Origin: an uncultured Oscillospiraceae bacterium
GTDB lineage: Bacteria > Bacillota > Clostridia > Oscillospirales > Oscillospiraceae
Assembly (NCBI GenBank): GCA_949841355.1
Contig: CATKZP010000003.1
Coordinates: forward strand, 1-64,000
DNA: 64,000 nt
Direction of reading: 5' to 3'
In this document: positions 1 to 64,000 of the stretch, piece after piece
Layout: the number at the start of each line of letters is the position of its first letter
Numbering within the stretch: position 1 is the stretch's first letter
Made by a program: the position numbers and the translations under genes
Notes under the pieces: generated by a model
Told to the model about the DNA's origin: nothing
Database searches by the model: none
What the model saw: only the letters and a program-made list of their open reading frames with translations

Positions 1-72
1 TGGGGCAATAAGAAGTACATGAACATGAAGCATCTGGAAACCGCTTTGGATGATCCTTCTATCGCCGGCTGA
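1..72 (+). CDS. C-terminal end of an unidentified protein (cut by window edge)
   Basis: An open frame runs from the first base to a TGA at 70-72 and gives 23 residues ending in DDPSIAG. It enters from outside the window, so neither its start nor its family can be read. It lies on the mobile-element side and faces a truncated gene on the opposite strand that ends eight bases further on. Too little is present to assign a function, and the frame could be fortuitous. Confidence 0.35.
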   Translation, partial: WGNKKYMNMKHLETALDDPSIAG

Positions 73-79
73 CCCATTC

Positions 80-232
80 TCATTGGAGACTGCTTCCCCT
101 TTTGCGCATAACTCTTGACACTACCTTGGCAAGCGTTTCTTTCAGCGCGACACATCGGGCATCGGCCTCGTTGTAGCCCCAGGGAAACTTCCTCGGACGA
201 TGGCCGGTGAACGCACAACACCGTTCAATCAT
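80..232 (-). pseudogene. Truncated SLOG-family (DUF1273-like) gene remnant
   Basis: Reading the minus strand from the ATG at 232 gives 50 residues, with CCAFTGHRPRKFPWGYNEAD near the N-terminus, then a stop at 80-82. The FTGHRP motif followed by a KF-WGY stretch is typical of the start of SLOG/DUF1273 proteins, nucleotide-sensing Rossmann-like proteins that often accompany clostridial mobile elements and are normally about 180-200 residues. Here the reading frame departs after about residue 41 and ends, so the glycine-rich core of the fold is missing. I read it as a decayed or rearranged copy. A functional 50-residue protein is possible but less likely. Confidence 0.5.
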
Positions 233-256
233 GGTAATCAGCCTCCGATCTCATTC

Positions 257-306
257 TTGGATATGGGGGTTATATCCCCTTAACATTGGAGATTATAACC
301 CCCATA
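257..306 (+). promoter_or_regulatory. Promoter and 13-bp inverted-repeat operator of the small HTH gene
   Basis: A perfect 13-bp inverted repeat, TATGGGGGTTATA at 262-274 and its complement at 294-306, is separated by 19 bases. A promoter-like pair TTGGAT (257-262) and TAACAT (281-286) with an 18-base spacer overlaps it, so the left arm sits between -35 and -10 and the right arm lies just past the expected transcription start. This layout fits an operator bound by the regulator encoded immediately downstream. The promoter is a consensus match by eye; the link to the regulator is inference. Confidence 0.55.
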
Positions 307-334
307 CTGATTGGTGTCAATCGGGGGTGAGGTC

Positions 335-538
335 GTGATTATTTTTGATAAGCTGTGGGATGTAATGAAAGCAAAAGGCGTTTCCACCTACCAGCTTCGA
401 GAGAAGTGCGGCATCGACAGCAAGACTGTCCGGCGTCTGCGGGCCAATGACAACATGGAAACAAAGACGCTGAACAAACTGTGCTCGGTGCTGGACTGCC
501 GCCTGGAGGACATCGCGGAATACGTCCCCGACGAATAA
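335..538 (+). CDS. Small Cro/C1-type helix-turn-helix regulator
   Basis: A 67-residue protein that is almost entirely an XRE-type DNA-binding domain: the recognition region reads STYQLREKCGIDSKTVRRLR, followed by a KTLNKLCSVLDC stretch typical of the second half of the domain. An in-frame TTG at 311 is possible, but GTG 335 is preferred because GGGGGTGAGG ends just before it. It follows a perfect inverted repeat at 262-306 overlapping a likely promoter, which suggests self-regulation. It belongs to the mobile element. The stop codon is inside the left arm of the first hairpin of the structured block that follows. Confidence 0.8.
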   Translation: MIIFDKLWDVMKAKGVSTYQLREKCGIDSKTVRRLRANDNMETKTLNKLCSVLDCRLEDIAEYVPDE

Positions 539-848
539 CAGCTCTACGGGTCTGCGGGTGCAGAAGCGTAGAGCTGTTGCCATTTTCGAGGCCGGTCAAT
601 ACAAGCCGCTTTTGCGGGTTGTATTGACACGGGCCGAGAAAATGGAGGGGGTTTCCAAAGGGGGACAATCCCCCTTTGGCACACGACTTTCGGAGAAAGT
701 CTAGTGTGTTATACCTTTTGCCCCGGCTGGTGCGGGAAAGGGGCGGCGCGATCTGGCGCAGACACTTTCCCGCACCAGAAAATCAGCCTGAGAAATGGAG
801 CGTCAGCAATCATTTCTCGGGCTGATTTTGGGAGGGGCGAAAGGTATA
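537..848. repeat. Block of nested inverted repeats (possible oriT, single-strand origin or structured RNA)
   Basis: This stretch without a gene is almost wholly made of stems: 537-548 with 567-578 (12 bp); 580-587 with 638-645 enclosing 595-604 with 619-628 (10 bp) and 606-609 with 614-617; 655-665 with 669-679 (11 bp); 680-684 with 704-708 enclosing 685-691 with 695-701; and an outer stem 710-718 plus 720-724 with 834-838 plus 840-848 that encloses two hairpins, 727-740 with 765-778 (14 bp, perfect) and 779-797 with 811-829 (18 of 19). None ends in a T-run, so these are not ordinary terminators. It lies between two convergent regulators in an element with a MobV relaxase. Origin of transfer, single-strand replication origin, recombination fold or non-coding RNA are all possible. 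The stems are directly seen; the role is unknown. Confidence 0.75.
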
Positions 849-936
849 TAAAGCCCCCGTCCCTCGTCCTCCGTCCCGCCGCAGCGGTGCTGGTGCTGCT
901 TGGAGCACACCCGCCCGGGTATGCGATGGGCAGCGC
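849..936. other. Non-coding remainder of the 539-936 gene-free interval
   Basis: GC-rich sequence between the last stem of the palindrome block and the stop codon of the minus-strand regulator. I see no promoter, terminator or further long repeat in it. An open frame crossing 704-1243 is not credible because it runs through the stems and has no family-like sequence. Confidence 0.4.
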
Positions 937-1758
937 TCAGCTATCCCCGGTATCGCCGCCCCCGGGCAGCGATTCAAAGGCAGAAAGTAACCCGCCCCGG
1001 AGGGCTGCTAAACCCTCTGCGTTCAGTCCTGCGCTGTACGCTGTGTGTACAATGGCATCCACAATCTGTTCCGGCGTGATGGCAGTCAATGGAACATCCT
1101 GCCCCTTTGTCAGTTCTGCCATCATCTGCCCGACAATCTCACTTGTGGCCGCTTTAACAGGCTCCAGGCTCGACCCGGCGTCCCGCTTCAGCTCCTTCAG
1201 AATGGTCATAAACGTGTTTTGGATTTTCGCCAGTTCCACTTGATGGGGTGGCGTCTTGGACAGCTTCACAGTGCGGGCCGCTTCTTTTATCGCTGCCCTC
1301 TGCCCGGAATCGGACTGTCCGGTACTCAAAAGAATATCGCTCATAGCGTCAAAAAGCTCGTTCTGCGCGGCTACCCCGGCGGCAAAAGTATCGTCCAGAT
1401 ATTGCGCGATCATCGCAGTCAGTAGGGAGAATTTCGGGTGTTCCAGCAGGCGGTTCACCACATCCGTGTTGACCCTGCCCGTGTAGAGGTTCCGTGCCGC
1501 CTGATCGGAAAGCCCCAGCGCTCCAATCTCATAATTCTTTCGGTCTGGGATGTCCGTCAGGCCCAGTAGGTAATCTGCGGAAACCTGGAACTCTCGAGCC
1601 AGTGCTGTCAGCACATCGCTGCCAACCTTCTGTGTCTGTCCTTTCTCCATACGCCCCAGCGTAGTGGCGTTGACGCCGATTTTCGCCGCCAGCTCCTCCA
1701 GAGTCATGTCCCGCCGCTCCCGGAGCCCGGTGATGCGCCGTCCAATCGCTTCAGACAT
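937..1758 (-). CDS. XRE-family transcriptional regulator
   Basis: A 273-residue protein. Residues about 5-65 form a Cro/C1-type helix-turn-helix domain: MTLEELAAKIGVNATTLGRM with a following VLTALAREFQVSADYLLGL segment. The remaining 200 residues are helical with no motif I recognise. An upstream in-frame ATG at 1878 exists, but ATG 1758 is preferred because GGGAGGGG lies directly before it. It diverges from the parB-like gene across about 200 bases and converges on the structured block. The position suggests control of element maintenance or transfer, which is inference. Confidence 0.8.
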   Translation of the reverse strand: MSEAIGRRITGLRERRDMTLEELAAKIGVNATTLGRMEKGQTQKVGSDVLTALAREFQVSADYLLGLTDIPDRKNYEIGALGLSDQAARNLYTGRVNTDVVNRLLEHPKFSLLTAMIAQYLDDTFAAGVAAQNELFDAMSDILLSTGQSDSGQRAAIKEAARTVKLSKTPPHQVELAKIQNTFMTILKELKRDAGSSLEPVKAATSEIVGQMMAELTKGQDVPLTAITPEQIVDAIVHTAYSAGLNAEGLAALRGGLLSAFESLPGGGDTGDS

Positions 1759-1807
1759 AACTTCCCCTCCCATCCTGTTGATTTTACCACAAGCCCACTT
1801 CAAAGAC

Positions 1808-1855
1808 CAGCCCGGAACCTGCATTTTTGCAGATTTTCCGGGCTGTGTTTTATTT
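1808..1855 (+). terminator. Hairpin with T-rich tail between divergent element genes
   Basis: CAGCCCGGAA at 1808-1817 pairs with TTCCGGGCTG at 1836-1845, enclosing CTGCA/TGCAG with a TTTT loop, followed by TGTTTTATTTT. It has the form of a rho-independent terminator reading rightward, although no rightward gene is seen immediately upstream. It may instead shield the parB-like gene from read-through or act as an attenuator. Confidence 0.5.
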
Positions 1856-1912
1856 TCTGGCTTTTCCGCCGGAATCAAGGGCTATAGACGTTTTTCCGTT
1901 ATATTGGAGTAC

Positions 1913-1927
1913 GCAAATAGAATTTGC
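1913..1927. promoter_or_regulatory. Short palindrome upstream of parB-like gene
   Basis: GCAAAT and ATTTGC flank three bases, 28 bases before the TTG start. The position between the divergent regulator and the parB-like gene suggests an operator, but the arms are only six bases, so this is tentative. Confidence 0.3.
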
Positions 1928-1954
1928 TAAATCAATTTGGGAGGTATCAAAGTA

Positions 1955-2824
1955 TTGCGTATTCCAATCAGTGAGATCAAAATCAACCCCGAACGGCGTA
2001 AGGCCGACCCGGCCCATATCAAGGAATTATCCAAAAGCATAGCCGATGTGGGCCTGCTCAACCCAATCACCGTCAACGAAGATCACACGCTCATCGCTGG
2101 CCTGCACCGCCTGGAGGCGGCACAGCTGCTGGGGTGGACAGAAATCGAGTGTACTGTGTGCGGGATCGACAGCATCCGGGCAGAACTGGCTGAGATCGAC
2201 GAAAATGTGATCCGCCGAAACCTGACCAACACAGAACTGAACGATCTGCTGGCCCGCCGGAAGAAGCTCTACGAAACCCTTCACCCGGAGACAATCGCCA
2301 GGAACCGCCCCGGCCATGTGAGCAATCATCAAGGTTCGAGCGACAAATTGTCGCCCGAATCCAAGGTAAAGTCTTTCGTGGAGGACACCGCCGAAAAGCT
2401 GGGCGTCTCCGCCAGAACAGTCGAGCGTCACCTATACCTGGCTGAACATCTGACACCGAAAGTCAGTGAAATTCTCAAGAAAATGGACAAACAGCCGCCC
2501 CGGTGTGAACTGATGAAGCTGGCCCGGTTGGAGCCAGGCCAGCAGGAGGAGTGCGCTGCGCTGTTTATGTCCGGCGAAATCAAATCGGTGGACACTTATT
2601 TGAAGCAGGGAAAGCTGGAAAACACCGAGACCGATGTTTCCTCATCTTTTGACGGCTTTATGGAAAGTTTAAGCCTGATCCTTAATGAAGTTGAACAGCT
2701 TTCCGCACTTTTAGCGGAAAATTCCGGTTTTACTGACGAGCAGAAGTCAACCGTCCAGACACAAGCGGCCAAACTGTATGAGGCGGCGGGCAGGCTGGCG
2801 GCACAGCTCGAAGATAGGCGGTGA
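1955..2824 (+). CDS. ParB N-terminal-domain protein of the mobile element
   Basis: About 289 residues. The N-terminus (LRIPISEIKINPERR, then ELSKSIADVGLLNPITV and LIAGLHRLEAAQLLGW) is a ParB/sulfiredoxin-fold domain, with the GxHRxxA-type nucleotide-binding motif. It is followed by a helix-turn-helix at about 145-175 (KLGVSARTVERHLYLAEHL) and a helical C-terminus. Such proteins in integrative elements are thought to act in stabilisation or as regulators. TTG 1955 is chosen because GGGAGGT lies nine bases upstream; TTG 1937 would place that site inside the gene. The TGA overlaps the next gene's upstream GTG, indicating co-transcription with the relaxase. Confidence 0.85.
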   Translation: MRIPISEIKINPERRKADPAHIKELSKSIADVGLLNPITVNEDHTLIAGLHRLEAAQLLGWTEIECTVCGIDSIRAELAEIDENVIRRNLTNTELNDLLARRKKLYETLHPETIARNRPGHVSNHQGSSDKLSPESKVKSFVEDTAEKLGVSARTVERHLYLAEHLTPKVSEILKKMDKQPPRCELMKLARLEPGQQEECAALFMSGEIKSVDTYLKQGKLENTETDVSSSFDGFMESLSLILNEVEQLSALLAENSGFTDEQKSTVQTQAAKLYEAAGRLAAQLEDRR

Positions 2825-2829
2825 GCACG

Positions 2830-3777
2830 ATGCAGAAACCGCAGTACGCCATTCTTCGCTTTGCCAAGTATAAGGGACCGGAGATCGGGCAGATCGAGGC
2901 TCACAACGAGCGCAAAAAGGAGAAATACGCCAGCAACCCCGATATAGATACCAGCAGGAGCCATCTCAACTTCCATCTTGTTCAGCCGGAGCGGAAGTAT
3001 CGGGCCGAGGCGGAGCGGCAAATCGCCCAGGCCGGGTGCCGCACCCGGAAGGACAGCGTTCGGGTGGTGGAGATGCTGGTGACAGCCAGCCCAGAGTTTT
3101 TCAAGGGCAAGAAGCGGGCTGAGGTACGGGCTTTCTTTGAGGAGGCCGTTCGTTTTATCGAAAGGCGGCAGCCGAAGGATACGATCATCTCCGCCGTGGT
3201 GCATATGGACGAGAAAACGCCTCATATGCACCTGTCCTTTATTCCGCTGACGAAGGATGGGCGGCTAAGCGCCAAGGACATTGTTGGCAACAAGAAAAAG
3301 CTGACATGGTGGCAGGACCAGTTCTGGAAACACATGGTCAGACGGTGGCCGAACCTGGAACGTGGCGAGAGCGCCAGCGAGACTGGCAGGACACACATCC
3401 CACCCCGGCTGTTCAAGGAGGCAGCCCACCTCAACCGCCAGCGGGATATGCTAATGAAGCTGCTGGGGGAGGTCAATCCGCTCAACGCCAAGAAGAAAAG
3501 TGCCGAGATTGAGGCGTTGCTGGAGCGGTATATCCCCGGCGTGGAGCGGATGCAAACGCAGATGAGGAAATACGATACCGCTTATAAAGCTCTCCGGGCT
3601 GAGAACGCCGAACTGAAAAAGCAAGTGGATTCCAGCAAAGAAAGCGTCAGGCACCGACTGGAGGTGTCTCAGCAGCTTCAAGAACTGGAGGACCTGCGCC
3701 GGACGGTAGACAACATCCCGCCGGAAATCTTGCAAGTGTATCGATCTGTTCCTAAATTTCAGAAGATTGAGAGGTAA
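2830..3777 (+). CDS. MobV/Pre-type relaxase (plasmid recombination enzyme family)
   Basis: Relaxase that would nick the transfer origin so that the element can be mobilised by a helper conjugation system. The N-terminal HNxR-type motif is seen in GQIEAHNERKKEKYASNPDI, and the metal-binding HxDExxPHxH motif in VHMDEKTPHMHLSFIP at about residue 130. A long predicted coiled coil follows from about residue 210, as usual for MobV. Length, about 315 residues, is in the shorter range of the family. ATG 2830 is preferred; GTG 2821 overlaps the parB-like stop and is the alternative. The arrangement with a large serine recombinase resembles Tn4451-type mobilizable transposons (TnpZ and TnpX). Confidence 0.9.
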   Translation: MQKPQYAILRFAKYKGPEIGQIEAHNERKKEKYASNPDIDTSRSHLNFHLVQPERKYRAEAERQIAQAGCRTRKDSVRVVEMLVTASPEFFKGKKRAEVRAFFEEAVRFIERRQPKDTIISAVVHMDEKTPHMHLSFIPLTKDGRLSAKDIVGNKKKLTWWQDQFWKHMVRRWPNLERGESASETGRTHIPPRLFKEAAHLNRQRDMLMKLLGEVNPLNAKKKSAEIEALLERYIPGVERMQTQMRKYDTAYKALRAENAELKKQVDSSKESVRHRLEVSQQLQELEDLRRTVDNIPPEILQVYRSVPKFQKIER

Positions 3778-3781
3778 TTGA

Positions 3782-5770
<1,989 letters not shown>

Positions 5771-5963
5771 CCCTCTGCGGTAATAGTTCCTTATTACCTT
5801 TAAGGCTTCCGTTTCCGGCTTTGCCGAAAACTGTACTCTGGTGAGAATTTCTTTGCGTGCCGCCTCTTTCCTACCGCCGCCGCGGGAAAGAGGCGGCAGC
5901 CGATCATAACGCCCGGCGCGGGCGTCCCGGGCCTTATAGGCAGCCCTCAAGAAAAATCTCCCA
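5771..5963. other. Probable right boundary of the mobile element
   Basis: No gene lies between the recombinase stop and 6053. The interval holds a 13-bp perfect inverted repeat, GCCGCCTCTTTCC at 5859-5871 with its complement at 5885-5897, around a GC-rich loop. By analogy with other large-serine-recombinase elements, the element-chromosome junction (attR or attL) should lie in this interval, before the promoter at 5964. The exact crossover cannot be placed without the other end of the element or an empty site. Confidence 0.4.
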
Positions 5964-5992
5964 TTTACAAATAGGCCGTCCTGTGTTAACAT
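5964..5992 (+). promoter_or_regulatory. Candidate sigma-A promoter of the glycosidase gene
   Basis: TTTACA (5964-5969) and TAACAT (5987-5992) are 17 bases apart, about 60 bases before the start of the next gene. It is the first chromosomal-type signal after the element. Confidence 0.5.
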
Positions 5993-6052
5993 AACGTTTA
6001 GTCGTTTCACGCAGACAGCAAGCAAAGCTCTCGGCAAAGACAGGAGGAACTC

Positions 6053-8401
6053 ATGAAAAATTTTGCAAGACGGTGCGCCGCACTGGTGCTGACCGCCGCC
6101 CTCGCCGTTACGCTGTGCGCTCCCGCCAGCGCCTCCCTGGCGCTGGGCACCGAGCTGACCCAGCACACGACGGAGCTGGGCGCGGGCGCCACCCTCACCA
6201 GCCAAAGTCTGTGGTCCGCCTCCAAGGAGGACCTGCGCACAGAGCACTATGTTACATATACCCCCAACTCCGCCCTCACGCCTGTGGTGTTCAGCGGGAC
6301 CTATGTGGCCAGCACCAACACCGTGCAGACCGCCGCCGCCCAGCTGGAAGCTCAGGGCTGGCGGGTGGCCGCCGCCATCAACGGCGGCTTTTTCAACTCC
6401 GACGGCACCATCGTGGGCATGCTCGTGACCGACGGGGTGGTGCGCGCCCTGGATGTGGACAATTACACCCTGCTGGGCTTCACCGGGGATGGGCGCGTGT
6501 TCATCGACGAGAGCAAGCCCACCATCTCCGCCGCCTGGGTGGGGCTGGACGGGATGCAGCGAACCTTCCCCATCGCCGGCTTCAACGCCTACCGCAATTC
6601 CAACTACCTGGACAAGCTGTACCTCTATAACCAGGACTTCTCCTCCAAGGTCACCAGCGGAGGGCCCTGCGTGTCCGCCGTCCTGCGCCCGCTGTACGGC
6701 GAGCAGATGCACATGAACCGCACCCTCACCCTGGAGGTGGTGTCGGTCACCGACGCCACGCTGGATAAGACCGCCTTCAACGGCGTCCTCCCCGAGGGCT
6801 GCTTCATGCTCTACGCCGAGGACCGCAATAACCCCGAGCTGCTTGCCGCCCTGCGGGGGCTGCTGCCGGGGATGCAGGTATCCGTGGCCCTAGGGGGCGC
6901 GTCGGAGCAGTGGGACCAGGCGGCATACGGCGTCAGCGGCCTGTATACCCTGCTGCGGGACGGGCAGGTTGCTGACAGCGGACTGCCCACCCCCGCCAAC
7001 CCCTACACCGCCGTGGGCGTCAAGGCCGACGGCTCGGCGGTCTTTTACACCATCGACGGCCGCCAGAGCGGCTACTCCGTGGGCGCGACCTACGCCCAGG
7101 TGGCCCAGCGGCTTCAGGAGCTGGGCTGCGTGTCTGCCGTGGCGCTGGACGGCGGCGGCTCCACCACCCTGGGGGCCACCCTGCCGGGCAGCGCCGGGTT
7201 CCAGGTGGTGAACCGGCCCTCCACCAATCAGCGGAAGATCAATAACACCATCGCCCTGGTCAGCCGGGCCGGGGAAGAGATCCTCACCCCGGGCGCTTAC
7301 GTCAGCGCCCAGCACCGGGTGGTGCTGGCGGGGGCCAGCCTCCCCGTGAACGCCGCCGCCTACGACGGCGCGGGACGGCCTGTCACCGACCAGTTCTTCA
7401 ACTGGAGCGCCACCGGCGGCTTTATGGTGGCCGGCGAGACCGGCGCGGTGTATACCGCCGGACAGCTCCCGGGCAGCTACACCGTCTCCGCCGGGACGGG
7501 CGACCCCTTGTCTGTGCAGGTGGTGGACCGGCTCACCGCCCTCACCGTCACCCGGAAGGACACCTCCACCAAGGCCGACACGCTGATCCTGGAGCCCGGA
7601 GAGGTGGTGGACCTGGCCGCCTCCGGTATCTGGTATAACCTGCCCGTGGCCATGGACGCGGAGAACGTGATCTGGGCCGCCGACCCCGCCGTGGGTGTCA
7701 TCGACGACCAGGGCTGCTTCACCGCCGGCACCGCCAACGGCGAGGGGAACATCACCGTCACCGCCGGAGGCGTCACCGTGACCATCCCCGTCAAGGTGGA
7801 CCGGGGCGACCCCTTCACCGACATGGCCGGCCACTGGAGCGCCGACTACGTTACCCAGCTCTACAAGCTGGGGCTGACCACCGGCTACAGCCAGGAGGAC
7901 GGCACCGCTCTGTACCGTCCCGACGGCAGGCTCACCCGGGCGGAGCTGCTGGCCTTCATCACCCGGGTGCTGGGGGTGGACGAGTCGGCTTATTACACCG
8001 TGGAGCTGCCCTTCGCGGACAACACGGACATCCCCAATTGGGCCCAGAACTATGTTCAGGCCATGTATACCCTAGGGGTGCTCAAGGGCAGCAATGAGAA
8101 CGGAGCGCTGTACGCCAACGTAAACGGCTATGTCACCCGGGAGGAGACCATGACCCTTCTGGGCCGGGTGCTGGCCGCCTCCCAGAGCTGCGATCTGTCC
8201 CTGTTCCCCGACGCGTCCTCGGTGAGCGACTGGGCCGCGCCCCATGTGCAGACCCTGGTGGCGCTGAACATCGTGGGCGGCAGCAACGGCCTGCTGGTCC
8301 CCCAGGAGTACATCGACCGGGCCGCCATTGCCAAGCTGCTGGTGGAGGTCTACCCCCTGGAGAAGGCGCTGCTCATCCCCCGGCTGGATCTGATTTCATG
8401 A
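6053..8401 (+). CDS. Secreted phosphodiester glycosidase with three SLH domains
   Basis: A 782-residue exported protein. Residues 1-27 are a signal peptide ending APASA. Residues about 70-410 match the phosphodiester glycosidase (NAGPA, PF09992) family: INGGFF at about 110 and the signature VALDGGGSTT at about 363. An Ig-like linker follows, then three S-layer homology repeats from about residue 585 (FTDMAGHWSADYV, then two further copies) that would anchor it to a secondary cell-wall polymer. The family removes sugars linked through phosphodiesters, so a role in remodelling wall polysaccharide is likely but the substrate is unknown. AGGAGG precedes the ATG. It is followed by a strong terminator and so appears monocistronic. 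Confidence 0.88.
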   Translation: MKNFARRCAALVLTAALAVTLCAPASASLALGTELTQHTTELGAGATLTSQSLWSASKEDLRTEHYVTYTPNSALTPVVFSGTYVASTNTVQTAAAQLEAQGWRVAAAINGGFFNSDGTIVGMLVTDGVVRALDVDNYTLLGFTGDGRVFIDESKPTISAAWVGLDGMQRTFPIAGFNAYRNSNYLDKLYLYNQDFSSKVTSGGPCVSAVLRPLYGEQMHMNRTLTLEVVSVTDATLDKTAFNGVLPEGCFMLYAEDRNNPELLAALRGLLPGMQVSVALGGASEQWDQAAYGVSGLYTLLRDGQVADSGLPTPANPYTAVGVKADGSAVFYTIDGRQSGYSVGATYAQVAQRLQELGCVSAVALDGGGSTTLGATLPGSAGFQVVNRPSTNQRKINNTIALVSRAGEEILTPGAYVSAQHRVVLAGASLPVNAAAYDGAGRPVTDQFFNWSATGGFMVAGETGAVYTAGQLPGSYTVSAGTGDPLSVQVVDRLTALTVTRKDTSTKADTLILEPGEVVDLAASGIWYNLPVAMDAENVIWAADPAVGVIDDQGCFTAGTANGEGNITVTAGGVTVTIPVKVDRGDPFTDMAGHWSADYVTQLYKLGLTTGYSQEDGTALYRPDGRLTRAELLAFITRVLGVDESAYYTVELPFADNTDIPNWAQNYVQAMYTLGVLKGSNENGALYANVNGYVTREETMTLLGRVLAASQSCDLSLFPDASSVSDWAAPHVQTLVALNIVGGSNGLLVPQEYIDRAAIAKLLVEVYPLEKALLIPRLDLIS

Positions 8402-8412
8402 CTTGACCCGAA

Positions 8413-8446
8413 ACGCCCTGCGTCCAAAAACCGCAGGGCGTTTTTT
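8413..8446 (+). terminator. Rho-independent terminator
   Basis: ACGCCCTGCG (8413-8422) pairs with CGCAGGGCGT (8432-8441), followed by TTTTT. It closes the glycosidase gene. Confidence 0.9.
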
Positions 8447-8476
8447 GGATAAAACCACCTCCCGGCGGCCATACTG
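8447..8476 (+). promoter_or_regulatory. Candidate sigma-G (forespore) promoter of spoVAC
   Basis: GGATA (8447-8451) matches the sigma-G -35 form GNATR, and CATACTG (8470-8476) is one base from the -10 consensus, with an 18-base spacer. It lies 18 bases before the spoVAC start, where spoVA genes are known to be expressed under sigma-G. Confidence 0.5.
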
Positions 8477-8493
8477 ACAGGGAGGTGAAGCGC

Positions 8494-8937
8494 ATGGACA
8501 TGACCAATCAACAGTATAACCAATATGTCAGCGGCAGGGCTAAGCCCTCCCCAATCTGGAAGGACTGCCTGTGGGCCTTCTGCGTGGGCGGGGCCATCTG
8601 CGCCGGAGGACAGGGGCTCACGGCGCTCTATCAGAGCTGGGGAGCGGGCAAGGAGGACGCGGGGACCTGGACATCCATCACGTTAATCTTCCTGGCCTCT
8701 CTGCTCACCGGCCTGGGGGTGTTCGACAACATCGCCAAGCACGCCGGTGCGGGGACGCTGGTGCCCATCACCGGCTTCTCCAACGCTATGGTTTCCCCCG
8801 CACTGGAGTTCAAAAGCGAGGGGTTTATCACCGGAACCGGCGCCAAGCTGTTCACCGTAGCGGGGCCGGTGCTGGCCTACGGCATCTCCGCCAGCGTGAT
8901 ATACGGCATTATTCTGTATATCGCCGGGCTGTTTTAA
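8494..8937 (+). CDS. spoVAC: Stage V sporulation protein AC
   Basis: A 147-residue membrane protein of the SpoVA channel that moves dipicolinic acid into the forespore and out at germination. The family signature is clear: WKDCLWAFCVGGAICAGGQG, then SLLTGLGVFDNIAKHAGAGT and LVPITGFSNAMVSPALEFKS. There are about four hydrophobic segments. ATG 8494 is preferred over GTG 8485, which falls inside the ribosome site GGGAGGTG. A sigma-G-type promoter lies upstream and a terminator follows, so it appears to be a single-gene unit. The usual partners spoVAD and spoVAE are not next to it, which is unusual; they may be elsewhere. Confidence 0.93.
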   Translation: MDMTNQQYNQYVSGRAKPSPIWKDCLWAFCVGGAICAGGQGLTALYQSWGAGKEDAGTWTSITLIFLASLLTGLGVFDNIAKHAGAGTLVPITGFSNAMVSPALEFKSEGFITGTGAKLFTVAGPVLAYGISASVIYGIILYIAGLF

Positions 8938-8974
8938 AATAGGACGTGCGGTCTGTGCCGCACGTCCTATTTTA
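8936..8974 (+). terminator. Terminator after spoVAC
   Basis: A 16-bp perfect stem, 8936-8951 with 8958-8973, with A-rich and T-rich ends, so it could act on both strands. Confidence 0.85.
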
Positions 8975-8993
8975 TCTCCCTGCGGGAAATTTC

Positions 8994-9022
8994 TTGCCTA
9001 CCGGCGGAAAAAATGCTATACT
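8994..9022 (+). promoter_or_regulatory. Sigma-A promoter of radC
   Basis: TTGCCT (8994-8999) and TATACT (9017-9022) are 17 bases apart. Transcription starting near 9029 rules out the ATG at 9013 and fixes the start of the gene at GTG 9052. Confidence 0.7.
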
Positions 9023-9051
9023 TGCCCCAGACAGAGAGAGGGGGAGAGGTT

Positions 9052-9750
9052 GTGGCGTCTAAGGGAGTGGGCAGCATTCACACCGGCCACCGCCAGCGGG
9101 TCAGGGCGGAGTTTTTGGAGCACGGCCTCAGCGGCCTGCCCGACCACAAGGTGCTGGAGCTGCTGCTGTTCTACGCCATTCCCCAGGGGGACGTAAACCC
9201 CCTGGCCCACCGGCTGGTAGATCACTTCGGTTCGCTGGCCGGGGTGTTTCACGCCACCTATGAACAGCTGCTGGAGGTAAAGGGCATCGGGCCCAATACC
9301 GCCATACTTCTCCAGCTCATCCCCGCCGCCTCCGCCCAATATATGCGGCAAAGCGCCAGCTTTGACGGCCAAATCGTAGACATCTGGCAGCTTAAAGAGC
9401 TGTTGGAACCCTATTTTTTCGGTCAGCGGGATGAATTGGCCTATCTGGTGTGTATGGACGGCAAGAGTAAGCTGCTGGCCGCCAAAAAGCTGGGGGAGGG
9501 CGTGGTGGACGCCGTACACATCGCCACCCGCAAGGTGCTTCAGGCCGCGCTGACGTGCAATGCCAGTCGGGTGGTGCTGGCCCACAACCACGTATCCGGG
9601 GTGGCCGTCCCGTCCCAGGCGGACGTGGACACCACTCTGCGGCTGAGGCGGGTGCTGGCCGAGGCGGGCATCACCCTGGAGGACCACCTGATTTTTGCCG
9701 GGGGCGACATGGTTTCCATGGCGGAATCGGGGCTGCTCCGGGACCGGTAA
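9052..9750 (+). CDS. radC: RadC family JAB-domain protein
   Basis: A 232-residue protein. The N-terminal part has a helix-hairpin-helix region (LLEVKGIGPNTAILL), and the C-terminal part is the JAB/MPN+ metalloprotease-like domain with the metal-binding signature LAHNHVSGVAVPSQADVD at about residues 175-192. RadC is widespread but its function is unsettled; a DNA-repair role was proposed from early genetics and later doubted. The GTG start follows GGGGAGAGG and a good promoter. A bidirectional terminator separates it from the convergent ppdK gene. Confidence 0.9.
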   Translation: MASKGVGSIHTGHRQRVRAEFLEHGLSGLPDHKVLELLLFYAIPQGDVNPLAHRLVDHFGSLAGVFHATYEQLLEVKGIGPNTAILLQLIPAASAQYMRQSASFDGQIVDIWQLKELLEPYFFGQRDELAYLVCMDGKSKLLAAKKLGEGVVDAVHIATRKVLQAALTCNASRVVLAHNHVSGVAVPSQADVDTTLRLRRVLAEAGITLEDHLIFAGGDMVSMAESGLLRDR

Positions 9751-9833
9751 TACCAAAACATCCGCTGGTCCTTTTGCTTTTTCTCTTTGTCACGCAATCC
9801 ACACCGTTTCGATGAACGCAGCGTGCCCTGGAT

Positions 9834-9875
9834 AAAAAAGAGACCTCGCATCGTGAGATGCGAGGTCTCTTTTTT
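9834..9875. terminator. Bidirectional terminator between radC and ppdK
   Basis: A 14-bp stem (9839-9852 with 9857-9870) with A6 on the left and T6 on the right, so it ends both convergent transcripts. Confidence 0.92.
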
Positions 9876-9900
9876 GCCCTACGACAGAAGCGGCTGGTGC

Positions 9901-12528
<2,628 letters not shown>

Positions 12529-12593
12529 GATACATTCCTCCAATTTTATCGGATGTGCAGGGATAGATGCTGGGATAGGAGTCTGATGAGAAT

Positions 12594-12622
12594 ATTTTAG
12601 CAGAATACACAAGAATGGTCAA
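12594..12622 (-). promoter_or_regulatory. Sigma-A promoter of ppdK
   Basis: On the minus strand TTGACC (12617-12622) and TAAAAT (12594-12599) are separated by 17 bases, about 65 bases before the start codon. Confidence 0.75.
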
Positions 12623-12762
12623 GTAAGACTTGCCTGTCTTTTCAATTTTTCCCATAGTCTGCGCCGCCGCACGGCGCAGATGTGAATTTTTACAAAAATG
12701 AGGCTTTGATATCCGCTAAACCTGTTTTGTGCAATAAAATTTTGCGTCCATGTCGAAAACTA

Positions 12763-12790
12763 TTGACAAAAACCGCCTTTGTGCTATGCT
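12763..12790 (+). promoter_or_regulatory. Sigma-A promoter of glnA
   Basis: TTGACA (12763-12768) and TATGCT (12785-12790) with a 16-base spacer. The leader of about 70 bases holds a short hairpin GGCGT/ACGCC but no riboswitch that I recognise. Confidence 0.65.
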
Positions 12791-12867
12791 GAAAGCGAAA
12801 AACGCGAATAGAGGCGTTTGGGACGCCGCGGGCGGGAGCCTTCGGCGCAGGAAAGGAGAGGCCGGTC

Positions 12868-14199
12868 ATGGGATATACCAAAGAAGATATCGTGCGCATG
12901 GTGAGGGAGGAGGACGTAAAGTTCATCCGAATGCAGTTTACGGACATATTTGGGCAGCTGAAAAACGTGGCCATCACCGCCTCCCAGATTGAGAAGGCGG
13001 TGAACAATCAGATCATGCTGGACGGCTCGTCCATCGAGGGCTTTGTGCGCATCAACGAGTCCGACCAGTACCTCTACCCCGATCTGGACAGCTTTGTCAT
13101 CTTCCCCTGGGAGCCCCAGCACGCCAAGGTGGCCCGGCTGATCTGCGACGTCCACAACCCGGACGGCTCCTCCTTTGTAGGCGATCCCCGGGGGGTGCTG
13201 GAGCGGGTGCTGGAAAAGGCCCGCGCCATGGGCTACGACACCTTCAACGTGGGCCCCGAGGCGGAGTTCTTCCTGTTTCAAACCGACGAGGACGGCAAGC
13301 CCACCACCAAGACCAACGACGAGGCGGGCTATTTCGACCTGGGCCCTCTGGACCACGGCGAGCCCACCCGGCGGCGCATCTGTCTGGCGCTGGAGCAGAT
13401 GGGGTATGAGATCGAGGCGTCCCACCACGAGGTGGCCCCGGGGCAGCACGAGATCGACTTCAAGTACGCCCCCGCCCTGGACTGCGCCGACAAGATCATG
13501 ACATTCAAGCTGGCGGTCAAGACCATCGCCCAGCGAGACAATCTTCATGCCACCTTCATGCCCAAGCCCATTTACGGCTTGGCGGGCAATGGAATGCACA
13601 CCAACATGTCCTTGTTCCGGGACGGGAAAAACGTGTTCTACGATGAAAAAGGGGAGAAGGGGCTGTCCAAGGAGTGCTATTCCTTCATCGCGGGCGTGCT
13701 GTGCCACATGAAGGGGATGTGCGCCATCACCAACCCCCTGGTGAACTCCTACAAGCGGCTGGTGCCCGGCTATGAGGCCCCCTGCTACATGGCCTGGTCG
13801 GCCTCCAACCGCTCCACCCTCATCCGCATCCCGGCCAGCCGAGGCCAGGGCACCCGGGTGGAGCTGCGCTGTCCCGATCCGGCCTGCAATCCCTACCTAA
13901 CCCTGGCGGTGTGCCTGGCGGCGGGGCTGGACGGCATCGCCAAGGGGCTGACCCCGCCCCCCGAGGTCACTGAGAACATCTTCGCCATGACCCCCGCCAC
14001 CCGGAAGCGCCGGGGCATCGAGGCCCTGCCCGGCTCCCTGGAGGAGGCGCTGGCGGCCATGCGCAAGGACAAGCTGGTGATGTCGGTGCTGGGCCAGCAC
14101 GTCACCAGCCAGTACATCGCCGGCAAGGAGGCGGAGTGGGACGAGTACCGCACCCGCGTATCCTCCTGGGAGCGGGATAAGTATATCATCAACTACTGA
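12868..14199 (+). CDS. glnA: Glutamine synthetase, type I (alpha)
   Basis: Makes glutamine from glutamate, ammonia and ATP, the main ammonium-assimilation step. The 443-residue length and motifs fit [11 protein letters not shown] at about 50, GPEAEFFLF, the ATP-site [11 protein letters not shown] region, the [17 protein letters not shown] stretch and the [15 protein letters not shown] segment. The loop where GSI-beta enzymes carry the adenylylated tyrosine reads [10 protein letters not shown] here, with no tyrosine, which agrees with the alpha type that is controlled by feedback and GlnR-like regulators rather than adenylylation. AAAGGAGAGG precedes the ATG. It has its own promoter and is followed two bases later by a NUDIX gene. 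Confidence 0.97.
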
Positions 14200-14200
14200 A

Positions 14201-14695
14201 ATGGATATTTCCTATAAAACTGAGGGGGAAAAGTTCAATTACAGAGTTTGCGCGCTCATGATTTCCGACGGCAGAATACTGGCAATGCGGGATGAGCGCT
14301 CCCCCTATTTTTACCTTCCCGGCGGCAGGGTCAAGCTGGGCGAGACGGCGGAAGCCGCTGTGCTCCGGGAGGTTTGGGAGGAGCTGGAAATCGAGGCAGA
14401 GATCGTCCGCCCGCTCTGGCTGAACCAAGCGTTTTTTACGGAGGACGTGGACCGTTTAAGGTATCATGAGCTGTGCGTCTATTTTTTGATGGATGTCTCC
14501 CATGCGGGGCTTCGCTCAAGAGGGGATCGGTTCACCCGGCGTGAGGGAACGCACACCCATGATTTTGAATGGCTGGAATTTGACCGGCTCAAAAAGGAGT
14601 ACTTTTACCCGCTGTTTTTAAAAGAGGACATCTTTCATCTGCCGGAGGAATTCACGATTCGCGAGGAATTCACGATTCGCGTGGAGGCCGAATAG
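14201..14695 (+). CDS. NUDIX hydrolase with an atypical NUDIX box
   Basis: A 164-residue protein that would hydrolyse a nucleoside diphosphate linked to another group. The NUDIX box spans about residues 42-64: GRVKLGE then REVWEELEI. In the consensus GX5EX7REUXEEXGU the final Gly is Glu here, while all four metal-binding glutamates are kept. The C-terminus carries a six-residue direct repeat, EEFTIR twice, from an 18-bp tandem duplication at 14645-14680. The start lies directly after glnA with no good ribosome site of its own, so it may depend on translation of glnA. The substrate is unknown. Confidence 0.8.
   Translation: MDISYKTEGEKFNYRVCALMISDGRILAMRDERSPYFYLPGGRVKLGETAEAAVLREVWEELEIEAEIVRPLWLNQAFFTEDVDRLRYHELCVYFLMDVSHAGLRSRGDRFTRREGTHTHDFEWLEFDRLKKEYFYPLFLKEDIFHLPEEFTIREEFTIRVEAE
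14645..14680 (+). repeat. 18-bp perfect tandem duplication
   Basis: GAGGAATTCACGATTCGC occurs at 14645-14662 and again at 14663-14680. It keeps the frame and adds six residues near the C-terminus of the NUDIX protein. Two exact copies suggest a recent slippage event. Confidence 0.9.
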
Positions 14696-14743
14696 GCCGC
14701 CGCCCCCGGACCGTCCGCATTTCTGGTTTCATACCGCGCCGGC

Positions 14744-14787
14744 AAAGCGCATACGCTTTCCCATAAGGAGGGGAGCGTATGCGCTTT
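14744..14787 (+). promoter_or_regulatory. Hairpin that encloses the dapF ribosome site and start codon
   Basis: AAAGCGCATACGCT (14744-14757) pairs perfectly with AGCGTATGCGCTTT (14774-14787). The right arm contains the ATG of dapF (14779-14781), and AAGGAGGGG (14765-14773) is held in the loop and lower stem, which can extend by U-G and C-G pairs. In the messenger this would hide both translation signals, so it is a candidate for translational control. The stem is directly seen; regulation is inference. Confidence 0.65.
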
Positions 14788-15573
14788 ACTAAAATGCACG
14801 GTCTGGGGAACGACTATATCTTCCTCAACTGTATGGACGGGATGCCGGACGATCTGCCCGGGCTGTCCCGCCGCTTGTCCCACCGCCACTTTGGCGTGGG
14901 CGGAGACGGCATCATCTGCGTGTGTCCGTCGAAGCGGGCGGATTTTCAAATGCGGATGTTCAACGCCGACGGCTCCGAGGGGGCCATGTGCGGCAACGGC
15001 ATCCGCTGCTTCGGCAAATACGTCCACGACAAGGGGCTGACGGACAAACGCCACCTGACCATTGAGACCGGGGCGGGGGAGCGGGAGCTGTCCCTGATCC
15101 TTGAAAACGGCGCTGTGACGGGCGCGGCGGTGGGGATGGGCGTGCCCGTTCTGGGGGACGCCGTGCCGCTGGTGCTGGACGGGCGGGCGTACACAGCCAT
15201 CCCCGTGTCCATGGGCAATCCCCACGCGGTGATGGAGGCGGACGACCCCGCCGCCCTGGACCTGGAGATTTTGGGGCCGCTGGCGGAGCGAAACCCCGCC
15301 TTTCCCGGCGGGGTGAACGCGGAGTTCATCCGGGTGCTGAACCGGCGGGAGCTGCAAATGCGGGTGTGGGAGCGGGGGAGCGGCGAGACCATGGCCTGCG
15401 GCACCGGGGCGTGCGCGTCGGCCTGCGCCATGATGGCCGCGGGGAAGCTGGACCGGGCGGCGGCGGTCCATCTGGCCGGCGGGGACCTGAACGTCCGCTG
15501 GGATGAGAAATCCGGCCAAATGTTCATGACCGGCCCCGCCGTCACGGTATTTGATGGCGAAACTGCCGATTGA
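14779..15573 (+). CDS. dapF: Diaminopimelate epimerase
   Basis: Converts LL- to meso-diaminopimelate, the last step before peptidoglycan or lysine, without a cofactor. The 264-residue protein has both catalytic cysteines in their motifs: MCGNGIRC (Cys71) and MACGTGACAS (about Cys207), plus the N-terminal MHGLGNDYIF and the FGVGGDG stretch. ATG 14779 follows AAGGAGGGG. The translation start lies in a strong hairpin. dapL, the preceding step in the pathway, follows 58 bases downstream and is probably in the same operon. Confidence 0.97.
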   Translation: MRFTKMHGLGNDYIFLNCMDGMPDDLPGLSRRLSHRHFGVGGDGIICVCPSKRADFQMRMFNADGSEGAMCGNGIRCFGKYVHDKGLTDKRHLTIETGAGERELSLILENGAVTGAAVGMGVPVLGDAVPLVLDGRAYTAIPVSMGNPHAVMEADDPAALDLEILGPLAERNPAFPGGVNAEFIRVLNRRELQMRVWERGSGETMACGTGACASACAMMAAGKLDRAAAVHLAGGDLNVRWDEKSGQMFMTGPAVTVFDGETAD

Positions 15574-15631
15574 CCAAGACGGGGCGGCTGATGTAAAATA
15601 GTTTAACTCAATGAAGTAAGGAGTGGTCCCC

Positions 15632-16855
15632 ATGGCCCACATCAATCAAAATTTCCAAAAGCTCCCCGGCGGCTACCTGTTTCCGGAGATCGGCCGCCGC
15701 GTGCGCGCCTTTTCCGCCCAGAACCCGCCCATGCCCCTCATCCGCCTGGGCATTGGCGACGTGACCCAGCCCCTGGCCCCCGCGGTGGTGGACGCCATGG
15801 TGAAGGCGTCCCGCGAGATGGGGGTCAAGGAGACCTTCCGGGGCTACTGCGAGGAGACCTGCTGCGCCTACGACTTCCTGCGCTTTGCCATCCGGGACTC
15901 CTACAAGGAGCGGGGGGTGGACATCGGTGACGACGAGATTTTCGTATCCGACGGGGCCAAGACCGACTGCGGCAGCATCGGAGACATCTTTTCTGCGGAC
16001 AACGTGGTGGCGGTGTGCGACCCAGTTTACCCCGTCTACGTGGACACCAGCGCCATGGCGGGCCGGGCCGGGGACTTCGACGGGGAGAAGTGGACGGACC
16101 TGGTGTACCTGCCCTGCACGGCGGACAACGGCTTTTTCCCCAGCCTGCCCGAAGGGGACAGGGCGCCCGACCTCATCTACCTCTGCTCCCCCAACAACCC
16201 CACCGGCGCGGCGGCCAGTTATGACCAGCTCAAGGTGTGGGTGGACTACGCCAACGCCCACGGCAGCGTGATCCTCTTCGACTCCGCCTACGAGGCGTTC
16301 ATCACCGAGCCGGGCATCCCCCACAGCATTTTCGAGGTGGAGGGCGCCAAGACCTGCGCCATCGAGTTCCGCTCCTTCTCCAAGTCCGCGGGGTTCACCG
16401 GCACCCGCTGCGCCTACACCGTCATCCCCAAGGCGCTGGAGCGGGAGGGCGTGTCCCTCCGGGCCCTGTGGAACCGCCGCCAGGGCAGCAAGTTCAACGG
16501 CGTGCCCTACGTCATCCAGCGGGCGGCGGAGGCGGCGCTCTCCCCCGAGGGCAGGGCCCAGACCAAGCTGGCCATCGACTACTACCTGAACAACGCCAAG
16601 GTCATCCGGGAGGGACTGACCGCCGCGGGACTGACGGTATACGGCGGGGTGAACGCCCCCTACCTGTGGGTCAAAACCCCCGGCGGCGTCCCGTCCTGGG
16701 ACTTCTTCGACCTGCTGCTGAAGCGGGCCTGCGTGGTCACCACCCCCGGCGCGGGCTTCGGCCCCAGCGGGGAGGGCTACATCCGCATCACCGCCTTTGG
16801 GGACGCGGACGCCACAAAGGAGGCGGTCCAGCGCATCGTCTCCGTGCTGAAATAA
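15632..16855 (+). CDS. dapL: LL-diaminopimelate aminotransferase
   Basis: PLP enzyme that converts tetrahydrodipicolinate directly to LL-diaminopimelate, bypassing the acylated intermediates; typical of many Clostridia. Fold-type I features: SPNNPTGAA at about 188, the DSAYEAFI aspartate region and the PLP lysine in FRSFSKSAGFTGTR (about Lys251). The 407-residue length fits. ATG 15632 is chosen because AAGGAG lies at 15618-15623; GTG 15623 overlaps it. The presence of DapL with dapF, and of asd, dapA and dapB elsewhere in the window, explains the full route to meso-diaminopimelate. Confidence 0.96.
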   Translation: MAHINQNFQKLPGGYLFPEIGRRVRAFSAQNPPMPLIRLGIGDVTQPLAPAVVDAMVKASREMGVKETFRGYCEETCCAYDFLRFAIRDSYKERGVDIGDDEIFVSDGAKTDCGSIGDIFSADNVVAVCDPVYPVYVDTSAMAGRAGDFDGEKWTDLVYLPCTADNGFFPSLPEGDRAPDLIYLCSPNNPTGAAASYDQLKVWVDYANAHGSVILFDSAYEAFITEPGIPHSIFEVEGAKTCAIEFRSFSKSAGFTGTRCAYTVIPKALEREGVSLRALWNRRQGSKFNGVPYVIQRAAEAALSPEGRAQTKLAIDYYLNNAKVIREGLTAAGLTVYGGVNAPYLWVKTPGGVPSWDFFDLLLKRACVVTTPGAGFGPSGEGYIRITAFGDADATKEAVQRIVSVLK

Positions 16856-16872
16856 TCAAAATAGAAAATGTG

Positions 16873-16913
16873 AAAAATCCGCCTGCCGGGCTCTCCGGCG
16901 GGCGGATTTTTTT
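16873..16913 (+). terminator. Terminator after dapL
   Basis: AAATCCGCC...CCGG pairs with CCGG...GGCGGATTT and is followed by a T-run ending at 16913. Confidence 0.9.
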
Positions 16914-16925
16914 GGCTGCGCGCTG

Positions 16926-16954
16926 GAATATTGGGGGACACGCCCTCATAGGAT
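16926..16954 (+). promoter_or_regulatory. Candidate sigma-E promoter of the spoIIIA operon
   Basis: GAATATT (16926-16932) and CATAGGAT (16947-16954) with 14 bases between them match the sigma-E form KMATATT-N14-15-CATACAHT well. spoIIIA operons are expressed in the mother cell under sigma-E, so both position and family knowledge support this. Confidence 0.65.
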
Positions 16955-16979
16955 TGGGGTAACGAAGGCGGTGAACGGT

Positions 16980-17882
16980 ATGGACGAAAGAAAACCCTGG
17001 CAGCAGGCGGCGGCGGTGCTGCCCGCATCCCTGCGCGCCGGCCTGCGCGCCCTGGGAGAGGACAGGCTGGCGGGGGCGGAGGAATTCCGGCTGCGCCGGG
17101 GCTATCCCATGACGGTCCTCCTCCCGGAGGGGGAGGCGGAGGCGGGCGGTCCCCCGGTGGGGGAGGAGGCGCTGCGGCAGGTGGTGGAGAACGCCACCCA
17201 GTGCTCCGCCCACACGGCGCTGGACCGGGTGCGGCAGGGCTTTGTCACCCTGCGGGGCGGGCACCGGGTTGGCCTGTGCGGCACGGTGGTGCGTCAGGAG
17301 GACCGGATTGTCACCCTGCGGGAGCTGTCCTCCCTGTCCGTCCGGGTGGCCCGGGGAGTGACCGGCCCGGCGCGGCCTCTGCTTCCCCAGCTGATGGCGG
17401 GCGGGCGGCCCCTGAGCACCCTGATCGTGGCCCCTCCGGGAGCGGGCAAGACCACGCTGCTGCGGGACCTGGTGCGGGCGCTGTCCGACGGGGAGGGGGG
17501 CGCGCCGCAGCGCGTGTGCGTGGCGGACGAGCGGGGGGAGATCGCTGCATTGTGGCGGGGGGAGCCCCAGCTGTACGTGGGCCGGCACACCGACGTGCTG
17601 GACGGCTGCTCCAAGGCCGAGGGGCTGTCCATCCTCATCCGGGGGATGAACCCCCAGGCGGCGGCGGTGGACGAGCTGGGGAGTCCCGGGGACGTCCGGG
17701 CGGTGGTGGACGCGGCGGGCTGCGGCGTGGCGGTGCTGGCCACCGCCCACGGCTCGGGCCTGGACGACCTGCGCCGCCGTCCAGCCGGCCGGGAGCTGCT
17801 GAGCGCCGGGGTGTTCCGGCGGCTGGTGGTGCTGGAGCGCCGGGGCGGGGAGCGTACCGCCCGGGTGGAGGCGCTGTCATGA
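16980..17882 (+). CDS. spoIIIAA: Stage III sporulation protein AA (ATPase)
   Basis: About 300 residues. Cytoplasmic secretion-type ATPase that powers the SpoIIIA-SpoIIQ channel between mother cell and forespore. Walker A is IVAPPGAGKTTLLRDL at about residue 145-160; the downstream VADERGEIAAL and QAAAVDELG segments are the family's acidic and Walker B regions. ATG 16980 is preferred, with AAGGCGG upstream; GTG 16971 is an alternative. It is the first of eight overlapping or closely spaced spoIIIA genes behind a sigma-E-type promoter, and overlaps spoIIIAB by four bases (ATGA). Confidence 0.94.
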   Translation: MDERKPWQQAAAVLPASLRAGLRALGEDRLAGAEEFRLRRGYPMTVLLPEGEAEAGGPPVGEEALRQVVENATQCSAHTALDRVRQGFVTLRGGHRVGLCGTVVRQEDRIVTLRELSSLSVRVARGVTGPARPLLPQLMAGGRPLSTLIVAPPGAGKTTLLRDLVRALSDGEGGAPQRVCVADERGEIAALWRGEPQLYVGRHTDVLDGCSKAEGLSILIRGMNPQAAAVDELGSPGDVRAVVDAAGCGVAVLATAHGSGLDDLRRRPAGRELLSAGVFRRLVVLERRGGERTARVEALS

Positions 17883-18391
17883 CGCGGCTTTTGGGGGCGG
17901 TGCTGGTGGTGGCCGGATGCGCTGCGCTGGGCCTGCGGGCCGCGGCCCGGCTGGAGGGCCGGGTGCGGGACCTGGGGGAGCTGGCGGCGGGGCTGGACGC
18001 CCTCCAGCGGGAGCTGGGCTGGCGGCTCAGCCCCCTGCCCGACGCGATGGAGACGGCGGCGGGCGCGCTGCGCGGCCCGGCGGCCCAGTTTTTTGCCCAA
18101 TGCGCCCAGCGCGCCCGGGCGCCGGACACGCAGGCATTCCAATCGGTGTGGCGGGCGGAGCTGGACGCGGCGCCCCTCCGCCTCAAGCCGGAGGACCGGG
18201 CGCTGCTGGCCCGGCTGGGCTGCGTGCTGGGCCGGTACGACGGGGACAGCCAGCGGCGCGCGCTGGAGGAGACGGCGGCGGGCCTGCGCGCCCTACAGGG
18301 GGAGGCGGCCGGCGAGCGCAGCCGTCTGGGCCGGGTATACGGCGTGCTGGGGGTGACGGCGGGGCTGTTCGCTGCCATCCTGCTGCTGTAA
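17879..18391 (+). CDS. spoIIIAB: Stage III sporulation protein AB
   Basis: A 170-residue membrane protein of the mother-cell side of the SpoIIIA channel, related to type II secretion GspF-like components. It has an N-terminal hydrophobic segment (LLGAVLVVAGCAALGL), a helical soluble part and a C-terminal membrane segment (VLGVTAGLFAAILLL). The central QRELGWRLSPLPDAME stretch is typical of the family. Its ATG overlaps the spoIIIAA stop, implying translational coupling. Confidence 0.9.
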   Translation: MTRLLGAVLVVAGCAALGLRAAARLEGRVRDLGELAAGLDALQRELGWRLSPLPDAMETAAGALRGPAAQFFAQCAQRARAPDTQAFQSVWRAELDAAPLRLKPEDRALLARLGCVLGRYDGDSQRRALEETAAGLRALQGEAAGERSRLGRVYGVLGVTAGLFAAILLL

Positions 18392-18415
18392 TGTTAGGGT
18401 ACATAGGAGGAGAAT

Positions 18416-18610
18416 ATGGACGTGGACCTCATTTTTAAAATTGCGGCCATCGGCATTCTGGTGTCGGTGCTCAACCAGGTGCTCACCCGCTCCGGGCGGG
18501 ACGAGATGGCCACCATGACCACCCTGGTGGCGCTGGTGGTGGTGCTGATGATCGTGGTGCAGCAGATCAACGACCTGTTCACCCTGGTGAAGGGCCTGTT
18601 CGGGCTGTGA
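18416..18610 (+). CDS. spoIIIAC: Stage III sporulation protein AC
   Basis: A 64-residue integral membrane protein with two hydrophobic helices (FKIAAIGILVSVLNQVL and MTTLVALVVVLMIVVQQI) separated by SGRDEMA, the usual SpoIIIAC layout. AGGAGG lies before the ATG. It is the small membrane subunit of the channel, and its stop overlaps the GTG of spoIIIAD by four bases. Confidence 0.93.
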   Translation: MDVDLIFKIAAIGILVSVLNQVLTRSGRDEMATMTTLVALVVVLMIVVQQINDLFTLVKGLFGL

Positions 18611-18993
18611 GCGGGGTGCTGAAAATCGCGGCGGCGGCGGTGACGGCGGCGCTGTGCGCCGTGGTGGTGCGCAAGCAGTCGCCGGAGATCGCCCTCGCCC
18701 TGGGGGTGGGGGCGTGCGCGCTCATTGTGCTGTACTGCTCTGGCGCGCTGGAGGCGGTGATGGAGCTGGCGGACAAGCTGGTCCGGATGGGCGGGCTGTC
18801 CGCCCAGGTGGTGGAGCCGGTGATTAAGACGGCGGGAATCGCCATCGCCGCCCGGCTGGCCTCCGGGTTCTGCCGGGACGCCCAGGAGGGCGGGCTGGCC
18901 GAGGCGGTGGAGCTGGCGGGGACGGTGCTGGCCCTGGCCGCGGCGCTGCCGCTGATGACGGCGGTGCTGGACATGCTCACCCAGCTGCTGTAG
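18607..18993 (+). CDS. spoIIIAD: Stage III sporulation protein AD
   Basis: A 128-residue membrane protein starting at a GTG that overlaps the spoIIIAC stop. It has about four hydrophobic segments and the family-typical VIKTAGIAIAARLASGFCRDA region. With spoIIIAC and spoIIIAE it forms the membrane part of the channel. Confidence 0.92.
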   Translation: MSGVLKIAAAAVTAALCAVVVRKQSPEIALALGVGACALIVLYCSGALEAVMELADKLVRMGGLSAQVVEPVIKTAGIAIAARLASGFCRDAQEGGLAEAVELAGTVLALAAALPLMTAVLDMLTQLL

Positions 18994-19006
18994 GGGAGGG
19001 GACGGG

Positions 19007-20107
19007 ATGAGACGGAGATGGGGCGCTTGGCTGGCGCTGGCGCTGCTGGCGCTGCTGTGCCTGCCCGCCCGCGCCCTCACCGGGCAGGAGGCGCTGGAGG
19101 GGCAGGAGGAGCTGGTGGACGTGGACGCCCTGCGCCGGGCGGCTCAGGAGAGCGGCGGCGGCGCGCAGTACGGCGCCACCCTGGACCAGGGGCTGGAGAG
19201 CCTGCTGGACACGGGCACCCGGGAGCTGGGCGGCGCGCTGAGGAAGGCGGGGCGGTCGGGGGCGCTGCTGCTGGTGATTTTGATGTTCTGCGCCCTGGCG
19301 GCCTCGGTGGGAGAGGCGGAGAAGGGGAGCGTGCGCGCGGCGAGCCTGGCGGGGGCGCTGGCGGTGGCCGCGGTGGCGGCGGCGGACGTGAACTCCCTGC
19401 TGGGCATGGGCACGGGAAGCATTGAGAAAATGGCCTCCTTCGCCAACGTGCTGCTGCCCACGGCGGCCATGCTGGCGGCGGCGACAGGGGCGGTCACCGG
19501 GGCGGCGGTCCGGCAGATGGCGGCGGCGCTGTTCTGCGATTTGCTCATCGGGCTCATCGACGCCCTGCTGGTGCCCCTGCTGTACGGGTACATCGCCGTG
19601 TCGGTGGTGGAGGCGGCGCTGGAGCGGGAGGAGCTGAAGCGGATGGCGGAGCTGCTCAAGTGGACGGTGACCACCCTGATTACGGTTGTGATGACGGCCT
19701 TTGTGGGCTACCTCACCGCCAGCGGCGTGGTGGCCGGGGCGGCGGACGCGGCGGCGGTGAAGGCCGCGCGGCTGGCCATCTCGGGAGCCATCCCGGTGGT
19801 GGGGGGTATTTTGTCCGACGCGGCGGAGACGGTGCTGGCCTCGGCGGGGGTGCTGCGGGGGACGGTGGGGGTGTTCGGCATGATGACGGTGCTGGGCGTG
19901 TGCCTGCTGCCGCTGCTCCAGCTGGCGGTGCACTACCTGGCGTACAAGCTGGTGGCCGCCCTGTCCTGCGCCTTTGGCGGCGGGCCGGTGTGCACGCTGG
20001 TGGACCGGCTCAGCTCGGCCTTCGGGCTGGTGCTGGGGATGACGGGGGCGTGCTGCCTGCTGCTGCTCATCGCCCTGGTGTCCTGCGTGTCGGTGAGCGC
20101 GGCATGA
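19007..20107 (+). CDS. spoIIIAE: Stage III sporulation protein AE
   Basis: A 366-residue polytopic membrane protein with an N-terminal signal peptide ending PARA, about seven later hydrophobic segments and the family-like YGYIAVSVVEAALEREELKR region. It is the large membrane subunit of the SpoIIIA channel. GGGGAGGGG lies before the ATG. Its end overlaps the start of spoIIIAF. Base composition is extremely GC-rich here, which creates long meaningless open frames on the other strand. Confidence 0.92.
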   Translation: MRRRWGAWLALALLALLCLPARALTGQEALEGQEELVDVDALRRAAQESGGGAQYGATLDQGLESLLDTGTRELGGALRKAGRSGALLLVILMFCALAASVGEAEKGSVRAASLAGALAVAAVAAADVNSLLGMGTGSIEKMASFANVLLPTAAMLAAATGAVTGAAVRQMAAALFCDLLIGLIDALLVPLLYGYIAVSVVEAALEREELKRMAELLKWTVTTLITVVMTAFVGYLTASGVVAGAADAAAVKAARLAISGAIPVVGGILSDAAETVLASAGVLRGTVGVFGMMTVLGVCLLPLLQLAVHYLAYKLVAALSCAFGGGPVCTLVDRLSSAFGLVLGMTGACCLLLLIALVSCVSVSAA

Positions 20108-20598
20108 TGGGGGCGGCGCGCAGCTGGCTACTGGGGGTGACGGCGGCCGCCCTGGTGGTGGCGCTGGCGGAGACCCTGGCGCCGGAGGGAAACGTAAAAA
20201 AGGTGTGCCGCCTGGCGGGCGGGCTGGCCCTGCTGCTGGCGGTGCTGAAGCCGGCTGTCACAGCGCTGAACGGGGTCCCCTTTCTCCAGGGGGCGGGCGG
20301 CTGGCGCAGCCAGGTGCAGAGCTGTGAGCGGCAGCTGGAAGAGGAGAACGGCCGCTTTTATCTGGCTATCATAGAGCGGGAGACCGCCGCATATGTTATG
20401 GACAAGGCGAAGCAATTCGGCTTTGAATGTGCGGTGGAGGTGACCTGCGGCTATGATGAGCAGGGCGTACCCTGCCCCTGGGAGGTCGCCGCCCGGGGGA
20501 GCTGGACGCAGGAGCAGCGCGCCCAATTGGAGCGGCTGCTGGAGGAGGAGCTGGGCGTGCCCGCCCAGCGGCAGCATTACGAGGAGACACAGCCATGA
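20104..20598 (+). CDS. spoIIIAF: Stage III sporulation protein AF
   Basis: About 164 residues, starting at the ATG that overlaps the spoIIIAE stop (a second ATG follows directly). Two N-terminal hydrophobic helices (SWLLGVTAAALVVALAETL and VCRLAGGLALLLAVL) are followed by a soluble part with a ring-building-motif-like fold, including the GFECAVEVTC strand. It is a ring component of the channel on the mother-cell membrane. Confidence 0.88.
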   Translation: MMGAARSWLLGVTAAALVVALAETLAPEGNVKKVCRLAGGLALLLAVLKPAVTALNGVPFLQGAGGWRSQVQSCERQLEEENGRFYLAIIERETAAYVMDKAKQFGFECAVEVTCGYDEQGVPCPWEVAARGSWTQEQRAQLERLLEEELGVPAQRQHYEETQP

Positions 20599-21125
20599 GC
20601 TTGCAATGGAAAAAGCCGGAGGCGGAGAAAATCTGGAAGGCGCTGGAGCGGTACAAGTACGTGCTTTTGCTGCTGGCGGCGGGGGCGGCGCTGCTGCTCT
20701 GGCCCACGGGGGAGGGGGCGGAGCCGCCCAAAGCCGCCGCCTCCGGCCAGCAGGAGGACTTCGACCTGGCAGCGCTGGAGGAGAAGCTCTCCCGCACGCT
20801 GTCCCAGGTGGAGGGGGCGGGGAAGGTGACGGTGACCCTCACCGTCAAAAGCGGCATGGAGCAGGTGCCCGTCACCGACCGGTCCACCTCCTCCGGGGAG
20901 CGGGAGAACCGCGTGGAGGAAAAAACGGTGGTGGTGAACACCGGCTCGGGCCAGGAGGCGGTGGTGCGCCTTCAGCGCTCCCCGGTGTTTCAGGGGGCGC
21001 TGGTGGTGTGCGAGGGAGCCGGCCAGGCGGAGGTGCGGCTGGCGATGACCCAGGCGGTATCGGCGCTCACCGGGCTGGGGGCGGACCGGATCACGGTGTG
21101 TAAAGGAAGCGCTGGACCGTGGTGA
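20595..21125 (+). CDS. spoIIIAG: Stage III sporulation protein AG
   Basis: A 176-residue single-pass membrane protein that forms the large mother-cell ring of the channel. The membrane helix is YVLLLLAAGAALLLWP; the outside part contains LSRTLSQVEGAGKVTVTLTV and a C-terminal QAVSALTGLGADRITV ring-building motif. Its ATG overlaps the spoIIIAF stop by four bases. A parS site lies between this gene and spoIIIAH. Confidence 0.92.
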   Translation: MSLQWKKPEAEKIWKALERYKYVLLLLAAGAALLLWPTGEGAEPPKAAASGQQEDFDLAALEEKLSRTLSQVEGAGKVTVTLTVKSGMEQVPVTDRSTSSGERENRVEEKTVVVNTGSGQEAVVRLQRSPVFQGALVVCEGAGQAEVRLAMTQAVSALTGLGADRITVCKGSAGPW

Positions 21126-21160
21126 GCAGGCGAAGCGTGCCGGCAAGAGAACAAAACGAA

Positions 21161-21176
21161 TGTTTCACGTGAAACA
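21161..21176. other. parS: parS site (chromosome partition)
   Basis: The 16-bp sequence TGTTTCACGTGAAACA is a perfect palindrome and identical to the bacterial chromosomal parS consensus bound by ParB/Spo0J. It lies in the 75-base gap between spoIIIAG and spoIIIAH. parS sites cluster around the replication origin, so this supports an origin-proximal position. Confidence 0.92.
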
Positions 21177-21200
21177 AACTATGAACTGGAGGGCAGAGCA

Positions 21201-21815
21201 ATGAGTGTATGGAAACGCAACGCGGTCGTGGTGGCCATCGTGCTCTTTGTGGGGGCGGCGGTATACCTGAATTGGTCCTACGGCAGGGAGACGGCGGCCA
21301 GCGATGGGACGGACGGCCAGAACGGAAGCGGGAAGCTGCTGGGTCAGGCGGCCCTGGTCAACGGGAAAGAGGACGGCAGGCAGCAGGGGGAGGACGGCAA
21401 GACCGGCGCCCAGCCCTCCGCGGACCCCAGCGCCCAGCCCAGCGCGGCGGGGGAGCAGACGGGCTATTTCGCCTCCGCCCGGCTCAACCGCCAGCAGGCC
21501 CGGGACAGCGCGCTGGAGCTGCTCCAGCAGGCGGCAGCGGACGCGGGAGCCCAGCAGGACATCATTGACGAGGCCAACGCCTCCATCCAGACTATGGCGG
21601 CGTTTACCATGTCGGAGGCCAACGTGGAGAACCTGATTACCGCCAAGGGCTACGGCGACTGCGTGTGCTTCATCAACGACAACAGCGCCAGCGTGGTGGT
21701 GTCGTCCACGGAAAACGGCTTGAGCGAAAACGACGTGACCAAGATTATGGAGATCGTCAAGAAGGAGACCGGGCTGACGGCGGACAAAATCACGGTCATT
21801 GAGAACGAGCCGTAA
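21201..21815 (+). CDS. spoIIIAH: Stage III sporulation protein AH
   Basis: A 204-residue mother-cell membrane protein that pairs with SpoIIQ across the intermembrane space. It has an N-terminal anchor (AVVVAIVLFVGAAVYLNW), a low-complexity linker rich in Gln, Ala and Ser, and a C-terminal ring-building domain (ARDSALELLQQAAAD to GLTADKITVIEN) of the usual family form. GGAGGGC precedes the ATG. It is the last gene of the operon and the only one separated by more than 30 bases from its neighbour, the gap being occupied by parS. Confidence 0.93.
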   Translation: MSVWKRNAVVVAIVLFVGAAVYLNWSYGRETAASDGTDGQNGSGKLLGQAALVNGKEDGRQQGEDGKTGAQPSADPSAQPSAAGEQTGYFASARLNRQQARDSALELLQQAAADAGAQQDIIDEANASIQTMAAFTMSEANVENLITAKGYGDCVCFINDNSASVVVSSTENGLSENDVTKIMEIVKKETGLTADKITVIENEP

Positions 21816-21906
21816 TCAAGAAGCGCGGAGAAGCAGACAGCGAGGGAGGTTGGACCGGAGCGAGGGGAAAAGCCCAGCCGCCGCGCAGCGCACAAGAAAA
21901 TAAGCA

Positions 21907-21935
21907 TTGTAATTTGCGGGGCGGGGTGCTATAAT
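21907..21935 (+). promoter_or_regulatory. Sigma-A promoter of the asp23-like gene
   Basis: TTGTAA (21907-21912) and a perfect TATAAT (21930-21935), 17 bases apart, 34 bases before the gene. Confidence 0.7.
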
Positions 21936-21969
21936 AGTCTCAGCATACGATGAAGGAGCGTGAGGCTTT

Positions 21970-22338
21970 ATGGCCGACGGCAAGGAATATATCTCCCACG
22001 AGGGCGAGCTGGGCAGCGTGAGCATTTCAGAGGAGGTTCTGTCCGTCATCGCCGCCGCCGCCGCAGTGGACGTGGAGGGCGTGAGCTGCCTTGGCAACGG
22101 CGTGGGCCGGGACCTGGCCGATCCCGCCAACCGCAAGGCCCTGACCCGGGGCGTGCGCCTGTGGGTGGAGGACGAGCGGGTGAGCGTGGACCTGCCCGTT
22201 CTGGTGCGGTATGGCTACGTGGTCACTGAGGTGGCCCGGGCGGTGCAGGAGGCGGTGTTCAGCGCCGTGGAGAACACCAGCGGGCTGGAAGTGGCTCAGG
22301 TGAACGTCACGGTGGTGGGCGTGAGCTTCCAGAAGTAA
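21970..22338 (+). CDS. Asp23/Gls24 family envelope stress protein
   Basis: A 122-residue protein with the Asp23 domain over nearly its full length: GSVSISEEVLSVIAAAAAVDVEGV, then RVSVDLPVLVRYGYVVTEVARAVQEAV and a C-terminal VAQVNVTVVGVSF. Members bind the inner face of the membrane and respond to envelope stress or alkaline shock. In many Clostridia such a gene follows spoIIIAH, as here, and usually precedes nusB, which is absent. It has its own promoter and is followed by two hairpins. Confidence 0.92.
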   Translation: MADGKEYISHEGELGSVSISEEVLSVIAAAAAVDVEGVSCLGNGVGRDLADPANRKALTRGVRLWVEDERVSVDLPVLVRYGYVVTEVARAVQEAVFSAVENTSGLEVAQVNVTVVGVSFQK

Positions 22339-22412
22339 AGAGACGGTGAAAGAGAGCCGGGGCCTGCCCCTGGCTCTCAATTTGCCGGAAGGACCCGGCA
22401 GGAGAACGAGAA

Positions 22413-22455
22413 AACAGCCCCCGGCTTCCACTGGAAGCCGGGGGCTGTTCTTATT
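22413..22455. terminator. Bidirectional terminator
   Basis: A 17-bp perfect stem, 22413-22429 with 22433-22449, with a three-base loop between the convergent asp23-like and symporter genes. A second hairpin with a 7-bp GAGAGCC/GGCTCTC base stem lies at 22352-22378. Confidence 0.88.
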
Positions 22456-23815
22456 TCATCAGGCCCTGAATCAGAATGACCAGGATGAGCACGGGCAGCA
22501 CGAACTGGAAGTAGGGCTTCAGCGCCCGGGGCATTTTCAGCCCCTTGCCGGTGTTGGCCTCCTCCAAATACTTGTCGAAGCCCCAGCCCCATTTGGTGAC
22601 GCAGAAGAGCAGATACACCAGCGAACCCAGGGGGAGAAGCAGGTTGGAGACCAAAAAGTCCTCGATATCCAGCACCTGGCCAATGCCGCCGTTGGGCAGC
22701 ACGGCCTCGAAGTACCACAGATTATAGCCCAGCACACAGGGCAGGCTGGCGATGAGGACAAAGGCCCCGTTGATGAGCGCCGCCTTTTTCCGGCTCCAGC
22801 CGAAGTTGTCGATGCAGCCGGCTAGCAGGTTCTCAAACACGGCGATCACTGTGGAAAAGCTGGCGAAGGACATGAACAGGAAGAACAGCGACCCCCACAG
22901 CCGCCCCCCGGCCATGCCGGTGAACACCTTGGGCAGGGTGACGAAGATCAGGGGCGGCCCCGCGTTGGGCGTCACCCCGAAGGAGAAGCAGGCGGGGAAG
23001 ATAATCAGGCCGCTCATGATGGCCACGAAGGTGTCCAGGCCGCAGATGCGGGCGGCCTCGCCGGTCAGCGTATTGTCCCGGCTCATGTAGCTGCCGAAGA
23101 TCTCCATGGCGGCGATGCCCAGGCTCAGGGTGAAAAACGCCTGGTTCATGGCGGCGGTGATTACTTTGCCCAGACCCTGCTCCATCGCCCGGCCAAAGTC
23201 GGGCAGCAGGTAGAACTTGACCCCTTCCACCGCGCCGGGCAGGGTGAGGCTGTGGACGGCCAGCACCACGATGAGGCCCAAAAGGCCCAGCATCATCCAC
23301 TTGGTCACCCGCTCCAGCCCGCCCTGAAGGCCCAGGGAGCACACCAGAAAGCCCGCCAGCACCGTCACCGCCATCCACACCGTCATCTCGGCGGGGTTGG
23401 CGCGCATGGCGGAGAACACCCCGTCCACAGCCTCGTTTGACATACCGGAGAAGGCCCCCCCGGCGAACTTGAAGAAGTAGCCCAGCATCCAGCCGGACAC
23501 GGTGGTGTAGTACATCATCAGCAGGTAACACCCGATCAGGCAGAACCAGCCGTGTATGTGCCAGTTGGAACCCTCGGGCTCCAGCGCCTGATAGCCCTGC
23601 ACCGCGCTTTTGCGGCTGGCCCGGCCCACCGCCAGCTCCATGGTGAGCACGGGTATGCCCATAATCACCAGAAACAGCAGGTAGAACAGCACGAACACGC
23701 CGCCGCCGTTCTCCCCGGTGACATAGGGGAATTTCCACACGTTGCCGATGCCGATGGCGCATCCGGCGCTCACCAGCAGGAAGCCCAGCCGGGAGCGGAA
23801 ATTTTCTCGTTTCAT
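22451..23815 (-). CDS. Sodium-dependent transporter, NSS/SNF family
   Basis: A 454-residue polytopic membrane protein of the neurotransmitter:sodium symporter family, which brings in amino acids or similar small molecules with sodium. The family start is clear: FRSRLGFLLVSAGCAIGIGNVWKFPY then ENGGGVFVLFYLLFL. About eleven or twelve hydrophobic helices follow. ATG 23815 follows GGAGAGG, 35 bases after a near-perfect promoter; the longer frame to 23989 includes that promoter. The gene diverges from the amino-acid ABC operon, which suggests related nitrogen nutrition. The substrate cannot be read from the sequence. Confidence 0.93.
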   Translation of the reverse strand: MKRENFRSRLGFLLVSAGCAIGIGNVWKFPYVTGENGGGVFVLFYLLFLVIMGIPVLTMELAVGRASRKSAVQGYQALEPEGSNWHIHGWFCLIGCYLLMMYYTTVSGWMLGYFFKFAGGAFSGMSNEAVDGVFSAMRANPAEMTVWMAVTVLAGFLVCSLGLQGGLERVTKWMMLGLLGLIVVLAVHSLTLPGAVEGVKFYLLPDFGRAMEQGLGKVITAAMNQAFFTLSLGIAAMEIFGSYMSRDNTLTGEAARICGLDTFVAIMSGLIIFPACFSFGVTPNAGPPLIFVTLPKVFTGMAGGRLWGSLFFLFMSFASFSTVIAVFENLLAGCIDNFGWSRKKAALINGAFVLIASLPCVLGYNLWYFEAVLPNGGIGQVLDIEDFLVSNLLLPLGSLVYLLFCVTKWGWGFDKYLEEANTGKGLKMPRALKPYFQFVLPVLILVILIQGLMK

Positions 23816-23849
23816 TTGTCCTCTCCTGTCCTCTCTCAAAAGTGGCAAC

Positions 23850-23878
23850 ATTATATCGAAAACCGGGGCAAATGTCAA
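23850..23878 (-). promoter_or_regulatory. Consensus sigma-A promoter of the symporter gene
   Basis: On the minus strand TTGACA (23873-23878) and TATAAT (23850-23855) are exactly consensus, with a 17-base spacer. Confidence 0.85.
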
Positions 23879-24055
23879 CGCATGATCGCGGCCGCCGCCC
23901 GGGGGGCGCGGGGAGGGGCGCTTGACAGGCGTGATATAATATCCTGACCTGTAAATGCCCGGCGGGCATTCGACAGGGGCATTTGCCATGTTCAGCGGTC
24001 CGGCTTATCATCGCGCCGTGCCGCCGAAGCGTTTGGACGAAAGGAGTGACGGCCC

Positions 24056-24748
24056 GTGCTTGAGCGGCTGTATGAGAGCGTTCCGCTGCTGGAAATTCTG
24101 GTGGACTCGTTCCCCAAAATACTGATTCCCGGGCTGACGGTGACCATTCCGCTGACGGCCATCGCCTTTTCCCTGGCCATGGTCATCGCCGTGGCGGCGG
24201 CCATGATCCAGTTTGCCCGGGTGCCGGCGGCGGCCCAGCTGTGCCGGTTCTACATTTGGATCTTTCGGGGCACGCCGCTGCTGGTGCAGCTGTTTGTGGT
24301 GTTTTTCGGCCTTCCCAAGGTGGGGGTGCGCATCGAGCCATTCCCCGCGGCGGTGCTCGTGTTTTCCCTCAACGAGGGGGCCTACTGCGCGGAGACCGTC
24401 CGGGCGGCGCTGGAGGCGGTGCCCGCCGGACAGCTGGAGGCCGGGCGCTGCGCGGGGCTGAGCTACCTCCAGACTATGCGCCGCATTGTGCTGCCCCAGG
24501 CCATGCGCACCGCGTTCCCGCCCCTGTCCAACTCGCTGATCGCCATGGTGAAGGACACCTCCCTGGCCGCCAACATCACGGTGGTGGAGATGTTCCGGGC
24601 CACCGAGCAGATCGACGCCCGGGTCTATCAGCCGCTGGCGCTTTACATAGAGGTGGGGCTGGTGTATCTGCTGTTTTCCACCGTGCTCACCTGGCTTCAG
24701 CACATCGGGGAGCGGAAGCTGAGCGCCTACGAATACCGGGAGGGCTGA
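24056..24748 (+). CDS. Amino-acid ABC transporter permease (HisM/GlnP type)
   Basis: A 230-residue membrane protein with the MetI-like domain of polar amino-acid importers. The N-terminal ILIPGLTVTIPLTAIAFSLA, the RGTPLLVQLFVVFFGLP segment and the EAA loop EAGRCAGLSYLQTMRRIVLPQA are diagnostic. The start is GTG behind AAAGGAGTG. It is followed ten bases later by the ATPase gene, with the binding protein two genes further on. The ligand is probably a polar amino acid or cystine, not determinable here. Confidence 0.93.
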   Translation: MLERLYESVPLLEILVDSFPKILIPGLTVTIPLTAIAFSLAMVIAVAAAMIQFARVPAAAQLCRFYIWIFRGTPLLVQLFVVFFGLPKVGVRIEPFPAAVLVFSLNEGAYCAETVRAALEAVPAGQLEAGRCAGLSYLQTMRRIVLPQAMRTAFPPLSNSLIAMVKDTSLAANITVVEMFRATEQIDARVYQPLALYIEVGLVYLLFSTVLTWLQHIGERKLSAYEYREG

Positions 24749-24757
24749 GGAGTGTTA

Positions 24758-25504
<747 letters not shown>

Positions 25505-25507
25505 CGT

Positions 25508-26461
25508 ATGATGGAAAAAGTCAAAAAAACCGGCCGGGGCTGGAAAATTGCGGTGATCGTTCTGGCGGCGGTTTTCGTGCTGGCCGCAGCGGTGCTGGCC
25601 TTTGCGGGCAATTATTTGTTCCGCTTCGCCCTGGACCCCCAGGGGGGCGGTATGCTCAGCGCCGAGGACCTGGACAACCTGGAGCTGGAGGGGAAGTACG
25701 CCTGGTTCGCCGGACAAGCCGGGGACCGCTGGCTCACCAGCCACGACGGGCTGAAGCTCCACGCCCTGTACCTGCCCCATGAGGGCAGCCACCAATACGC
25801 CGTGGTCTGCCACGGCTACGGCTCCATCCCCCAGTACGAGGGCGGGTTCGCCGCGAAATTTTACGAAATGGGGTACAGCGTCCTGGCCCCCGCCGCCCGG
25901 GCTCACGAGCGCAGCGAGGGCCGCTACGCCGGCATGGGCTGGCCGGAGCGGCGGGACATTGTGGCCTGGGTGGACGCCATCGTGGAGGAGGACCCCCAGG
26001 CGGAGGTGGTGTTGTTCGGCGTGTCCATGGGCGGGGCCACGGTGATGATGACCGCCGGGGAGGAGGATCTGTCCCCCAACGTGCGGTGCATCATTGAGGA
26101 CTGCGGCTACTCCTCCGTGTGGGACGAGTTCGCGGGGCAGCTGGAGGAGATGTTCGGCCTGCCCACCTTCCCGGTGCTGGACGCGGCCTCCCTGGTGACC
26201 CAGATCCGGGCGGGGTACGGATTTAAAGAGGCGTCGGCGGTGGAGCAGCTCAAGAAAACACAGCTGCCCATGCTCTTCATCCACGGGGAGGAGGACACCT
26301 TTGTGCCCTATTGGATGCTGGACGTGGTGTATAACGCCTGCGCCAGCCCGGACAAGGAGCGGCTGTCCGTCCCCGGTGCGGCCCACGGGGGAGCGGCAGG
26401 CACAGACCCGGAGCTGTACTGGGCCACGGTGGAGGCGTTTTTGGACAAATACATGGACTAG
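25508..26461 (+). CDS. Alpha/beta hydrolase with N-terminal membrane anchor
   Basis: A 317-residue protein with an uncleaved-looking N-terminal hydrophobic helix (IAVIVLAAVFVLAAAVLAFAG) and an alpha/beta hydrolase fold outside. The nucleophile elbow is LFGVSMGGATVMM (Ser at about 178), an oxyanion region follows the VVCHGYGS strand, a likely acid lies in FIHGEEDTFVPYWM and the His in GAAHGG. It lies three bases after the ATPase gene and 51 before the binding-protein gene, so it is within the importer operon. It might be a peptidase or esterase that prepares substrates at the cell surface, but this is only a guess from context. Confidence 0.85.
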   Translation: MMEKVKKTGRGWKIAVIVLAAVFVLAAAVLAFAGNYLFRFALDPQGGGMLSAEDLDNLELEGKYAWFAGQAGDRWLTSHDGLKLHALYLPHEGSHQYAVVCHGYGSIPQYEGGFAAKFYEMGYSVLAPAARAHERSEGRYAGMGWPERRDIVAWVDAIVEEDPQAEVVLFGVSMGGATVMMTAGEEDLSPNVRCIIEDCGYSSVWDEFAGQLEEMFGLPTFPVLDAASLVTQIRAGYGFKEASAVEQLKKTQLPMLFIHGEEDTFVPYWMLDVVYNACASPDKERLSVPGAAHGGAAGTDPELYWATVEAFLDKYMD

Positions 26462-26512
26462 GAGGTTGCTGGCGCAGCTTCTAGGATTACTGCACGAAGG
26501 AGCGATGAAAAC

Positions 26513-27331
26513 ATGAATGGGAAACGGTTTGCGGCGGCGCTTGCCGCGCTGGCGCTGTGTCTGGCCTCTCTGGCGGGCTGCGCCCAGGAGAAGCCCCAAG
26601 TGACTGACATGGGGGGCGATCTGCTGGCCGCCATCCAGGCCAAGGGGGAGATGGTGGTGGCCATGGAGGGTACCTGGGCCCCCTGGACCTACCACGATGA
26701 GGGCGATGCGCTGGTGGGCTACGACGTGGAGGTGGCCCAGGCCATCGGAGAAAAGCTGGGGGTGGATGTGAGCTTTGTGGAGGGCGAGTGGTCGGGCCTG
26801 CTGGCCGGGCTGGACTCCGGGCGGTACGACATCATGGTCAACGGGGTGGACGTGGACGAGGAACGGCAGAAAAAGTACGATTTTTCCACGCCCTACGCCT
26901 ATAACCGCACGGTGGTCATCGTCCGCGCGGACGACGATTCCATCCAGGCCATGGAGGACCTGGCGGGGAAAAAGACCGCCAACACCCTGAACAGCACCTA
27001 CGCCGCCGTGGGGGAGGCCTACGGCGCCCAGGTCACCGGGGTGGACGACTTCATCCAGACCATTGAGCTGCTGGTCTCGGGCCGCATCGACGCTACGCTG
27101 AACGCCGAGGTGAGCTATTACGATTACCTGAACGCCCACCCGGAGGCCCAGGTGAAGATCGCCTGCGTGGACTCCCAGACCACTCAGGTGGCAATCCCCA
27201 TGCGCAAGGGTGAGGAGACCGCCGCCCTGCACCAGGCCATTGACGAGGCCCTGTCGGAGCTGGCCCAGGAGGGCACGCTGTCGGAGCTGTCCGTCAAATA
27301 CTTCGGTACGGACATATCCCAGAACGAGTGA
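26513..27331 (+). CDS. Amino-acid ABC transporter substrate-binding lipoprotein
   Basis: A 272-residue lipoprotein with signal peptide and lipobox LAGC (Cys at about 23). The mature part is a type-3 periplasmic binding fold: MVVAMEGTWAPWTYHDE, then VGYDVEVAQAIGEKLG and the GRYDIMVNGVDVDEERQKKYDF region. It captures the amino acid for the permease and ATPase encoded just upstream. GAAGGAG precedes the start by ten bases; an out-of-frame ATG with only three codons at 26504 overlaps it. The operon is ended by a strong terminator at 27572, after a repeat element. Confidence 0.93.
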   Translation: MNGKRFAAALAALALCLASLAGCAQEKPQVTDMGGDLLAAIQAKGEMVVAMEGTWAPWTYHDEGDALVGYDVEVAQAIGEKLGVDVSFVEGEWSGLLAGLDSGRYDIMVNGVDVDEERQKKYDFSTPYAYNRTVVIVRADDDSIQAMEDLAGKKTANTLNSTYAAVGEAYGAQVTGVDDFIQTIELLVSGRIDATLNAEVSYYDYLNAHPEAQVKIACVDSQTTQVAIPMRKGEETAALHQAIDEALSELAQEGTLSELSVKYFGTDISQNE

Positions 27332-27367
27332 GGTCCGGGAAGCGCCCGAATGTGAAAAACGAGCCTA

Positions 27368-27529
27368 AGAAGCTGTACCAATCGCCTCAGCACCCAGCTT
27401 TACGGCCCAAATTGCCGCTGGCTGCGTTGAAAAATCTTGAAATACACAAAGTATTCCCGCGATTTTTCGCCTTGCCACCGGTAATTTTGGCTCGCGAATC
27501 TGAATACTTCGGCCATTAGTACAGCTTCT
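27368..27529. mobile_element. MITE-like palindromic repeat
   Basis: A 162-base unit has 15-base terminal inverted repeats with one mismatch, AGAAGCTGTACCAAT (27368-27382) and ATTAGTACAGCTTCT (27515-27529). Inside is a long imperfect palindrome centred near 27446: AAATTGCCG and GAAAAATC blocks on the left match AAATTACCG and GAAAAATC blocks read on the opposite strand on the right. It contains no gene and is AT-richer than its surroundings. Form and size suggest a non-autonomous element or a REP/MITE family, but only one copy is in the window, so copy number is unknown. Confidence 0.55.
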
Positions 27530-27571
27530 AAGCGGCGGCTGCTCTGCGGTGCGTTTTCCTATGTAATATGT

Positions 27572-27609
27572 AAAGCGTCCCCCGTCAGTGTGACGGGGGA
27601 CGCTTTTTT
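27572..27609 (+). terminator. Terminator of the amino-acid transport operon
   Basis: A 16-bp perfect stem, 27572-27587 with 27591-27606, with a GTG loop, ending in TTTTTT. Confidence 0.92.
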
Positions 27610-27700
27610 GATCTGGGCAGCACCGGCGCGGGAGCCTCCTTTGGCCCCCGCTTTCGTGCGCCGCAATGGGCGATACCAGAATTTACATGAGAGAAGTTTG

Positions 27701-27766
27701 CCCAAAAAGGTAAAGCGACGGCTTTTTGGGGACGAATTGAATAATTGTAGGGGCAGCGGCCTGGGC
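27701..27766. repeat. Inverted repeats before the C39-like gene
   Basis: CCCAAAAAG (27701-27709) pairs with CTTTTTGGG (27722-27730), and a GGGGC-GGCC/GGCC-CCCC hairpin lies at 27751-27773. Short GGGGC hairpins preceded by TTGTA are common intergenic repeats in Clostridia. The remainder of the interval 27610-27805 shows no gene. Confidence 0.35.
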
Positions 27767-27805
27767 CGCCCCATCACACGCACAACAGAAAGGAAGGTTT
27801 TCACC

Positions 27806-28813
27806 ATGATGAAACGATTTGCCGCCCCTGCGGCGGCGCTTTGCTTGGCGCTGTGCGCGCTCACTGTCACCGCCAGCGCGGCCGCCTGTTTCCCGCAGTA
27901 CAGCGGCGGCAGCGCCTCCATCGCCGCCGCGCTGAACGAACTGGGCGCCGATCCGTCGTACGCCAACCGGGCGAAGATCGCCGCGGCCAACGGCATCACC
28001 GGCTACCGCGGGACCGCCGGTCAGAATACCCAGATGCTGGCCCTGCTGCGGCAGGGAGCCCTCATCGACCCCTCCGCCCCGGCCCAGAGCGATCTGTTTT
28101 TCCCCGCCTATACCGGCGCATCCCCCTCCATCGCGGCGGCGCTGGACGCCGTGGGAGCCCAATCCGGCTATTCGTACCGGACTCAAATTGCCGCCGCCAA
28201 CGGGATGGCGGGCTATTCCGGCTCGGCGTCCCAAAACACAGCCCTGCTCCAGCTGCTGCGGCAGGGCAGGCTGCTCCGGCCGGACGTCGCCGCCGCCCCC
28301 ACCCCCGCTCCCTCCGGCGGGCTGACCGCCAACCTGGACCGGGTGGCCTTCATCCGGCAGGACAGAAACACGTGCAAGGCCACTGCGGCGGCTATGGCGG
28401 TAAATACCATCTTGGGGAAAAACCGCTATGCCACCGCGGACATGATCCACAGCGGCGTGCTGTGCCGGAGCCTGGAGGGGGAGGTATACGTGGGCTCCGA
28501 TGGGAACGCCTATCGGACTACCTACAAGACGGACGGCTACGTGGGCAGTCTGGGAGAGCTGAAGGCGGCTGTGGACGCCGCTTTGGACAGGGGCCTGCCC
28601 ATCGTGACCGCTGTGCACTCCGCAGGCAGTCCCCACCACTGGATTGTGGTGGTGGGCCGGGACGGACGCGGCTATCTGGCGGTGGACCCGGCCAGAAAGG
28701 GGACGGGCTCCATGGCCAGCCAGGCCAGGAGCATGGCCTCCATGGGCTATTCCTTTGGCCTGGCCGACTACGCCCAGCCCCACTACGGCTATATCACCTT
28801 CCGGCAGCGCTGA
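27806..28813 (+). CDS. Secreted C39-like cysteine peptidase with duplicated N-terminal repeats
   Basis: A 335-residue exported protein. The signal peptide ends TASA. Two copies of a repeat of about 55 residues follow (GSASIAAALNELGADPSY... and SPSIAAALDAVGAQSGY..., each with KIAAANGITGYRG- or QIAAANGMAGYSG-type endings); similar repeats occur in clostridial cell-wall hydrolases and probably bind the wall. The C-terminal part resembles the C39-like peptidase fold, with a possible catalytic Cys in RNTCKATAAAMAVN and a His/Asp pair in SPHHWIVVVG and YLAVDPA. AAGGAAGG precedes the ATG. Its substrate is unknown; a peptidoglycan or toxin-processing role is possible. Confidence 0.7.
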   Translation: MMKRFAAPAAALCLALCALTVTASAAACFPQYSGGSASIAAALNELGADPSYANRAKIAAANGITGYRGTAGQNTQMLALLRQGALIDPSAPAQSDLFFPAYTGASPSIAAALDAVGAQSGYSYRTQIAAANGMAGYSGSASQNTALLQLLRQGRLLRPDVAAAPTPAPSGGLTANLDRVAFIRQDRNTCKATAAAMAVNTILGKNRYATADMIHSGVLCRSLEGEVYVGSDGNAYRTTYKTDGYVGSLGELKAAVDAALDRGLPIVTAVHSAGSPHHWIVVVGRDGRGYLAVDPARKGTGSMASQARSMASMGYSFGLADYAQPHYGYITFRQR

Positions 28814-28870
28814 CCTGGTCCCGCTTATACATCCCCAAGGCGGACACGCTGCATATTTTGCCGATTTATC

Positions 28871-28899
28871 TTGACAATCATGAATGAATATGCAATAAT
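28871..28899 (+). promoter_or_regulatory. Candidate sigma-A promoter of the C69 peptidase gene
   Basis: TTGACA (28871-28876) and AATAAT (28894-28899) with a 17-base spacer. It leaves an untranslated leader of about 250 bases. Confidence 0.6.
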
Positions 28900-29154
28900 G
28901 GCGGGTAAGATCCGTCTTGGAAAGGTTGAGGGATATGAACACGCAGCTTGCGGCGTATTCGCTCCATCCATTCGGCCGGCTGCGACGAACCGCGCCGGAC
29001 AGTGGAGCGCGCCACTGAGTTCCACATTTTATACAAGGAATTATTTCAGCGGGTACTTGCCATTATCTTGTGAATATATGACACTGGAGACGGCATCATT
29101 CAGAGGCGGATTTATACAATTGCCACAAAATGAGATGAAGTGAGGTTGAGAAGA
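28900..29154 (+). other. Long untranslated leader before the C69 peptidase gene
   Basis: No convincing gene lies here; the open frame over 28871-29143 begins inside the promoter and has no family-like sequence. A CAGTGG/CCACTG hairpin is seen in the middle of the leader, without a T-run. I do not recognise a riboswitch class. Confidence 0.35.
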
Positions 29155-30822
29155 ATGAAGAAACACGTGACCCGGCTCTTTGTAAGCTGCCTGGCGGCCT
29201 TCCTGCTGTTCAACAGCGTGGGCAGCGCCCTGGCCTGCACAGGCGTCTACGTCGGCAAGGACGTGAGCGCCGACGGCTCCATCATCATCGGCCGCTGCGA
29301 GGACATCGGCGCGGTGTATGACAAGCTCCAGACCTATGTCCCCGCTTCGGACGAGGCGGATCGCACCATGGACGACATCAATGGCTTTTCTTATCCGCTG
29401 CCCGCCCACACCTATGGCTATACCCAGATGGAGGACCATCCTGACGCCGGGGACGGCCTGTATGCCGCCGTCTGCGTCAACGAGAAGGGCGTGGCCATCA
29501 CCGGCACTGTGACCGCCTACGGCTGCGACGCCTGGGGCGAAGCCGATCCCTTTGTGGAGGACGGCTTGCGTGAGGCCGTGATTCCCTGTCTGGCCGCCGC
29601 CACCGCCGCCACCGCCAAGGAGGCCGTGGACGTGCTGACCAAGGCCGTGGATACCTATGGCTCTGAGAGCGGCCACATCGTCATGATGGCCGACCAGAAC
29701 GAGGCGTGGATTCTGGAGGTCTACGGCGGCAAGAACTATGTGGCCATGAAGCTGCCCGACGACCAGGTGGCCGTGTTCGGCAACCAGTTTATGATCGGCG
29801 CCATCGACCCCAAGGACACGGAGAATTTCGTGGTATCCAAGGGCTTTGTGGAGACGCTGGAGAAGGCTGAGCTGGTCAAGAAGGACAAGGACGGCAAGGT
29901 GCTGGCCGCGCAGTCCGTCTGTGACGGCGAGCGCGGCGACGGCTCCAACCTGCGTAACTGGGGCGGCATGCATTTGCTGGCCCCCTCCCTGGCCGGGGAC
30001 GAGTATAACACCGACACCTTCTACCCCCTGCTCTACAAGCCCGACGCGGAGAAGGTGACGCTGCAGGACGTGTTCGAGGTCTACCGCTGCCGCTATGAGG
30101 GCACTCCCTATGACCTGAGCCTGGAGGGCCAGGAGGGGAACCGGGCCATCGCCGTGTCCGGCACCCCCGACACCCACGTGATCCAGCTCTTCGCGGACAT
30201 GCCCGCGGCCTACTCCGCCGTCACCTGGCTGGCCCTGGCCGGCGGCGAGCACAGCGTGTTCTTCCCTGAGATCTCCGGCACCACCCAGCTGCCCGAGTCC
30301 CTGAGCTTGGCCGCTGAGAGCTATGACCCCGACAGCGCTTACTGGGCCTTCAAGCGGATCTGCGGATTGGCCGACGTGAACCGCGAGCTTTACAGCAAGG
30401 GCGTCCAGGACTTCTGGATGCTTCAGGAAGAGGTCTACATCGCCCAGATCGACGAACAGCTGGCTCAGCTCAAGGCCCTGGCCGAGAGCGATCCCGACGG
30501 GGCGGCGGAGTATGTGAACAAGCATCTGGCCGATAACCTGGACGACCTGACCAAGAAGTCCGAGGTGCTTTTCGGTGAGCTGCTGACCCTGGTGAACCGG
30601 AATGCCGGCTATGCCGCCAACCGGGCCAAGGCCTTTGAGCCCAGCGTGCCCCTGCGCACCGCCGCCGAGGCCAAGGGCTACACCGTCACCTGGGACGCCG
30701 CCGCCAAAGCGGTGACCCTCACCAAGGGTTCCACCACCAAGACCGTCTCCACCACCGGTAGCGAGGCGGTGGTCATCAACGGCGTGACCTATGTGCCCTA
30801 CTCCTTCCTGAAAGAGCTGTAA
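29155..30822 (+). CDS. Secreted C69-family dipeptidase
   Basis: A 555-residue exported N-terminal-nucleophile hydrolase. The signal peptide ends SALA, directly before the Cys of CTGVYVGKDVSADGS, which would become the N-terminal nucleophile after cleavage, as in PepD-type C69 peptidases. The family's GRCEDIG and the AWILEVYGGKNYVAMKLP region are present. The last 60 residues (AAEAKGYTVTWDAAAKAVTL, then VVINGVTYVPYSFLKEL) resemble a copper amine oxidase-like beta domain, often a surface-binding module in Clostridia. ATG 29155 is preferred over GTG 29140. It likely digests dipeptides outside the cell. Monocistronic. Confidence 0.88.
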   Translation: MKKHVTRLFVSCLAAFLLFNSVGSALACTGVYVGKDVSADGSIIIGRCEDIGAVYDKLQTYVPASDEADRTMDDINGFSYPLPAHTYGYTQMEDHPDAGDGLYAAVCVNEKGVAITGTVTAYGCDAWGEADPFVEDGLREAVIPCLAAATAATAKEAVDVLTKAVDTYGSESGHIVMMADQNEAWILEVYGGKNYVAMKLPDDQVAVFGNQFMIGAIDPKDTENFVVSKGFVETLEKAELVKKDKDGKVLAAQSVCDGERGDGSNLRNWGGMHLLAPSLAGDEYNTDTFYPLLYKPDAEKVTLQDVFEVYRCRYEGTPYDLSLEGQEGNRAIAVSGTPDTHVIQLFADMPAAYSAVTWLALAGGEHSVFFPEISGTTQLPESLSLAAESYDPDSAYWAFKRICGLADVNRELYSKGVQDFWMLQEEVYIAQIDEQLAQLKALAESDPDGAAEYVNKHLADNLDDLTKKSEVLFGELLTLVNRNAGYAANRAKAFEPSVPLRTAAEAKGYTVTWDAAAKAVTLTKGSTTKTVSTTGSEAVVINGVTYVPYSFLKEL

Positions 30823-30840
30823 GACCTGATCCGGCAAGAC

Positions 30841-30878
30841 AATGGGCCCGCGTGCATACGCACGCGGGCCCATTTTTT
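30841..30878. terminator. Terminator between convergent C69 and clpB genes
   Basis: A 15-bp perfect stem, 30841-30855 with 30860-30874, and a T-run to 30878. Confidence 0.92.
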
Positions 30879-30900
30879 GTGTTGCGTCGGGTATTTCAGC

Positions 30901-33495
30901 TCAAAGCACGGTCAATCCGCCGTCCGCCGCGTCCACCGTGAGGACGGAGTCGGGGACGGCCTCCCCGGCGATGATCTTCCGGCCCACCAGATTTTCCACC
31001 GTGTGCTGGAGGTACCGGCGCAGAGGCCGGGCGCCGTACATGGGGTCGTAGGCGGCGTCCAAAATCAGCGACTTGGCGCCATCGGTGAGCTCCACCTTGA
31101 GCCGCTTGTCCTCCAGACGGCGGTTGAGGCCGGCCAGCAGCAGGTCGATGATGTGGTAGATATTGTCCTTCGTCAGCGGCTTGTAGAACACGATCTCGTC
31201 CAGCCGGTTCAAAAACTCCGGGCGGAAGGAGCGCTTCAAAAGCTCCTCGGTCTGAGCCCTAGCCTCCGGAGACACCTCGCCGTCCGCCCCAATGCCGTCC
31301 AGCAGGTACTGGCTGCCCAGGTTGGAGGTGAGGATGATGACGGTGTTCTTGAAATCCACCGTCCGGCCCTGGCTGTCGGTGATGCGCCCGTCGTCCAGCA
31401 CCTGTAGGAGCACGTTGAACACGTCGGGGTGGGCCTTCTCCACCTCGTCAAAGAGGATGACGGAGTAGGGGTGGTGGCGCACGGCCTCCGTGAGTTGGCC
31501 GCCCTCCTCATAGCCAACGTACCCCGGAGGGGCCCCGATGAGCCGGGAGACGGAGAACTTCTCCATATACTCGCTCATGTCGATGCGCACCAGGTTCTTT
31601 TCGCTGTCAAACAGGGCCTCGCTGAGGGCCTTGGCCAGCTCCGTCTTTCCCACTCCGGTGGGGCCCAGGAACAGGAAGGAGCCGATGGGCTTATCGGGGT
31701 CAGCGATGCCGGCGCGGCTTCTCAAAATGGCCTCGCTCACCAGGCGCACAGCCTCCTCCTGGCCCACCACCCGCTGGTGGAGAATGTCCTCCAGGTGGAG
31801 CAGCTTTTCCCGCTCCCCCTCCATCAGCTTGGATACGGGAATGCCCGTCCAGCGCTCCACGATGCGGGCGATCTCCTCCTCGGTGACCTTATCCCGGAGC
31901 AGATTGTCCTCCTTGGACTGGGCGGCGAAGCCCTCCTGCTCCTCCAGCTGCTTTTTCAGCTCGGGGATGGCGCCGTACTGGAGCTGGGCGGCCTTTTCCA
32001 GGTCGTACTCCCGCTGGGCCTTTTCCAAGGCGGCGTTGGCCTGCTCCAGGTCCTCCCGCAGCTTCTGCACCCTGCCGATGGCGTTTTTTTCGTTCTCCCA
32101 CTTGGCTTTTCCCGCGTGGAAGCGGTCCCGCAGCTCGGCCAGCTCCTTCTGGATGTCGGCAAGCCGGGCCTGGGAGAGGGTGTCGTCCTCCTTTTTCAGC
32201 GCGGCCTCCTCGATCTCGCACTGGATGATTTTCCGGGAAATCACGTCCAGCTCGGTGGGCATGGAGTCCATTTCCGTGCGGATGAGGGCGCAGGCCTCGT
32301 CAATCAGGTCAATGGCCTTGTCAGGCAGGAAGCGGTCGGTGATATAGCGGTTGCTCAGCGTGGCGGCGGCCACGATGGCCCCGTCGGTGATCTTCACCCC
32401 GTGGAACACCTCGTAGCGCTCTTTCAGGCCGCGCAGAATGGCCACCGCGTCCTCCACTGTGGGCTCAGACACCATGACGGGCTGGAACCGGCGCTCCAAC
32501 GCCGCGTCCTTCTCAATATACTGCCGGTACTCGTTGAGGGTGGTGGCCCCGATGCAGTGCAGCTCGCCCCGGGCCAGCATGGGCTTGAGCAGATTGCCCG
32601 CGTCCATGGCACCCTCGGTCTTGCCCGCGCCCACGATGGTGTGCAGCTCGTCGATGAACAGTAGAATGCGGCCCTCGGAGTGCTTCACCTCGTTCAAGAC
32701 GGCCTTCAAGCGCTCCTCGAACTCCCCCCGGTACTTGGCACCGGCGATGAGCGCCCCCATGTCCAGGGCGAAAATGGTCTTGTCCTTCAGCCCCGCAGGC
32801 ACGTCGCCTTTGACAATGCGCTGGGCCAGCCCCTCAGCGATGGCGGTTTTTCCCACGCCCGGCTCCCCGATGAGCACCGGGTTGTTTTTGCTCTTCCGGG
32901 ACAGGATGCGGATGACGTTGCGGATCTCGTCGTCCCGGCCGATCACCGGGTCCAGCTTGTTCTGCCGCGCCCGCTCCACCAGGTCGGAGCCGTACTTTTT
33001 CAGCGCCTCATAGGTGTCCTCGGGGTTGTCGGAGGTCACCCGCTGGTTCCCCCGCAGAGCGGCCAGGGCCTGCATCACCTGCTCCCGGTCCACGTGATAG
33101 GTGCGCAGCAGCTCCTTCAAGCGGCCCTCCGCCGTGTCGATGAGGGCCAGGAAGATATGCTCCACCGACACGAACTCGTCCTTCATGCTCCCCGCGATGG
33201 TGAGGGCTTGGCCGAGGGCCTTATCCACCCCCGGGGTGATGTATACCTTATCCGCCTCCCGGCCGGAGCCGGACACCTTGGGCAGGACCTCCACCTCGTG
33301 CCGGACCGCGGCCCGGAAGGACTCCAGGGTGAGGCCCATATGGGTGAGCAGCTGGGGGATGAAGCCGCCCTCCTGGTCCACCAGGGCCAGCAGGAGGTGG
33401 AGCTGCTCGATCTGCTGATTGCCGTGCTGGACGGCCAGGTTCTGGGCGTTCTGGATGGCCTCCAGGGATTTCTGGGTAAATTGGTTCATGTTCAT
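30901..33495 (-). CDS. clpB: ClpB disaggregase
   Basis: An 864-residue hexameric AAA+ chaperone that extracts proteins from aggregates with DnaK. The Clp N-domain repeats cover residues 1-145, NBD1 has Walker [10 protein letters not shown] at about 205 and [14 protein letters not shown], the coiled-coil middle domain covers about 400-530, and NBD2 has [10 protein letters not shown] at about 610 and [14 protein letters not shown]. The middle domain distinguishes it from ClpC. The ATG follows AAAGGAG. A perfect CIRCE element lies about 107 bases upstream, so it is expected to be repressed by HrcA and induced by heat. Confidence 0.97.
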
Positions 33496-33556
33496 GAAAT
33501 ACTCAACTCCTTTGGGCGGACGGGAAAGCCGCCGCCTGTCTGTATATTCAAGTTGT

Positions 33557-33562
33557 AGTATA
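33557..33562 (-). promoter_or_regulatory. Likely -10 element of clpB
   Basis: TATACT on the minus strand lies about 60 bases before the clpB start and 40 bases downstream of CIRCE. The -35 is weak, as is common for repressor- or activator-controlled genes. Confidence 0.4.
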
Positions 33563-33601
33563 CCCCGTCCCGCTCGGATTTCATGAACTGGGTGTAAACA
33601 A

Positions 33602-33628
33602 TTAGCACTCTAGAGAAGAGAGTGCTAA
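33602..33628. promoter_or_regulatory. CIRCE element (HrcA operator)
   Basis: TTAGCACTC, nine bases, then GAGTGCTAA: an exact match to the CIRCE consensus. It is placed before clpB and overlaps the stop codon (33625-33627) of the upstream gene. Confidence 0.95.
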
Positions 33629-34287
33629 TCCGGCCGCGCGCACAAATCCACAAACACCTGGAACAGCGCTCCGCCGTCCACCGTGTCGGGCCGGGCCAGC
33701 GCCCCGGTCATCCGCTCTGGGTGGAACTGGACGCAGATGAGGGGCAGGCTCTCGTGCTCCGCCGCCTCCACCACCCCATCCTCGGACCAGGCGGAGGTCC
33801 GCAGCCCCCGGCCCAGCCGCCCTAGGCCCTGGTGGTGGCTGGAATTTACCGGAAACAGTGGCCCGTACAGCCGGTGCAGGAGGGACCCCTTTTCCGCCTG
33901 GACCACATGGACCTGGTCGCCCTCCTCCCGCTGGTGGAAGGGGACCACCCCCGGCCCCAGGTCCTGGATCAGGCTGCCTCCCAGCCATACATTCACCACC
34001 TGATGGCCCCGGCAGATGGCCAGCACCGGCTTGCCGGTGCCGCAGAAGGCGTCCAGCAGGGCCAGCTCCGCCTGGTCCCGGGCCCGGTCGATGCCCCGGG
34101 AGCCGTGGTTTCGCTGGCCGAACAGGGCGGGGTCCATGTCCGCCCCGCCGGCGAGGAGCAGGCCGCGATAGGACAGATCCGGGGCGGGGAGGTATTGGGC
34201 TTCTCCCGCCCCTCCGGCGGCGCGCAGCGCGTCCAGATAATTTCCGGCGTCCCCTCCGCCGGTGGAGATCAAAATGTTCGGCCTCAT
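33625..34287 (-). CDS. Class I glutamine amidotransferase-like hydrolase (gamma-glutamyl-GABA hydrolase family)
   Basis: A 220-residue cytosolic enzyme of the peptidase C26 / PuuD-like group, which cleaves gamma-glutamyl bonds. The nucleophile motif is VLAICRGHQVVNV (Cys at about 91), the catalytic His lies in CVQFHPERM and the SSHHQGLGRLG segment is typical of the family; LLLAGGADMDPALFG is the conserved N-terminal loop. It is slightly shorter than usual (about 240). Minus-strand neighbours on both sides suggest a possible operon with the flippase gene, and its stop codon is inside the CIRCE of clpB. The true substrate is not shown. Confidence 0.88.
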   Translation of the reverse strand: MRPNILISTGGGDAGNYLDALRAAGGAGEAQYLPAPDLSYRGLLLAGGADMDPALFGQRNHGSRGIDRARDQAELALLDAFCGTGKPVLAICRGHQVVNVWLGGSLIQDLGPGVVPFHQREEGDQVHVVQAEKGSLLHRLYGPLFPVNSSHHQGLGRLGRGLRTSAWSEDGVVEAAEHESLPLICVQFHPERMTGALARPDTVDGGALFQVFVDLCARPD

Positions 34288-34360
34288 GTCAGTCCCCCTT
34301 TGATACGGCTCGACGATGCGTCCGCCGCCGTCAGATGATTCACTGTGCGCACAAAACGGT

Positions 34361-35878
34361 TCAAAGCTCCTTTTGCTGCGCTTTCTCTCGAGAAAATGTG
34401 ACCCCCTGGGCCATCAGGGCGGCGGCGTACAGCACCAGCCCCAGCAGGACGCACACCAGCGCCGACCAGCCCTGGCCGCAGCGGCTGTCCAGCATCACCC
34501 GGTGGAGCAGATTACACCACAGCCCCATGAGCACCGCCGCCAGCAGGGGCCGGACGAACCACGAAAACCACTTGGGCCGCAGGCTGGCCGCCCGGAGGAT
34601 GGAGGCCAGATTCAGCCCCGCCCCCACCAGCCCGGAGGCGGCGTAACCGGCGGCAAACCCCGCCAGCCCAAACCGGGACACGGCGAAAAAGGTGAAGGCC
34701 AGCTGGACCACATCGCTGAGAATGGCGTTGCGGGCGGCTTTGCTCTGGAGGCCCAGGCCGTTGAGGGCTCCTGACAGCACCGACTGCCAGCACCCCAGCA
34801 GGGTGCCGATGGCCAGGGGCAGGATCAGCTCTCCCACCCGGGCGTCCTTGAACAACGTCCGGCCCAGCGGGGGGCCGATGACGGTGAGCAGGGCCATGGC
34901 CGGGGCCATGAGCAGGGAGGTGGCGGACAGCACCCGGTCCAGAAAGCCCGCCGCCGCCCGGCGGTCCCCCTGGGCGGTGCGCCGGGACAGGTCGGGCACC
35001 ATCACCAGGCACAGCGCCCCGATAAATCCTGTGGGCAGTCCCAGCAGGGGCAGGGTCATGCCGCTGAGCACTCCGAATTCCGCCATGGCCTGGGACAGGG
35101 TCATGCCCCCCTCCACCAGCTTGGCGGGGATGAGCACCGCGTTGGCCGACCCCAGCAGAGTGCCCAGCAGGGAAGTGGCCCCCACCGGCACGGCGATGGC
35201 CATGAGACGCCGCCCGCCGATCTCCGCCCCCGGCGCTCCGGGGGGGAAACGCCGCCAGTGCCGCCGGAACAGCAGGGTGAGGGCGCAGGCGGAAAAAACC
35301 TCGCACACCACCATGCCCAGCACGATGAGGCCCACCGTCTCCTCGGCGGACCGGGGCAGCAGGACGAGGAGCAGCCCCAGCACCGTCCCTGTCCGGATGA
35401 GCTGCTCGGCGGTTTCCACAGCGGCGGGAGGACGCACCCGGCCGATGCCGTAAAAACAGTGCTTGTGCAGGTTTTCCACCCCGGTGAGCAGCACGCAGGG
35501 GGCCAGCAGCATCACCCCCAGCTGGGTCCGGGCGTCCCCCAGCAGGTAGACCGAGATGGGGTCGGACAGCAAAATCACCGCCGCGCTCAGCGGGACGGCC
35601 AGGAGAAAAAAGCACCCCAGCGCCCGGCGCAGCACCGATTTCACCGTGCCGCTGTCCCCCAGGGCGTGGTGCCGGGCGGACAGGGTGGACACCGCCACCG
35701 TCAGCCCCACGGCGGTCACCGACATGAGCATGGAGTACACCGGCATCACCAGCTGATACAGCCCCATGGTCTCCGCTCCGATGAGCCGGGACAGGGCCAT
35801 GCGGTATAAAAACCCCACCACCTGGGAGAACAGGCCGGTGGCGGTGAGCAGCAGGGTCCCGGCCAGGATTGTGGACAA
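34361..35878 (-). CDS. SpoVB-like oligosaccharide flippase (MOP superfamily)
   Basis: A 505-residue polytopic membrane protein with about fourteen hydrophobic helices and the polysaccharide-transport start LLLTATGLFSQVVGFLYRMALSRLIGAETMGLYQL. That opening and the ENLHKHCFYGIGR segment are typical of SpoVB and its relatives, thought to flip lipid-linked precursors for spore cortex or wall. The start is TTG behind GGGGGGCGG. Upstream on the minus strand CATAGGAT occurs, like the -10 of the spoIIIA promoter, but without a clear -35, so sporulation control is only suggested. It could be a vegetative flippase instead. Confidence 0.85.
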   Translation of the reverse strand: MSTILAGTLLLTATGLFSQVVGFLYRMALSRLIGAETMGLYQLVMPVYSMLMSVTAVGLTVAVSTLSARHHALGDSGTVKSVLRRALGCFFLLAVPLSAAVILLSDPISVYLLGDARTQLGVMLLAPCVLLTGVENLHKHCFYGIGRVRPPAAVETAEQLIRTGTVLGLLLVLLPRSAEETVGLIVLGMVVCEVFSACALTLLFRRHWRRFPPGAPGAEIGGRRLMAIAVPVGATSLLGTLLGSANAVLIPAKLVEGGMTLSQAMAEFGVLSGMTLPLLGLPTGFIGALCLVMVPDLSRRTAQGDRRAAAGFLDRVLSATSLLMAPAMALLTVIGPPLGRTLFKDARVGELILPLAIGTLLGCWQSVLSGALNGLGLQSKAARNAILSDVVQLAFTFFAVSRFGLAGFAAGYAASGLVGAGLNLASILRAASLRPKWFSWFVRPLLAAVLMGLWCNLLHRVMLDSRCGQGWSALVCVLLGLVLYAAALMAQGVTFSREKAQQKEL

Positions 35879-35976
35879 AATATCCGCCCCCCTTCACAAG
35901 GATAGCTTTATATCCATCCTATGATCAAAGAGCACAAAAAATCTTTGATTATTTGTGCCCACAGCGTAAACGCTGC

Positions 35977-36005
35977 GGAAGGCCGCCAGAAGGCGGCCTT
36001 CCTTT
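35977..36005. terminator. Hairpin between yycI and the flippase gene
   Basis: GGAAGGCCGCC (35977-35987) pairs with GGCGGCCTTCC (35992-36002). There is only TTT on the plus side and no T-run on the minus side, so it may end the wal operon only partly. Confidence 0.5.
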
Positions 36006-36038
36006 GACTATATGAAGGGGGGCTTGTCAGACATGCTT

Positions 36039-36878
36039 TTATTGGTCGGAGGCCCGGGTGAGGGACCCGGTAACGCAGTCCAGGTAGTAGCTGGCCGTGT
36101 CGGTGGCCACCAGCCACACCGGGGTCAGCCGCACGCCGCCGGACAGGGACTGCACCGTCCCCCGATAGCCGGCCTGCATGGACTGGATGGAGGAGCACAC
36201 ATCGCCGGTGGCGGTCACCTCGTCCAAAAACCGCAGCAGCGCCGTGGGCAGGGTCATGGCTTGGCCGTCCTCCGCCGTGCCGCTCCCTGCCGTGAGCAGT
36301 ACGCCCTGGATGGAGGCCAGCGCTCTGCCCCGATACGCAAATTCCACCTGGCAGGAGAACACGGGCGCGCCGTTCCACAGCTGCCGGAAGCGCACCCGGG
36401 TCCACTCATCGTCCTCCGATACATCAATTTGTTCCGCGTCGATGCCCGCCTTTTTCAGCAGATCGGCGGCATGACGCTCTAGGCTGCCGCTGACAGGCTG
36501 GTCCGAATCACCGGTCAATTGCGCGGACAGCTCGCCCCCAGCCCGGACGCTCAGCTCTCCATTGCCATTGTGATAGAAGTACAGCCCGCCGCCCTGGTTT
36601 TCCGCCTGAATGCGCCCCTTGCCCAGCAGGGCCTGGGCTATCTGGAGCTCTCGCTCCAGATCCCGCCCGGCGCTGAGGGGGACGAGGCTGTCCGCGGCGG
36701 ACAGGCTGGCGTGGTCCGCATAGATGCCGCTGCGTTCCAGAACCTTTACGGTCTGAGCCAGGGCGGAGCGCTCATATTGGGCGGCCTCCTGGCTCCGGGC
36801 GACCACCAGCACCAGCAAAAAGCCGTTTACCAGCAGCAGAATGAGGATGATAAAGGTTTTCAGTTTTCGCCACTCCAT
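36039..36878 (-). CDS. yycI: YycI-like regulator of the Wal system
   Basis: A 279-residue protein with one N-terminal membrane helix (KLKTFIILILLLVNGFLLVLVV) and an external domain of the YycI family (ending SYYLDCVTGSL). In Bacillus YycI and YycH restrain the kinase WalK. It is the last gene of the walR-walK-yycH-yycI series, 29 bases after yycH. Sequence identity to characterised YycI seems low, so the name rests on domain form and position. Confidence 0.8.
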   Translation of the reverse strand: MEWRKLKTFIILILLLVNGFLLVLVVARSQEAAQYERSALAQTVKVLERSGIYADHASLSAADSLVPLSAGRDLERELQIAQALLGKGRIQAENQGGGLYFYHNGNGELSVRAGGELSAQLTGDSDQPVSGSLERHAADLLKKAGIDAEQIDVSEDDEWTRVRFRQLWNGAPVFSCQVEFAYRGRALASIQGVLLTAGSGTAEDGQAMTLPTALLRFLDEVTATGDVCSSIQSMQAGYRGTVQSLSGGVRLTPVWLVATDTASYYLDCVTGSLTRASDQ

Positions 36879-36907
36879 GGCGTCAGCCGCCTCCTTTCAT
36901 CGCGCCG

Positions 36908-38185
36908 TCAGGCCGCCACCCACTGGGGGGAGACGGAGGCGCCGCCCCCGTCCTGATACTGGATGACCAGCTCCCGCCGCTCCTGGGCTATGCTGGGCAG
37001 CATGGCCGCCGCCTTATCAATGGGCAGCAGCAGAGCGTGCTCGCCGCTGGGCGTGTAGCTGCGGAAATAGAGGGTGAACTGGGTGATATAGCCCTGCTTG
37101 ACCCAGAATTCCGCCGCCCAGCCGCCGTTGTTCAGGTAGACGGGACAGCCGTTGAGCAGATAGCCGAAGCGCAGGCGCACCGCGCCCTCCGACTCCTGGG
37201 CGGACATGAGGTAGAGCCGCGCGTCGCCGCATGAAGTGCCCAGGGCGCCCTCCGCCAGCGCCCGGGCGGCGTCCACCGCGCTGGCCAGGCTGGCCTCGTG
37301 CTGGGAGGGGGCGGTGGGGTATTTTTCCCCCTGGGCCGCTCTGTAGCTCACGGCGCCGCTGGCGCTCACCACCAGGCGGTCGCCGCCGTCCAGGTACACC
37401 TCGCCGCCGCTCACCGGGGCGTGGTTCTGGGCGCTGAAGGACAGGGCGTCCAGAACCTTGTCCACTCCGCCGCCCGTCAGAGGATTGGACACAGAATAGC
37501 AGGCCCCCTGGCGCGCCGCCTCAGTAATGAGGGTATAGGGGTCGAGCAGGCCGGACAGGACCGGATTTTCAAAGGCGAAATAGGCCGCGTTAGGGGAGAC
37601 GGCGGCGGCAGCGGGGTCCAGGTGGAGGGTCTGGGTGAGGGCGGTGGAGCAGGAGAAAAACTGGCCGCTCCCGGCCTGCTGCCAGCACAGCAGCACCTGA
37701 TCCTCCTCGCCGGCGCACAGCAGTACCCGGCGGGCGGCTCCCTCCAGCCCCTGCGTCCCCGCGCTCTGGAGCCAGTGCTCCAGGGCGGACAGGGGGACCT
37801 CACCAGCGAAGTCGAAATAGATGCTTTTCCCCTCCAGATACCGCCGCCACTGGGGCTCGGAGACAGCCTGGGGCTGGCCGGCGGAGGCCAGCGCGTCCCC
37901 CAGCAGGGCGCCCAGGGAGGGAAAAAGCTCCTCCAGCCGGGCTTCGTCGTACTGCAGGCCGTAGCGGCCTCCCTCGGTGTTGACGGCCAGCCGGGCGGGC
38001 AGCATGGCCGTTCCCTGACTCTGGGCGAGGGAGTTGGCCCCTGGGCTCTCCCGGGGAGGGAACAGGTCCAGCAGGCCGCTGTCCCGCACCAAGGGGGTCA
38101 TGGACAGCAGATAGACGGCGGACAGCGACAGCAGCACGATGAGCGCGTCCTTGCCCCACTCGATGAGGCGGCGCTTATCCCTCAT
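36908..38185 (-). CDS. yycH: YycH-like regulator of the Wal system
   Basis: A 425-residue protein with an N-terminal membrane helix (ALIVLLSLSAVYLLSM) and a large external part, as for YycH. Its start lies inside the end of walK (11-base overlap), which shows co-translation. It probably modulates WalK from outside the membrane. The external domain shows little obvious motif, and the assignment leans on membrane layout and operon order. Confidence 0.8.
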   Translation of the reverse strand: MRDKRRLIEWGKDALIVLLSLSAVYLLSMTPLVRDSGLLDLFPPRESPGANSLAQSQGTAMLPARLAVNTEGGRYGLQYDEARLEELFPSLGALLGDALASAGQPQAVSEPQWRRYLEGKSIYFDFAGEVPLSALEHWLQSAGTQGLEGAARRVLLCAGEEDQVLLCWQQAGSGQFFSCSTALTQTLHLDPAAAAVSPNAAYFAFENPVLSGLLDPYTLITEAARQGACYSVSNPLTGGGVDKVLDALSFSAQNHAPVSGGEVYLDGGDRLVVSASGAVSYRAAQGEKYPTAPSQHEASLASAVDAARALAEGALGTSCGDARLYLMSAQESEGAVRLRFGYLLNGCPVYLNNGGWAAEFWVKQGYITQFTLYFRSYTPSGEHALLLPIDKAAAMLPSIAQERRELVIQYQDGGGASVSPQWVAA

Positions 38186-39953
38186 GGGCGTCCTCCTCCC
38201 TGGGGCCGCAGACGGGCAGCTCCATGCGGATGGTGAGCCCGGGCTCGGCCTTGTCCACCAGGTACAGCCCGCCCTCGTGCTGCTTCATGATCTCCTGGGC
38301 GATGGACAGCCCCAGGCCCGTGCCCCCGGACTGGCGGGAGCGGGCCTTGTCCACCCGGTAGAAGCGTTCGAAAATACGCCCGCGGTCGCTCTCCGGGATG
38401 CCGATGCCGTTGTCGTCCACCTCCATCCAGACCTTGTCCCCGTCCTGCCCGGCGGACAGGACGATGCGCCCCCCGTCGGGGGTGTATTTGATGGCGTTGG
38501 AAACAATATTCATCATCACCTGCATTACCCGCTCCCGGTCCGCCCGCACCTGGGGCAGGCTGTCCGGCAGATTCAGCTCCACGGTGTGGGCGTGGTTCTG
38601 GGCGTCCATCAATATGGCCTGATAGGTGTCGTTCACCGCCTGGGCGAAGGGGAACTCGGTCAGGCGCAACTCGCTGCGCCCCGAGTCGAACCGGGACAGG
38701 GTGAGCAGATCCTGAAGGATATGGGTCATGCGGTCGGACTCGTTGAGGATGACGCCCAGAAAGCGCTGCTCCATCTCGGGGGGCAGCTCGCCCACCCCGT
38801 CGGCCAGAGTCTCGGCGTAGCTTTTGATGTTGGTCAGGGGGGTGCGCAGCTCGTGGGAGACGTTGGCCACAAAGTCCTTGCGCTGCTGCTCGGCGCGGCG
38901 CTGCTCGGTGACGTCGTGGATGAGCACCAGCACGCCGCCCTGACTGGCCCGGGCATAGGGGGCCAGCAGCAGCTCCAGAAACCGCCCTCCCACCGTCCGG
39001 GACCCGGCCAGATGGCCGTCTGCGGCCTCCGCCTGCTCAAAGGGGAACAGGTCACCGAAGAGCTCCCCATAGGTGTCCTCTTGGGTGAAGGCGCGGCCCA
39101 GCAGCCGGGCGGCGGCGGGGTTGGAGTGGATGACCCGCTGCGCCCGGTCAAAGGCCACGACGCCGTCCGCCATGTGGAGGAAGAGGGTGTCCAGCTTGTT
39201 GCGCTCGTTTTCCACGGCGGCGATGGTGGTCTCCAGCTGCTGCGCCATGGCGTTAAAGCTCTCAGTGAGCTGGCCGATCTCGTCGCTGGAGGTGATTTCC
39301 AGCTTGCGGGAGAAGTTCCCCCGGGCCACCTCCTCAATGCCATTGGTGAGGCGCTGGAGGGGATCGACCATGGTTTTGGACAGCAGAAAGGACAGCAGAA
39401 TGGAGATGATAAGGCCCAGGGCCAGCGCCTCCACGATGAGGGAGAACATGCTGGCGTTGAGGCTGCGGGCGGTCTCCCGCCCGTCCAGAATGTAGACGAT
39501 ATAGGGGTGCCCGCCCCGGGTGATGGGGATGGCGGCGTCCATATAGTCGGCGGTGACGCTGCTGTCGAAACCCCTCCCTCCCAGCAGGGCGGAGGAGATG
39601 TTGGGGGTGACGGGTATGCCGCCCTCCGGCGGGGTGGCGGAGCCGCCCAGGCAGCGCCCGGTGACGCCGTCCAGCACGTAGAAGTTGCGGTCCCGCCGGT
39701 CCACCCCCAGAATGCCGGCGTAGGCGTCCAGCACTTCCTTCACCATGGCCGCGCCGTCCTCCCCCTCCTGGGTGACGGTCTGAAGATCCCGGACGAAGTC
39801 GTTCTGGCCGAAGGCGTCTGCGATCTGCTGATAGAATTCGTTGATATAGTAGCCGGTGACAGAGTTCATCAAAAACGCGCCCACCACCACCATCAGCGAC
39901 ACGATGAGCAAAACCATGATGAGCACCAGCTTGATATGCAGGTTGCGGCGCAC
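38175..39953 (-). CDS. walK: Sensor histidine kinase WalK
   Basis: A 592-residue membrane kinase that controls cell-wall metabolism genes through WalR. Order of parts: membrane helix (about 8-30), external sensor domain (30-175), second helix (IVEALALGLIISILLSFLL), HAMP (about 200-250), PAS (about 255-360), H-box FVANVSHELRTPLTNI with the phosphorylated His at about 364, and the ATP-binding domain with NIVSNAIKY, DNGIGIP and GGTGLGLSI boxes. This layout is that of WalK (VicK/YycG). It follows walR by about 100 bases and overlaps yycH. Confidence 0.94.
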   Translation of the reverse strand: MRRNLHIKLVLIMVLLIVSLMVVVGAFLMNSVTGYYINEFYQQIADAFGQNDFVRDLQTVTQEGEDGAAMVKEVLDAYAGILGVDRRDRNFYVLDGVTGRCLGGSATPPEGGIPVTPNISSALLGGRGFDSSVTADYMDAAIPITRGGHPYIVYILDGRETARSLNASMFSLIVEALALGLIISILLSFLLSKTMVDPLQRLTNGIEEVARGNFSRKLEITSSDEIGQLTESFNAMAQQLETTIAAVENERNKLDTLFLHMADGVVAFDRAQRVIHSNPAAARLLGRAFTQEDTYGELFGDLFPFEQAEAADGHLAGSRTVGGRFLELLLAPYARASQGGVLVLIHDVTEQRRAEQQRKDFVANVSHELRTPLTNIKSYAETLADGVGELPPEMEQRFLGVILNESDRMTHILQDLLTLSRFDSGRSELRLTEFPFAQAVNDTYQAILMDAQNHAHTVELNLPDSLPQVRADRERVMQVMMNIVSNAIKYTPDGGRIVLSAGQDGDKVWMEVDDNGIGIPESDRGRIFERFYRVDKARSRQSGGTGLGLSIAQEIMKQHEGGLYLVDKAEPGLTIRMELPVCGPREEDAHEG

Positions 39954-40055
39954 GGCAGACGCCTCCTTTCGTTATCGCAAAGTCAGCTTCACTTGGTTGA
40001 TCCTCTTTTCCCCACAGAGCCTGAAGGGCGGCTTTGCGGGGCTGCGTAAAATTGC

Positions 40056-40757
40056 CTACACCCCAAAAGCGTAGCCCAGGCCCCGGCGGGTGACGATGAA
40101 TTTGGGGTCGGCGGGGTCGTCCTCCAATTTTTCGCGCAGGCGCCGGATGGCCACGTCCACCGCCCGCACGTCGCCCACGTAGCCGTCGTAATTCCAGACC
40201 TGCTCCATCAGCGACTCCCGGGACAGGGCCTGGCCCCGGGCGGCGGCCAGGGTCTTGACCAGCTCGTACTCCCGCTGGGTCAGGTCCAGCGCCTCGCCGT
40301 CCTTGTAGACCAGCATGGAGTCCAGATCCACCTGCACCCGGCCCAGCTCCAGCCGGTTGGCGGCGGCCTGCGGGCTGGCCTTGGCCAGCATCTCCGTGCG
40401 GCGGATATTGCTCTTCACCCGGGCCAGCAGCTCCCGCATGGAGAAGGGCTTGGTGATATAGTCGTCCGCCCCCAGCTCCAGCCCCAGCACCTTGTCCGTC
40501 TCTTCCTCCCGGGCGGTGAGCATGATGATGGGGGTAGCCCGTCCCTGCTCCCGCAGGGTGCGGCACACCTGGAAGCCGTCCATTTTGGGCAGCATCAGGT
40601 CCAGCAGAATAAGGTCCGGGTCCTGTTCCAGGGCAAGGCGCAGCCCCGCAGCCCCGTCCAGCGCTTCCAGGGTGGCGTACCCCTCCCGCTGAAGGTTGAA
40701 GGTGAGGATGTCCACGATATTGCGCTCGTCCTCCACCACCAGGATTGTTTTAGCCAT
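40056..40757 (-). CDS. walR: Response regulator WalR
   Basis: A 233-residue OmpR-type regulator. The receiver has the acidic pocket (VVEDE), phosphorylated Asp53 in ILLDLMLPKMDG and the Lys in TKPFSMRELLARV; the C-terminal winged helix has VDVAIRRLREKLEDDP and RRGLGYAF. It pairs with walK immediately downstream and is expected to regulate wall hydrolases. The Bacillus-type yycJ and htrA genes are not present after yycI. Confidence 0.95.
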   Translation of the reverse strand: MAKTILVVEDERNIVDILTFNLQREGYATLEALDGAAGLRLALEQDPDLILLDLMLPKMDGFQVCRTLREQGRATPIIMLTAREEETDKVLGLELGADDYITKPFSMRELLARVKSNIRRTEMLAKASPQAAANRLELGRVQVDLDSMLVYKDGEALDLTQREYELVKTLAAARGQALSRESLMEQVWNYDGYVGDVRAVDVAIRRLREKLEDDPADPKFIVTRRGLGYAFGV

Positions 40758-40788
40758 GTCGTCCCTCCTGTCTGTTTGGCAGTCCGGC

Positions 40789-41337
40789 TTACGCTTCGGA
40801 CTGCGCCTTCATCAGCCGGTCCGCCCGGAACAGGGCGGCCAGGGTTTTGGCGTCGTTGAGACGGCCGTCGGCGGCCATGTCCAGCGCCTGGGCAAAGGGG
40901 AGCTTGAAGGGCTCTAAAAACTCATCCTGGTCCAGGTGCTGCTGGCCGAAGGTGAGGTCCCGGGCCAGATAGAGGTAGAGCATTTCGTCGGTATACCCCA
41001 CGGTGGGCATGATATAGCCCAAAGCGTCCCACCGGCCCGCCTCGGCGCCGATTTCCTCCTTCAGCTCCCGGCGGATGGCGTCGAAGGGGTCCTCTCCCGG
41101 TTCCAGCTTGCCGGCGGGGACTTCCATGACCACCTTGCGGTAGGGATAGCGGAACTGGCGCTCCAGATAGACGTTCCCATCCCCGTCCAGCGCCACCACC
41201 GCAGCGCCGCCCGGGTGGTGGACGAACTCCCGGATGGAGTTCTCCCCGTTGGCCAGCGCCACCTCGTCTAGGTAGACTTTGAGCAGCCGCCCGTCAAAAA
41301 CTTGCTTGCTGGACAGTGTTTTTTCCATCAATTCCAC
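40789..41337 (-). CDS. nudF: ADP-ribose pyrophosphatase (NUDIX)
   Basis: A 182-residue enzyme that hydrolyses ADP-ribose to AMP and ribose 5-phosphate. The full NUDIX box is present (GKLEPGE then RELKEEIGAEA), followed by the ADP-ribose-subfamily proline and the YTDEMLYLYLARDL stretch. GTG 41337 is chosen because GGGAGGT lies eight bases upstream; ATG 41328 is too distant. It is 31 bases before walR, so it may be the first gene of the wal operon, an unusual but plausible arrangement. Confidence 0.9.
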   Translation of the reverse strand: MELMEKTLSSKQVFDGRLLKVYLDEVALANGENSIREFVHHPGGAAVVALDGDGNVYLERQFRYPYRKVVMEVPAGKLEPGEDPFDAIRRELKEEIGAEAGRWDALGYIMPTVGYTDEMLYLYLARDLTFGQQHLDQDEFLEPFKLPFAQALDMAADGRLNDAKTLAALFRADRLMKAQSEA

Positions 41338-41443
41338 GGCAAACTACCTCCCGGCAGGATATTTTTTCATATGCCAGGTTATTTTACCACAAGCCGGCGG
41401 AAATAGAAAGCCAAAAGTCATATTTTCCCGGGAAATTGAGGGA

Positions 41444-41472
41444 TTGCCATTTGGGCGCGCATCCTCTATAAT
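41444..41472 (+). promoter_or_regulatory. Sigma-A promoter of the DUF815 gene
   Basis: TTGCCA (41444-41449) and TATAAT (41467-41472) with a 17-base spacer, 21 bases before the gene. Confidence 0.75.
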
Positions 41473-41493
41473 ATTCCCAGTGAGGTGAATCCC

Positions 41494-42687
41494 ATGAATG
41501 TAAAAACCATGCTGGCCGCCCTGCGGGGCGTGACGGCCTATAAAGATATTCTGACCCAGCCGGTGATGGAGTGTGCCCTGCGCCTGCTTTCCAGCGCCGC
41601 CCATGGGGACGGCCTGGGAGGGCTGGAGGCGTATACCGACCTGTTCTACTGCCTGCGGTTGGAGGGACAGCCGGGGCTGGGCCAGTGGCTGGCGCAGGCC
41701 CTGCGCTGGTCGGAAGGGCCCTACCCGGCGCTGGCCGAGCGGGGAGACCGGGACCCGGCCCTGGAGCAGGCCGCCCGGCTGGACCTGTCCGCCTTTGAGC
41801 TGCTGGCCAGCGTGGACTGCGACAGGTGGCTGAGCCATCTTTCCAAGTTTCTGGACAGCGATTACCAGGGGGTGCTCACCTCCCTGCCCCGGTGGCAGAG
41901 CGGCGTGCCCTTCTCCTTCGAGCAGCTCACCAATGTTTACCGCAGGGAGGGAGCGGGCCGGTTCGCCCGGTACCGGGCCTTTGTGTGGGAGGGAGGCGCC
42001 CTCATCCCGGTGGAGCGGCCGGACTGCCCGGGTTCAGACCAGCTTTCGGGCTATGAGGAGCAGCGGGCCGAGGTAGAGCGCAACACCCGGGCGCTGGCGG
42101 AGGGCCATTATGTGAACAACGTGTTGCTCTACGGCGAGAGCGGCACGGGCAAGTCGGCCACGGTGAAGCACCTGCTCACCCTGCCGGGGATGGAGGAGCT
42201 GCGGCTCATCGAGGCGGACAAGGCGGATCTGGGGGGGCTGCCCGCCCTCATCCGAAAGCTGGACGGGCGGCGGCAGAAGTTCATCGTGTTCATCGACGAC
42301 CTCACCTTTGACCGGGACGACTCTACATACTCTGTGCTGAAAACCATCCTGGAGGGAGGCGTGGAGCGCCGGCCCCAGAACGTGGCCGTCTACGCCACCT
42401 CCAACCGCCGCCATCTGGTGCGTCAGACCATATCCGAGCGGGCGGGGGACGAGATGGACCGCTCCGAGACCATTCGGGAAAAGACCTCGCTGGCCGACCG
42501 GTTCGGGGTGCGGGTGCTGTTCCAGGGACTGAGCAAGCCAGAGTTTTTGGCGCTGGTGGATATGCTGGCGGAACGGCACAACGTCAAATTGGAGCGGGAG
42601 GAGCTCCACCGTCAGGCGGTGGCCTGGGAGCGGTTCCACGGGGCCCAGACCCCCCGGACGGCGCTGCAATTCATCCTGTCGCTGTAA
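41494..42687 (+). CDS. DUF815 family AAA ATPase
   Basis: A 397-residue cytosolic ATPase. The C-terminal half is an AAA module with Walker A VLLYGESGTGKSATVKHLL at about residue 210, Walker B KFIVFIDDLTFD and a sensor segment VAVYATSNRRHLV; the N-terminal half is the poorly understood part of DUF815. The presence of SERAGDEM and LSLADRFG-type segments is characteristic. The function of the family is unknown. ATG 41494 is preferred; GTG 41485 overlaps the ribosome site GAGGTG. It is followed by a 12-residue micro-ORF and an RNHCP gene. Confidence 0.88.
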   Translation: MNVKTMLAALRGVTAYKDILTQPVMECALRLLSSAAHGDGLGGLEAYTDLFYCLRLEGQPGLGQWLAQALRWSEGPYPALAERGDRDPALEQAARLDLSAFELLASVDCDRWLSHLSKFLDSDYQGVLTSLPRWQSGVPFSFEQLTNVYRREGAGRFARYRAFVWEGGALIPVERPDCPGSDQLSGYEEQRAEVERNTRALAEGHYVNNVLLYGESGTGKSATVKHLLTLPGMEELRLIEADKADLGGLPALIRKLDGRRQKFIVFIDDLTFDRDDSTYSVLKTILEGGVERRPQNVAVYATSNRRHLVRQTISERAGDEMDRSETIREKTSLADRFGVRVLFQGLSKPEFLALVDMLAERHNVKLEREELHRQAVAWERFHGAQTPRTALQFILSL

Positions 42688-42724
42688 AAGCGTGGGAAAT
42701 AAAAACATCAGGAGGATTTTTGGT

Positions 42725-42763
42725 ATGTTTAAAAAGTTTATAAATTCGGTGAGTGTGGCCTGA
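42725..42763 (+). CDS. 12-residue micro-ORF with a strong ribosome site
   Basis: AGGAGG (42710-42715) lies nine bases before ATG 42725, which opens a frame of 12 codons, MFKKFINSVSVA, ended by TGA. A 10-bp hairpin, GGGAGGTTTG (42766-42775) with CAAACCTCCC (42794-42803), starts two bases after the stop. The peptide is basic and amphipathic. It could be a leader peptide for the next gene, a small membrane-active peptide, or a fragment. Nothing proves that it is translated. Confidence 0.4.
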   Translation: MFKKFINSVSVA

Positions 42764-42836
42764 CCGGGAGGTTTGCGTCACAATTAACTCACCCAAACCT
42801 CCCAAAGGAATCACATCTTTTAGGAGGATTTATCCC

Positions 42837-43238
42837 TTGAATCGAGAAAACAAACGAAAGCAGTACGAAAAAGGCTACTACAGGACCCATCCCTGCCGGG
42901 ATGCCTTCACCTGCCGGGTGTGCGGCTGGCTGGCCGGCCCGCAGGGGGCGGGGAGCGACCACCGCAACCACTGTCCCAACTGCCTGTCCAGCCTCCATGT
43001 GGACGTGGAACCGGGAGACCGGGCCTCCGACTGCGGCGGCATTATGGAGCCCATCGCCGTATGGGTGCGCAAAGGAGGCGAGTGGGCGGTGATCCACCGC
43101 TGCCGCCGGTGCGGTGCGCTGTCCTCCAACCGGGTGGCGGCGGACGATAACCCCAGAAAGCTGATGTCCATTGCCATGAAGCCGGTGGCCTTCCCGCCCT
43201 TCCCCATTGAGCGGCTGGAGGAGCTGGCGGGGGAGTGA
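42837..43238 (+). CDS. RNHCP domain protein
   Basis: A 133-residue protein with the RNHCP zinc-ribbon-like domain: FTCRVCGWL, then HRNHCPNCLSSLHVD that names the family, and a CRRCGALSSNRV pair, giving four CxxC-type pairs of cysteines. It likely binds zinc and perhaps RNA; the function is unknown. TTG 42837 is the likely start, with AGGAGG at 42822-42827; the ATG at 42753 overlaps the micro-ORF and the hairpin. A terminator follows. Confidence 0.85.
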   Translation: MNRENKRKQYEKGYYRTHPCRDAFTCRVCGWLAGPQGAGSDHRNHCPNCLSSLHVDVEPGDRASDCGGIMEPIAVWVRKGGEWAVIHRCRRCGALSSNRVAADDNPRKLMSIAMKPVAFPPFPIERLEELAGE

Positions 43239-43245
43239 CGGAAAG

Positions 43246-43278
43246 CGGCGCGCGGTTACTTGCCGCGCGTCGTTTTTT
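43246..43278 (+). terminator. Terminator after the RNHCP gene
   Basis: A 10-bp GC-rich stem, 43246-43255 with 43263-43272, followed by six T. Confidence 0.85.
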
Positions 43279-43297
43279 ACCCAAAGGGGCGCTTGCA

Positions 43298-43355
43298 ACC
43301 GCCGGTGGCGGCTTTTCCAGCCAAAGCTGGTGGACTGCCACCGGTTTGGGCGGTA
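43298..43355 (+). repeat. Nested inverted repeat before the membrane-linked regulator
   Basis: CCGGTGGC (43302-43309) pairs with GCCACCGG (43337-43344) and encloses CCAGC (43317-43321) with GCTGG (43326-43330). It lies within the probable leader or promoter region of the next gene, with no T-run. It may be an operator or an RNA fold. Confidence 0.45.
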
Positions 43356-43383
43356 AGATAGAGGCGGAAAGGAGGTCGTTTCC

Positions 43384-43911
43384 ATGACCTTTGGAGTAAG
43401 ACTTCAGCAGGTGAGAAAGGCGGCGGGACTGTCCCAGGAGCAGCTGGCCGGATTGGTGGGCATGTCCCGCCAGGCGGTGTCCAAGTGGGAGACGGATCAG
43501 GCCGCGCCGGACATCGGCACACTGGCCCTGCTGTGCGGGGTGCTGGGGGTGTCCGCCGACGAGCTGCTGGGCAGGGAGGCCCCGTCCCGGCCGGAGGGCC
43601 AGGGGGTGGACCTGGAGGGCTGCGTCAGGCTGAACGCCGCCCGGAGGTGCTTCACCGCCGGGTGGGTCACGGTGCTGGCGGGGGTGGTGCTGCTGATTTT
43701 GGAGCTGTTTTCCCTCTTTATCATCCAGTTCGTCAATGCGGAAATACATCAGCGCTGGTATACTAACGCGATGGAATACGCGAAGGAGGGGCCTATGCCG
43801 GTGATTTTCGGCGTCACCGCCGCCGTCATTGGGGCAGGTGTGTTCATGGCGGCGGGCGGCCTGCTGGCCATGAGCGGTAAGCGCCTCTCTAAAAAGCACA
43901 GGAACCCATGA
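43384..43911 (+). CDS. XRE-family regulator with C-terminal membrane segments
   Basis: A 175-residue protein. Residues 1-65 are a Cro/C1 domain (AAGLSQEQLAGLVGMSRQAVSKWE is the helix-turn-helix). Two hydrophobic helices follow (WVTVLAGVVLLILELFSLFII and IFGVTAAVIGAGVFMAAGGLL), so the DNA-binding part would be tethered to the membrane. Such regulators often control a linked transport or stress operon, but no partner is obvious here. AAAGGAGG precedes the ATG. The gene converges on the TtcA-like gene. Confidence 0.85.
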   Translation: MTFGVRLQQVRKAAGLSQEQLAGLVGMSRQAVSKWETDQAAPDIGTLALLCGVLGVSADELLGREAPSRPEGQGVDLEGCVRLNAARRCFTAGWVTVLAGVVLLILELFSLFIIQFVNAEIHQRWYTNAMEYAKEGPMPVIFGVTAAVIGAGVFMAAGGLLAMSGKRLSKKHRNP

Positions 43912-43914
43912 CCA

Positions 43915-43950
43915 GAGGAAGGCCCCCGGCGCATGCCGGAGGCCTTCCTC
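43915..43950. terminator. Hairpin between convergent genes
   Basis: GAGGAAGGCC (43915-43924) pairs with GGCCTTCCTC (43941-43950), with an inner CCGGC/GCCGG. It overlaps the end of the minus-strand gene, and T-runs are missing. Confidence 0.5.
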
Positions 43951-44713
43951 AGCGCTCCTCTTGGTAATCCGCCTCGTACCGCTTGATGCCATGGCTGTTC
44001 TCCACCGGCCCCCACGCGGGCAGGGGCAGGCGCTGCATGGCGCCAAACACGTAGTCCTTCAGCTTGGGGTAGTCCTGGGACAGCCGGGCCACCAGCTCTT
44101 TTACCTCCTGCCGACGGGTATTTCCGTCGGCGGGGCAGGGGTTGTGGACCACCGGCAGGTGATACCGCGCCGCGGCATTGCGCAGCGTCCCCTCCCCGCA
44201 GTAGAGCAAGGGACGGATCTGGGTGATGCCCGTGCGGTCCAGATAAGTCACCGGCTGGAAGCAGGACAGCCGCCCTTCATAAAACAGGGAGAGAAAAAAG
44301 GTCTCCACCGCGTCGTCAAAGTGATGGCCCAGGGCCACCTTGGAGATACCCAGCTCCTGAAGGGCTTTGTGCATGGCCCCCCGGCGCATTTTGGCGCACA
44401 TGGAGCAGGGGTTCTTCTCCTTCCGGCAATCGAAAATGATGTGGAAGATCTCCGTTTGGATCAGGTGATACTCCACCCCCAGCTCTGCGCACAGCGCCGC
44501 CACAGAGGAGAAGTCCATCTCCTCGGGCCCGGGGTGGATGGTGATGGCGTGGAGCTCAAATGGAGCGGGGTAGAATTCCCGCAGCTTGGCCATGGCGTAC
44601 AGTAGCGCCAGCGAGTCCTTGCCGCCGGACACGCCCACGGCGATTTTGTCGCCGGGCTGGATCATGGCGTAATCCTCCACGCACCGGCGCATATGGGATA
44701 AGATGAGCCGCAT
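43949..44713 (-). CDS. TtcA/TtuA-family tRNA thiolation enzyme
   Basis: A 254-residue cytosolic ATP-pyrophosphatase. The PP-loop motif SGGKDSLALLYAM is at about residues 29-41 and a CSMC pair (KNPCSMCAKMRRGAMHKA) with a third Cys in VVHNPCPAD provides the likely iron-sulfur ligands. HHFDDAVETFFLSLFY is the family's catalytic stretch. These enzymes insert sulfur into tRNA, cytidine 32 in TtcA. ATG 44713 follows AAGGAGGT. The exact tRNA position modified is not shown by sequence. Confidence 0.9.
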   Translation of the reverse strand: MRLILSHMRRCVEDYAMIQPGDKIAVGVSGGKDSLALLYAMAKLREFYPAPFELHAITIHPGPEEMDFSSVAALCAELGVEYHLIQTEIFHIIFDCRKEKNPCSMCAKMRRGAMHKALQELGISKVALGHHFDDAVETFFLSLFYEGRLSCFQPVTYLDRTGITQIRPLLYCGEGTLRNAAARYHLPVVHNPCPADGNTRRQEVKELVARLSQDYPKLKDYVFGAMQRLPLPAWGPVENSHGIKRYEADYQEER

Positions 44714-44829
44714 GGCGGGCACCTCCTTGTAAAAGCGAAATATCAAAACGAGATAACGGAAGTATTCAAGCGCTTATGGACGATATCGAAAGAATTTCAA
44801 AAATAATTTGAAAAAATCCAGGGTTTCGG

Positions 44830-44858
44830 TTGACACGGCCGCTTTTCCGCATTATAAT
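44830..44858 (+). promoter_or_regulatory. Consensus sigma-A promoter of rplM-rpsI
   Basis: TTGACA (44830-44835) and TATAAT (44853-44858), both perfect, 17 bases apart. Confidence 0.9.
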
Positions 44859-44863
44859 ACACC

Positions 44864-44889
44864 ATGCTCCCCGTTGTAAAGGGGAGCAT
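44864..44889 (+). promoter_or_regulatory. Hairpin in the rplM leader (candidate L13 leader)
   Basis: ATGCTCCCC (44864-44872) pairs with GGGGAGCAT (44881-44889) at the start of the transcript. Firmicutes rplM genes carry an autoregulatory L13 leader; position and size are compatible, though I cannot match the published structure in detail. Confidence 0.5.
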
Positions 44890-44932
44890 TCCCATGCTTC
44901 ATACAAATTTGAGATAAATGGAGGAAACCAGA

Positions 44933-45364
44933 ATGTCCACCTTTATGGCAAACAAGGCCAACATTCAGCGCAAATGGTACGTGCTGGACGCCGCCGGCAA
45001 GCCTCTGGGCAAGACCGCCGTCGCCGCCGCCACCATCCTGCGGGGCAAGCACAAGCCCGAGTATACCCCCCATGCCGACTGCGGTGATTTCGTTATCGTC
45101 ATCAACGCCGAGAAGGCGGTGCTCACCGGCAAGAAGCTGGAGCAGAAGTACTATCGCACCCATTCCGGCTGGGTGGGCGGCCTGAAAGAGACCAAGTACC
45201 GCCTGCTGATGCAGCAGCGCCCTGAGCTGGCCGTCCGGCTGGCGGTGCGTGGCATGATGCCCCGCAACATCGTCACCAAGGACTCCCTCACCCGGCTGAA
45301 GATTTACCGCGGCGACAGCCACCCCCACGCCGCCCAGAAGCCCGAGACCTGGACCGTGGAATAA
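44933..45364 (+). CDS. rplM: 50S ribosomal protein L13
   Basis: A 143-residue ribosomal protein with the family start RKWYVLDAAGKPLGKTAVAAAT and the GMMPRNIVTKDSLTRLKIY signature. ATG 44933 follows GGAGGA; an ATG at 44918 is too close to that site. It is followed by rpsI 14 bases later, the normal pair in bacteria. The operon has a consensus promoter and a leader hairpin that may serve feedback by L13. Confidence 0.97.
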   Translation: MSTFMANKANIQRKWYVLDAAGKPLGKTAVAAATILRGKHKPEYTPHADCGDFVIVINAEKAVLTGKKLEQKYYRTHSGWVGGLKETKYRLLMQQRPELAVRLAVRGMMPRNIVTKDSLTRLKIYRGDSHPHAAQKPETWTVE

Positions 45365-45378
45365 GGAGGTAACGGAAC

Positions 45379-45783
45379 ATGTACAAGAGCAAGAAGCCTT
45401 ATCATTACGGCACTGGCCGCCGGAAGTCCTCCGTGGCCCGGGTGCACCTGTTCCCCAACGGCAGCGGCTCCATCACCATCAACGGCCGCGACATTGAGGA
45501 GTATTTTGGTCTGGAGACCCTGAAGATGGTGGTCCGCCAGCCCCTGAATACCACCGGCGTGGTGGGCAAGGTGGACATCACCGCCACCGTCACCGGCGGC
45601 GGCGTGTCCGGCCAGGCCGGCGCCCTGCGCCACGGCATCTCCCGCGCCCTGCTGGAGATGGACCCCGAGTTCCGTCCCGCGCTGAAGGCCGCTGGGTTCC
45701 TCACCCGCGATCCTCGTATGAAGGAGCGTAAGAAGTACGGCCTCAAGGCAGCCCGTCGCGCGCCGCAGTTCAGCAAGCGTTAA
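45379..45783 (+). CDS. rpsI: 30S ribosomal protein S9
   Basis: A 134-residue ribosomal protein with the [19 protein letters not shown] start, the [20 protein letters not shown] core and the basic tail ending PQFSKR that reaches the P-site tRNA. AAGGAGGT precedes the ATG. Second gene of the rplM-rpsI operon, followed by a 17-bp terminator stem. Confidence 0.97.
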
Positions 45784-45808
45784 ACAATTTCAAAGCCCTG
45801 ATACCGCG

Positions 45809-45855
45809 GGCATCTTTGGAAATAGAAACCTATTTCCAAAGATGCCTGTGCTTTT
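45809..45855 (+). terminator. Terminator of rplM-rpsI
   Basis: A 17-bp perfect stem, 45809-45825 with 45830-45846, and TTTTT a few bases later. Confidence 0.8.
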
Positions 45856-45956
45856 TAATGGGCTTGCCGGCAGTTTTCTTCCGGCAGATATTTCAGACGA
45901 CCACCCTTGGCTGCGAGTTTCAGGATTGGGGATATAATGCGAGCTGCGATCTGCCA

Positions 45957-45985
45957 TTGACAAACGGCGGGGCGGAGCGTATGAT
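45957..45985 (+). promoter_or_regulatory. Sigma-A promoter of cysK
   Basis: TTGACA (45957-45962) and TATGAT (45980-45985), 17 bases apart. The leader of about 100 bases shows no riboswitch that I recognise. Confidence 0.7.
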
Positions 45986-46091
45986 TCAAATGGGTCCGGG
46001 AAGAGAATGGTTTGCCTGGACAAATCTGAAAAGACGCCCGTTAACCCCCTAAAAAGTGGCGCGGGCGGTTCAAAATGGAGGAGGCTTTGCA

Positions 46092-47024
46092 ATGAGCAAT
46101 ATCTATACATCCGCCGAGCAGCTGATCGGCCGCACCCCGCTGCTGGAGCTCACCCATTTAGAGCGGGAGGAAAACCTGAAGGCTCGCATTCTGGCCAAGC
46201 TGGAGTACTTTAACCCGGCGGGGAGCGCTAAGGACCGGGTGGCGAAGGCCATGCTGGATGACGCTGAGGCCAGAGGACTGCTGAAACCTGGCTCCGTCAT
46301 TATTGAACCAACTTCCGGTAACACTGGAATAGGGCTGGCGTCGGTGGCCGCCGTCCGAGGATACCGCGTCATCATCGTCATGCCCGAGACCATGAGCGTG
46401 GAGCGCCGCCAGCTGATGAAGGCCTACGGCGCGGAGCTGGTGCTCACCGAGGGAAGCCAGGGGATGGCGGGAGCCATCGCCAAGGCCGATGAGCTGGCCC
46501 GGGAGATCCCAGACAGCTTTATTCCCGGGCAGTTCGTCAATCCGGCCAACCCCGCCGCCCATAGGGCGTCCACCGGGCCGGAGATCTGGACGGACACCGA
46601 TGGCCAGGTGGATATTTTTGTGGCCGGCGTGGGAACCGGCGGCACCATCACCGGGGTGGGAGAGTATCTGAAAGGGCAGAACGCAAGCGTGAAGGTGGTG
46701 GCGGTTGAGCCCGCGTCCTCTCCGGTGCTGGGCGGAGGGGCGGCCGGTAAGCACGGCCTCCAGGGCATTGGCGCGGGATTCGTGCCCCAGGTGCTGAACA
46801 CGGCGGCATATGACGAACTGGTGGCGGTGGAAGATGAGGACGCCTTTGAAATGGGCCGGAGAATGGGCCGGACCGAGGGCGTGCTGGTGGGGATTTCCTC
46901 CGGCGCGGCGCTGTGGGCGGCGGTCCAGCTGGCCAGGCGCCCAGAGCATGAGGGCAAAACCATCGTCGTTCTGCTGCCCGACGCGGGAGACCGCTATCTG
47001 TCCACGCCCATGTTCGCCCAGTAA
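46092..47024 (+). CDS. cysK: Cysteine synthase A
   Basis: PLP enzyme making cysteine from O-acetylserine and sulfide. The 310-residue protein has the PLP lysine in [12 protein letters not shown] (Lys47), the substrate loop [10 protein letters not shown] and the phosphate-binding [14 protein letters not shown] 46092 follows GGAGG; the frame continues upstream to 46056 without support. It has its own promoter and terminator. Confidence 0.96.
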
Positions 47025-47030
47025 ACGGGT

Positions 47031-47073
47031 ACAGCGCAAAGCCTCCGCACGTTGGAGGCTTTGCGCTGTTTTA
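47031..47073 (+). terminator. Terminator of cysK
   Basis: A 16-bp perfect stem, 47031-47046 with 47054-47069, then TTTT. Confidence 0.9.
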
Positions 47074-47104
47074 AAAAAATTTACCGCTTCGGGCAAAATA
47101 ACAG

Positions 47105-47133
47105 GTGTCAAACTGCGTCCAATGATGTATAAT
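47105..47133 (+). promoter_or_regulatory. Candidate promoter of yfmF-yfmH-lgt-folD
   Basis: A perfect TATAAT (47128-47133) with a weak GTGTCA (47105-47110) 17 bases upstream. Confidence 0.5.
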
Positions 47134-47177
47134 ACTGGTTTAGAGCAATTTGCACCAACGAGGAGGAAGGCAAGGCT

Positions 47178-48458
47178 ATGCAGCAGCATTGGAAACGTCT
47201 GGCGGACGGCGTAGAGCTGTCGGTATCTCAGACGGATAAGTTCAAGACCGGCCTGTTGGCCGTGACCCTTACCATACCCCTGCGGGAGGAGACGGCCACT
47301 GCGGGGGCGCTCATCCCGGAAGTGCTGAGCCGGGGCAGCCGGACCCACCCCAATATGGAGCTTCTTTCCGCCGCGTCGGACGCGCTGTATGGCGCGTCTT
47401 TGGGCCCGGCGGTGCGCCAGCGGGGAGAGAGCCAGTGCGTCAGTTTTTTGTGCAGCTTTATCGACGACCGCTATGCCCTGGACGGTTCGGCGGTGCTGGA
47501 ACCCGCCGCCGACTTGATGGGAGAGGTGCTGCTGGACCCCGCGCTTCAGGACGGCGTGTTTCGCCGGGATTATGTGGAGTCGGAGGGAGCCAACCTGGCC
47601 GACCGCATTGAGGCGCGAGTGAACGATAAGCGCGGGTGGGCGATGTTCCGCCTGATCCAGGAGATGTGCGCCGGGGAGGCCTACGCCGTGGATAAGCTGG
47701 GCAGCGCGCAGCGTGCCCGGGCAGCCACGGCCCAATCGCTGTGGGCGGATTACCATGCGCTGCTGTCGGGGGCGAAGGTGAATTTCTACTACGGCGGCGC
47801 GGCCCTGCCGGAGCGGGTGGAGGACGCTGTGCGCCGCGCCTTTGCTCCGTTGCTGACGGGTAGGGACGCCCCGGTGTGCTGCCAAGTGGCGGCGCAGCCA
47901 CAGGGCCCGGTCCGCACGGTGACCGAGGCCATGGACGTGACCCAGGGCAAACTGGCCATGGGCTTTCGGACCGGCGGCGTGACGCTGGCCAGCGATGAAT
48001 TTCCGGCGCTTCTGGTGTGCAATGCCTTGTACGGCGGCAGCGCCAACTCTAAGCTGTTCCTCAACGTGCGGGAAAAGCTGAGCCTGTGCTATTACGCCTC
48101 GTCCATGCTGGACAAGGCGAAGGGACTGATGGCGGTGTCCTCCGGAGTGGAATTTGCCCAGTTCGACCGGGCGCAGGAGGCGATTCTGGCCCAGCTGGAC
48201 GCCATCCGCCGGGGCGGCTTCACCGGGGAGGAGCTCACCGCCGCCATTCGTACGGTGGTCAACGGCCTGCGGGGACGCCGGGACAGCCAGGGGCAGATGG
48301 AGGACGACCGTTTGACAAACCTGCTGTTCCACTCCGCCGCTGGGGAGGGCGAAGCCCTCATTGGCGAGGTGGAAAAGGTCACGGCGGACCAGGTAGTGGA
48401 GGCCGCCCGGCGGCTGAAGCTGGACACGGTTTACCGTCTGACGGGAAAGGAGGGCTGA
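47178..48458 (+). CDS. yfmF: M16-like protein YfmF (inactive partner)
   Basis: A 426-residue protein of the M16 peptidase fold. It lacks the HXXEH zinc motif (that position reads EVLSRGSRTHPNMELL), so it is the inactive half of a pair with YfmH. In Bacillus YfmF is linked to modification of elongation factor P and to protein processing. GGAGGAAGG lies before the ATG. It is four bases from yfmH and then lgt, so the two were probably co-transcribed with lipoprotein maturation genes. Confidence 0.9.
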   Translation: MQQHWKRLADGVELSVSQTDKFKTGLLAVTLTIPLREETATAGALIPEVLSRGSRTHPNMELLSAASDALYGASLGPAVRQRGESQCVSFLCSFIDDRYALDGSAVLEPAADLMGEVLLDPALQDGVFRRDYVESEGANLADRIEARVNDKRGWAMFRLIQEMCAGEAYAVDKLGSAQRARAATAQSLWADYHALLSGAKVNFYYGGAALPERVEDAVRRAFAPLLTGRDAPVCCQVAAQPQGPVRTVTEAMDVTQGKLAMGFRTGGVTLASDEFPALLVCNALYGGSANSKLFLNVREKLSLCYYASSMLDKAKGLMAVSSGVEFAQFDRAQEAILAQLDAIRRGGFTGEELTAAIRTVVNGLRGRRDSQGQMEDDRLTNLLFHSAAGEGEALIGEVEKVTADQVVEAARRLKLDTVYRLTGKEG

Positions 48459-48462
48459 GGCC

Positions 48463-49731
48463 ATGGACAAGCTGGAATACACCGCTCTGGACCAGAGCAT
48501 CCACCACTGCGTCCTGCCCAACGGGCTGAACATCTATGTGGATGTGCGCCCGGAATATGCCAAGCAGTTCGCCTTCTTCGCCACCCGCTACGGGGGGATG
48601 GACCTGCGCTTTCGCGGGGAGGACGGGGAATGGCTGGACACCCCGGCGGGCGTGGCCCATTTCCTGGAGCACAAGACCTTTGACACGGAGGATGGAAACG
48701 CCCTCCAGATCATGGCCGCCAATGGGACAGATCCCAACGCCTTCACCTCTTGGGCGATGACGGGCTATTTTTTCGACGGGGTGCGGGGGTTCGAGGAAAA
48801 TCTGCGCACTCTGCTGTCCTTTGTCTCGGTGCCGTGGTTCACGCCGGAGAGTGTGGATAAGGAGCAGGGCATCATCGCCCAGGAAATCCGCATGTATGAG
48901 GACGACCCTGGGGATGAGGTTTACTGCCGGCTGCTGGAAGCCATGTACGTCCGCCACCCCATCCGGACAAAGGTGGCGGGGACGGTGGAGTCGATTGCCC
49001 AGATCACGGCAGATACGCTTTACCAGTGCCACGGGGCGTTTTACCGGCCGGGGAACATGGTACTGTGCGCGGCGGGGAACATCGACCCCCAGCGGGTGGC
49101 GGATATCGCCCGGGAGGTGCTGCCCGGCGTGCCCGCCCCGGCGGTGGCGGTGGACCACGGGCGGCCTGAGCCGCCGCAGGTGGGGCAGCAGTATGTCCGA
49201 AAGACCATGGCGGTGTCCATGCCCTTGTTTGCGCTGGGCTTTAAGGGCACGCCGGCGCAGGAAGGCGGCCTGCGACAGCGGCTGGTGGCGGAACTGGTGT
49301 GTGATGTGCTGTTCAGCTCATCCGCGCCGCTTTACAGCCGCCTCTATGAGCAGGGGCTTATCAATAGCTCCTTCAACAGCTGTTACAGCGCCGCCCCCGG
49401 CTGCGCGTGGATCATGGCGGAGGGAGAGAGCCGCGACCCGGAGCGGGTACGGGCCGAGGTGCTCCAGGAGGCCGCCCGCCTGGGACGGGAGGGCATTGAC
49501 CAGCAGCTGTGGGACAGGCTGAAGAACGCGGCCTACGGCGCCATGGTGCGCCACCTCAATTCCATGGAGGACACGTGCATTGAGCTGGCCGAGGCCCACT
49601 TCAAAGGGGAGGACTATCTCAGCTTCCCCCAGGTGTTCCAGAGCATTGAGCGCGCCGACGGCGAGGCGCTGCTGCGGGAGTGGTGCGTTGAGAGCAGGAC
49701 GGCCCTGTCGGTGGTCGCGCCGGAAGACTGA
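48463..49731 (+). CDS. yfmH: M16 zinc peptidase YfmH
   Basis: A 422-residue metallopeptidase of the M16B group. The inverted zinc motif is HFLEH at about residues 67-71 (VAHFLEHKTFD), with the third ligand Glu in QEIRMYEDDPGDEVY about 76 residues later. It forms the active half of a heterodimer with YfmF. A GGAGGGC site precedes the ATG. Its physiological substrate is uncertain. Confidence 0.93.
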   Translation: MDKLEYTALDQSIHHCVLPNGLNIYVDVRPEYAKQFAFFATRYGGMDLRFRGEDGEWLDTPAGVAHFLEHKTFDTEDGNALQIMAANGTDPNAFTSWAMTGYFFDGVRGFEENLRTLLSFVSVPWFTPESVDKEQGIIAQEIRMYEDDPGDEVYCRLLEAMYVRHPIRTKVAGTVESIAQITADTLYQCHGAFYRPGNMVLCAAGNIDPQRVADIAREVLPGVPAPAVAVDHGRPEPPQVGQQYVRKTMAVSMPLFALGFKGTPAQEGGLRQRLVAELVCDVLFSSSAPLYSRLYEQGLINSSFNSCYSAAPGCAWIMAEGESRDPERVRAEVLQEAARLGREGIDQQLWDRLKNAAYGAMVRHLNSMEDTCIELAEAHFKGEDYLSFPQVFQSIERADGEALLREWCVESRTALSVVAPED

Positions 49732-49747
49732 ACAGATAGAAAGAAGA

Positions 49748-50785
49748 ATGACCATGACAAACACTGTCTTTTTCCCTGGGCTGGGGCTTGAGTTTGAGCT
49801 GAACCGGGTTGCGTTCACCGTATTCGGCCACAACATCTATTGGTACGGCGTCATCATTACCTGCGGCTTCCTGCTGGCGGTGGCGTATGGCCTGTATATC
49901 ACGCCCCGGTTCGGCATGGACCCGGATAAGGTCACGGACGCCATTTTTGTGGTGGTGCCCATGGCCATCATCGGCGCCCGGCTGTATTATGTGATCTTTA
50001 ACCCTGCGGTGTGCTTCAACGCGGACGGGTCCTTCAGCTTTCTGAAGATGGTCGCGTTTTGGGATGGAGGGCTGGCTATCTACGGCGGCGTGATCGCCAC
50101 GGTAGTCACTGCCCTGATCTACTGCAAGGTGCGGAAGATTGATTTCTGGAGCGGCATGGACGTCACCGTCTACGGCCTGCTCATCGGGCAGCTCGTCGGG
50201 CGCTGGGGAAATTTCGTCAATGTGGAGGCATACGGAGCCATCACCGACCTGCCCTGGCGGATGTGTTCCAGCTCCATCGCCAGCGAGCTGTGGCGAGACG
50301 GCTTTTTGGAGTCCGAGCAGATGTATCAGAGGGTGCTGAACGGAGAGCTGGGCGTTCACCCCACCTTCCTCTACGAGTCGCTGTGGAATCTGCTGGGCCT
50401 CGTGCTGCTGATCCTGCTGATGAAGCGGGGCAGAAAGTTCAATGGGCAGATGTTCCTCAGCTATGTGATCTGGTACGGTGTGGGCCGGGCGGTGATTGAG
50501 GGACTGCGCACCGACAGTCTGTATTTCTTCGGCACTGCCATCCGCTCGTCTCAGATGCTGGGTATCGTGTCGGCGGCGGTGGGTATTGGATTGTATGTCC
50601 TGCGGCGCAGGACCTCCGGGCCCGTCCTGCCGCCCTTCCGGCCAGCAGCGGAGGCGGAAGGCGGAGCGGAGACGGCCGGAAGCGTTTCAACCGCAGAGAA
50701 CATAGCAACGGCAGGCCCCGCGGAGTCCACGGGTACGCAGGAAGAGAACAAGGAGGAGAACAGCAATGGCGGCGACACGAATTGA
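49748..50785 (+). CDS. lgt: Prolipoprotein diacylglyceryl transferase with a long C-terminal tail
   Basis: A 345-residue membrane enzyme that attaches diacylglycerol to the lipobox cysteine. The membrane part has YWYGVIITCGFLLAVAYGLY, the catalytic signature GLLIGQLVGRWGNFVNVEAYG and HPTFLYESLWNLLGL. The last 60 or so residues after RRRTSGPVLPP are a low-complexity Ala/Glu/Gly/Thr tail not needed for the family. The start is ATG 49748 (another ATG follows at 49754). Its end overlaps folD by 20 bases, so the tail covers the ribosome site of folD. Confidence 0.94.
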   Translation: MTMTNTVFFPGLGLEFELNRVAFTVFGHNIYWYGVIITCGFLLAVAYGLYITPRFGMDPDKVTDAIFVVVPMAIIGARLYYVIFNPAVCFNADGSFSFLKMVAFWDGGLAIYGGVIATVVTALIYCKVRKIDFWSGMDVTVYGLLIGQLVGRWGNFVNVEAYGAITDLPWRMCSSSIASELWRDGFLESEQMYQRVLNGELGVHPTFLYESLWNLLGLVLLILLMKRGRKFNGQMFLSYVIWYGVGRAVIEGLRTDSLYFFGTAIRSSQMLGIVSAAVGIGLYVLRRRTSGPVLPPFRPAAEAEGGAETAGSVSTAENIATAGPAESTGTQEENKEENSNGGDTN

Positions 50786-51614
50786 CGGCAAGGCCCTGGC
50801 GGCCAAACTGAAGGAGCAGGTCCGGGAAGAGGCGGCGGCCCTGCCCCGAAAGCCCGGGCTGGCGGTGATTTTGGTGGGGGACGACCCCGCCTCCCGAGTG
50901 TATGTGACCAGCAAGCGCAAGGACTGCGAGGAGTGCGGTTTTTACAGCGAGGAATACGCCCTCCCCGCCGGCACCACGCAAAAGAGCTTGCTGGAGTTGG
51001 TGGAAGAGCTGAACGGCAGGGAGAATATCGACGGCATTCTGGTACAGCTTCCTCTGCCCAAGGGACTGGATGAGCGGGAGGTGCTGCTGGCCATCGACCC
51101 GGCCAAGGATGTGGACTGCTTCCACCCCTATAATGTGGGCCAGCTCACCATTGGTGCGCCAGTGTTCCAGCCCTGCACCCCCGGCGGCGTAATGGAGATG
51201 CTCCAGGAGTATCACATCGACCCGGCGGGAAAGCGGTGCGTGGTGCTGGGCCGGTCCAACATCGTGGGCAAGCCCATGGCCCTGCTGCTGCTCCATGCCA
51301 ACGGCACGGTGGCGGTGTGCCACTCCAAAACGCCGGATTTGAAGGAACTGGCGGCTAGCGCGGACATACTGGTGTCCGCCGTGGGCAGGACGGGGCTGGT
51401 CACCGCCGATATGGTGAAGGAGGGTGCGGTGGTCATCGACGTGGCCATGAACCGAAACGAGGCGGGCAAGCTGTGCGGCGACGTGTGCTTTGAAGAGGCG
51501 GCGGAGAAGGCCGCTTACATCACCCCGGTGCCCGGCGGCGTGGGGCCAATGACCCGGGCCATGCTGATGAAAAACACCCTGACGGCGGCGAAGCTGCACC
51601 AGGGTGTGAAGTAA
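50766..51614 (+). CDS. folD: Methylene-THF dehydrogenase / cyclohydrolase
   Basis: Bifunctional one-carbon enzyme that links methylene- and formyl-tetrahydrofolate. The 282-residue protein has YVTSKRKDCEECG (catalytic Lys), DGILVQLPLPKG, the GRSNIVGKPM nucleotide motif and PVPGGVGPMTRAMLM at the end. AGGAGG lies upstream, inside lgt. It ends the yfmF-yfmH-lgt-folD series. Together with glyA further on it covers one-carbon supply. Confidence 0.97.
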   Translation: MAATRIDGKALAAKLKEQVREEAAALPRKPGLAVILVGDDPASRVYVTSKRKDCEECGFYSEEYALPAGTTQKSLLELVEELNGRENIDGILVQLPLPKGLDEREVLLAIDPAKDVDCFHPYNVGQLTIGAPVFQPCTPGGVMEMLQEYHIDPAGKRCVVLGRSNIVGKPMALLLLHANGTVAVCHSKTPDLKELAASADILVSAVGRTGLVTADMVKEGAVVIDVAMNRNEAGKLCGDVCFEEAAEKAAYITPVPGGVGPMTRAMLMKNTLTAAKLHQGVK

Positions 51615-51650
51615 AAAATGAGCGCCCAGCCGAGATCCCGGCTGGGCGCT
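51615..51650. terminator. Terminator between folD and the VanZ-like gene
   Basis: AGCGCCCAGCCG (51621-51632) pairs with CGGCTGGGCGCT (51639-51650). On the minus strand it is followed by CATTTTTT, so it fits the VanZ-like gene best and may act for folD too. Confidence 0.75.
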
Positions 51651-51655
51651 TGTCA

Positions 51656-52216
51656 TCAGGAGCGCAGGGCGGCGGTCTGCCTGGGCAGGAGAATCTGGAC
51701 GGGGAGGGAGAGCAGCGCCCCGATCAGCACCCCCAGGAAATTGAGGAAGATGTCGTCCACGTCAAAGCTGCGCCCGGTGAGGGGCTGGAGCAGTTCAATA
51801 GACAGGATGAGGGCCAGTCCCGCGGGCAGTACCCGCAGCCCACGCAGCTTTTCCCAGAGCAGAGGGGCCAGGACACCAAAGGGGATCAGCATGAGCACGT
51901 TTCCCGTCATCATGGCCCACACCCAGTTTCCGGCGGCGTACTCGCCCCGGGCCATGGCGAGGATGGTGGAATTGAACTCATAGCGGCCGACCGCCCCCGG
52001 CATAAAGTGGAAGGGGAGGAAGGTGATCGCCAGCACCGTGCAGAGGTACAGCGCGAACAAGGCAAGGCCCGCCTCGTGGGGGATGGACCGCCGGGTGAGC
52101 ACTCCCCTGCGGCATAGGAGGTGCCGGAAAAACAGGAATAGAGCGCCCCCGGCCAGCAGGGCGGGCAGCTGTTCCTGGGCGAAGGAGAGGGCGTAGTCGA
52201 AGAGCATGGACAGCAT
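51656..52216 (-). CDS. VanZ-like membrane protein
   Basis: A 186-residue protein with about four membrane helices and the VanZ-fold features: ITFLPFHFMPG, NVLMLIPFGVLAPLLW and LSIELLQPLTGRSFDVDDIFLNFLGVLIGAL. The last motif, with the ELLQ...R.FDVDDIxLN form, is diagnostic. VanZ itself gives low teicoplanin resistance, but most relatives have unknown function. A GGAGGAAT site precedes its ATG. Confidence 0.9.
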   Translation of the reverse strand: MLSMLFDYALSFAQEQLPALLAGGALFLFFRHLLCRRGVLTRRSIPHEAGLALFALYLCTVLAITFLPFHFMPGAVGRYEFNSTILAMARGEYAAGNWVWAMMTGNVLMLIPFGVLAPLLWEKLRGLRVLPAGLALILSIELLQPLTGRSFDVDDIFLNFLGVLIGALLSLPVQILLPRQTAALRS

Positions 52217-52280
52217 GGGCGATTCCTCCTTTTCCCCTAAAATAACACAAAATCTTTAAGAAAAAGGGAAGGCCGCCTTA

Positions 52281-52925
52281 TCATTTTTTGAATTCCGACC
52301 TGGCGTACCTGCACCAAGAGGCGAGGGTGCAGCTTCCGCACATGGCCTTCCTTGCTGTGCACACCGCCCGGCCGTGGAGCACCATCCGATGGCAGAAGTT
52401 ATTGGACTCCTCCGGCGGCAGGATTTTGCGCAGCTGCTGCTCCACCTTGGCGGGGTCCTTCGTTCCGTCCGTCAGCCCCAGCCGCCCGGTGATGCGGATG
52501 CAGTGGGTGTCCGCCACCACCACGCCGGGGGTGTTGTGTATGTCGCCCAGAATGAGATTAGCTGTTTTGCGGCCCACGCCGGGCAAGCGCAGCAGGTCCT
52601 CCATGGTCCCCGGCACCTTGCCGCCGTATTCGCTGAGCAGCATCTGGGCGCATAGCACCAGGTCCCGGCTTTTGCCCCGGAAGAAGCCGCAGGAGTGGAT
52701 GTACTGTCCCACCTCTTCCGGGTCCGCCTGCGCGAAAGCCTCCAGGGTGGGGAAGCGCTCATATAGGGCGGGGGTGACCTTGTTCACCCGCTCGTCGGTG
52801 CATTGGGCGGACAGACGCACGGCGAACAGGAGCTCGTAGTCCTTTTCATATTGCAGGGAGCACAGGGAATCAGGATACAGCTCCTTCAGGGTGCCGACAA
52901 TGGCGGCGACGTTTTCTTTTTTCAT
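52281..52925 (-). CDS. nth: Endonuclease III
   Basis: Base-excision DNA glycosylase / AP lyase for oxidised pyrimidines. The 214-residue protein has the helix-hairpin-helix LPGVGRKTANLIL with the catalytic Lys, the catalytic Asp in VVVADTHCIRI and the C-terminal [4Fe-4S] cluster (CTARKAMCGSCTLASWC, spacing C-X6-C-X2-C-X5-C). ATG 52925 follows GTGAGGTGAG; an upstream in-frame ATG at 53018 lies in the glyA promoter region and is rejected. It diverges from glyA. Confidence 0.96.
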   Translation of the reverse strand: MKKENVAAIVGTLKELYPDSLCSLQYEKDYELLFAVRLSAQCTDERVNKVTPALYERFPTLEAFAQADPEEVGQYIHSCGFFRGKSRDLVLCAQMLLSEYGGKVPGTMEDLLRLPGVGRKTANLILGDIHNTPGVVVADTHCIRITGRLGLTDGTKDPAKVEQQLRKILPPEESNNFCHRMVLHGRAVCTARKAMCGSCTLASWCRYARSEFKK

Positions 52926-52997
52926 GGAACTCACCTCACTGGATAGGATACCACAAAAAACGCCAAAAAGCGAGACTGTTTTTTCAGCAGGTGACAG

Positions 52998-53026
52998 TTG
53001 TGCTTTGACGGAAAACATTGTATAAT
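52998..53026 (+). promoter_or_regulatory. Candidate promoter of glyA
   Basis: A perfect TATAAT (53021-53026) with TTGTGC (52998-53003) 17 bases upstream. Confidence 0.55.
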
Positions 53027-53062
53027 AAAAGGGATCAAAATTTGGAAAGGCGGAGACACAAA

Positions 53063-54310
53063 ATGGTTTTAGAGTATATGGATTTCGTATCTAAGCATGA
53101 TCCCGAGCTGGGCGCGGCTATCCGGGCGGAGTACCAGCGCCAGTGCGACAACATTGAGCTGATCGCGTCGGAGAACATCGTATCCGAGGCCGTGCTGGCC
53201 GCCATGGGTAGCGTGCTCACCAACAAGTACGCGGAGGGGTATCCCGGCAAGCGGTATTACGGCGGGTGCCAGTGCGTGGACGTGGCGGAAAACCTGGCCA
53301 TTGAGCGGGCGTGCAAGCTGTTTGGCGCGAACTTTGCCAACGTTCAGCCCCACTCCGGCGCCCAGGCCAACTACGCCGTCTATATGGCTCTGTGCCAGCC
53401 CGGGGACACGGTGCTGGGCATGAACCTGGATCACGGCGGGCACCTGACCCACGGCAGCCCCGTGAACTTCTCCGGCAAATATTTCAAGATGGTGTCCTAC
53501 GGTGTGAACGAGGAAACCGGTGTCATCGACTACGACGAGGTGGAGCGCATCGCCAAGGAGTGCAGGCCCCGTATGATTATCGCGGGCGCGTCCGCCTATC
53601 CCCGGGTGATCGACTTCAAGCGCTTCCGCGAGATCGCAGATGAGGTGGAGGCGTATCTGTGGGTGGATATGGCCCACATCGCCGGCCTTGTGGCGGCGGG
53701 GCTGCACCCCTCGCCCATCCCCTACGCCCACGTCACCTCCACTACCACCCACAAGACCCTGCGGGGCCCCCGGGGCGGCATGCTGCTTACCAACGACGAG
53801 GACTTGGCCAAGAAGCTCAATTCCGCCATCTTCCCCGGTTCCCAGGGCGGCCCGCTGATGCACGTTATCGCCGCCAAGGCGGTGGCTCTGGGCGAGGCGC
53901 TTGCCCCCGAGTTCAAAATGTACCAGGAGCAGATTGTGAAAAACTCCGCCGCGCTGGCCCAGGGGCTGATGAAGCGGGGGATGAAGCTGGTGTCCGGCGG
54001 CACGGACAACCACCTGTCCCTCATCGACCTGCGGGACCTGGGCGAGCTCACCGGCAAGGAGCTGGAGCGCCGCCTGGATGAGGTGCGCATCACCGCGAAC
54101 AAAAACAAGGTGCCCGGCGATCCCCGCTCTCCCTTCCAGACCAGCGGCCTGCGGGTGGGCAGTCCCGCCGTCACCAGCCGCGGCTTTGTGGAGGCGGATA
54201 TGGACCAGGTGGCGGAGTATATCGCCCTGGCGGCCACCGACTTTGAGGCCAAGGCGGAGTATATCCGCGCCGGTGTGGCGGAGCTGACGGTCAAATACCC
54301 GATTTACTGA
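53063..54310 (+). CDS. glyA: Serine hydroxymethyltransferase
   Basis: PLP enzyme interconverting serine and glycine with methylene-THF. The 415-residue protein has [21 protein letters not shown], the [11 protein letters not shown] stretch and the PLP lysine in [18 protein letters not shown] 53063 follows AAAGGCGGAG; the frame upstream of it contains the -10 promoter. It provides one-carbon units for folD. Confidence 0.97.
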
Positions 54311-54331
54311 GCGGCTTGAAAGGAAAAAACC

Positions 54332-54823
54332 ATGACATTTGAGCGGATCACCAGCCTGAACCGGCCCCTAGTCAACCAATTTTTGGAGCGGCACTGGTTT
54401 ACCACAACTATGATTGTGCGCGGAGAAGAAATTGATATGACGAAGGTGGACGGGTTTTACCTGGCGGAGGACGGGGCCATTCTGGCCCTGCTGACCTATA
54501 CCGTCTATGACGGCGTGCTGGAAATTATTTCTCTGGACAGCTTGAGGGAGAACCAGGGGATCGGTACCGCGCTAGTTGAGGCCGCAGTCCGGGAGGCCGG
54601 GAAGCAGGGGTGCTCAAAGGTCGTGCTCATCACAACCAATGATAATGTGGACGCGATGCGGTTTTATCAAAAGCGGGGCTTTGATATGGCGCGGCTCTTC
54701 CGCAACGCGTTGGACCGGTCCAGGCAGTTGAAGCCGGAGATCCCTCTGATCGGGGAGCACGGAATTGCTCTGCGCCATGAAATTGAATTTGAACGGGTTC
54801 TGGACACCGGGAAAAGGAATTGA
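54332..54823 (+). CDS. GNAT family N-acetyltransferase
   Basis: A 163-residue acetyl-CoA-dependent transferase. Motif A is SLRENQGIGTALVEAAVREA, preceded by the EIISLDS strand and followed by a NVDAMRFYQKRGF motif B. A 24-base gap follows glyA, so it may be read through from glyA. The acceptor is unknown. Codon use is less GC-rich than in neighbouring genes. Confidence 0.87.
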   Translation: MTFERITSLNRPLVNQFLERHWFTTTMIVRGEEIDMTKVDGFYLAEDGAILALLTYTVYDGVLEIISLDSLRENQGIGTALVEAAVREAGKQGCSKVVLITTNDNVDAMRFYQKRGFDMARLFRNALDRSRQLKPEIPLIGEHGIALRHEIEFERVLDTGKRN

Positions 54824-54824
54824 T

Positions 54825-55073
54825 ATGAAATCGGAGCTGACAGCTATCCCCGGCGTGGGGGAAAACATGGCCGCCCATTTGAACGCATTGGGGATTTGGC
54901 GCATTGACGAGCTGAAGGGAAAAGACCCGGAAGCGCTCTACGCCCAGGAGTGCGCTCAGCAGGGCTGCACCGTGGACCGGTGCGTACTCTATGTGTACCG
55001 CCTTGCCGTGGCCTGGGCCGAAGGCAGGATCGAAAGTCCTGAGCAGCTCAAGTGGTGGAACTGGAAAGATTAG
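54825..55073 (+). CDS. Small helix-hairpin-helix protein (Cdd1-like)
   Basis: An 82-residue protein beginning MKSELTAIPGVGENMAAHLN, a helix-hairpin-helix motif, followed by ELKGKDPEALYAQECAQQG and a WAEGRIESPEQLKWWNWKD end. The layout matches the helix-hairpin-helix proteins annotated as Cdd1 or pathogenicity-locus family, of unknown function. AAAGGA precedes ATG 54825, one base after the GNAT gene stop, so the two are co-translated. Confidence 0.8.
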   Translation: MKSELTAIPGVGENMAAHLNALGIWRIDELKGKDPEALYAQECAQQGCTVDRCVLYVYRLAVAWAEGRIESPEQLKWWNWKD

Positions 55074-55089
55074 ACGAATATCCCGGCAG

Positions 55090-55131
55090 AAAAGCGGAGT
55101 TTCTGGATTGATTTCAGAAACTCCGCTTTTT
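55090..55131. terminator. Terminator after the helix-hairpin-helix gene
   Basis: A 16-bp perfect stem, 55090-55105 with 55115-55130, T-run at the end and A-run at the start, so it may act on both strands. Confidence 0.9.
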
Positions 55132-55206
55132 GATTGCAAATCCATAACACACGAAAATAAATCTGCCAAGGGAGGATGTGGAAGCGTCCCGCCGGCGGTT
55201 CCAGTT

Positions 55207-55635
55207 TTATGCCTGAGTTTCGTACCGCTCCATTCCCCACCAATGGGGGATGAGCTCCCCCAGGGTGACGGTTTGGCGGCTGTCATAGTCCACCAGGATC
55301 TCCATGTCCCGGTTTCGCAGGTTCAGCTGCATGAAAAATTCCCGGCAGGCCCCGCATGGCATTCCGCTGCCCCCACCGTAGGGCGGGCGGTCCCGAAAGG
55401 ACACGAGCCGCTTCACTACGGTCTGGCTGCTGCTGAGGTACATATTGAGGGCGGCCACCCGCTCGGCGCACAGGTCCAGCACGCCGGAGCAGCTCTCAAA
55501 GCAGAAGCCGGTAAAGATCTGGCCGTTTTCGCTCTCCAAAGCGCACACCACATGGTGGGCGTAGAGGAACGGGGAGACCTGCTGGGGGTGGTACTGCTCC
55601 CGGGCTCTGGCGCAGAGGGTTTCCCAAATATCCAT
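55207..55635 (-). CDS. Cytidine-deaminase-like protein
   Basis: A 142-residue zinc enzyme of the cytidine deaminase fold. The catalytic Glu and first zinc ligand are in LCAERVAALN, and the second zinc site is SGMPCGACREFFMQL. It also resembles blasticidin-type deaminases. It ends the asd-dapA-dapB series, two bases after dapB, although nucleoside deamination has no evident link with lysine synthesis. Substrate unknown. Confidence 0.85.
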   Translation of the reverse strand: MDIWETLCARAREQYHPQQVSPFLYAHHVVCALESENGQIFTGFCFESCSGVLDLCAERVAALNMYLSSSQTVVKRLVSFRDRPPYGGGSGMPCGACREFFMQLNLRNRDMEILVDYDSRQTVTLGELIPHWWGMERYETQA

Positions 55636-55637
55636 GG

Positions 55638-56408
55638 CTACCGGCCTCCCTCTCCGGCGATGAGGTGGGACATGTCGTACAATCCCGGCGCGTCCACTCC
55701 GGCCAGGAATTTGGCGGCCTTCACCGCCCCAACGGCGAACACCTCCCGGCTGGCGGCGCGGTGGGTGAGCTCAATCACCTCGTCCCGCCCGGCGAACACC
55801 ACGGTGTGGTCGCCCACAATGGTGCCCCCCCGGAGAGAGGCGATGCCGATTTCCTGCGTATCCCTGGGCTTGCGGACGCTGTGGCGGTCATAGGTGAGCT
55901 GGGCCTCGTAGGGCAGGGCCCCGGCGGCGGCGTCAGCCAGCATCAGGGCGGTGCCGCTGGGAGCGTCCAGCTTGCGGCGGTGGTGGCGCTCCTCGATCTC
56001 CACGTCGAAATCCTCCCCCAGCAGGGCGGCCGCCCGGCGCACCAGGTCCATAAGCACGTTAATGCCCAGAGACATGTTGGCGGAGCGGAAGATGGGGATG
56101 GACCGGGCCGCAGCCTCAATCTGGATCAGCTGTTCCTGGGTGTAGCCTGTGGTGGCCAGCACCGCGGGGAGCTTGCGCGCGGTGCAGAACTCCAGCAGAG
56201 GGCCCAGGGCGGCGGGGTGGGAGAAGTCGATGACAGCATCTGCCTCCACATTACAGGCGGCGGGGGTGGAGAATACGGGGAAGCCCTCCATGGGCTGGGC
56301 GAGCAGGTCGATGCCAGCTGCGGCTTCCGCGTCCGGATCGTTGGCGCATATGTCCGCCACCACTCGGCCCATGTGGCCGCAGCAGCCGGAAATGATAATC
56401 TTTTGCAT
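55638..56408 (-). CDS. dapB: 4-hydroxy-tetrahydrodipicolinate reductase
   Basis: NAD(P)H reductase, the second step of the branch to diaminopimelate. The 256-residue protein has IIISGCCGHMGRVVAD, the ATTGYTQEQ turn and the catalytic signature EIEERHHRRKLDAPSGTA. It follows dapA by 23 bases and is followed by a deaminase-like gene. Confidence 0.95.
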   Translation of the reverse strand: MQKIIISGCCGHMGRVVADICANDPDAEAAAGIDLLAQPMEGFPVFSTPAACNVEADAVIDFSHPAALGPLLEFCTARKLPAVLATTGYTQEQLIQIEAAARSIPIFRSANMSLGINVLMDLVRRAAALLGEDFDVEIEERHHRRKLDAPSGTALMLADAAAGALPYEAQLTYDRHSVRKPRDTQEIGIASLRGGTIVGDHTVVFAGRDEVIELTHRAASREVFAVGAVKAAKFLAGVDAPGLYDMSHLIAGEGGR

Positions 56409-56431
56409 GAAAACAGCTCCTTATTGGCGGG

Positions 56432-57322
56432 TTACGCCAGCAGGCCGGCCCGCTTCATGGCCAGGCGCAGGACCTCCAGGTTTTTCTCAGAGATATCACA
56501 CAGGGGCAGGCGCAGGGGGCCCGCCTCCATGCCCAGCAGGTTCATGGCCGCCTTGATGGGGATGGGGTTGACCTCGGTGAACAGCGCGTCGATGAGGTCC
56601 ATGTACTGGATCTGGAGCTTTGAGGCGGCGGCGAAGTCGTTATCCAGGCACAGGCGGCTCATCTTCACCATCACCTCGGGTACGATATTGGAGGCCACCG
56701 AGATCACGCCCTTGGCCCCCAGGGCCATCATGGGCACCACCTGGTCGTCGTTGCCGGACCAGATATAGAAATCATCCCCGCACAAAAACCGGGTGTGGGC
56801 CAGCAGGGAGAAATTGCCGCTGGCCTCCTTGACGCCGTTGATTTTGGGATTTTCAGACAGGATTTTATAGGTCTCGGCAGTGAAGGACACCCCGGTGCGG
56901 CCAGGCACGTTGTAGAGGATGATGGGCAGCTCCACCCGGTCAGCGATGTACTCGTAGTGTTTGATGAGGCCGGCCTGGCTGGCCTTGTTATAGTAGGGAG
57001 TGACGTGGAGCAGGGCGTCCGCCCCGGAGTCCTGGGCGTGCTGGGACAGGTAGACGGCGGCGGAGGTGTCGTTGGACCCGGCCCCCGCGATCACCTTCAC
57101 CCGGTGGTTGACCCGCTTCACGCAGAACTCCACCGCGGCGATGTGCTCCCGGATGGACATGGTGGCGGACTCGCCGGTGGTGCCGCACACGCACACCGCG
57201 TCCACCCCGGCCTCAATCTGGGCGTCGATGAGCCTGCCGAAGGCGTCGTAGTTGATGATGTTATGCTGGTCAAAGGGGGTGACCAGGGCGGGGCAGGAGC
57301 CGGTAAAGACGGGTGTTCTCAT
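56432..57322 (-). CDS. dapA: 4-hydroxy-tetrahydrodipicolinate synthase
   Basis: Condenses pyruvate with aspartate semialdehyde. The 296-residue barrel has VCGTTGESATMS, the tyrosine in ILYNVPGRTG and the Schiff-base lysine in INGVKEASGNF (about Lys165). It lies 49 bases after asd and 23 before dapB. Confidence 0.96.
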   Translation of the reverse strand: MRTPVFTGSCPALVTPFDQHNIINYDAFGRLIDAQIEAGVDAVCVCGTTGESATMSIREHIAAVEFCVKRVNHRVKVIAGAGSNDTSAAVYLSQHAQDSGADALLHVTPYYNKASQAGLIKHYEYIADRVELPIILYNVPGRTGVSFTAETYKILSENPKINGVKEASGNFSLLAHTRFLCGDDFYIWSGNDDQVVPMMALGAKGVISVASNIVPEVMVKMSRLCLDNDFAAASKLQIQYMDLIDALFTEVNPIPIKAAMNLLGMEAGPLRLPLCDISEKNLEVLRLAMKRAGLLA

Positions 57323-57371
57323 AATGTCAGCATCCTTTCAATGATGGTCGGTAGGAACCGAGGACTGGCCG

Positions 57372-58481
57372 TTAGGCCGTTCCGAGCGGCGCGGACTTGG
57401 CTTTGACGATATATCCCTCGGCGCACAGCAGCTCGGCCAGCTCCACGCCGCCGCCCGCCGCGCCCCGCAGGGTGTTGTGGGACAGGGAGACAAACTTGTA
57501 ATCGTACTGGGAGTCCGGGCGCAGCCGGCCGATGGACACCGCCATGCCGCCCTCCAGATCCCGGTCCAGCTTGGCCTGAGGCCGGTCCGGCTCCTCGAAG
57601 TAGTGCAGGAACTGCTTGGGGGCGCTGGGCAGCTTCAGCTCCTGGGCGCGGCCCTGATAATTGGACCAGGCCTGCTTCATCTGCTCCATGGTGGGCTTGT
57701 TTTTGAAGGTGACAAAGGCGGCGGCGGTGTGGCCGTTGGACACAGGCACACGCAGGCACTGGGCGGTGATGGAGGTGCCCTCCGCGTTGACAATGACGCC
57801 GTTTTCCACATGGCCCCAGACCTTCAGGGGCTCCTGCTCGCTCTTCTCCTCCTCGCCGCCGATGTAGGGGATGAGGTTATCCACCATCTCGGGCCAGGTG
57901 GCAAAGGTCTTTCCCGCGCCGGAGATGGCCTGGTAGGTGCACACCAGCACCTTCTCCACGCCAAACTCCCGCAGGGGGGACAGGGCGGGGACGTAGCTCT
58001 GGATGGAGCAGTTGGACTTCACCGCGATGAAGCCCCGCTTAGTGCCCAGTCGTGCGCGCTGAGCACGGATGACCTCAATGTGCTCGGGGTTCACCTCGGG
58101 GATGACCATGGGCACGTCGGGGGTCCAGCGGTGGGCGGAGTTGTTGGATACCACCGGGCACTCGTGCCGGGCATACTCCTCTTCCAGGGTGCGGATCTCC
58201 TCCTTCTTCATATCCACGGCGGAGAACACGAAGTCCACCTGGGACGCGATCTGCTCAATGTCGTCCTGGGCGGAGAGTAGCACCAGGTCCTTTGACTCGC
58301 TGGGGATGGGGGTGTCCATAGCCCAGCGGTTTCCCACCGCGTCCTCGTACCGCTTGCCTGCGGAGCGGGGACTGGCGGCCACCACGGTGAGCTGGAACCA
58401 GGGGTGGTTCTCCAGCAGGGTGACGAACCGCTGGCCCACCATGCCGGTGGCGCCGATGACGCCTACGTTATACTTTTCCAT
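57372..58481 (-). CDS. asd: Aspartate-semialdehyde dehydrogenase
   Basis: Reduces aspartyl phosphate to the semialdehyde. The 369-residue protein has VGVIGATGMVGQRF, the active Cys in VKSNCSIQSYVPAL (about Cys158) and ISGAGKTF. It resembles the archaeal/fungal branch of the family (KSNCSIQ rather than the NCxT enteric form), which is common in Clostridia. ATG 58481 follows AGGAGG; the longer frame is unsupported. First gene of asd-dapA-dapB. The leader is too short for a lysine riboswitch. Confidence 0.95.
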   Translation of the reverse strand: MEKYNVGVIGATGMVGQRFVTLLENHPWFQLTVVAASPRSAGKRYEDAVGNRWAMDTPIPSESKDLVLLSAQDDIEQIASQVDFVFSAVDMKKEEIRTLEEEYARHECPVVSNNSAHRWTPDVPMVIPEVNPEHIEVIRAQRARLGTKRGFIAVKSNCSIQSYVPALSPLREFGVEKVLVCTYQAISGAGKTFATWPEMVDNLIPYIGGEEEKSEQEPLKVWGHVENGVIVNAEGTSITAQCLRVPVSNGHTAAAFVTFKNKPTMEQMKQAWSNYQGRAQELKLPSAPKQFLHYFEEPDRPQAKLDRDLEGGMAVSIGRLRPDSQYDYKFVSLSHNTLRGAAGGGVELAELLCAEGYIVKAKSAPLGTA

Positions 58482-58593
58482 GTCAATCTGCCTCCTGTGC
58501 GCCCGCCGGGAAATTAGGGGTTGCGGCTGAACGGCGGATACGCTATAATATGAAAATAATGTCGAAGTATGTGCCTTTAGCAAACTATATGGC

Positions 58594-58609
58594 TGTTACC
58601 ACTATAACA
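58594..58609. promoter_or_regulatory. Small palindrome between divergent genes
   Basis: TGTTA and TAACA flank six bases, midway between asd and the SpoIID-like gene. A possible operator, unknown protein. Confidence 0.3.
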
Positions 58610-58656
58610 TTAACACACTAAAGTGTCAATTTGACGTTTCCGCTGAAAGTGGAGAA

Positions 58657-60423
58657 ATGGAGCACCAAATGAAGGGAAAATTCGTGCAAATTGCAGCGCT
58701 GTGCCTGTCGGCGGCGCTCCTGCTGGCCGCGGGAGGGGAAAAAGCCTCCGCCGCGCCCGTGCCCTCCGCCGTGTCCGAACGGATTATGCGGGTGGGTCTC
58801 CACTACGGTACCGGGGCGATGGAAGGGGTGAACTTGCTCAACGAGAAGGGGAGCGGCTACCGCTTCGGGTATTACGACGCCTCCAACCGCTTCGTGGAGC
58901 TGGGGTCCACCAGCCAGACAGCCATTTCGGCGGTGGAGACAGTGAACGTCTGGTATGGCACTTACGATAAGTATACCAGCTACCACACCGCCATCACGTC
59001 CGCAGTGGCGGTGGGAGAGTACCACTTGGAGCTGCCGGGGACCTATCAGACCTTTGCGGAGGCGCAGGGGATGGCCTCCCTCTATCAGGGCGGGTTTGCG
59101 GCCTATATCGGCGGAATGTTTTATGTCAGAATCGGTAATTATACCACCCGGGACGGGGCGGTGGCCGCGCAGAGCGCTCTGGCTGCGCAGGGCGTGTATA
59201 CGGAGCTGCGGGGCACCTCGGGCTTCGGAGTGAGCGTGGTGACCACGGGCACCAGCAACATCCTGTTCCAGTACGACGACCTGGGCAGCGGCACCGGCTT
59301 GGGCATCGAGCCAATCTCGGTCAACGGGGAGAAGTGTGCCACCTTGAGCAAGGACTGCCTGTATAACGGCGGCTTCCGCTTCGAACGCATCAACGGCGGC
59401 AAGATGACAGTGGTGAACATAGTGGAGCTGGAGGACTATGTGAAGGGCGTGGTGGCCAATGAGATGAGCGACAGCTGGCCCATTGAGGCGCTGAAGGCTC
59501 AGGCGGTGGCCGCCTGGAGCTATGCCCTTTCCCTGGGCAGCAAGCATGGCTCCCACCACTTTGACGTCTGCTTTGACGTTGACTGTCAGGCGTACTACGG
59601 CAGAGAGAAGGCCGGGGCAAACTCCGACGGGGCGGTGGACCAGACCGCCGGACAGGTGGCGCTGTATAACGGGCAGACGGCTCAGACATTTTACTACTCC
59701 AGCAACGGCGGGGCCAGCCAGAGCGTGTCCGTGGTGTGGGGGAGCAATCAGGCCCTCTACCCCTATCTGGCAGAGGTGGCGGACCCCTATGAGGCCAGCT
59801 TGAACCTGAATAACAGCTGGACCCGCACCGTCACCAGCACAGAGATCATATCCAAGGTGCTCAGGGAGTACGCTGTCAGTGGACCCATCGTGTCGGCTGA
59901 GGTGTCCTCTTACACAAATGCCGGTAACCCATGGATGTTCACCTTCACCGACAGCGCCGGAAAGAAGTTCTCCGTACGGAGCGGCCGGGTGTACCAGGGT
60001 CTGGGCCTTCCCTCCTGCCGGTTCGGCTTTGCTGGGAGCGGAGGGAACAGCCAGCCCACTCCCCCCGCCGCTCCATCTGGTTCCGTGTCCATCAACGGCT
60101 CCACTCCAGTGAGCGGCACGGCGGGCCTCTACGCCATGGACGGCAATGGGAACCTGACCGCCCTGGGGGGCGATGTGTACGTCATCACCGACAGTGGCAC
60201 GTCCCTGCTGGGCCAGGGCGGGGGTTCGGACCAGGGTCAGGGCTCCAGCCAGTGGGCTTCCTCCGATGCGGTGGTAAATGGTTCGATCACCTTTGCGGGC
60301 CGGGGCTGGGGCCACAACATCGGCATGAGCCAGTTCGGCGCGAAAGCCATGGCCGAGCAGGGGCATACTTACCAGCAGATTCTGCAATTCTACTATACTG
60401 GCATTACGGTGGGATATATGTGA
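58657..60423 (+). CDS. SpoIID/LytB-domain protein with an internal SPOR-like domain
   Basis: A 588-residue exported protein. The signal peptide ends KASA. Residues about 42-70 start a SpoIID-like region ([13 protein letters not shown]); a SPOR-like repeat lies at about 140-185 ([21 protein letters not shown]), and the catalytic SpoIID core follows ([13 protein letters not shown], then [18 protein letters not shown]). The C-terminus keeps [15 protein letters not shown], the family ending. SpoIID proteins cut peptidoglycan glycan strands during engulfment; this is probably a paralogue or a vegetative wall enzyme. The SPOR domain would target denuded glycan. It overlaps queA by four bases (GTGA). 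Confidence 0.86.
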
Positions 60424-61460
60424 AAACCTCAGATTTTTATTTTGACCTGCCTCCCGAGCTCATTGCCCAGACGCCGCTGGAGCGGCGGGACGCCTCCCGC
60501 CTGCTGGCGCTGGACAAGACTACGGGGGGGACCCAGCACATGCGCTTTTACGACCTGCCCTCTCTGCTGCGCCCCGGGGACTGTCTGGTGCTCAACGACA
60601 GCCGGGTGCTGCCCGCCCGGCTCATCGGTAAGCGGGCGGGAGGCGGCGCCTGTGAGGTGCTGCTGCTCATTGACCGGGGGGACAGAACGTGGGAGTGCCT
60701 GGTCCGCCCAGGGAAAAAACTTCGCTCCGGCGCAAAGATTACCTTCGGGGAAAACGAGCTGTCCGCCGAGATTGTAGGCGAGGTGGAGGGCGGCAACCGG
60801 CTGGTCCGTTTCGACTACGACGGCATTTTTCTGGAGATTCTGGAACGGCTGGGCAGGATGCCCCTGCCGCCCTATATCAAGGCGGAGCTGGAGGATGCGG
60901 AGCGTTACCAGACAGTGTACTCCAAGGTGACGGGCTCCGCCGCTGCCCCCACGGCGGGGCTTCACTTCACATCTGAGCTTTTGGAAAAGGTCCAAACCAT
61001 AGGGGTGAAGGTATGCTATGTGACCCTCCATGTGGGGCTGGGCACCTTCCGCCCGGTGAAGGCGGAAAACCTGGACGAGCACGAGATGCATTCGGAATAC
61101 TGCGTCATTCCCCAGGAGACCGCTGACGCCGTCAATGAAACTAAGCGGGAGGGAGGCCGGGTGATCTGCGTAGGCACCACCTCCTGTCGCACGGTGGAGA
61201 GCTGGGCGGGGGAGGACGGTACGCTGAAAGCCTCAGCGGGCTGGACCAATATTTTCATCTACCCCGGCTACCGCTTCAAGGTGCTGGACGCGCTCATCAC
61301 CAATTTCCATCTGCCCGAGTCTACCCTTGTCATGCTGGTGTCCGCCCTGGCGGGGCGGGAGCATGTTCTGGCCGCCTATGAGCAGGCGGTCAGGGAGCGG
61401 TACCGGTTCTTCTCCTTTGGCGACGCCATGTTTATCGCGGACGGACTTGCTCCGCAGTGA
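60420..61460 (+). CDS. queA: tRNA preQ1(34) S-adenosylmethionine ribosyltransferase-isomerase
   Basis: Adds the ribose part of SAM to preQ1 in tRNA to give epoxyqueuosine. The 346-residue protein starts at a GTG inside the upstream stop (GTGA) and begins [26 protein letters not shown], with [12 protein letters not shown], the [10 protein letters not shown] catalytic region and [22 protein letters not shown] lies six bases before the start. It is followed by a terminator. Confidence 0.96.
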
Positions 61461-61461
61461 A

Positions 61462-61502
61462 AAACAATCCCCGGGACCAGAAAACGTGGTCCCGGGGGTT
61501 TG
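61462..61502. terminator. Terminator between queA and the HD-domain gene
   Basis: A 14-pair stem, 61466-61479 with 61487-61500, with AAAACAA on its left, which gives a T-run for the minus-strand gene. Confidence 0.8.
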
Positions 61503-61513
61503 CTGTCCGGCGT

Positions 61514-63373
61514 CTATGAACCCTCCGGGGAGGAGGTGTAGGCGTCGTCGTACATCTGGCGGCAGGCGTCCATGCGGCCCTGATCGAAGGCGAGACGGAT
61601 GCGATCCGCCGCCCTGCGGTCTCTGAGCCATGCGGTGAGAAGGGGGGAGAAGCGCTTTCCTTCCAGCTCTATGGCGGCCTGGACAGCCTCGTCAAAGGCC
61701 ATTTCTCTGCCCGTATAGGCGGCCCCCTGATGGGTCATGGCGGCCAGCCAGTCCACCAGGGCGATGACGTCCACCATCTGCCGCTCGGGACATTCCAGGC
61801 GCTTGTAATCGGAGGAATTGCTGTGAGAGCCGTCGTACCAGGTGTGATGGCCCAGGGCGGCGGGGGTGTAGCGGGTGGTTGAGGAACGGGGCAGGAGAAG
61901 CTGGCCTCCGGCGATGGTGTGAAGCCGGGCCATCTCGTACTCCTCGTCGAACCACTGCCGGGCGGTCTGGGAATAGAGCTCGATCATGTTGATCTTGCCC
62001 ACGTCGTGGAACGCGCCGCAGCCCATGGCGTAATCCAGCACCGCCTGGCGCTTTTCCTCCGGATCGCTGAGGGCGCAAATGGATTCGATGTCATCGAAGA
62101 AGGTGGGCTCCTCGTCCATGATGAGGGCGCACAGCGCTTTGGCTCCGGCGCCTACCATTTGGGAGTGAACATAGGTCTCGGGCGCAAAGCGCAGCAAAAT
62201 GCGCTGAAGAAACGTGCTGTAGGGGGTTTGGCTGTCGGTGCCCACATAGGTGTGGGAGAGCTGGCGCAGGTATAGGAAAAGACTGCTGCTGCTGAAAGGA
62301 TTGGGAAAGGCCTCCACATAGTCCAGCGTCCGCCGGTAAAGTCCCTCCACATACTCCTTGCGCCTGGGAAGCTGGTCGGGATACTGCTGGAGATACTGGC
62401 TGTAGAAGGCGGGCAGGGAGATCATGGCGTACATACCGTCGGTGGAATAGTCGGCGGGATCGGCGGCGTTCATCAGGCTTTCGACCTTGGACAGCAGGGT
62501 GTCCAGGCTATAGAGGCCGCAGTAGTATTCGATGGCAAAATAAGCGAAAGCGGATTTGGTGGGAGGCTGCCTGCCCTGCATTTCCGCCTCCTCAAACCGC
62601 CGCTGATAGACGATATAGGCGGACTCCATGATGTCGGCCATGTCCTGGGGGGACATCACCTTTTCCCGGCTGTAGGAGATGCTGGAGGCCATGTTCTGAT
62701 GGGTCAGAAAGATGAACCGGTCCCAGGGGAGGCCCGGCGCTTTTTCCTGGTACTCCTTGTCCTGTAGGATCTGAAGGGTCCCTTTGACCAGGCGGATCTT
62801 TTCCCCGGGGGAATTGAATTGGCCCAGGGATATGTTGGCCCGGGAGCGCAGGATGTAGCCCCGGGTGTCGGTGTCCTCAATCTGATCGTAGTACTTGAGG
62901 TAGGCCGCCGCCTCGGTGAAGCACAGCCGCATCCGGGTCATATATTTGGCGATGTTCTCGAAGGGGATGCCCACCAATTTGCCGCACAGGCTGTTGCGGC
63001 CCATGCCCAGCCAGTACAGGTGGCGGATCATGGCGGCGCGGTCCTTTTTCTGGCGGGCCAGGGTGAGCAGCGCCTGACGGATCTGGCAGAACAGACCCAC
63101 ATCCAGCTCTGCCTGGCCGTTGTAGAGCTGGGAGGAGAACTCCTCCAGCTCCCCCACTGTGGCGGCGTCAGCCTGGAACAGCTCGTCCAGCACAGGGAAC
63201 AGGTGGCCGCGCAGCAGCTCCATGCTGCGCTTGGCAATCTGCTCCACCAGGGCCCCGGTTTCGTGCAGCTGGGCGCAGTACGCCTCAAAAGAGGCCTGCC
63301 CCGGCGTTCCCCGCTGGGTGAGAGCGGCGATCTGCCGCAGGTTGGCGATGTATTCTTCTTGATAGGGCTGCAT
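61514..63373 (-). CDS. HD-domain signalling protein with helical N-terminus (degenerate HD-GYP)
   Basis: A 619-residue protein. The first 400 residues are helical, TPR-like in form. A HD phosphohydrolase domain follows, with CGAFHDVGKINMIELYSQTA (His/Asp at about 453-455), a RLHTIAGGQ-like HTxxG region and ALGHHTWYDGSHSN. The last reads HH-x3-DG without the GYP triad, so cyclic-di-GMP hydrolysis is uncertain. It lies 39 bases after a receiver-containing protein and is probably its effector. The ligand is not known. The gene runs from the terminator at 61462. Confidence 0.8.
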   Translation of the reverse strand: MQPYQEEYIANLRQIAALTQRGTPGQASFEAYCAQLHETGALVEQIAKRSMELLRGHLFPVLDELFQADAATVGELEEFSSQLYNGQAELDVGLFCQIRQALLTLARQKKDRAAMIRHLYWLGMGRNSLCGKLVGIPFENIAKYMTRMRLCFTEAAAYLKYYDQIEDTDTRGYILRSRANISLGQFNSPGEKIRLVKGTLQILQDKEYQEKAPGLPWDRFIFLTHQNMASSISYSREKVMSPQDMADIMESAYIVYQRRFEEAEMQGRQPPTKSAFAYFAIEYYCGLYSLDTLLSKVESLMNAADPADYSTDGMYAMISLPAFYSQYLQQYPDQLPRRKEYVEGLYRRTLDYVEAFPNPFSSSSLFLYLRQLSHTYVGTDSQTPYSTFLQRILLRFAPETYVHSQMVGAGAKALCALIMDEEPTFFDDIESICALSDPEEKRQAVLDYAMGCGAFHDVGKINMIELYSQTARQWFDEEYEMARLHTIAGGQLLLPRSSTTRYTPAALGHHTWYDGSHSNSSDYKRLECPERQMVDVIALVDWLAAMTHQGAAYTGREMAFDEAVQAAIELEGKRFSPLLTAWLRDRRAADRIRLAFDQGRMDACRQMYDDAYTSSPEGS

Positions 63374-63412
63374 GGCTTATCCCTCCCAACTATCCTGCGA
63401 GCCGGAGGCGGT

Positions 63413-64000
63413 TCAGCGATTGGCTGCGCCGGGCTTCAGCTGACGGCGCAGGATGTCCAGGAGGCGGTCTACGTCCACCGGCTTGGAGAGATGCTCGTTC
63501 ATACCCGCGTCCCGGGATTGGCGGATGTCCTCCACGAAGGCGTTGGCGGTCATGGCCACGATCCACACATCCCGGGCGTCCTGCCTGGGCAGGGCGCGGA
63601 TGCGCCGGGCAGCCTCAAAGCCGTCCATCACCGGCATCTGGATGTCCATGAAAATAAGGTCGTACCAGCCCTCCGGAGAGTGCTGGAACAGCTCCAGGGC
63701 CTGTGCGCCGTCCCCGGCCGCGTCTACCTGAACGCCGGTCATGCCCAGCAGCTCCATGGCGATCTCCTGGTTGAGCTCGTTGTCCTCTACCAGCAGGACG
63801 CGGCTGCCGCTGTAATCGTCGTCCCGGCTGCCGCCGGCCTCCGCGCCGGCTGCGGCGCCGCTGGTGAGGGAGGACAGCGTTTCCAGCAGCCTGCTGGGGA
63901 AGAGGGGACAGGGCACGAACGCGCTGACTCCGGCCCGGACCGCCCGGTATTCGATCTGCGCCCAGTCCTCGTCAGACACCAGCAGGATGGGGAAGTCCGG
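63413..64000 (-). CDS. C-terminal part of a receiver-containing signalling protein (cut by window edge)
   Basis: The frame is open to the window end, so this is the last 195 or so residues of a longer protein, probably a hybrid histidine kinase. A partial receiver-like part (DFPILLVSDEDW, then AVRAGVSAFVPCPLF) is followed by a full receiver: VLLVEDNELNQEIAMELL, phosphorylated Asp in DLIFMDIQMPVMDG, the MTANAF turn and Lys in HLSKPVDVDRLL. The VEDNxxNQ motif is typical of receivers fused to hybrid kinases. The first receiver seems to lack its Asp site in the visible part. It is upstream of the HD-domain gene. Confidence 0.85.
   Translation of the reverse strand, partial: PDFPILLVSDEDWAQIEYRAVRAGVSAFVPCPLFPSRLLETLSSLTSGAAAGAEAGGSRDDDYSGSRVLLVEDNELNQEIAMELLGMTGVQVDAAGDGAQALELFQHSPEGWYDLIFMDIQMPVMDGFEAARRIRALPRQDARDVWIVAMTANAFVEDIRQSRDAGMNEHLSKPVDVDRLLDILRRQLKPGAANR

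Follow-up and report, generated by a model that had tools for sequence, protein, structure and literature searches.

Genetic setting

The window, by which we mean the whole 64-kb stretch of DNA analysed, comes from an uncultured member of the Oscillospiraceae and begins at base 1 of its contig. Domain searches place a small HTH gene (347-538, + strand) directly before a dense array of inverted repeats (537-848), at which the gene ends, and an HTH regulator gene on the opposite strand (937-1758, -) between the oriT treated below and the mobilization genes. Further along, on the + strand, lie a gene for a ParB-like protein (1937-2824, domain searches) and a MobV relaxase gene (Mob_Pre, 2830-3777; PF01076, 182 bits; MobV family match). 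They are followed on the same strand by a gene for a large serine recombinase (4024-5754; domain searches on 4111-5751), the presumed integrase of the element. The succession of convergent HTH regulators, ParB-like gene and MobV gene is as the preliminary description gave it.

The relaxase is assigned to MobV by Pfam, by NCBIfam and by similarity to the structure of the relaxase MobM (4lvi), with which it aligns over 181 residues (E 2.3e-23), including the HNER and HxDExxPHxH stretches. The co-occurrence of a MobV relaxase and a large serine recombinase corresponds to the plan of the Tn4451-type mobilizable elements, a likeness in gene content as these are portrayed in the available parts of PMC5704250. 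This suggests that the setting is an integrative mobilizable element of gut Clostridia encoding a MobV relaxase. The relaxase gene lies 2.1 kb downstream of the predicted nick and on the same strand, and its product is presumed to act at the oriT of the array.

A perfect sigma-70-like promoter (12 of 12, spacer 17) reads leftward at 292-320 on the - strand. Close to it we noted by eye an inverted repeat at about 260-306, perhaps the operator of the small HTH regulator.

The hairpin array

Inverted repeats fill positions 537-848, and 79% of these 312 bases are paired in the predicted fold. As single-stranded DNA the stretch 530-860 folds at -130.7 kcal/mol, compared to -51.2 +/- 4.7 kcal/mol for 100 dinucleotide shuffles (z -17.0; none of the 100 as low), and as RNA it reaches z -17.8. 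The stems of the array are real, and the earlier impression that dense stems occupy nearly all of the 312 bases is confirmed by the paired fraction, the z-value and the shuffles. The number of stems, given as five, needs correction, as it omits a long-range closing stem that starts at the predicted nick and surrounds hairpins D and E.

All parts of the array are given on the + strand. Hairpin A (537-578), which starts right after the stop codon of the HTH gene, and the two-part hairpin B (580-645) were delimited by inverted-repeat search and predicted fold; both are variable companions. Hairpin C (655-679, inverted-repeat search) is flush with the left arm of IR3 and leads into the oriT core 5' of the nick (680-708). 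The post-nick cloverleaf (710-848) was recognised from inverted repeats, folds, covariation and a survey of 51 oriTs. It is closed by a helix (710-724 with 834-848) enclosing hairpins D (727-778) and E (779-829), the two largest of the array, whose limits follow from inverted repeats and the RNA fold.

Two other identities were rejected. Coding DNA finds no support, as the three ORFs that overlap the array have no Pfam match (up to E 0.1), in line with the preliminary description, which saw no credible coding here. The same applies to a known RNA family, with no Rfam match up to E 1 in window positions 1-6000.

It is very improbable that the stems are ordinary bidirectional terminators between the convergent regulators. 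Hairpin A does begin at the stop codon of the HTH gene, and a terminator role could still hold for this hairpin alone; however, nothing resembling a terminator turned up in the array when 250-2000 was scanned, and the conserved fold goes together with the nick motif. There is also far more structure than termination needs, a point already made in the preliminary description and upheld by the z-value of the DNA fold.

The probable oriT core and its predicted nick

Window positions 680-716 read CACACGACTTTCGGAGAAAGTCTAGTGTG/TTATACCT, where the slash marks the predicted nick, and resolve into CACAC GACTTTC GGA GAAAGTC TA GTGTG / TTATACCT. The arms of IR3 are CACAC (680-684) and GTGTG (704-708), and the IR1 hairpin is formed by 685-691 and 695-701. 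This core was delimited by inverted repeats, a pattern match, comparison with pMV158 and alignments. The oriT of pMV158 (MOBV1, MobM) is printed as GCACACACTTTATGAATATAAAGTATAGTGTG/TTATACTTTAC, with the slash at the G/T nick (PMC5863519, as far as its available text goes). Both sites have the IR1 hairpin, the IR3 base CACAC/GTGTG ending at the cut, the nick context TAGTGTG/TTATAC, which is exact at 702-714 of the window, and the same orientation relative to the relaxase gene. From the identity of this context we predict the nick at 708/709. A 16-base nick-context pattern has one match in the 64-kb window (1 mismatch), where 0.03 would be expected.

By contrast, the IR2 that spans the nick in pMV158 is not kept in the window: compared by eye with the oriT printed in that source, AAAGTCTA and TATACCTTT fail to pair through. 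Instead, the right side of the nick pairs with an arm located about 50-300 bases downstream.

The array is very probably an oriT of the MobV (pMV158) kind. The preliminary description had offered a function as single-stranded DNA, with an oriT among the candidates, or a structured RNA. The former is strongly supported by the pMV158-type core, the linkage to MobV and the covariation around the nick. As regards the core, a MobV/pMV158-type oriT, the statement in that description that no named family clearly matches was wrong. The statement may be true of the post-nick cloverleaf, a fold of which we found no description in the accessible parts of the open-licence literature searched, itself weak evidence of absence.

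A closing helix anchored at the predicted nick

The closing helix of the cloverleaf, TATACC...GGTATA, has as its first base the second base 3' of the predicted nick. Its position was surveyed in a set comprising every exact TAGTGTGTTATAC from 134 loci (142 minus 8 plasmid controls). From these 93 instances two were dropped for short downstream sequence and near-duplicates were removed, leaving 51 non-redundant oriTs, a set that supersedes a 39-oriT helix survey and strand count. The helix score, for which a threshold of 11 was set, permitted G-T pairs and up to two mismatches.

In 44 of the 51 oriTs an outermost long-range helix that reaches this threshold begins with the second base after the nick; other start points occur in at most 29. 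Starts at -2 to 0 mostly represent this helix again, entered from a mismatched position, and we read the smaller peaks at 17-22 as fitting the start of hairpin D. The observed helix is reached by no more than two of 100 dinucleotide shuffles of the downstream sequence in 39 of the 51, and by more than two in the other 12. If a nearer far arm and any outer pair are allowed, 45 of the 51 attain the threshold. The remaining six (L056, L070, L076, L087, L125, L136) lack a closing helix of this score; L070 has only a short hairpin, TATACC-TATAGGTATA, directly after the nick.

The folded post-nick units are 52-299 bases long and have two or three top-level branches in 36 of 45 cases and a single one in nine. 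In four of the 45 (L003, L009, L055, L128) the z-value of the enclosed part is not below -2 (mononucleotide shuffles). No sequence in the inner hairpins is common to every family: a GGAAAGG-like stretch fits 27 of the 45 units for one pattern, and the others look unrelated.

Two related loci display rearranged post-nick units. One of them, L009, has its unit duplicated exactly in tandem (147/147 bases; nick at 1564/1565), and its relatives L010, L012, L014 and L015 have one copy. In our reading the breakpoint of the duplication coincides with the nick within 2 bases, as if cutting and rejoining had made it. In L011, a near-duplicate of L009 that was set aside, the post-nick fold breaks into different sequence 85 bases after the nick.

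The plasmid controls differ in this respect. In eight pMV158-type plasmid oriTs, hand-picked among the matches listed (598 matching records in total; those chosen are from Lactobacillaceae, Lactococcus, Planococcus and Priestia), between 26 and 100 of 100 shuffles reach the downstream closing helix, so that it is better than shuffles in none of the eight. MobV is annotated in three of these stretches and a short plasmid recombination protein in one; neither gene is annotated in the other four, in a gene table that is incomplete. With IR2 gone in the window and the downstream helix absent from the eight plasmids, the right side of the nick has thus switched from pairing with the left flank to pairing with an arm far downstream. 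The distance to the relaxase gene likewise differs, being within about 100 bases in pMV158-type plasmids as opposed to 2.1 kb in the window and 1.2-4.9 kb in 42 relatives.

Covariation and the presumed folded strand

The preliminary description had proposed covariation as a test of the stems, and those around the nick pass it. Among 32 distinct closing-arm pairs, 93.8% of the cells are paired, compared to a mean of 77.2% and a maximum of 81.0% in 500 row shuffles, and 71 cells are changed on both sides, where the shuffles average 19.7 and never exceed 32; these shuffles, like those used below for the close set, ignore relatedness. In a close set of 15 sequences, 95.6% of the cells of the post-nick structure are paired, a value that falls to 38-48% when the partners are slid by 1-3 columns. 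Here both sides have changed in 18 of 56 pairs, hairpin E accounting for 11, and none of 500 shuffles reaches the post-nick values of this set. The close-set alignment is poor upstream of hairpin C, and pairs were counted from C onward only. The pre-nick part (C, IR1 and IR3) has 99.4% of its cells paired in the 15 sequences. Five of its 23 pairs have changed on both sides, a number reached by 6 of 500 shuffles, and one of five measures, further pair types, is not above the shuffles (273/500).

Lone internal mismatches within stems defined by Watson-Crick pairs only were counted as a test of strand. The 200 bases after the nick have 34 G-T and 7 A-C mismatches (expected 55% G-T, binomial p 0.0002), occurring in 22 and 4 sequences, respectively, and the 200 bases before the nick have 33 and 8 (p 0.002; 20 sequences vs 2). 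A control stretch further downstream has one G-T and two A-C, too few to weigh. The first count on 39 oriTs gave 26 vs 6 over 220 bases downstream, 35 vs 18 over 350 bases downstream and 30 vs 16 over 300 bases upstream, and the post-nick part of the close set has 34 G-T cells vs 18 A-C, with 17 and 5 pairs showing each type. Near the nick the bias is clear; it weakens when wider stretches are counted. This excess of G-T over A-C mismatches suggests that it is the + strand, predicted to be the transferred one, that folds.

The strand bias tells more strongly against a role as duplex only than against an RNA. We regard it as unlikely that the stems act as double-stranded DNA, i.e., as palindromes or cruciforms to which the HTH, ParB-like or relaxosome proteins would bind. 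The HTH and ParB-like genes are adjacent, and in ICESt3 an inverted repeat 68 bp after the nick-site repeat is a relaxase binding site (PMC9371924, available portion). However, such a role predicts equal numbers of G-T and A-C mismatches, contrary to the counts on both sides of the nick (less so in the other cuts), and the sequences of the inner hairpins turn over strongly while their pairing stays.

A structured RNA, regulatory or part of the relaxosome and transcribed from left to right across the oriT, is in our view quite unlikely. The strong RNA fold (z -17.8) would suit it, the G-T bias would also fit an RNA of the + strand, and a small RNA encoded next to oriT is required by SGI1 (PMC9299015, as far as available). 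It is made less likely by the anchoring of the closing helix, whose end keeps its position relative to the nick from family to family. Rfam is without a match, the upstream neighbours and hairpins vary among relatives, and a promoter scan of 250-2000 gave no site within the array and, upstream of it, one weak site on the + strand (280-308, 9 of 12).

Hairpins upstream of the nick

Structure on the upstream side is widespread but its outer parts are variable. A hairpin of score 7 or more ends within 2 bases of IR3 in 41 of the 51 oriTs, and the 200-base upstream stretch folds at z -3 or lower in 38 of them (mononucleotide shuffles). Units of the TCCAAAGGGG type are present in several copies in some elements, with four each in L006, L008, L072, L103, L126 and L136. 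Counterparts of hairpin B are visible by eye in several close relatives, and L034 has another hairpin in place of A.

L033 is nearly identical to L031 in the stretch shown and is without hairpins A and B. Loss of stems from an otherwise identical element, which the preliminary description had named as evidence against its reading, was thus found for the outer hairpins only, a part of the array. As A and B are missing from this near-identical element, they are apparently not essential and may be dispensable or fast-changing companions. The ends just upstream of position 2864 in L033 suggest a deletion of A and B at a short repeat, either real or an effect of the assembly.

Relatives and linkage to MobV

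When 300 genomes of the family were searched, that of the window among them, 50 had DNA similar to this region. Among the matches listed from other genomes, mostly hairpin C, IR1 and the nick are covered, and only G275 reaches the far end of the query. A plasmid similarity search with positions 300-1800 gave only short matches, in four records. A phylum-wide sample with stricter filters yielded a match to the core covariance model in 4 of 398 genomes, again including that of the window, which has one core match.

The linkage to MobV was followed in 80 loci retrieved with only the MobV protein as query, the best of 369 that were confirmed. The core model (52 sequences) matches 42 of these best 80 of 369, and in the 42 loci the exact core is on the MobV strand, upstream of the gene by 1,173-4,927 bases. 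Because the model was built partly from MobV-fetched loci, the independent point is limited to the fact that a relaxase-guided search brings in the oriT site at all.

The other 38 of the 80 loci have no core match within the fetched DNA, which spans at least 4.2 kb upstream of MobV in 17 of them. Fourteen of these 17 genomes have a core match elsewhere in the genome, and the three others (those of L043, L048 and L083) have none anywhere. In eight of the 17 (L046, L047, L050, L052, L061, L092, L099, L110) the core would lie on the contig and strand of MobV, 5.7-8.8 kb upstream, a placement deduced from contig number and coordinates. The record of L060 has two core matches opposite to the MobV strand (contig C47, 97-968, -; contig matched by number).

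Several records place this kind of site in other surroundings. The same oriT core occurs within about 500 bases of the aminoglycoside resistance gene aadE in two plasmids, one of Lactobacillus amylovorus and one of Pusillibacter faecalis (L143, L144), suggesting that this type of oriT is also carried along with resistance genes and has spread as far as a lactobacillus. Five short phage records named Bacteriophage sp. (MT836845, MT837045, MT839795, MT837643, MT837704) match the core and may be mobilizable elements labelled as phages. L059 is an element of clostridial type on a contig binned as Akkermansia, perhaps a binning error. The interval between oriT and MobV in L078 (2422-4387), where the window has its ParB-like gene, holds a primase zinc-finger gene and a DUF5906/D5-like gene.

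Comparison with known transfer origins

Parts of the arrangement have parallels in other mobile elements, here compared with the accessible text of the respective reports. IMESag-rpsI is likewise an integrative mobilizable element with a MobV relaxase and a G/TT nick; by contrast, its oriT is a 42-bp site with IR1-IR3, its ssoA is located behind the mob gene, and the text available to us describes no post-nick cloverleaf (PMC5090054). The oriT of ICESt3 (MOBT) resembles the window in having an inverted repeat downstream of nic that is required for transfer, but it belongs to another relaxase family, and its repeat, 68 bp beyond the nick-site repeat, is neither nick-anchored nor multi-branched as described there (PMC9371924). 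ICEBs1 has a folded region downstream of oriT, sso1, with three predicted stem-loops. This region, likened here by its description, differs in lying between nicK and ydcS and in not starting at the nick; it is functional and related in sequence to plasmid sso (PMC4595007).

Proposed function

We consider it probable that the array is the oriT of an integrative mobilizable element encoding MobV, with a second fold anchored at the nick, the nicking itself being a prediction. Our best reading of the sequence comparisons is a variant of the MobV oriT in which the ends of the transferred strand would fold on both sides of the nick and serve cutting and rejoining by the relaxase. In the excised circle the relaxase would cut between 708 and 709 and become joined to T709, and the transferred strand would leave with TTATACC first. 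In the single-stranded state both of its ends would fold: hairpin C and IR1/IR3 would form at the trailing end, up to the 3' G, and the cloverleaf at the leading end, where only the 5' T precedes it. Between the two helices a one-base gap would be left, in which the scissile bond would lie. MobM is reported to shift the hairpins of its oriT and thereby expose the nick (PMC5863519, in the part available). The main service of such a fold would be in relaxase processing, namely presenting and resealing the nick and keeping the ends recognisable after transfer, where the resealing is conjecture. An additional role of the cloverleaf in priming the second strand is likely.

That priming is instead the chief role is a somewhat doubtful alternative. 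The cloverleaf would then be a single-strand origin or folded single-strand promoter, at which the RNA polymerase of the host or a primase starts the complementary strand after transfer and recircularisation, and it would lie next to the nick for the reason that it must enter first. The conserved motif of ssoA is TAGCGT. None of the 51 post-nick stretches has it; in the pre-nick stretches it occurs 4 times out of 51 on the strand to be transferred, about the number in shuffled sequence, and TAGCG is absent from both strands of window 530-860. A single-strand origin also need not start exactly one base after the nick, as 44 of the 51 do, and the inner hairpins have no sequence common to all families. 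The ssoA of IMESag-rpsI follows the mob gene and not the nick, according to the accessible text (PMC5090054). On the other hand, the cloverleaf is at the leading end, the strand bias fits a function on one strand, and in at least one relative, L078, the interval from oriT to MobV includes a primase zinc-finger gene. The functional sso of ICEBs1, with its three predicted stem-loops downstream of oriT, is a further precedent (PMC4595007, as available).

More tentatively, relaxase processing and second-strand synthesis might be served together. It is possible, though less likely than not, that these sites represent a distinct architecture of conjugative origins, with the scissile bond in the one-base gap between two flush helices and a nick-anchored cloverleaf of 50-300 bases, at the leading end of the transferred strand, as a single-stranded DNA device, e.g., as a landing for resealing and a start for the second strand.

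The pMV158-type oriT core is already known as a kind, and the nick-anchored cloverleaf is the new part. Sites of this kind are common in gut Clostridia, as the 50 of 300 genomes of the window's family indicate. A conserved fold at a fixed place beside the predicted nick would be a precise mark by which to recognise their oriTs, and it makes a testable claim on the role of the leading end of the transferred strand. If the cloverleaf is a device for resealing or priming, it would be a new part of the mechanism of conjugation.
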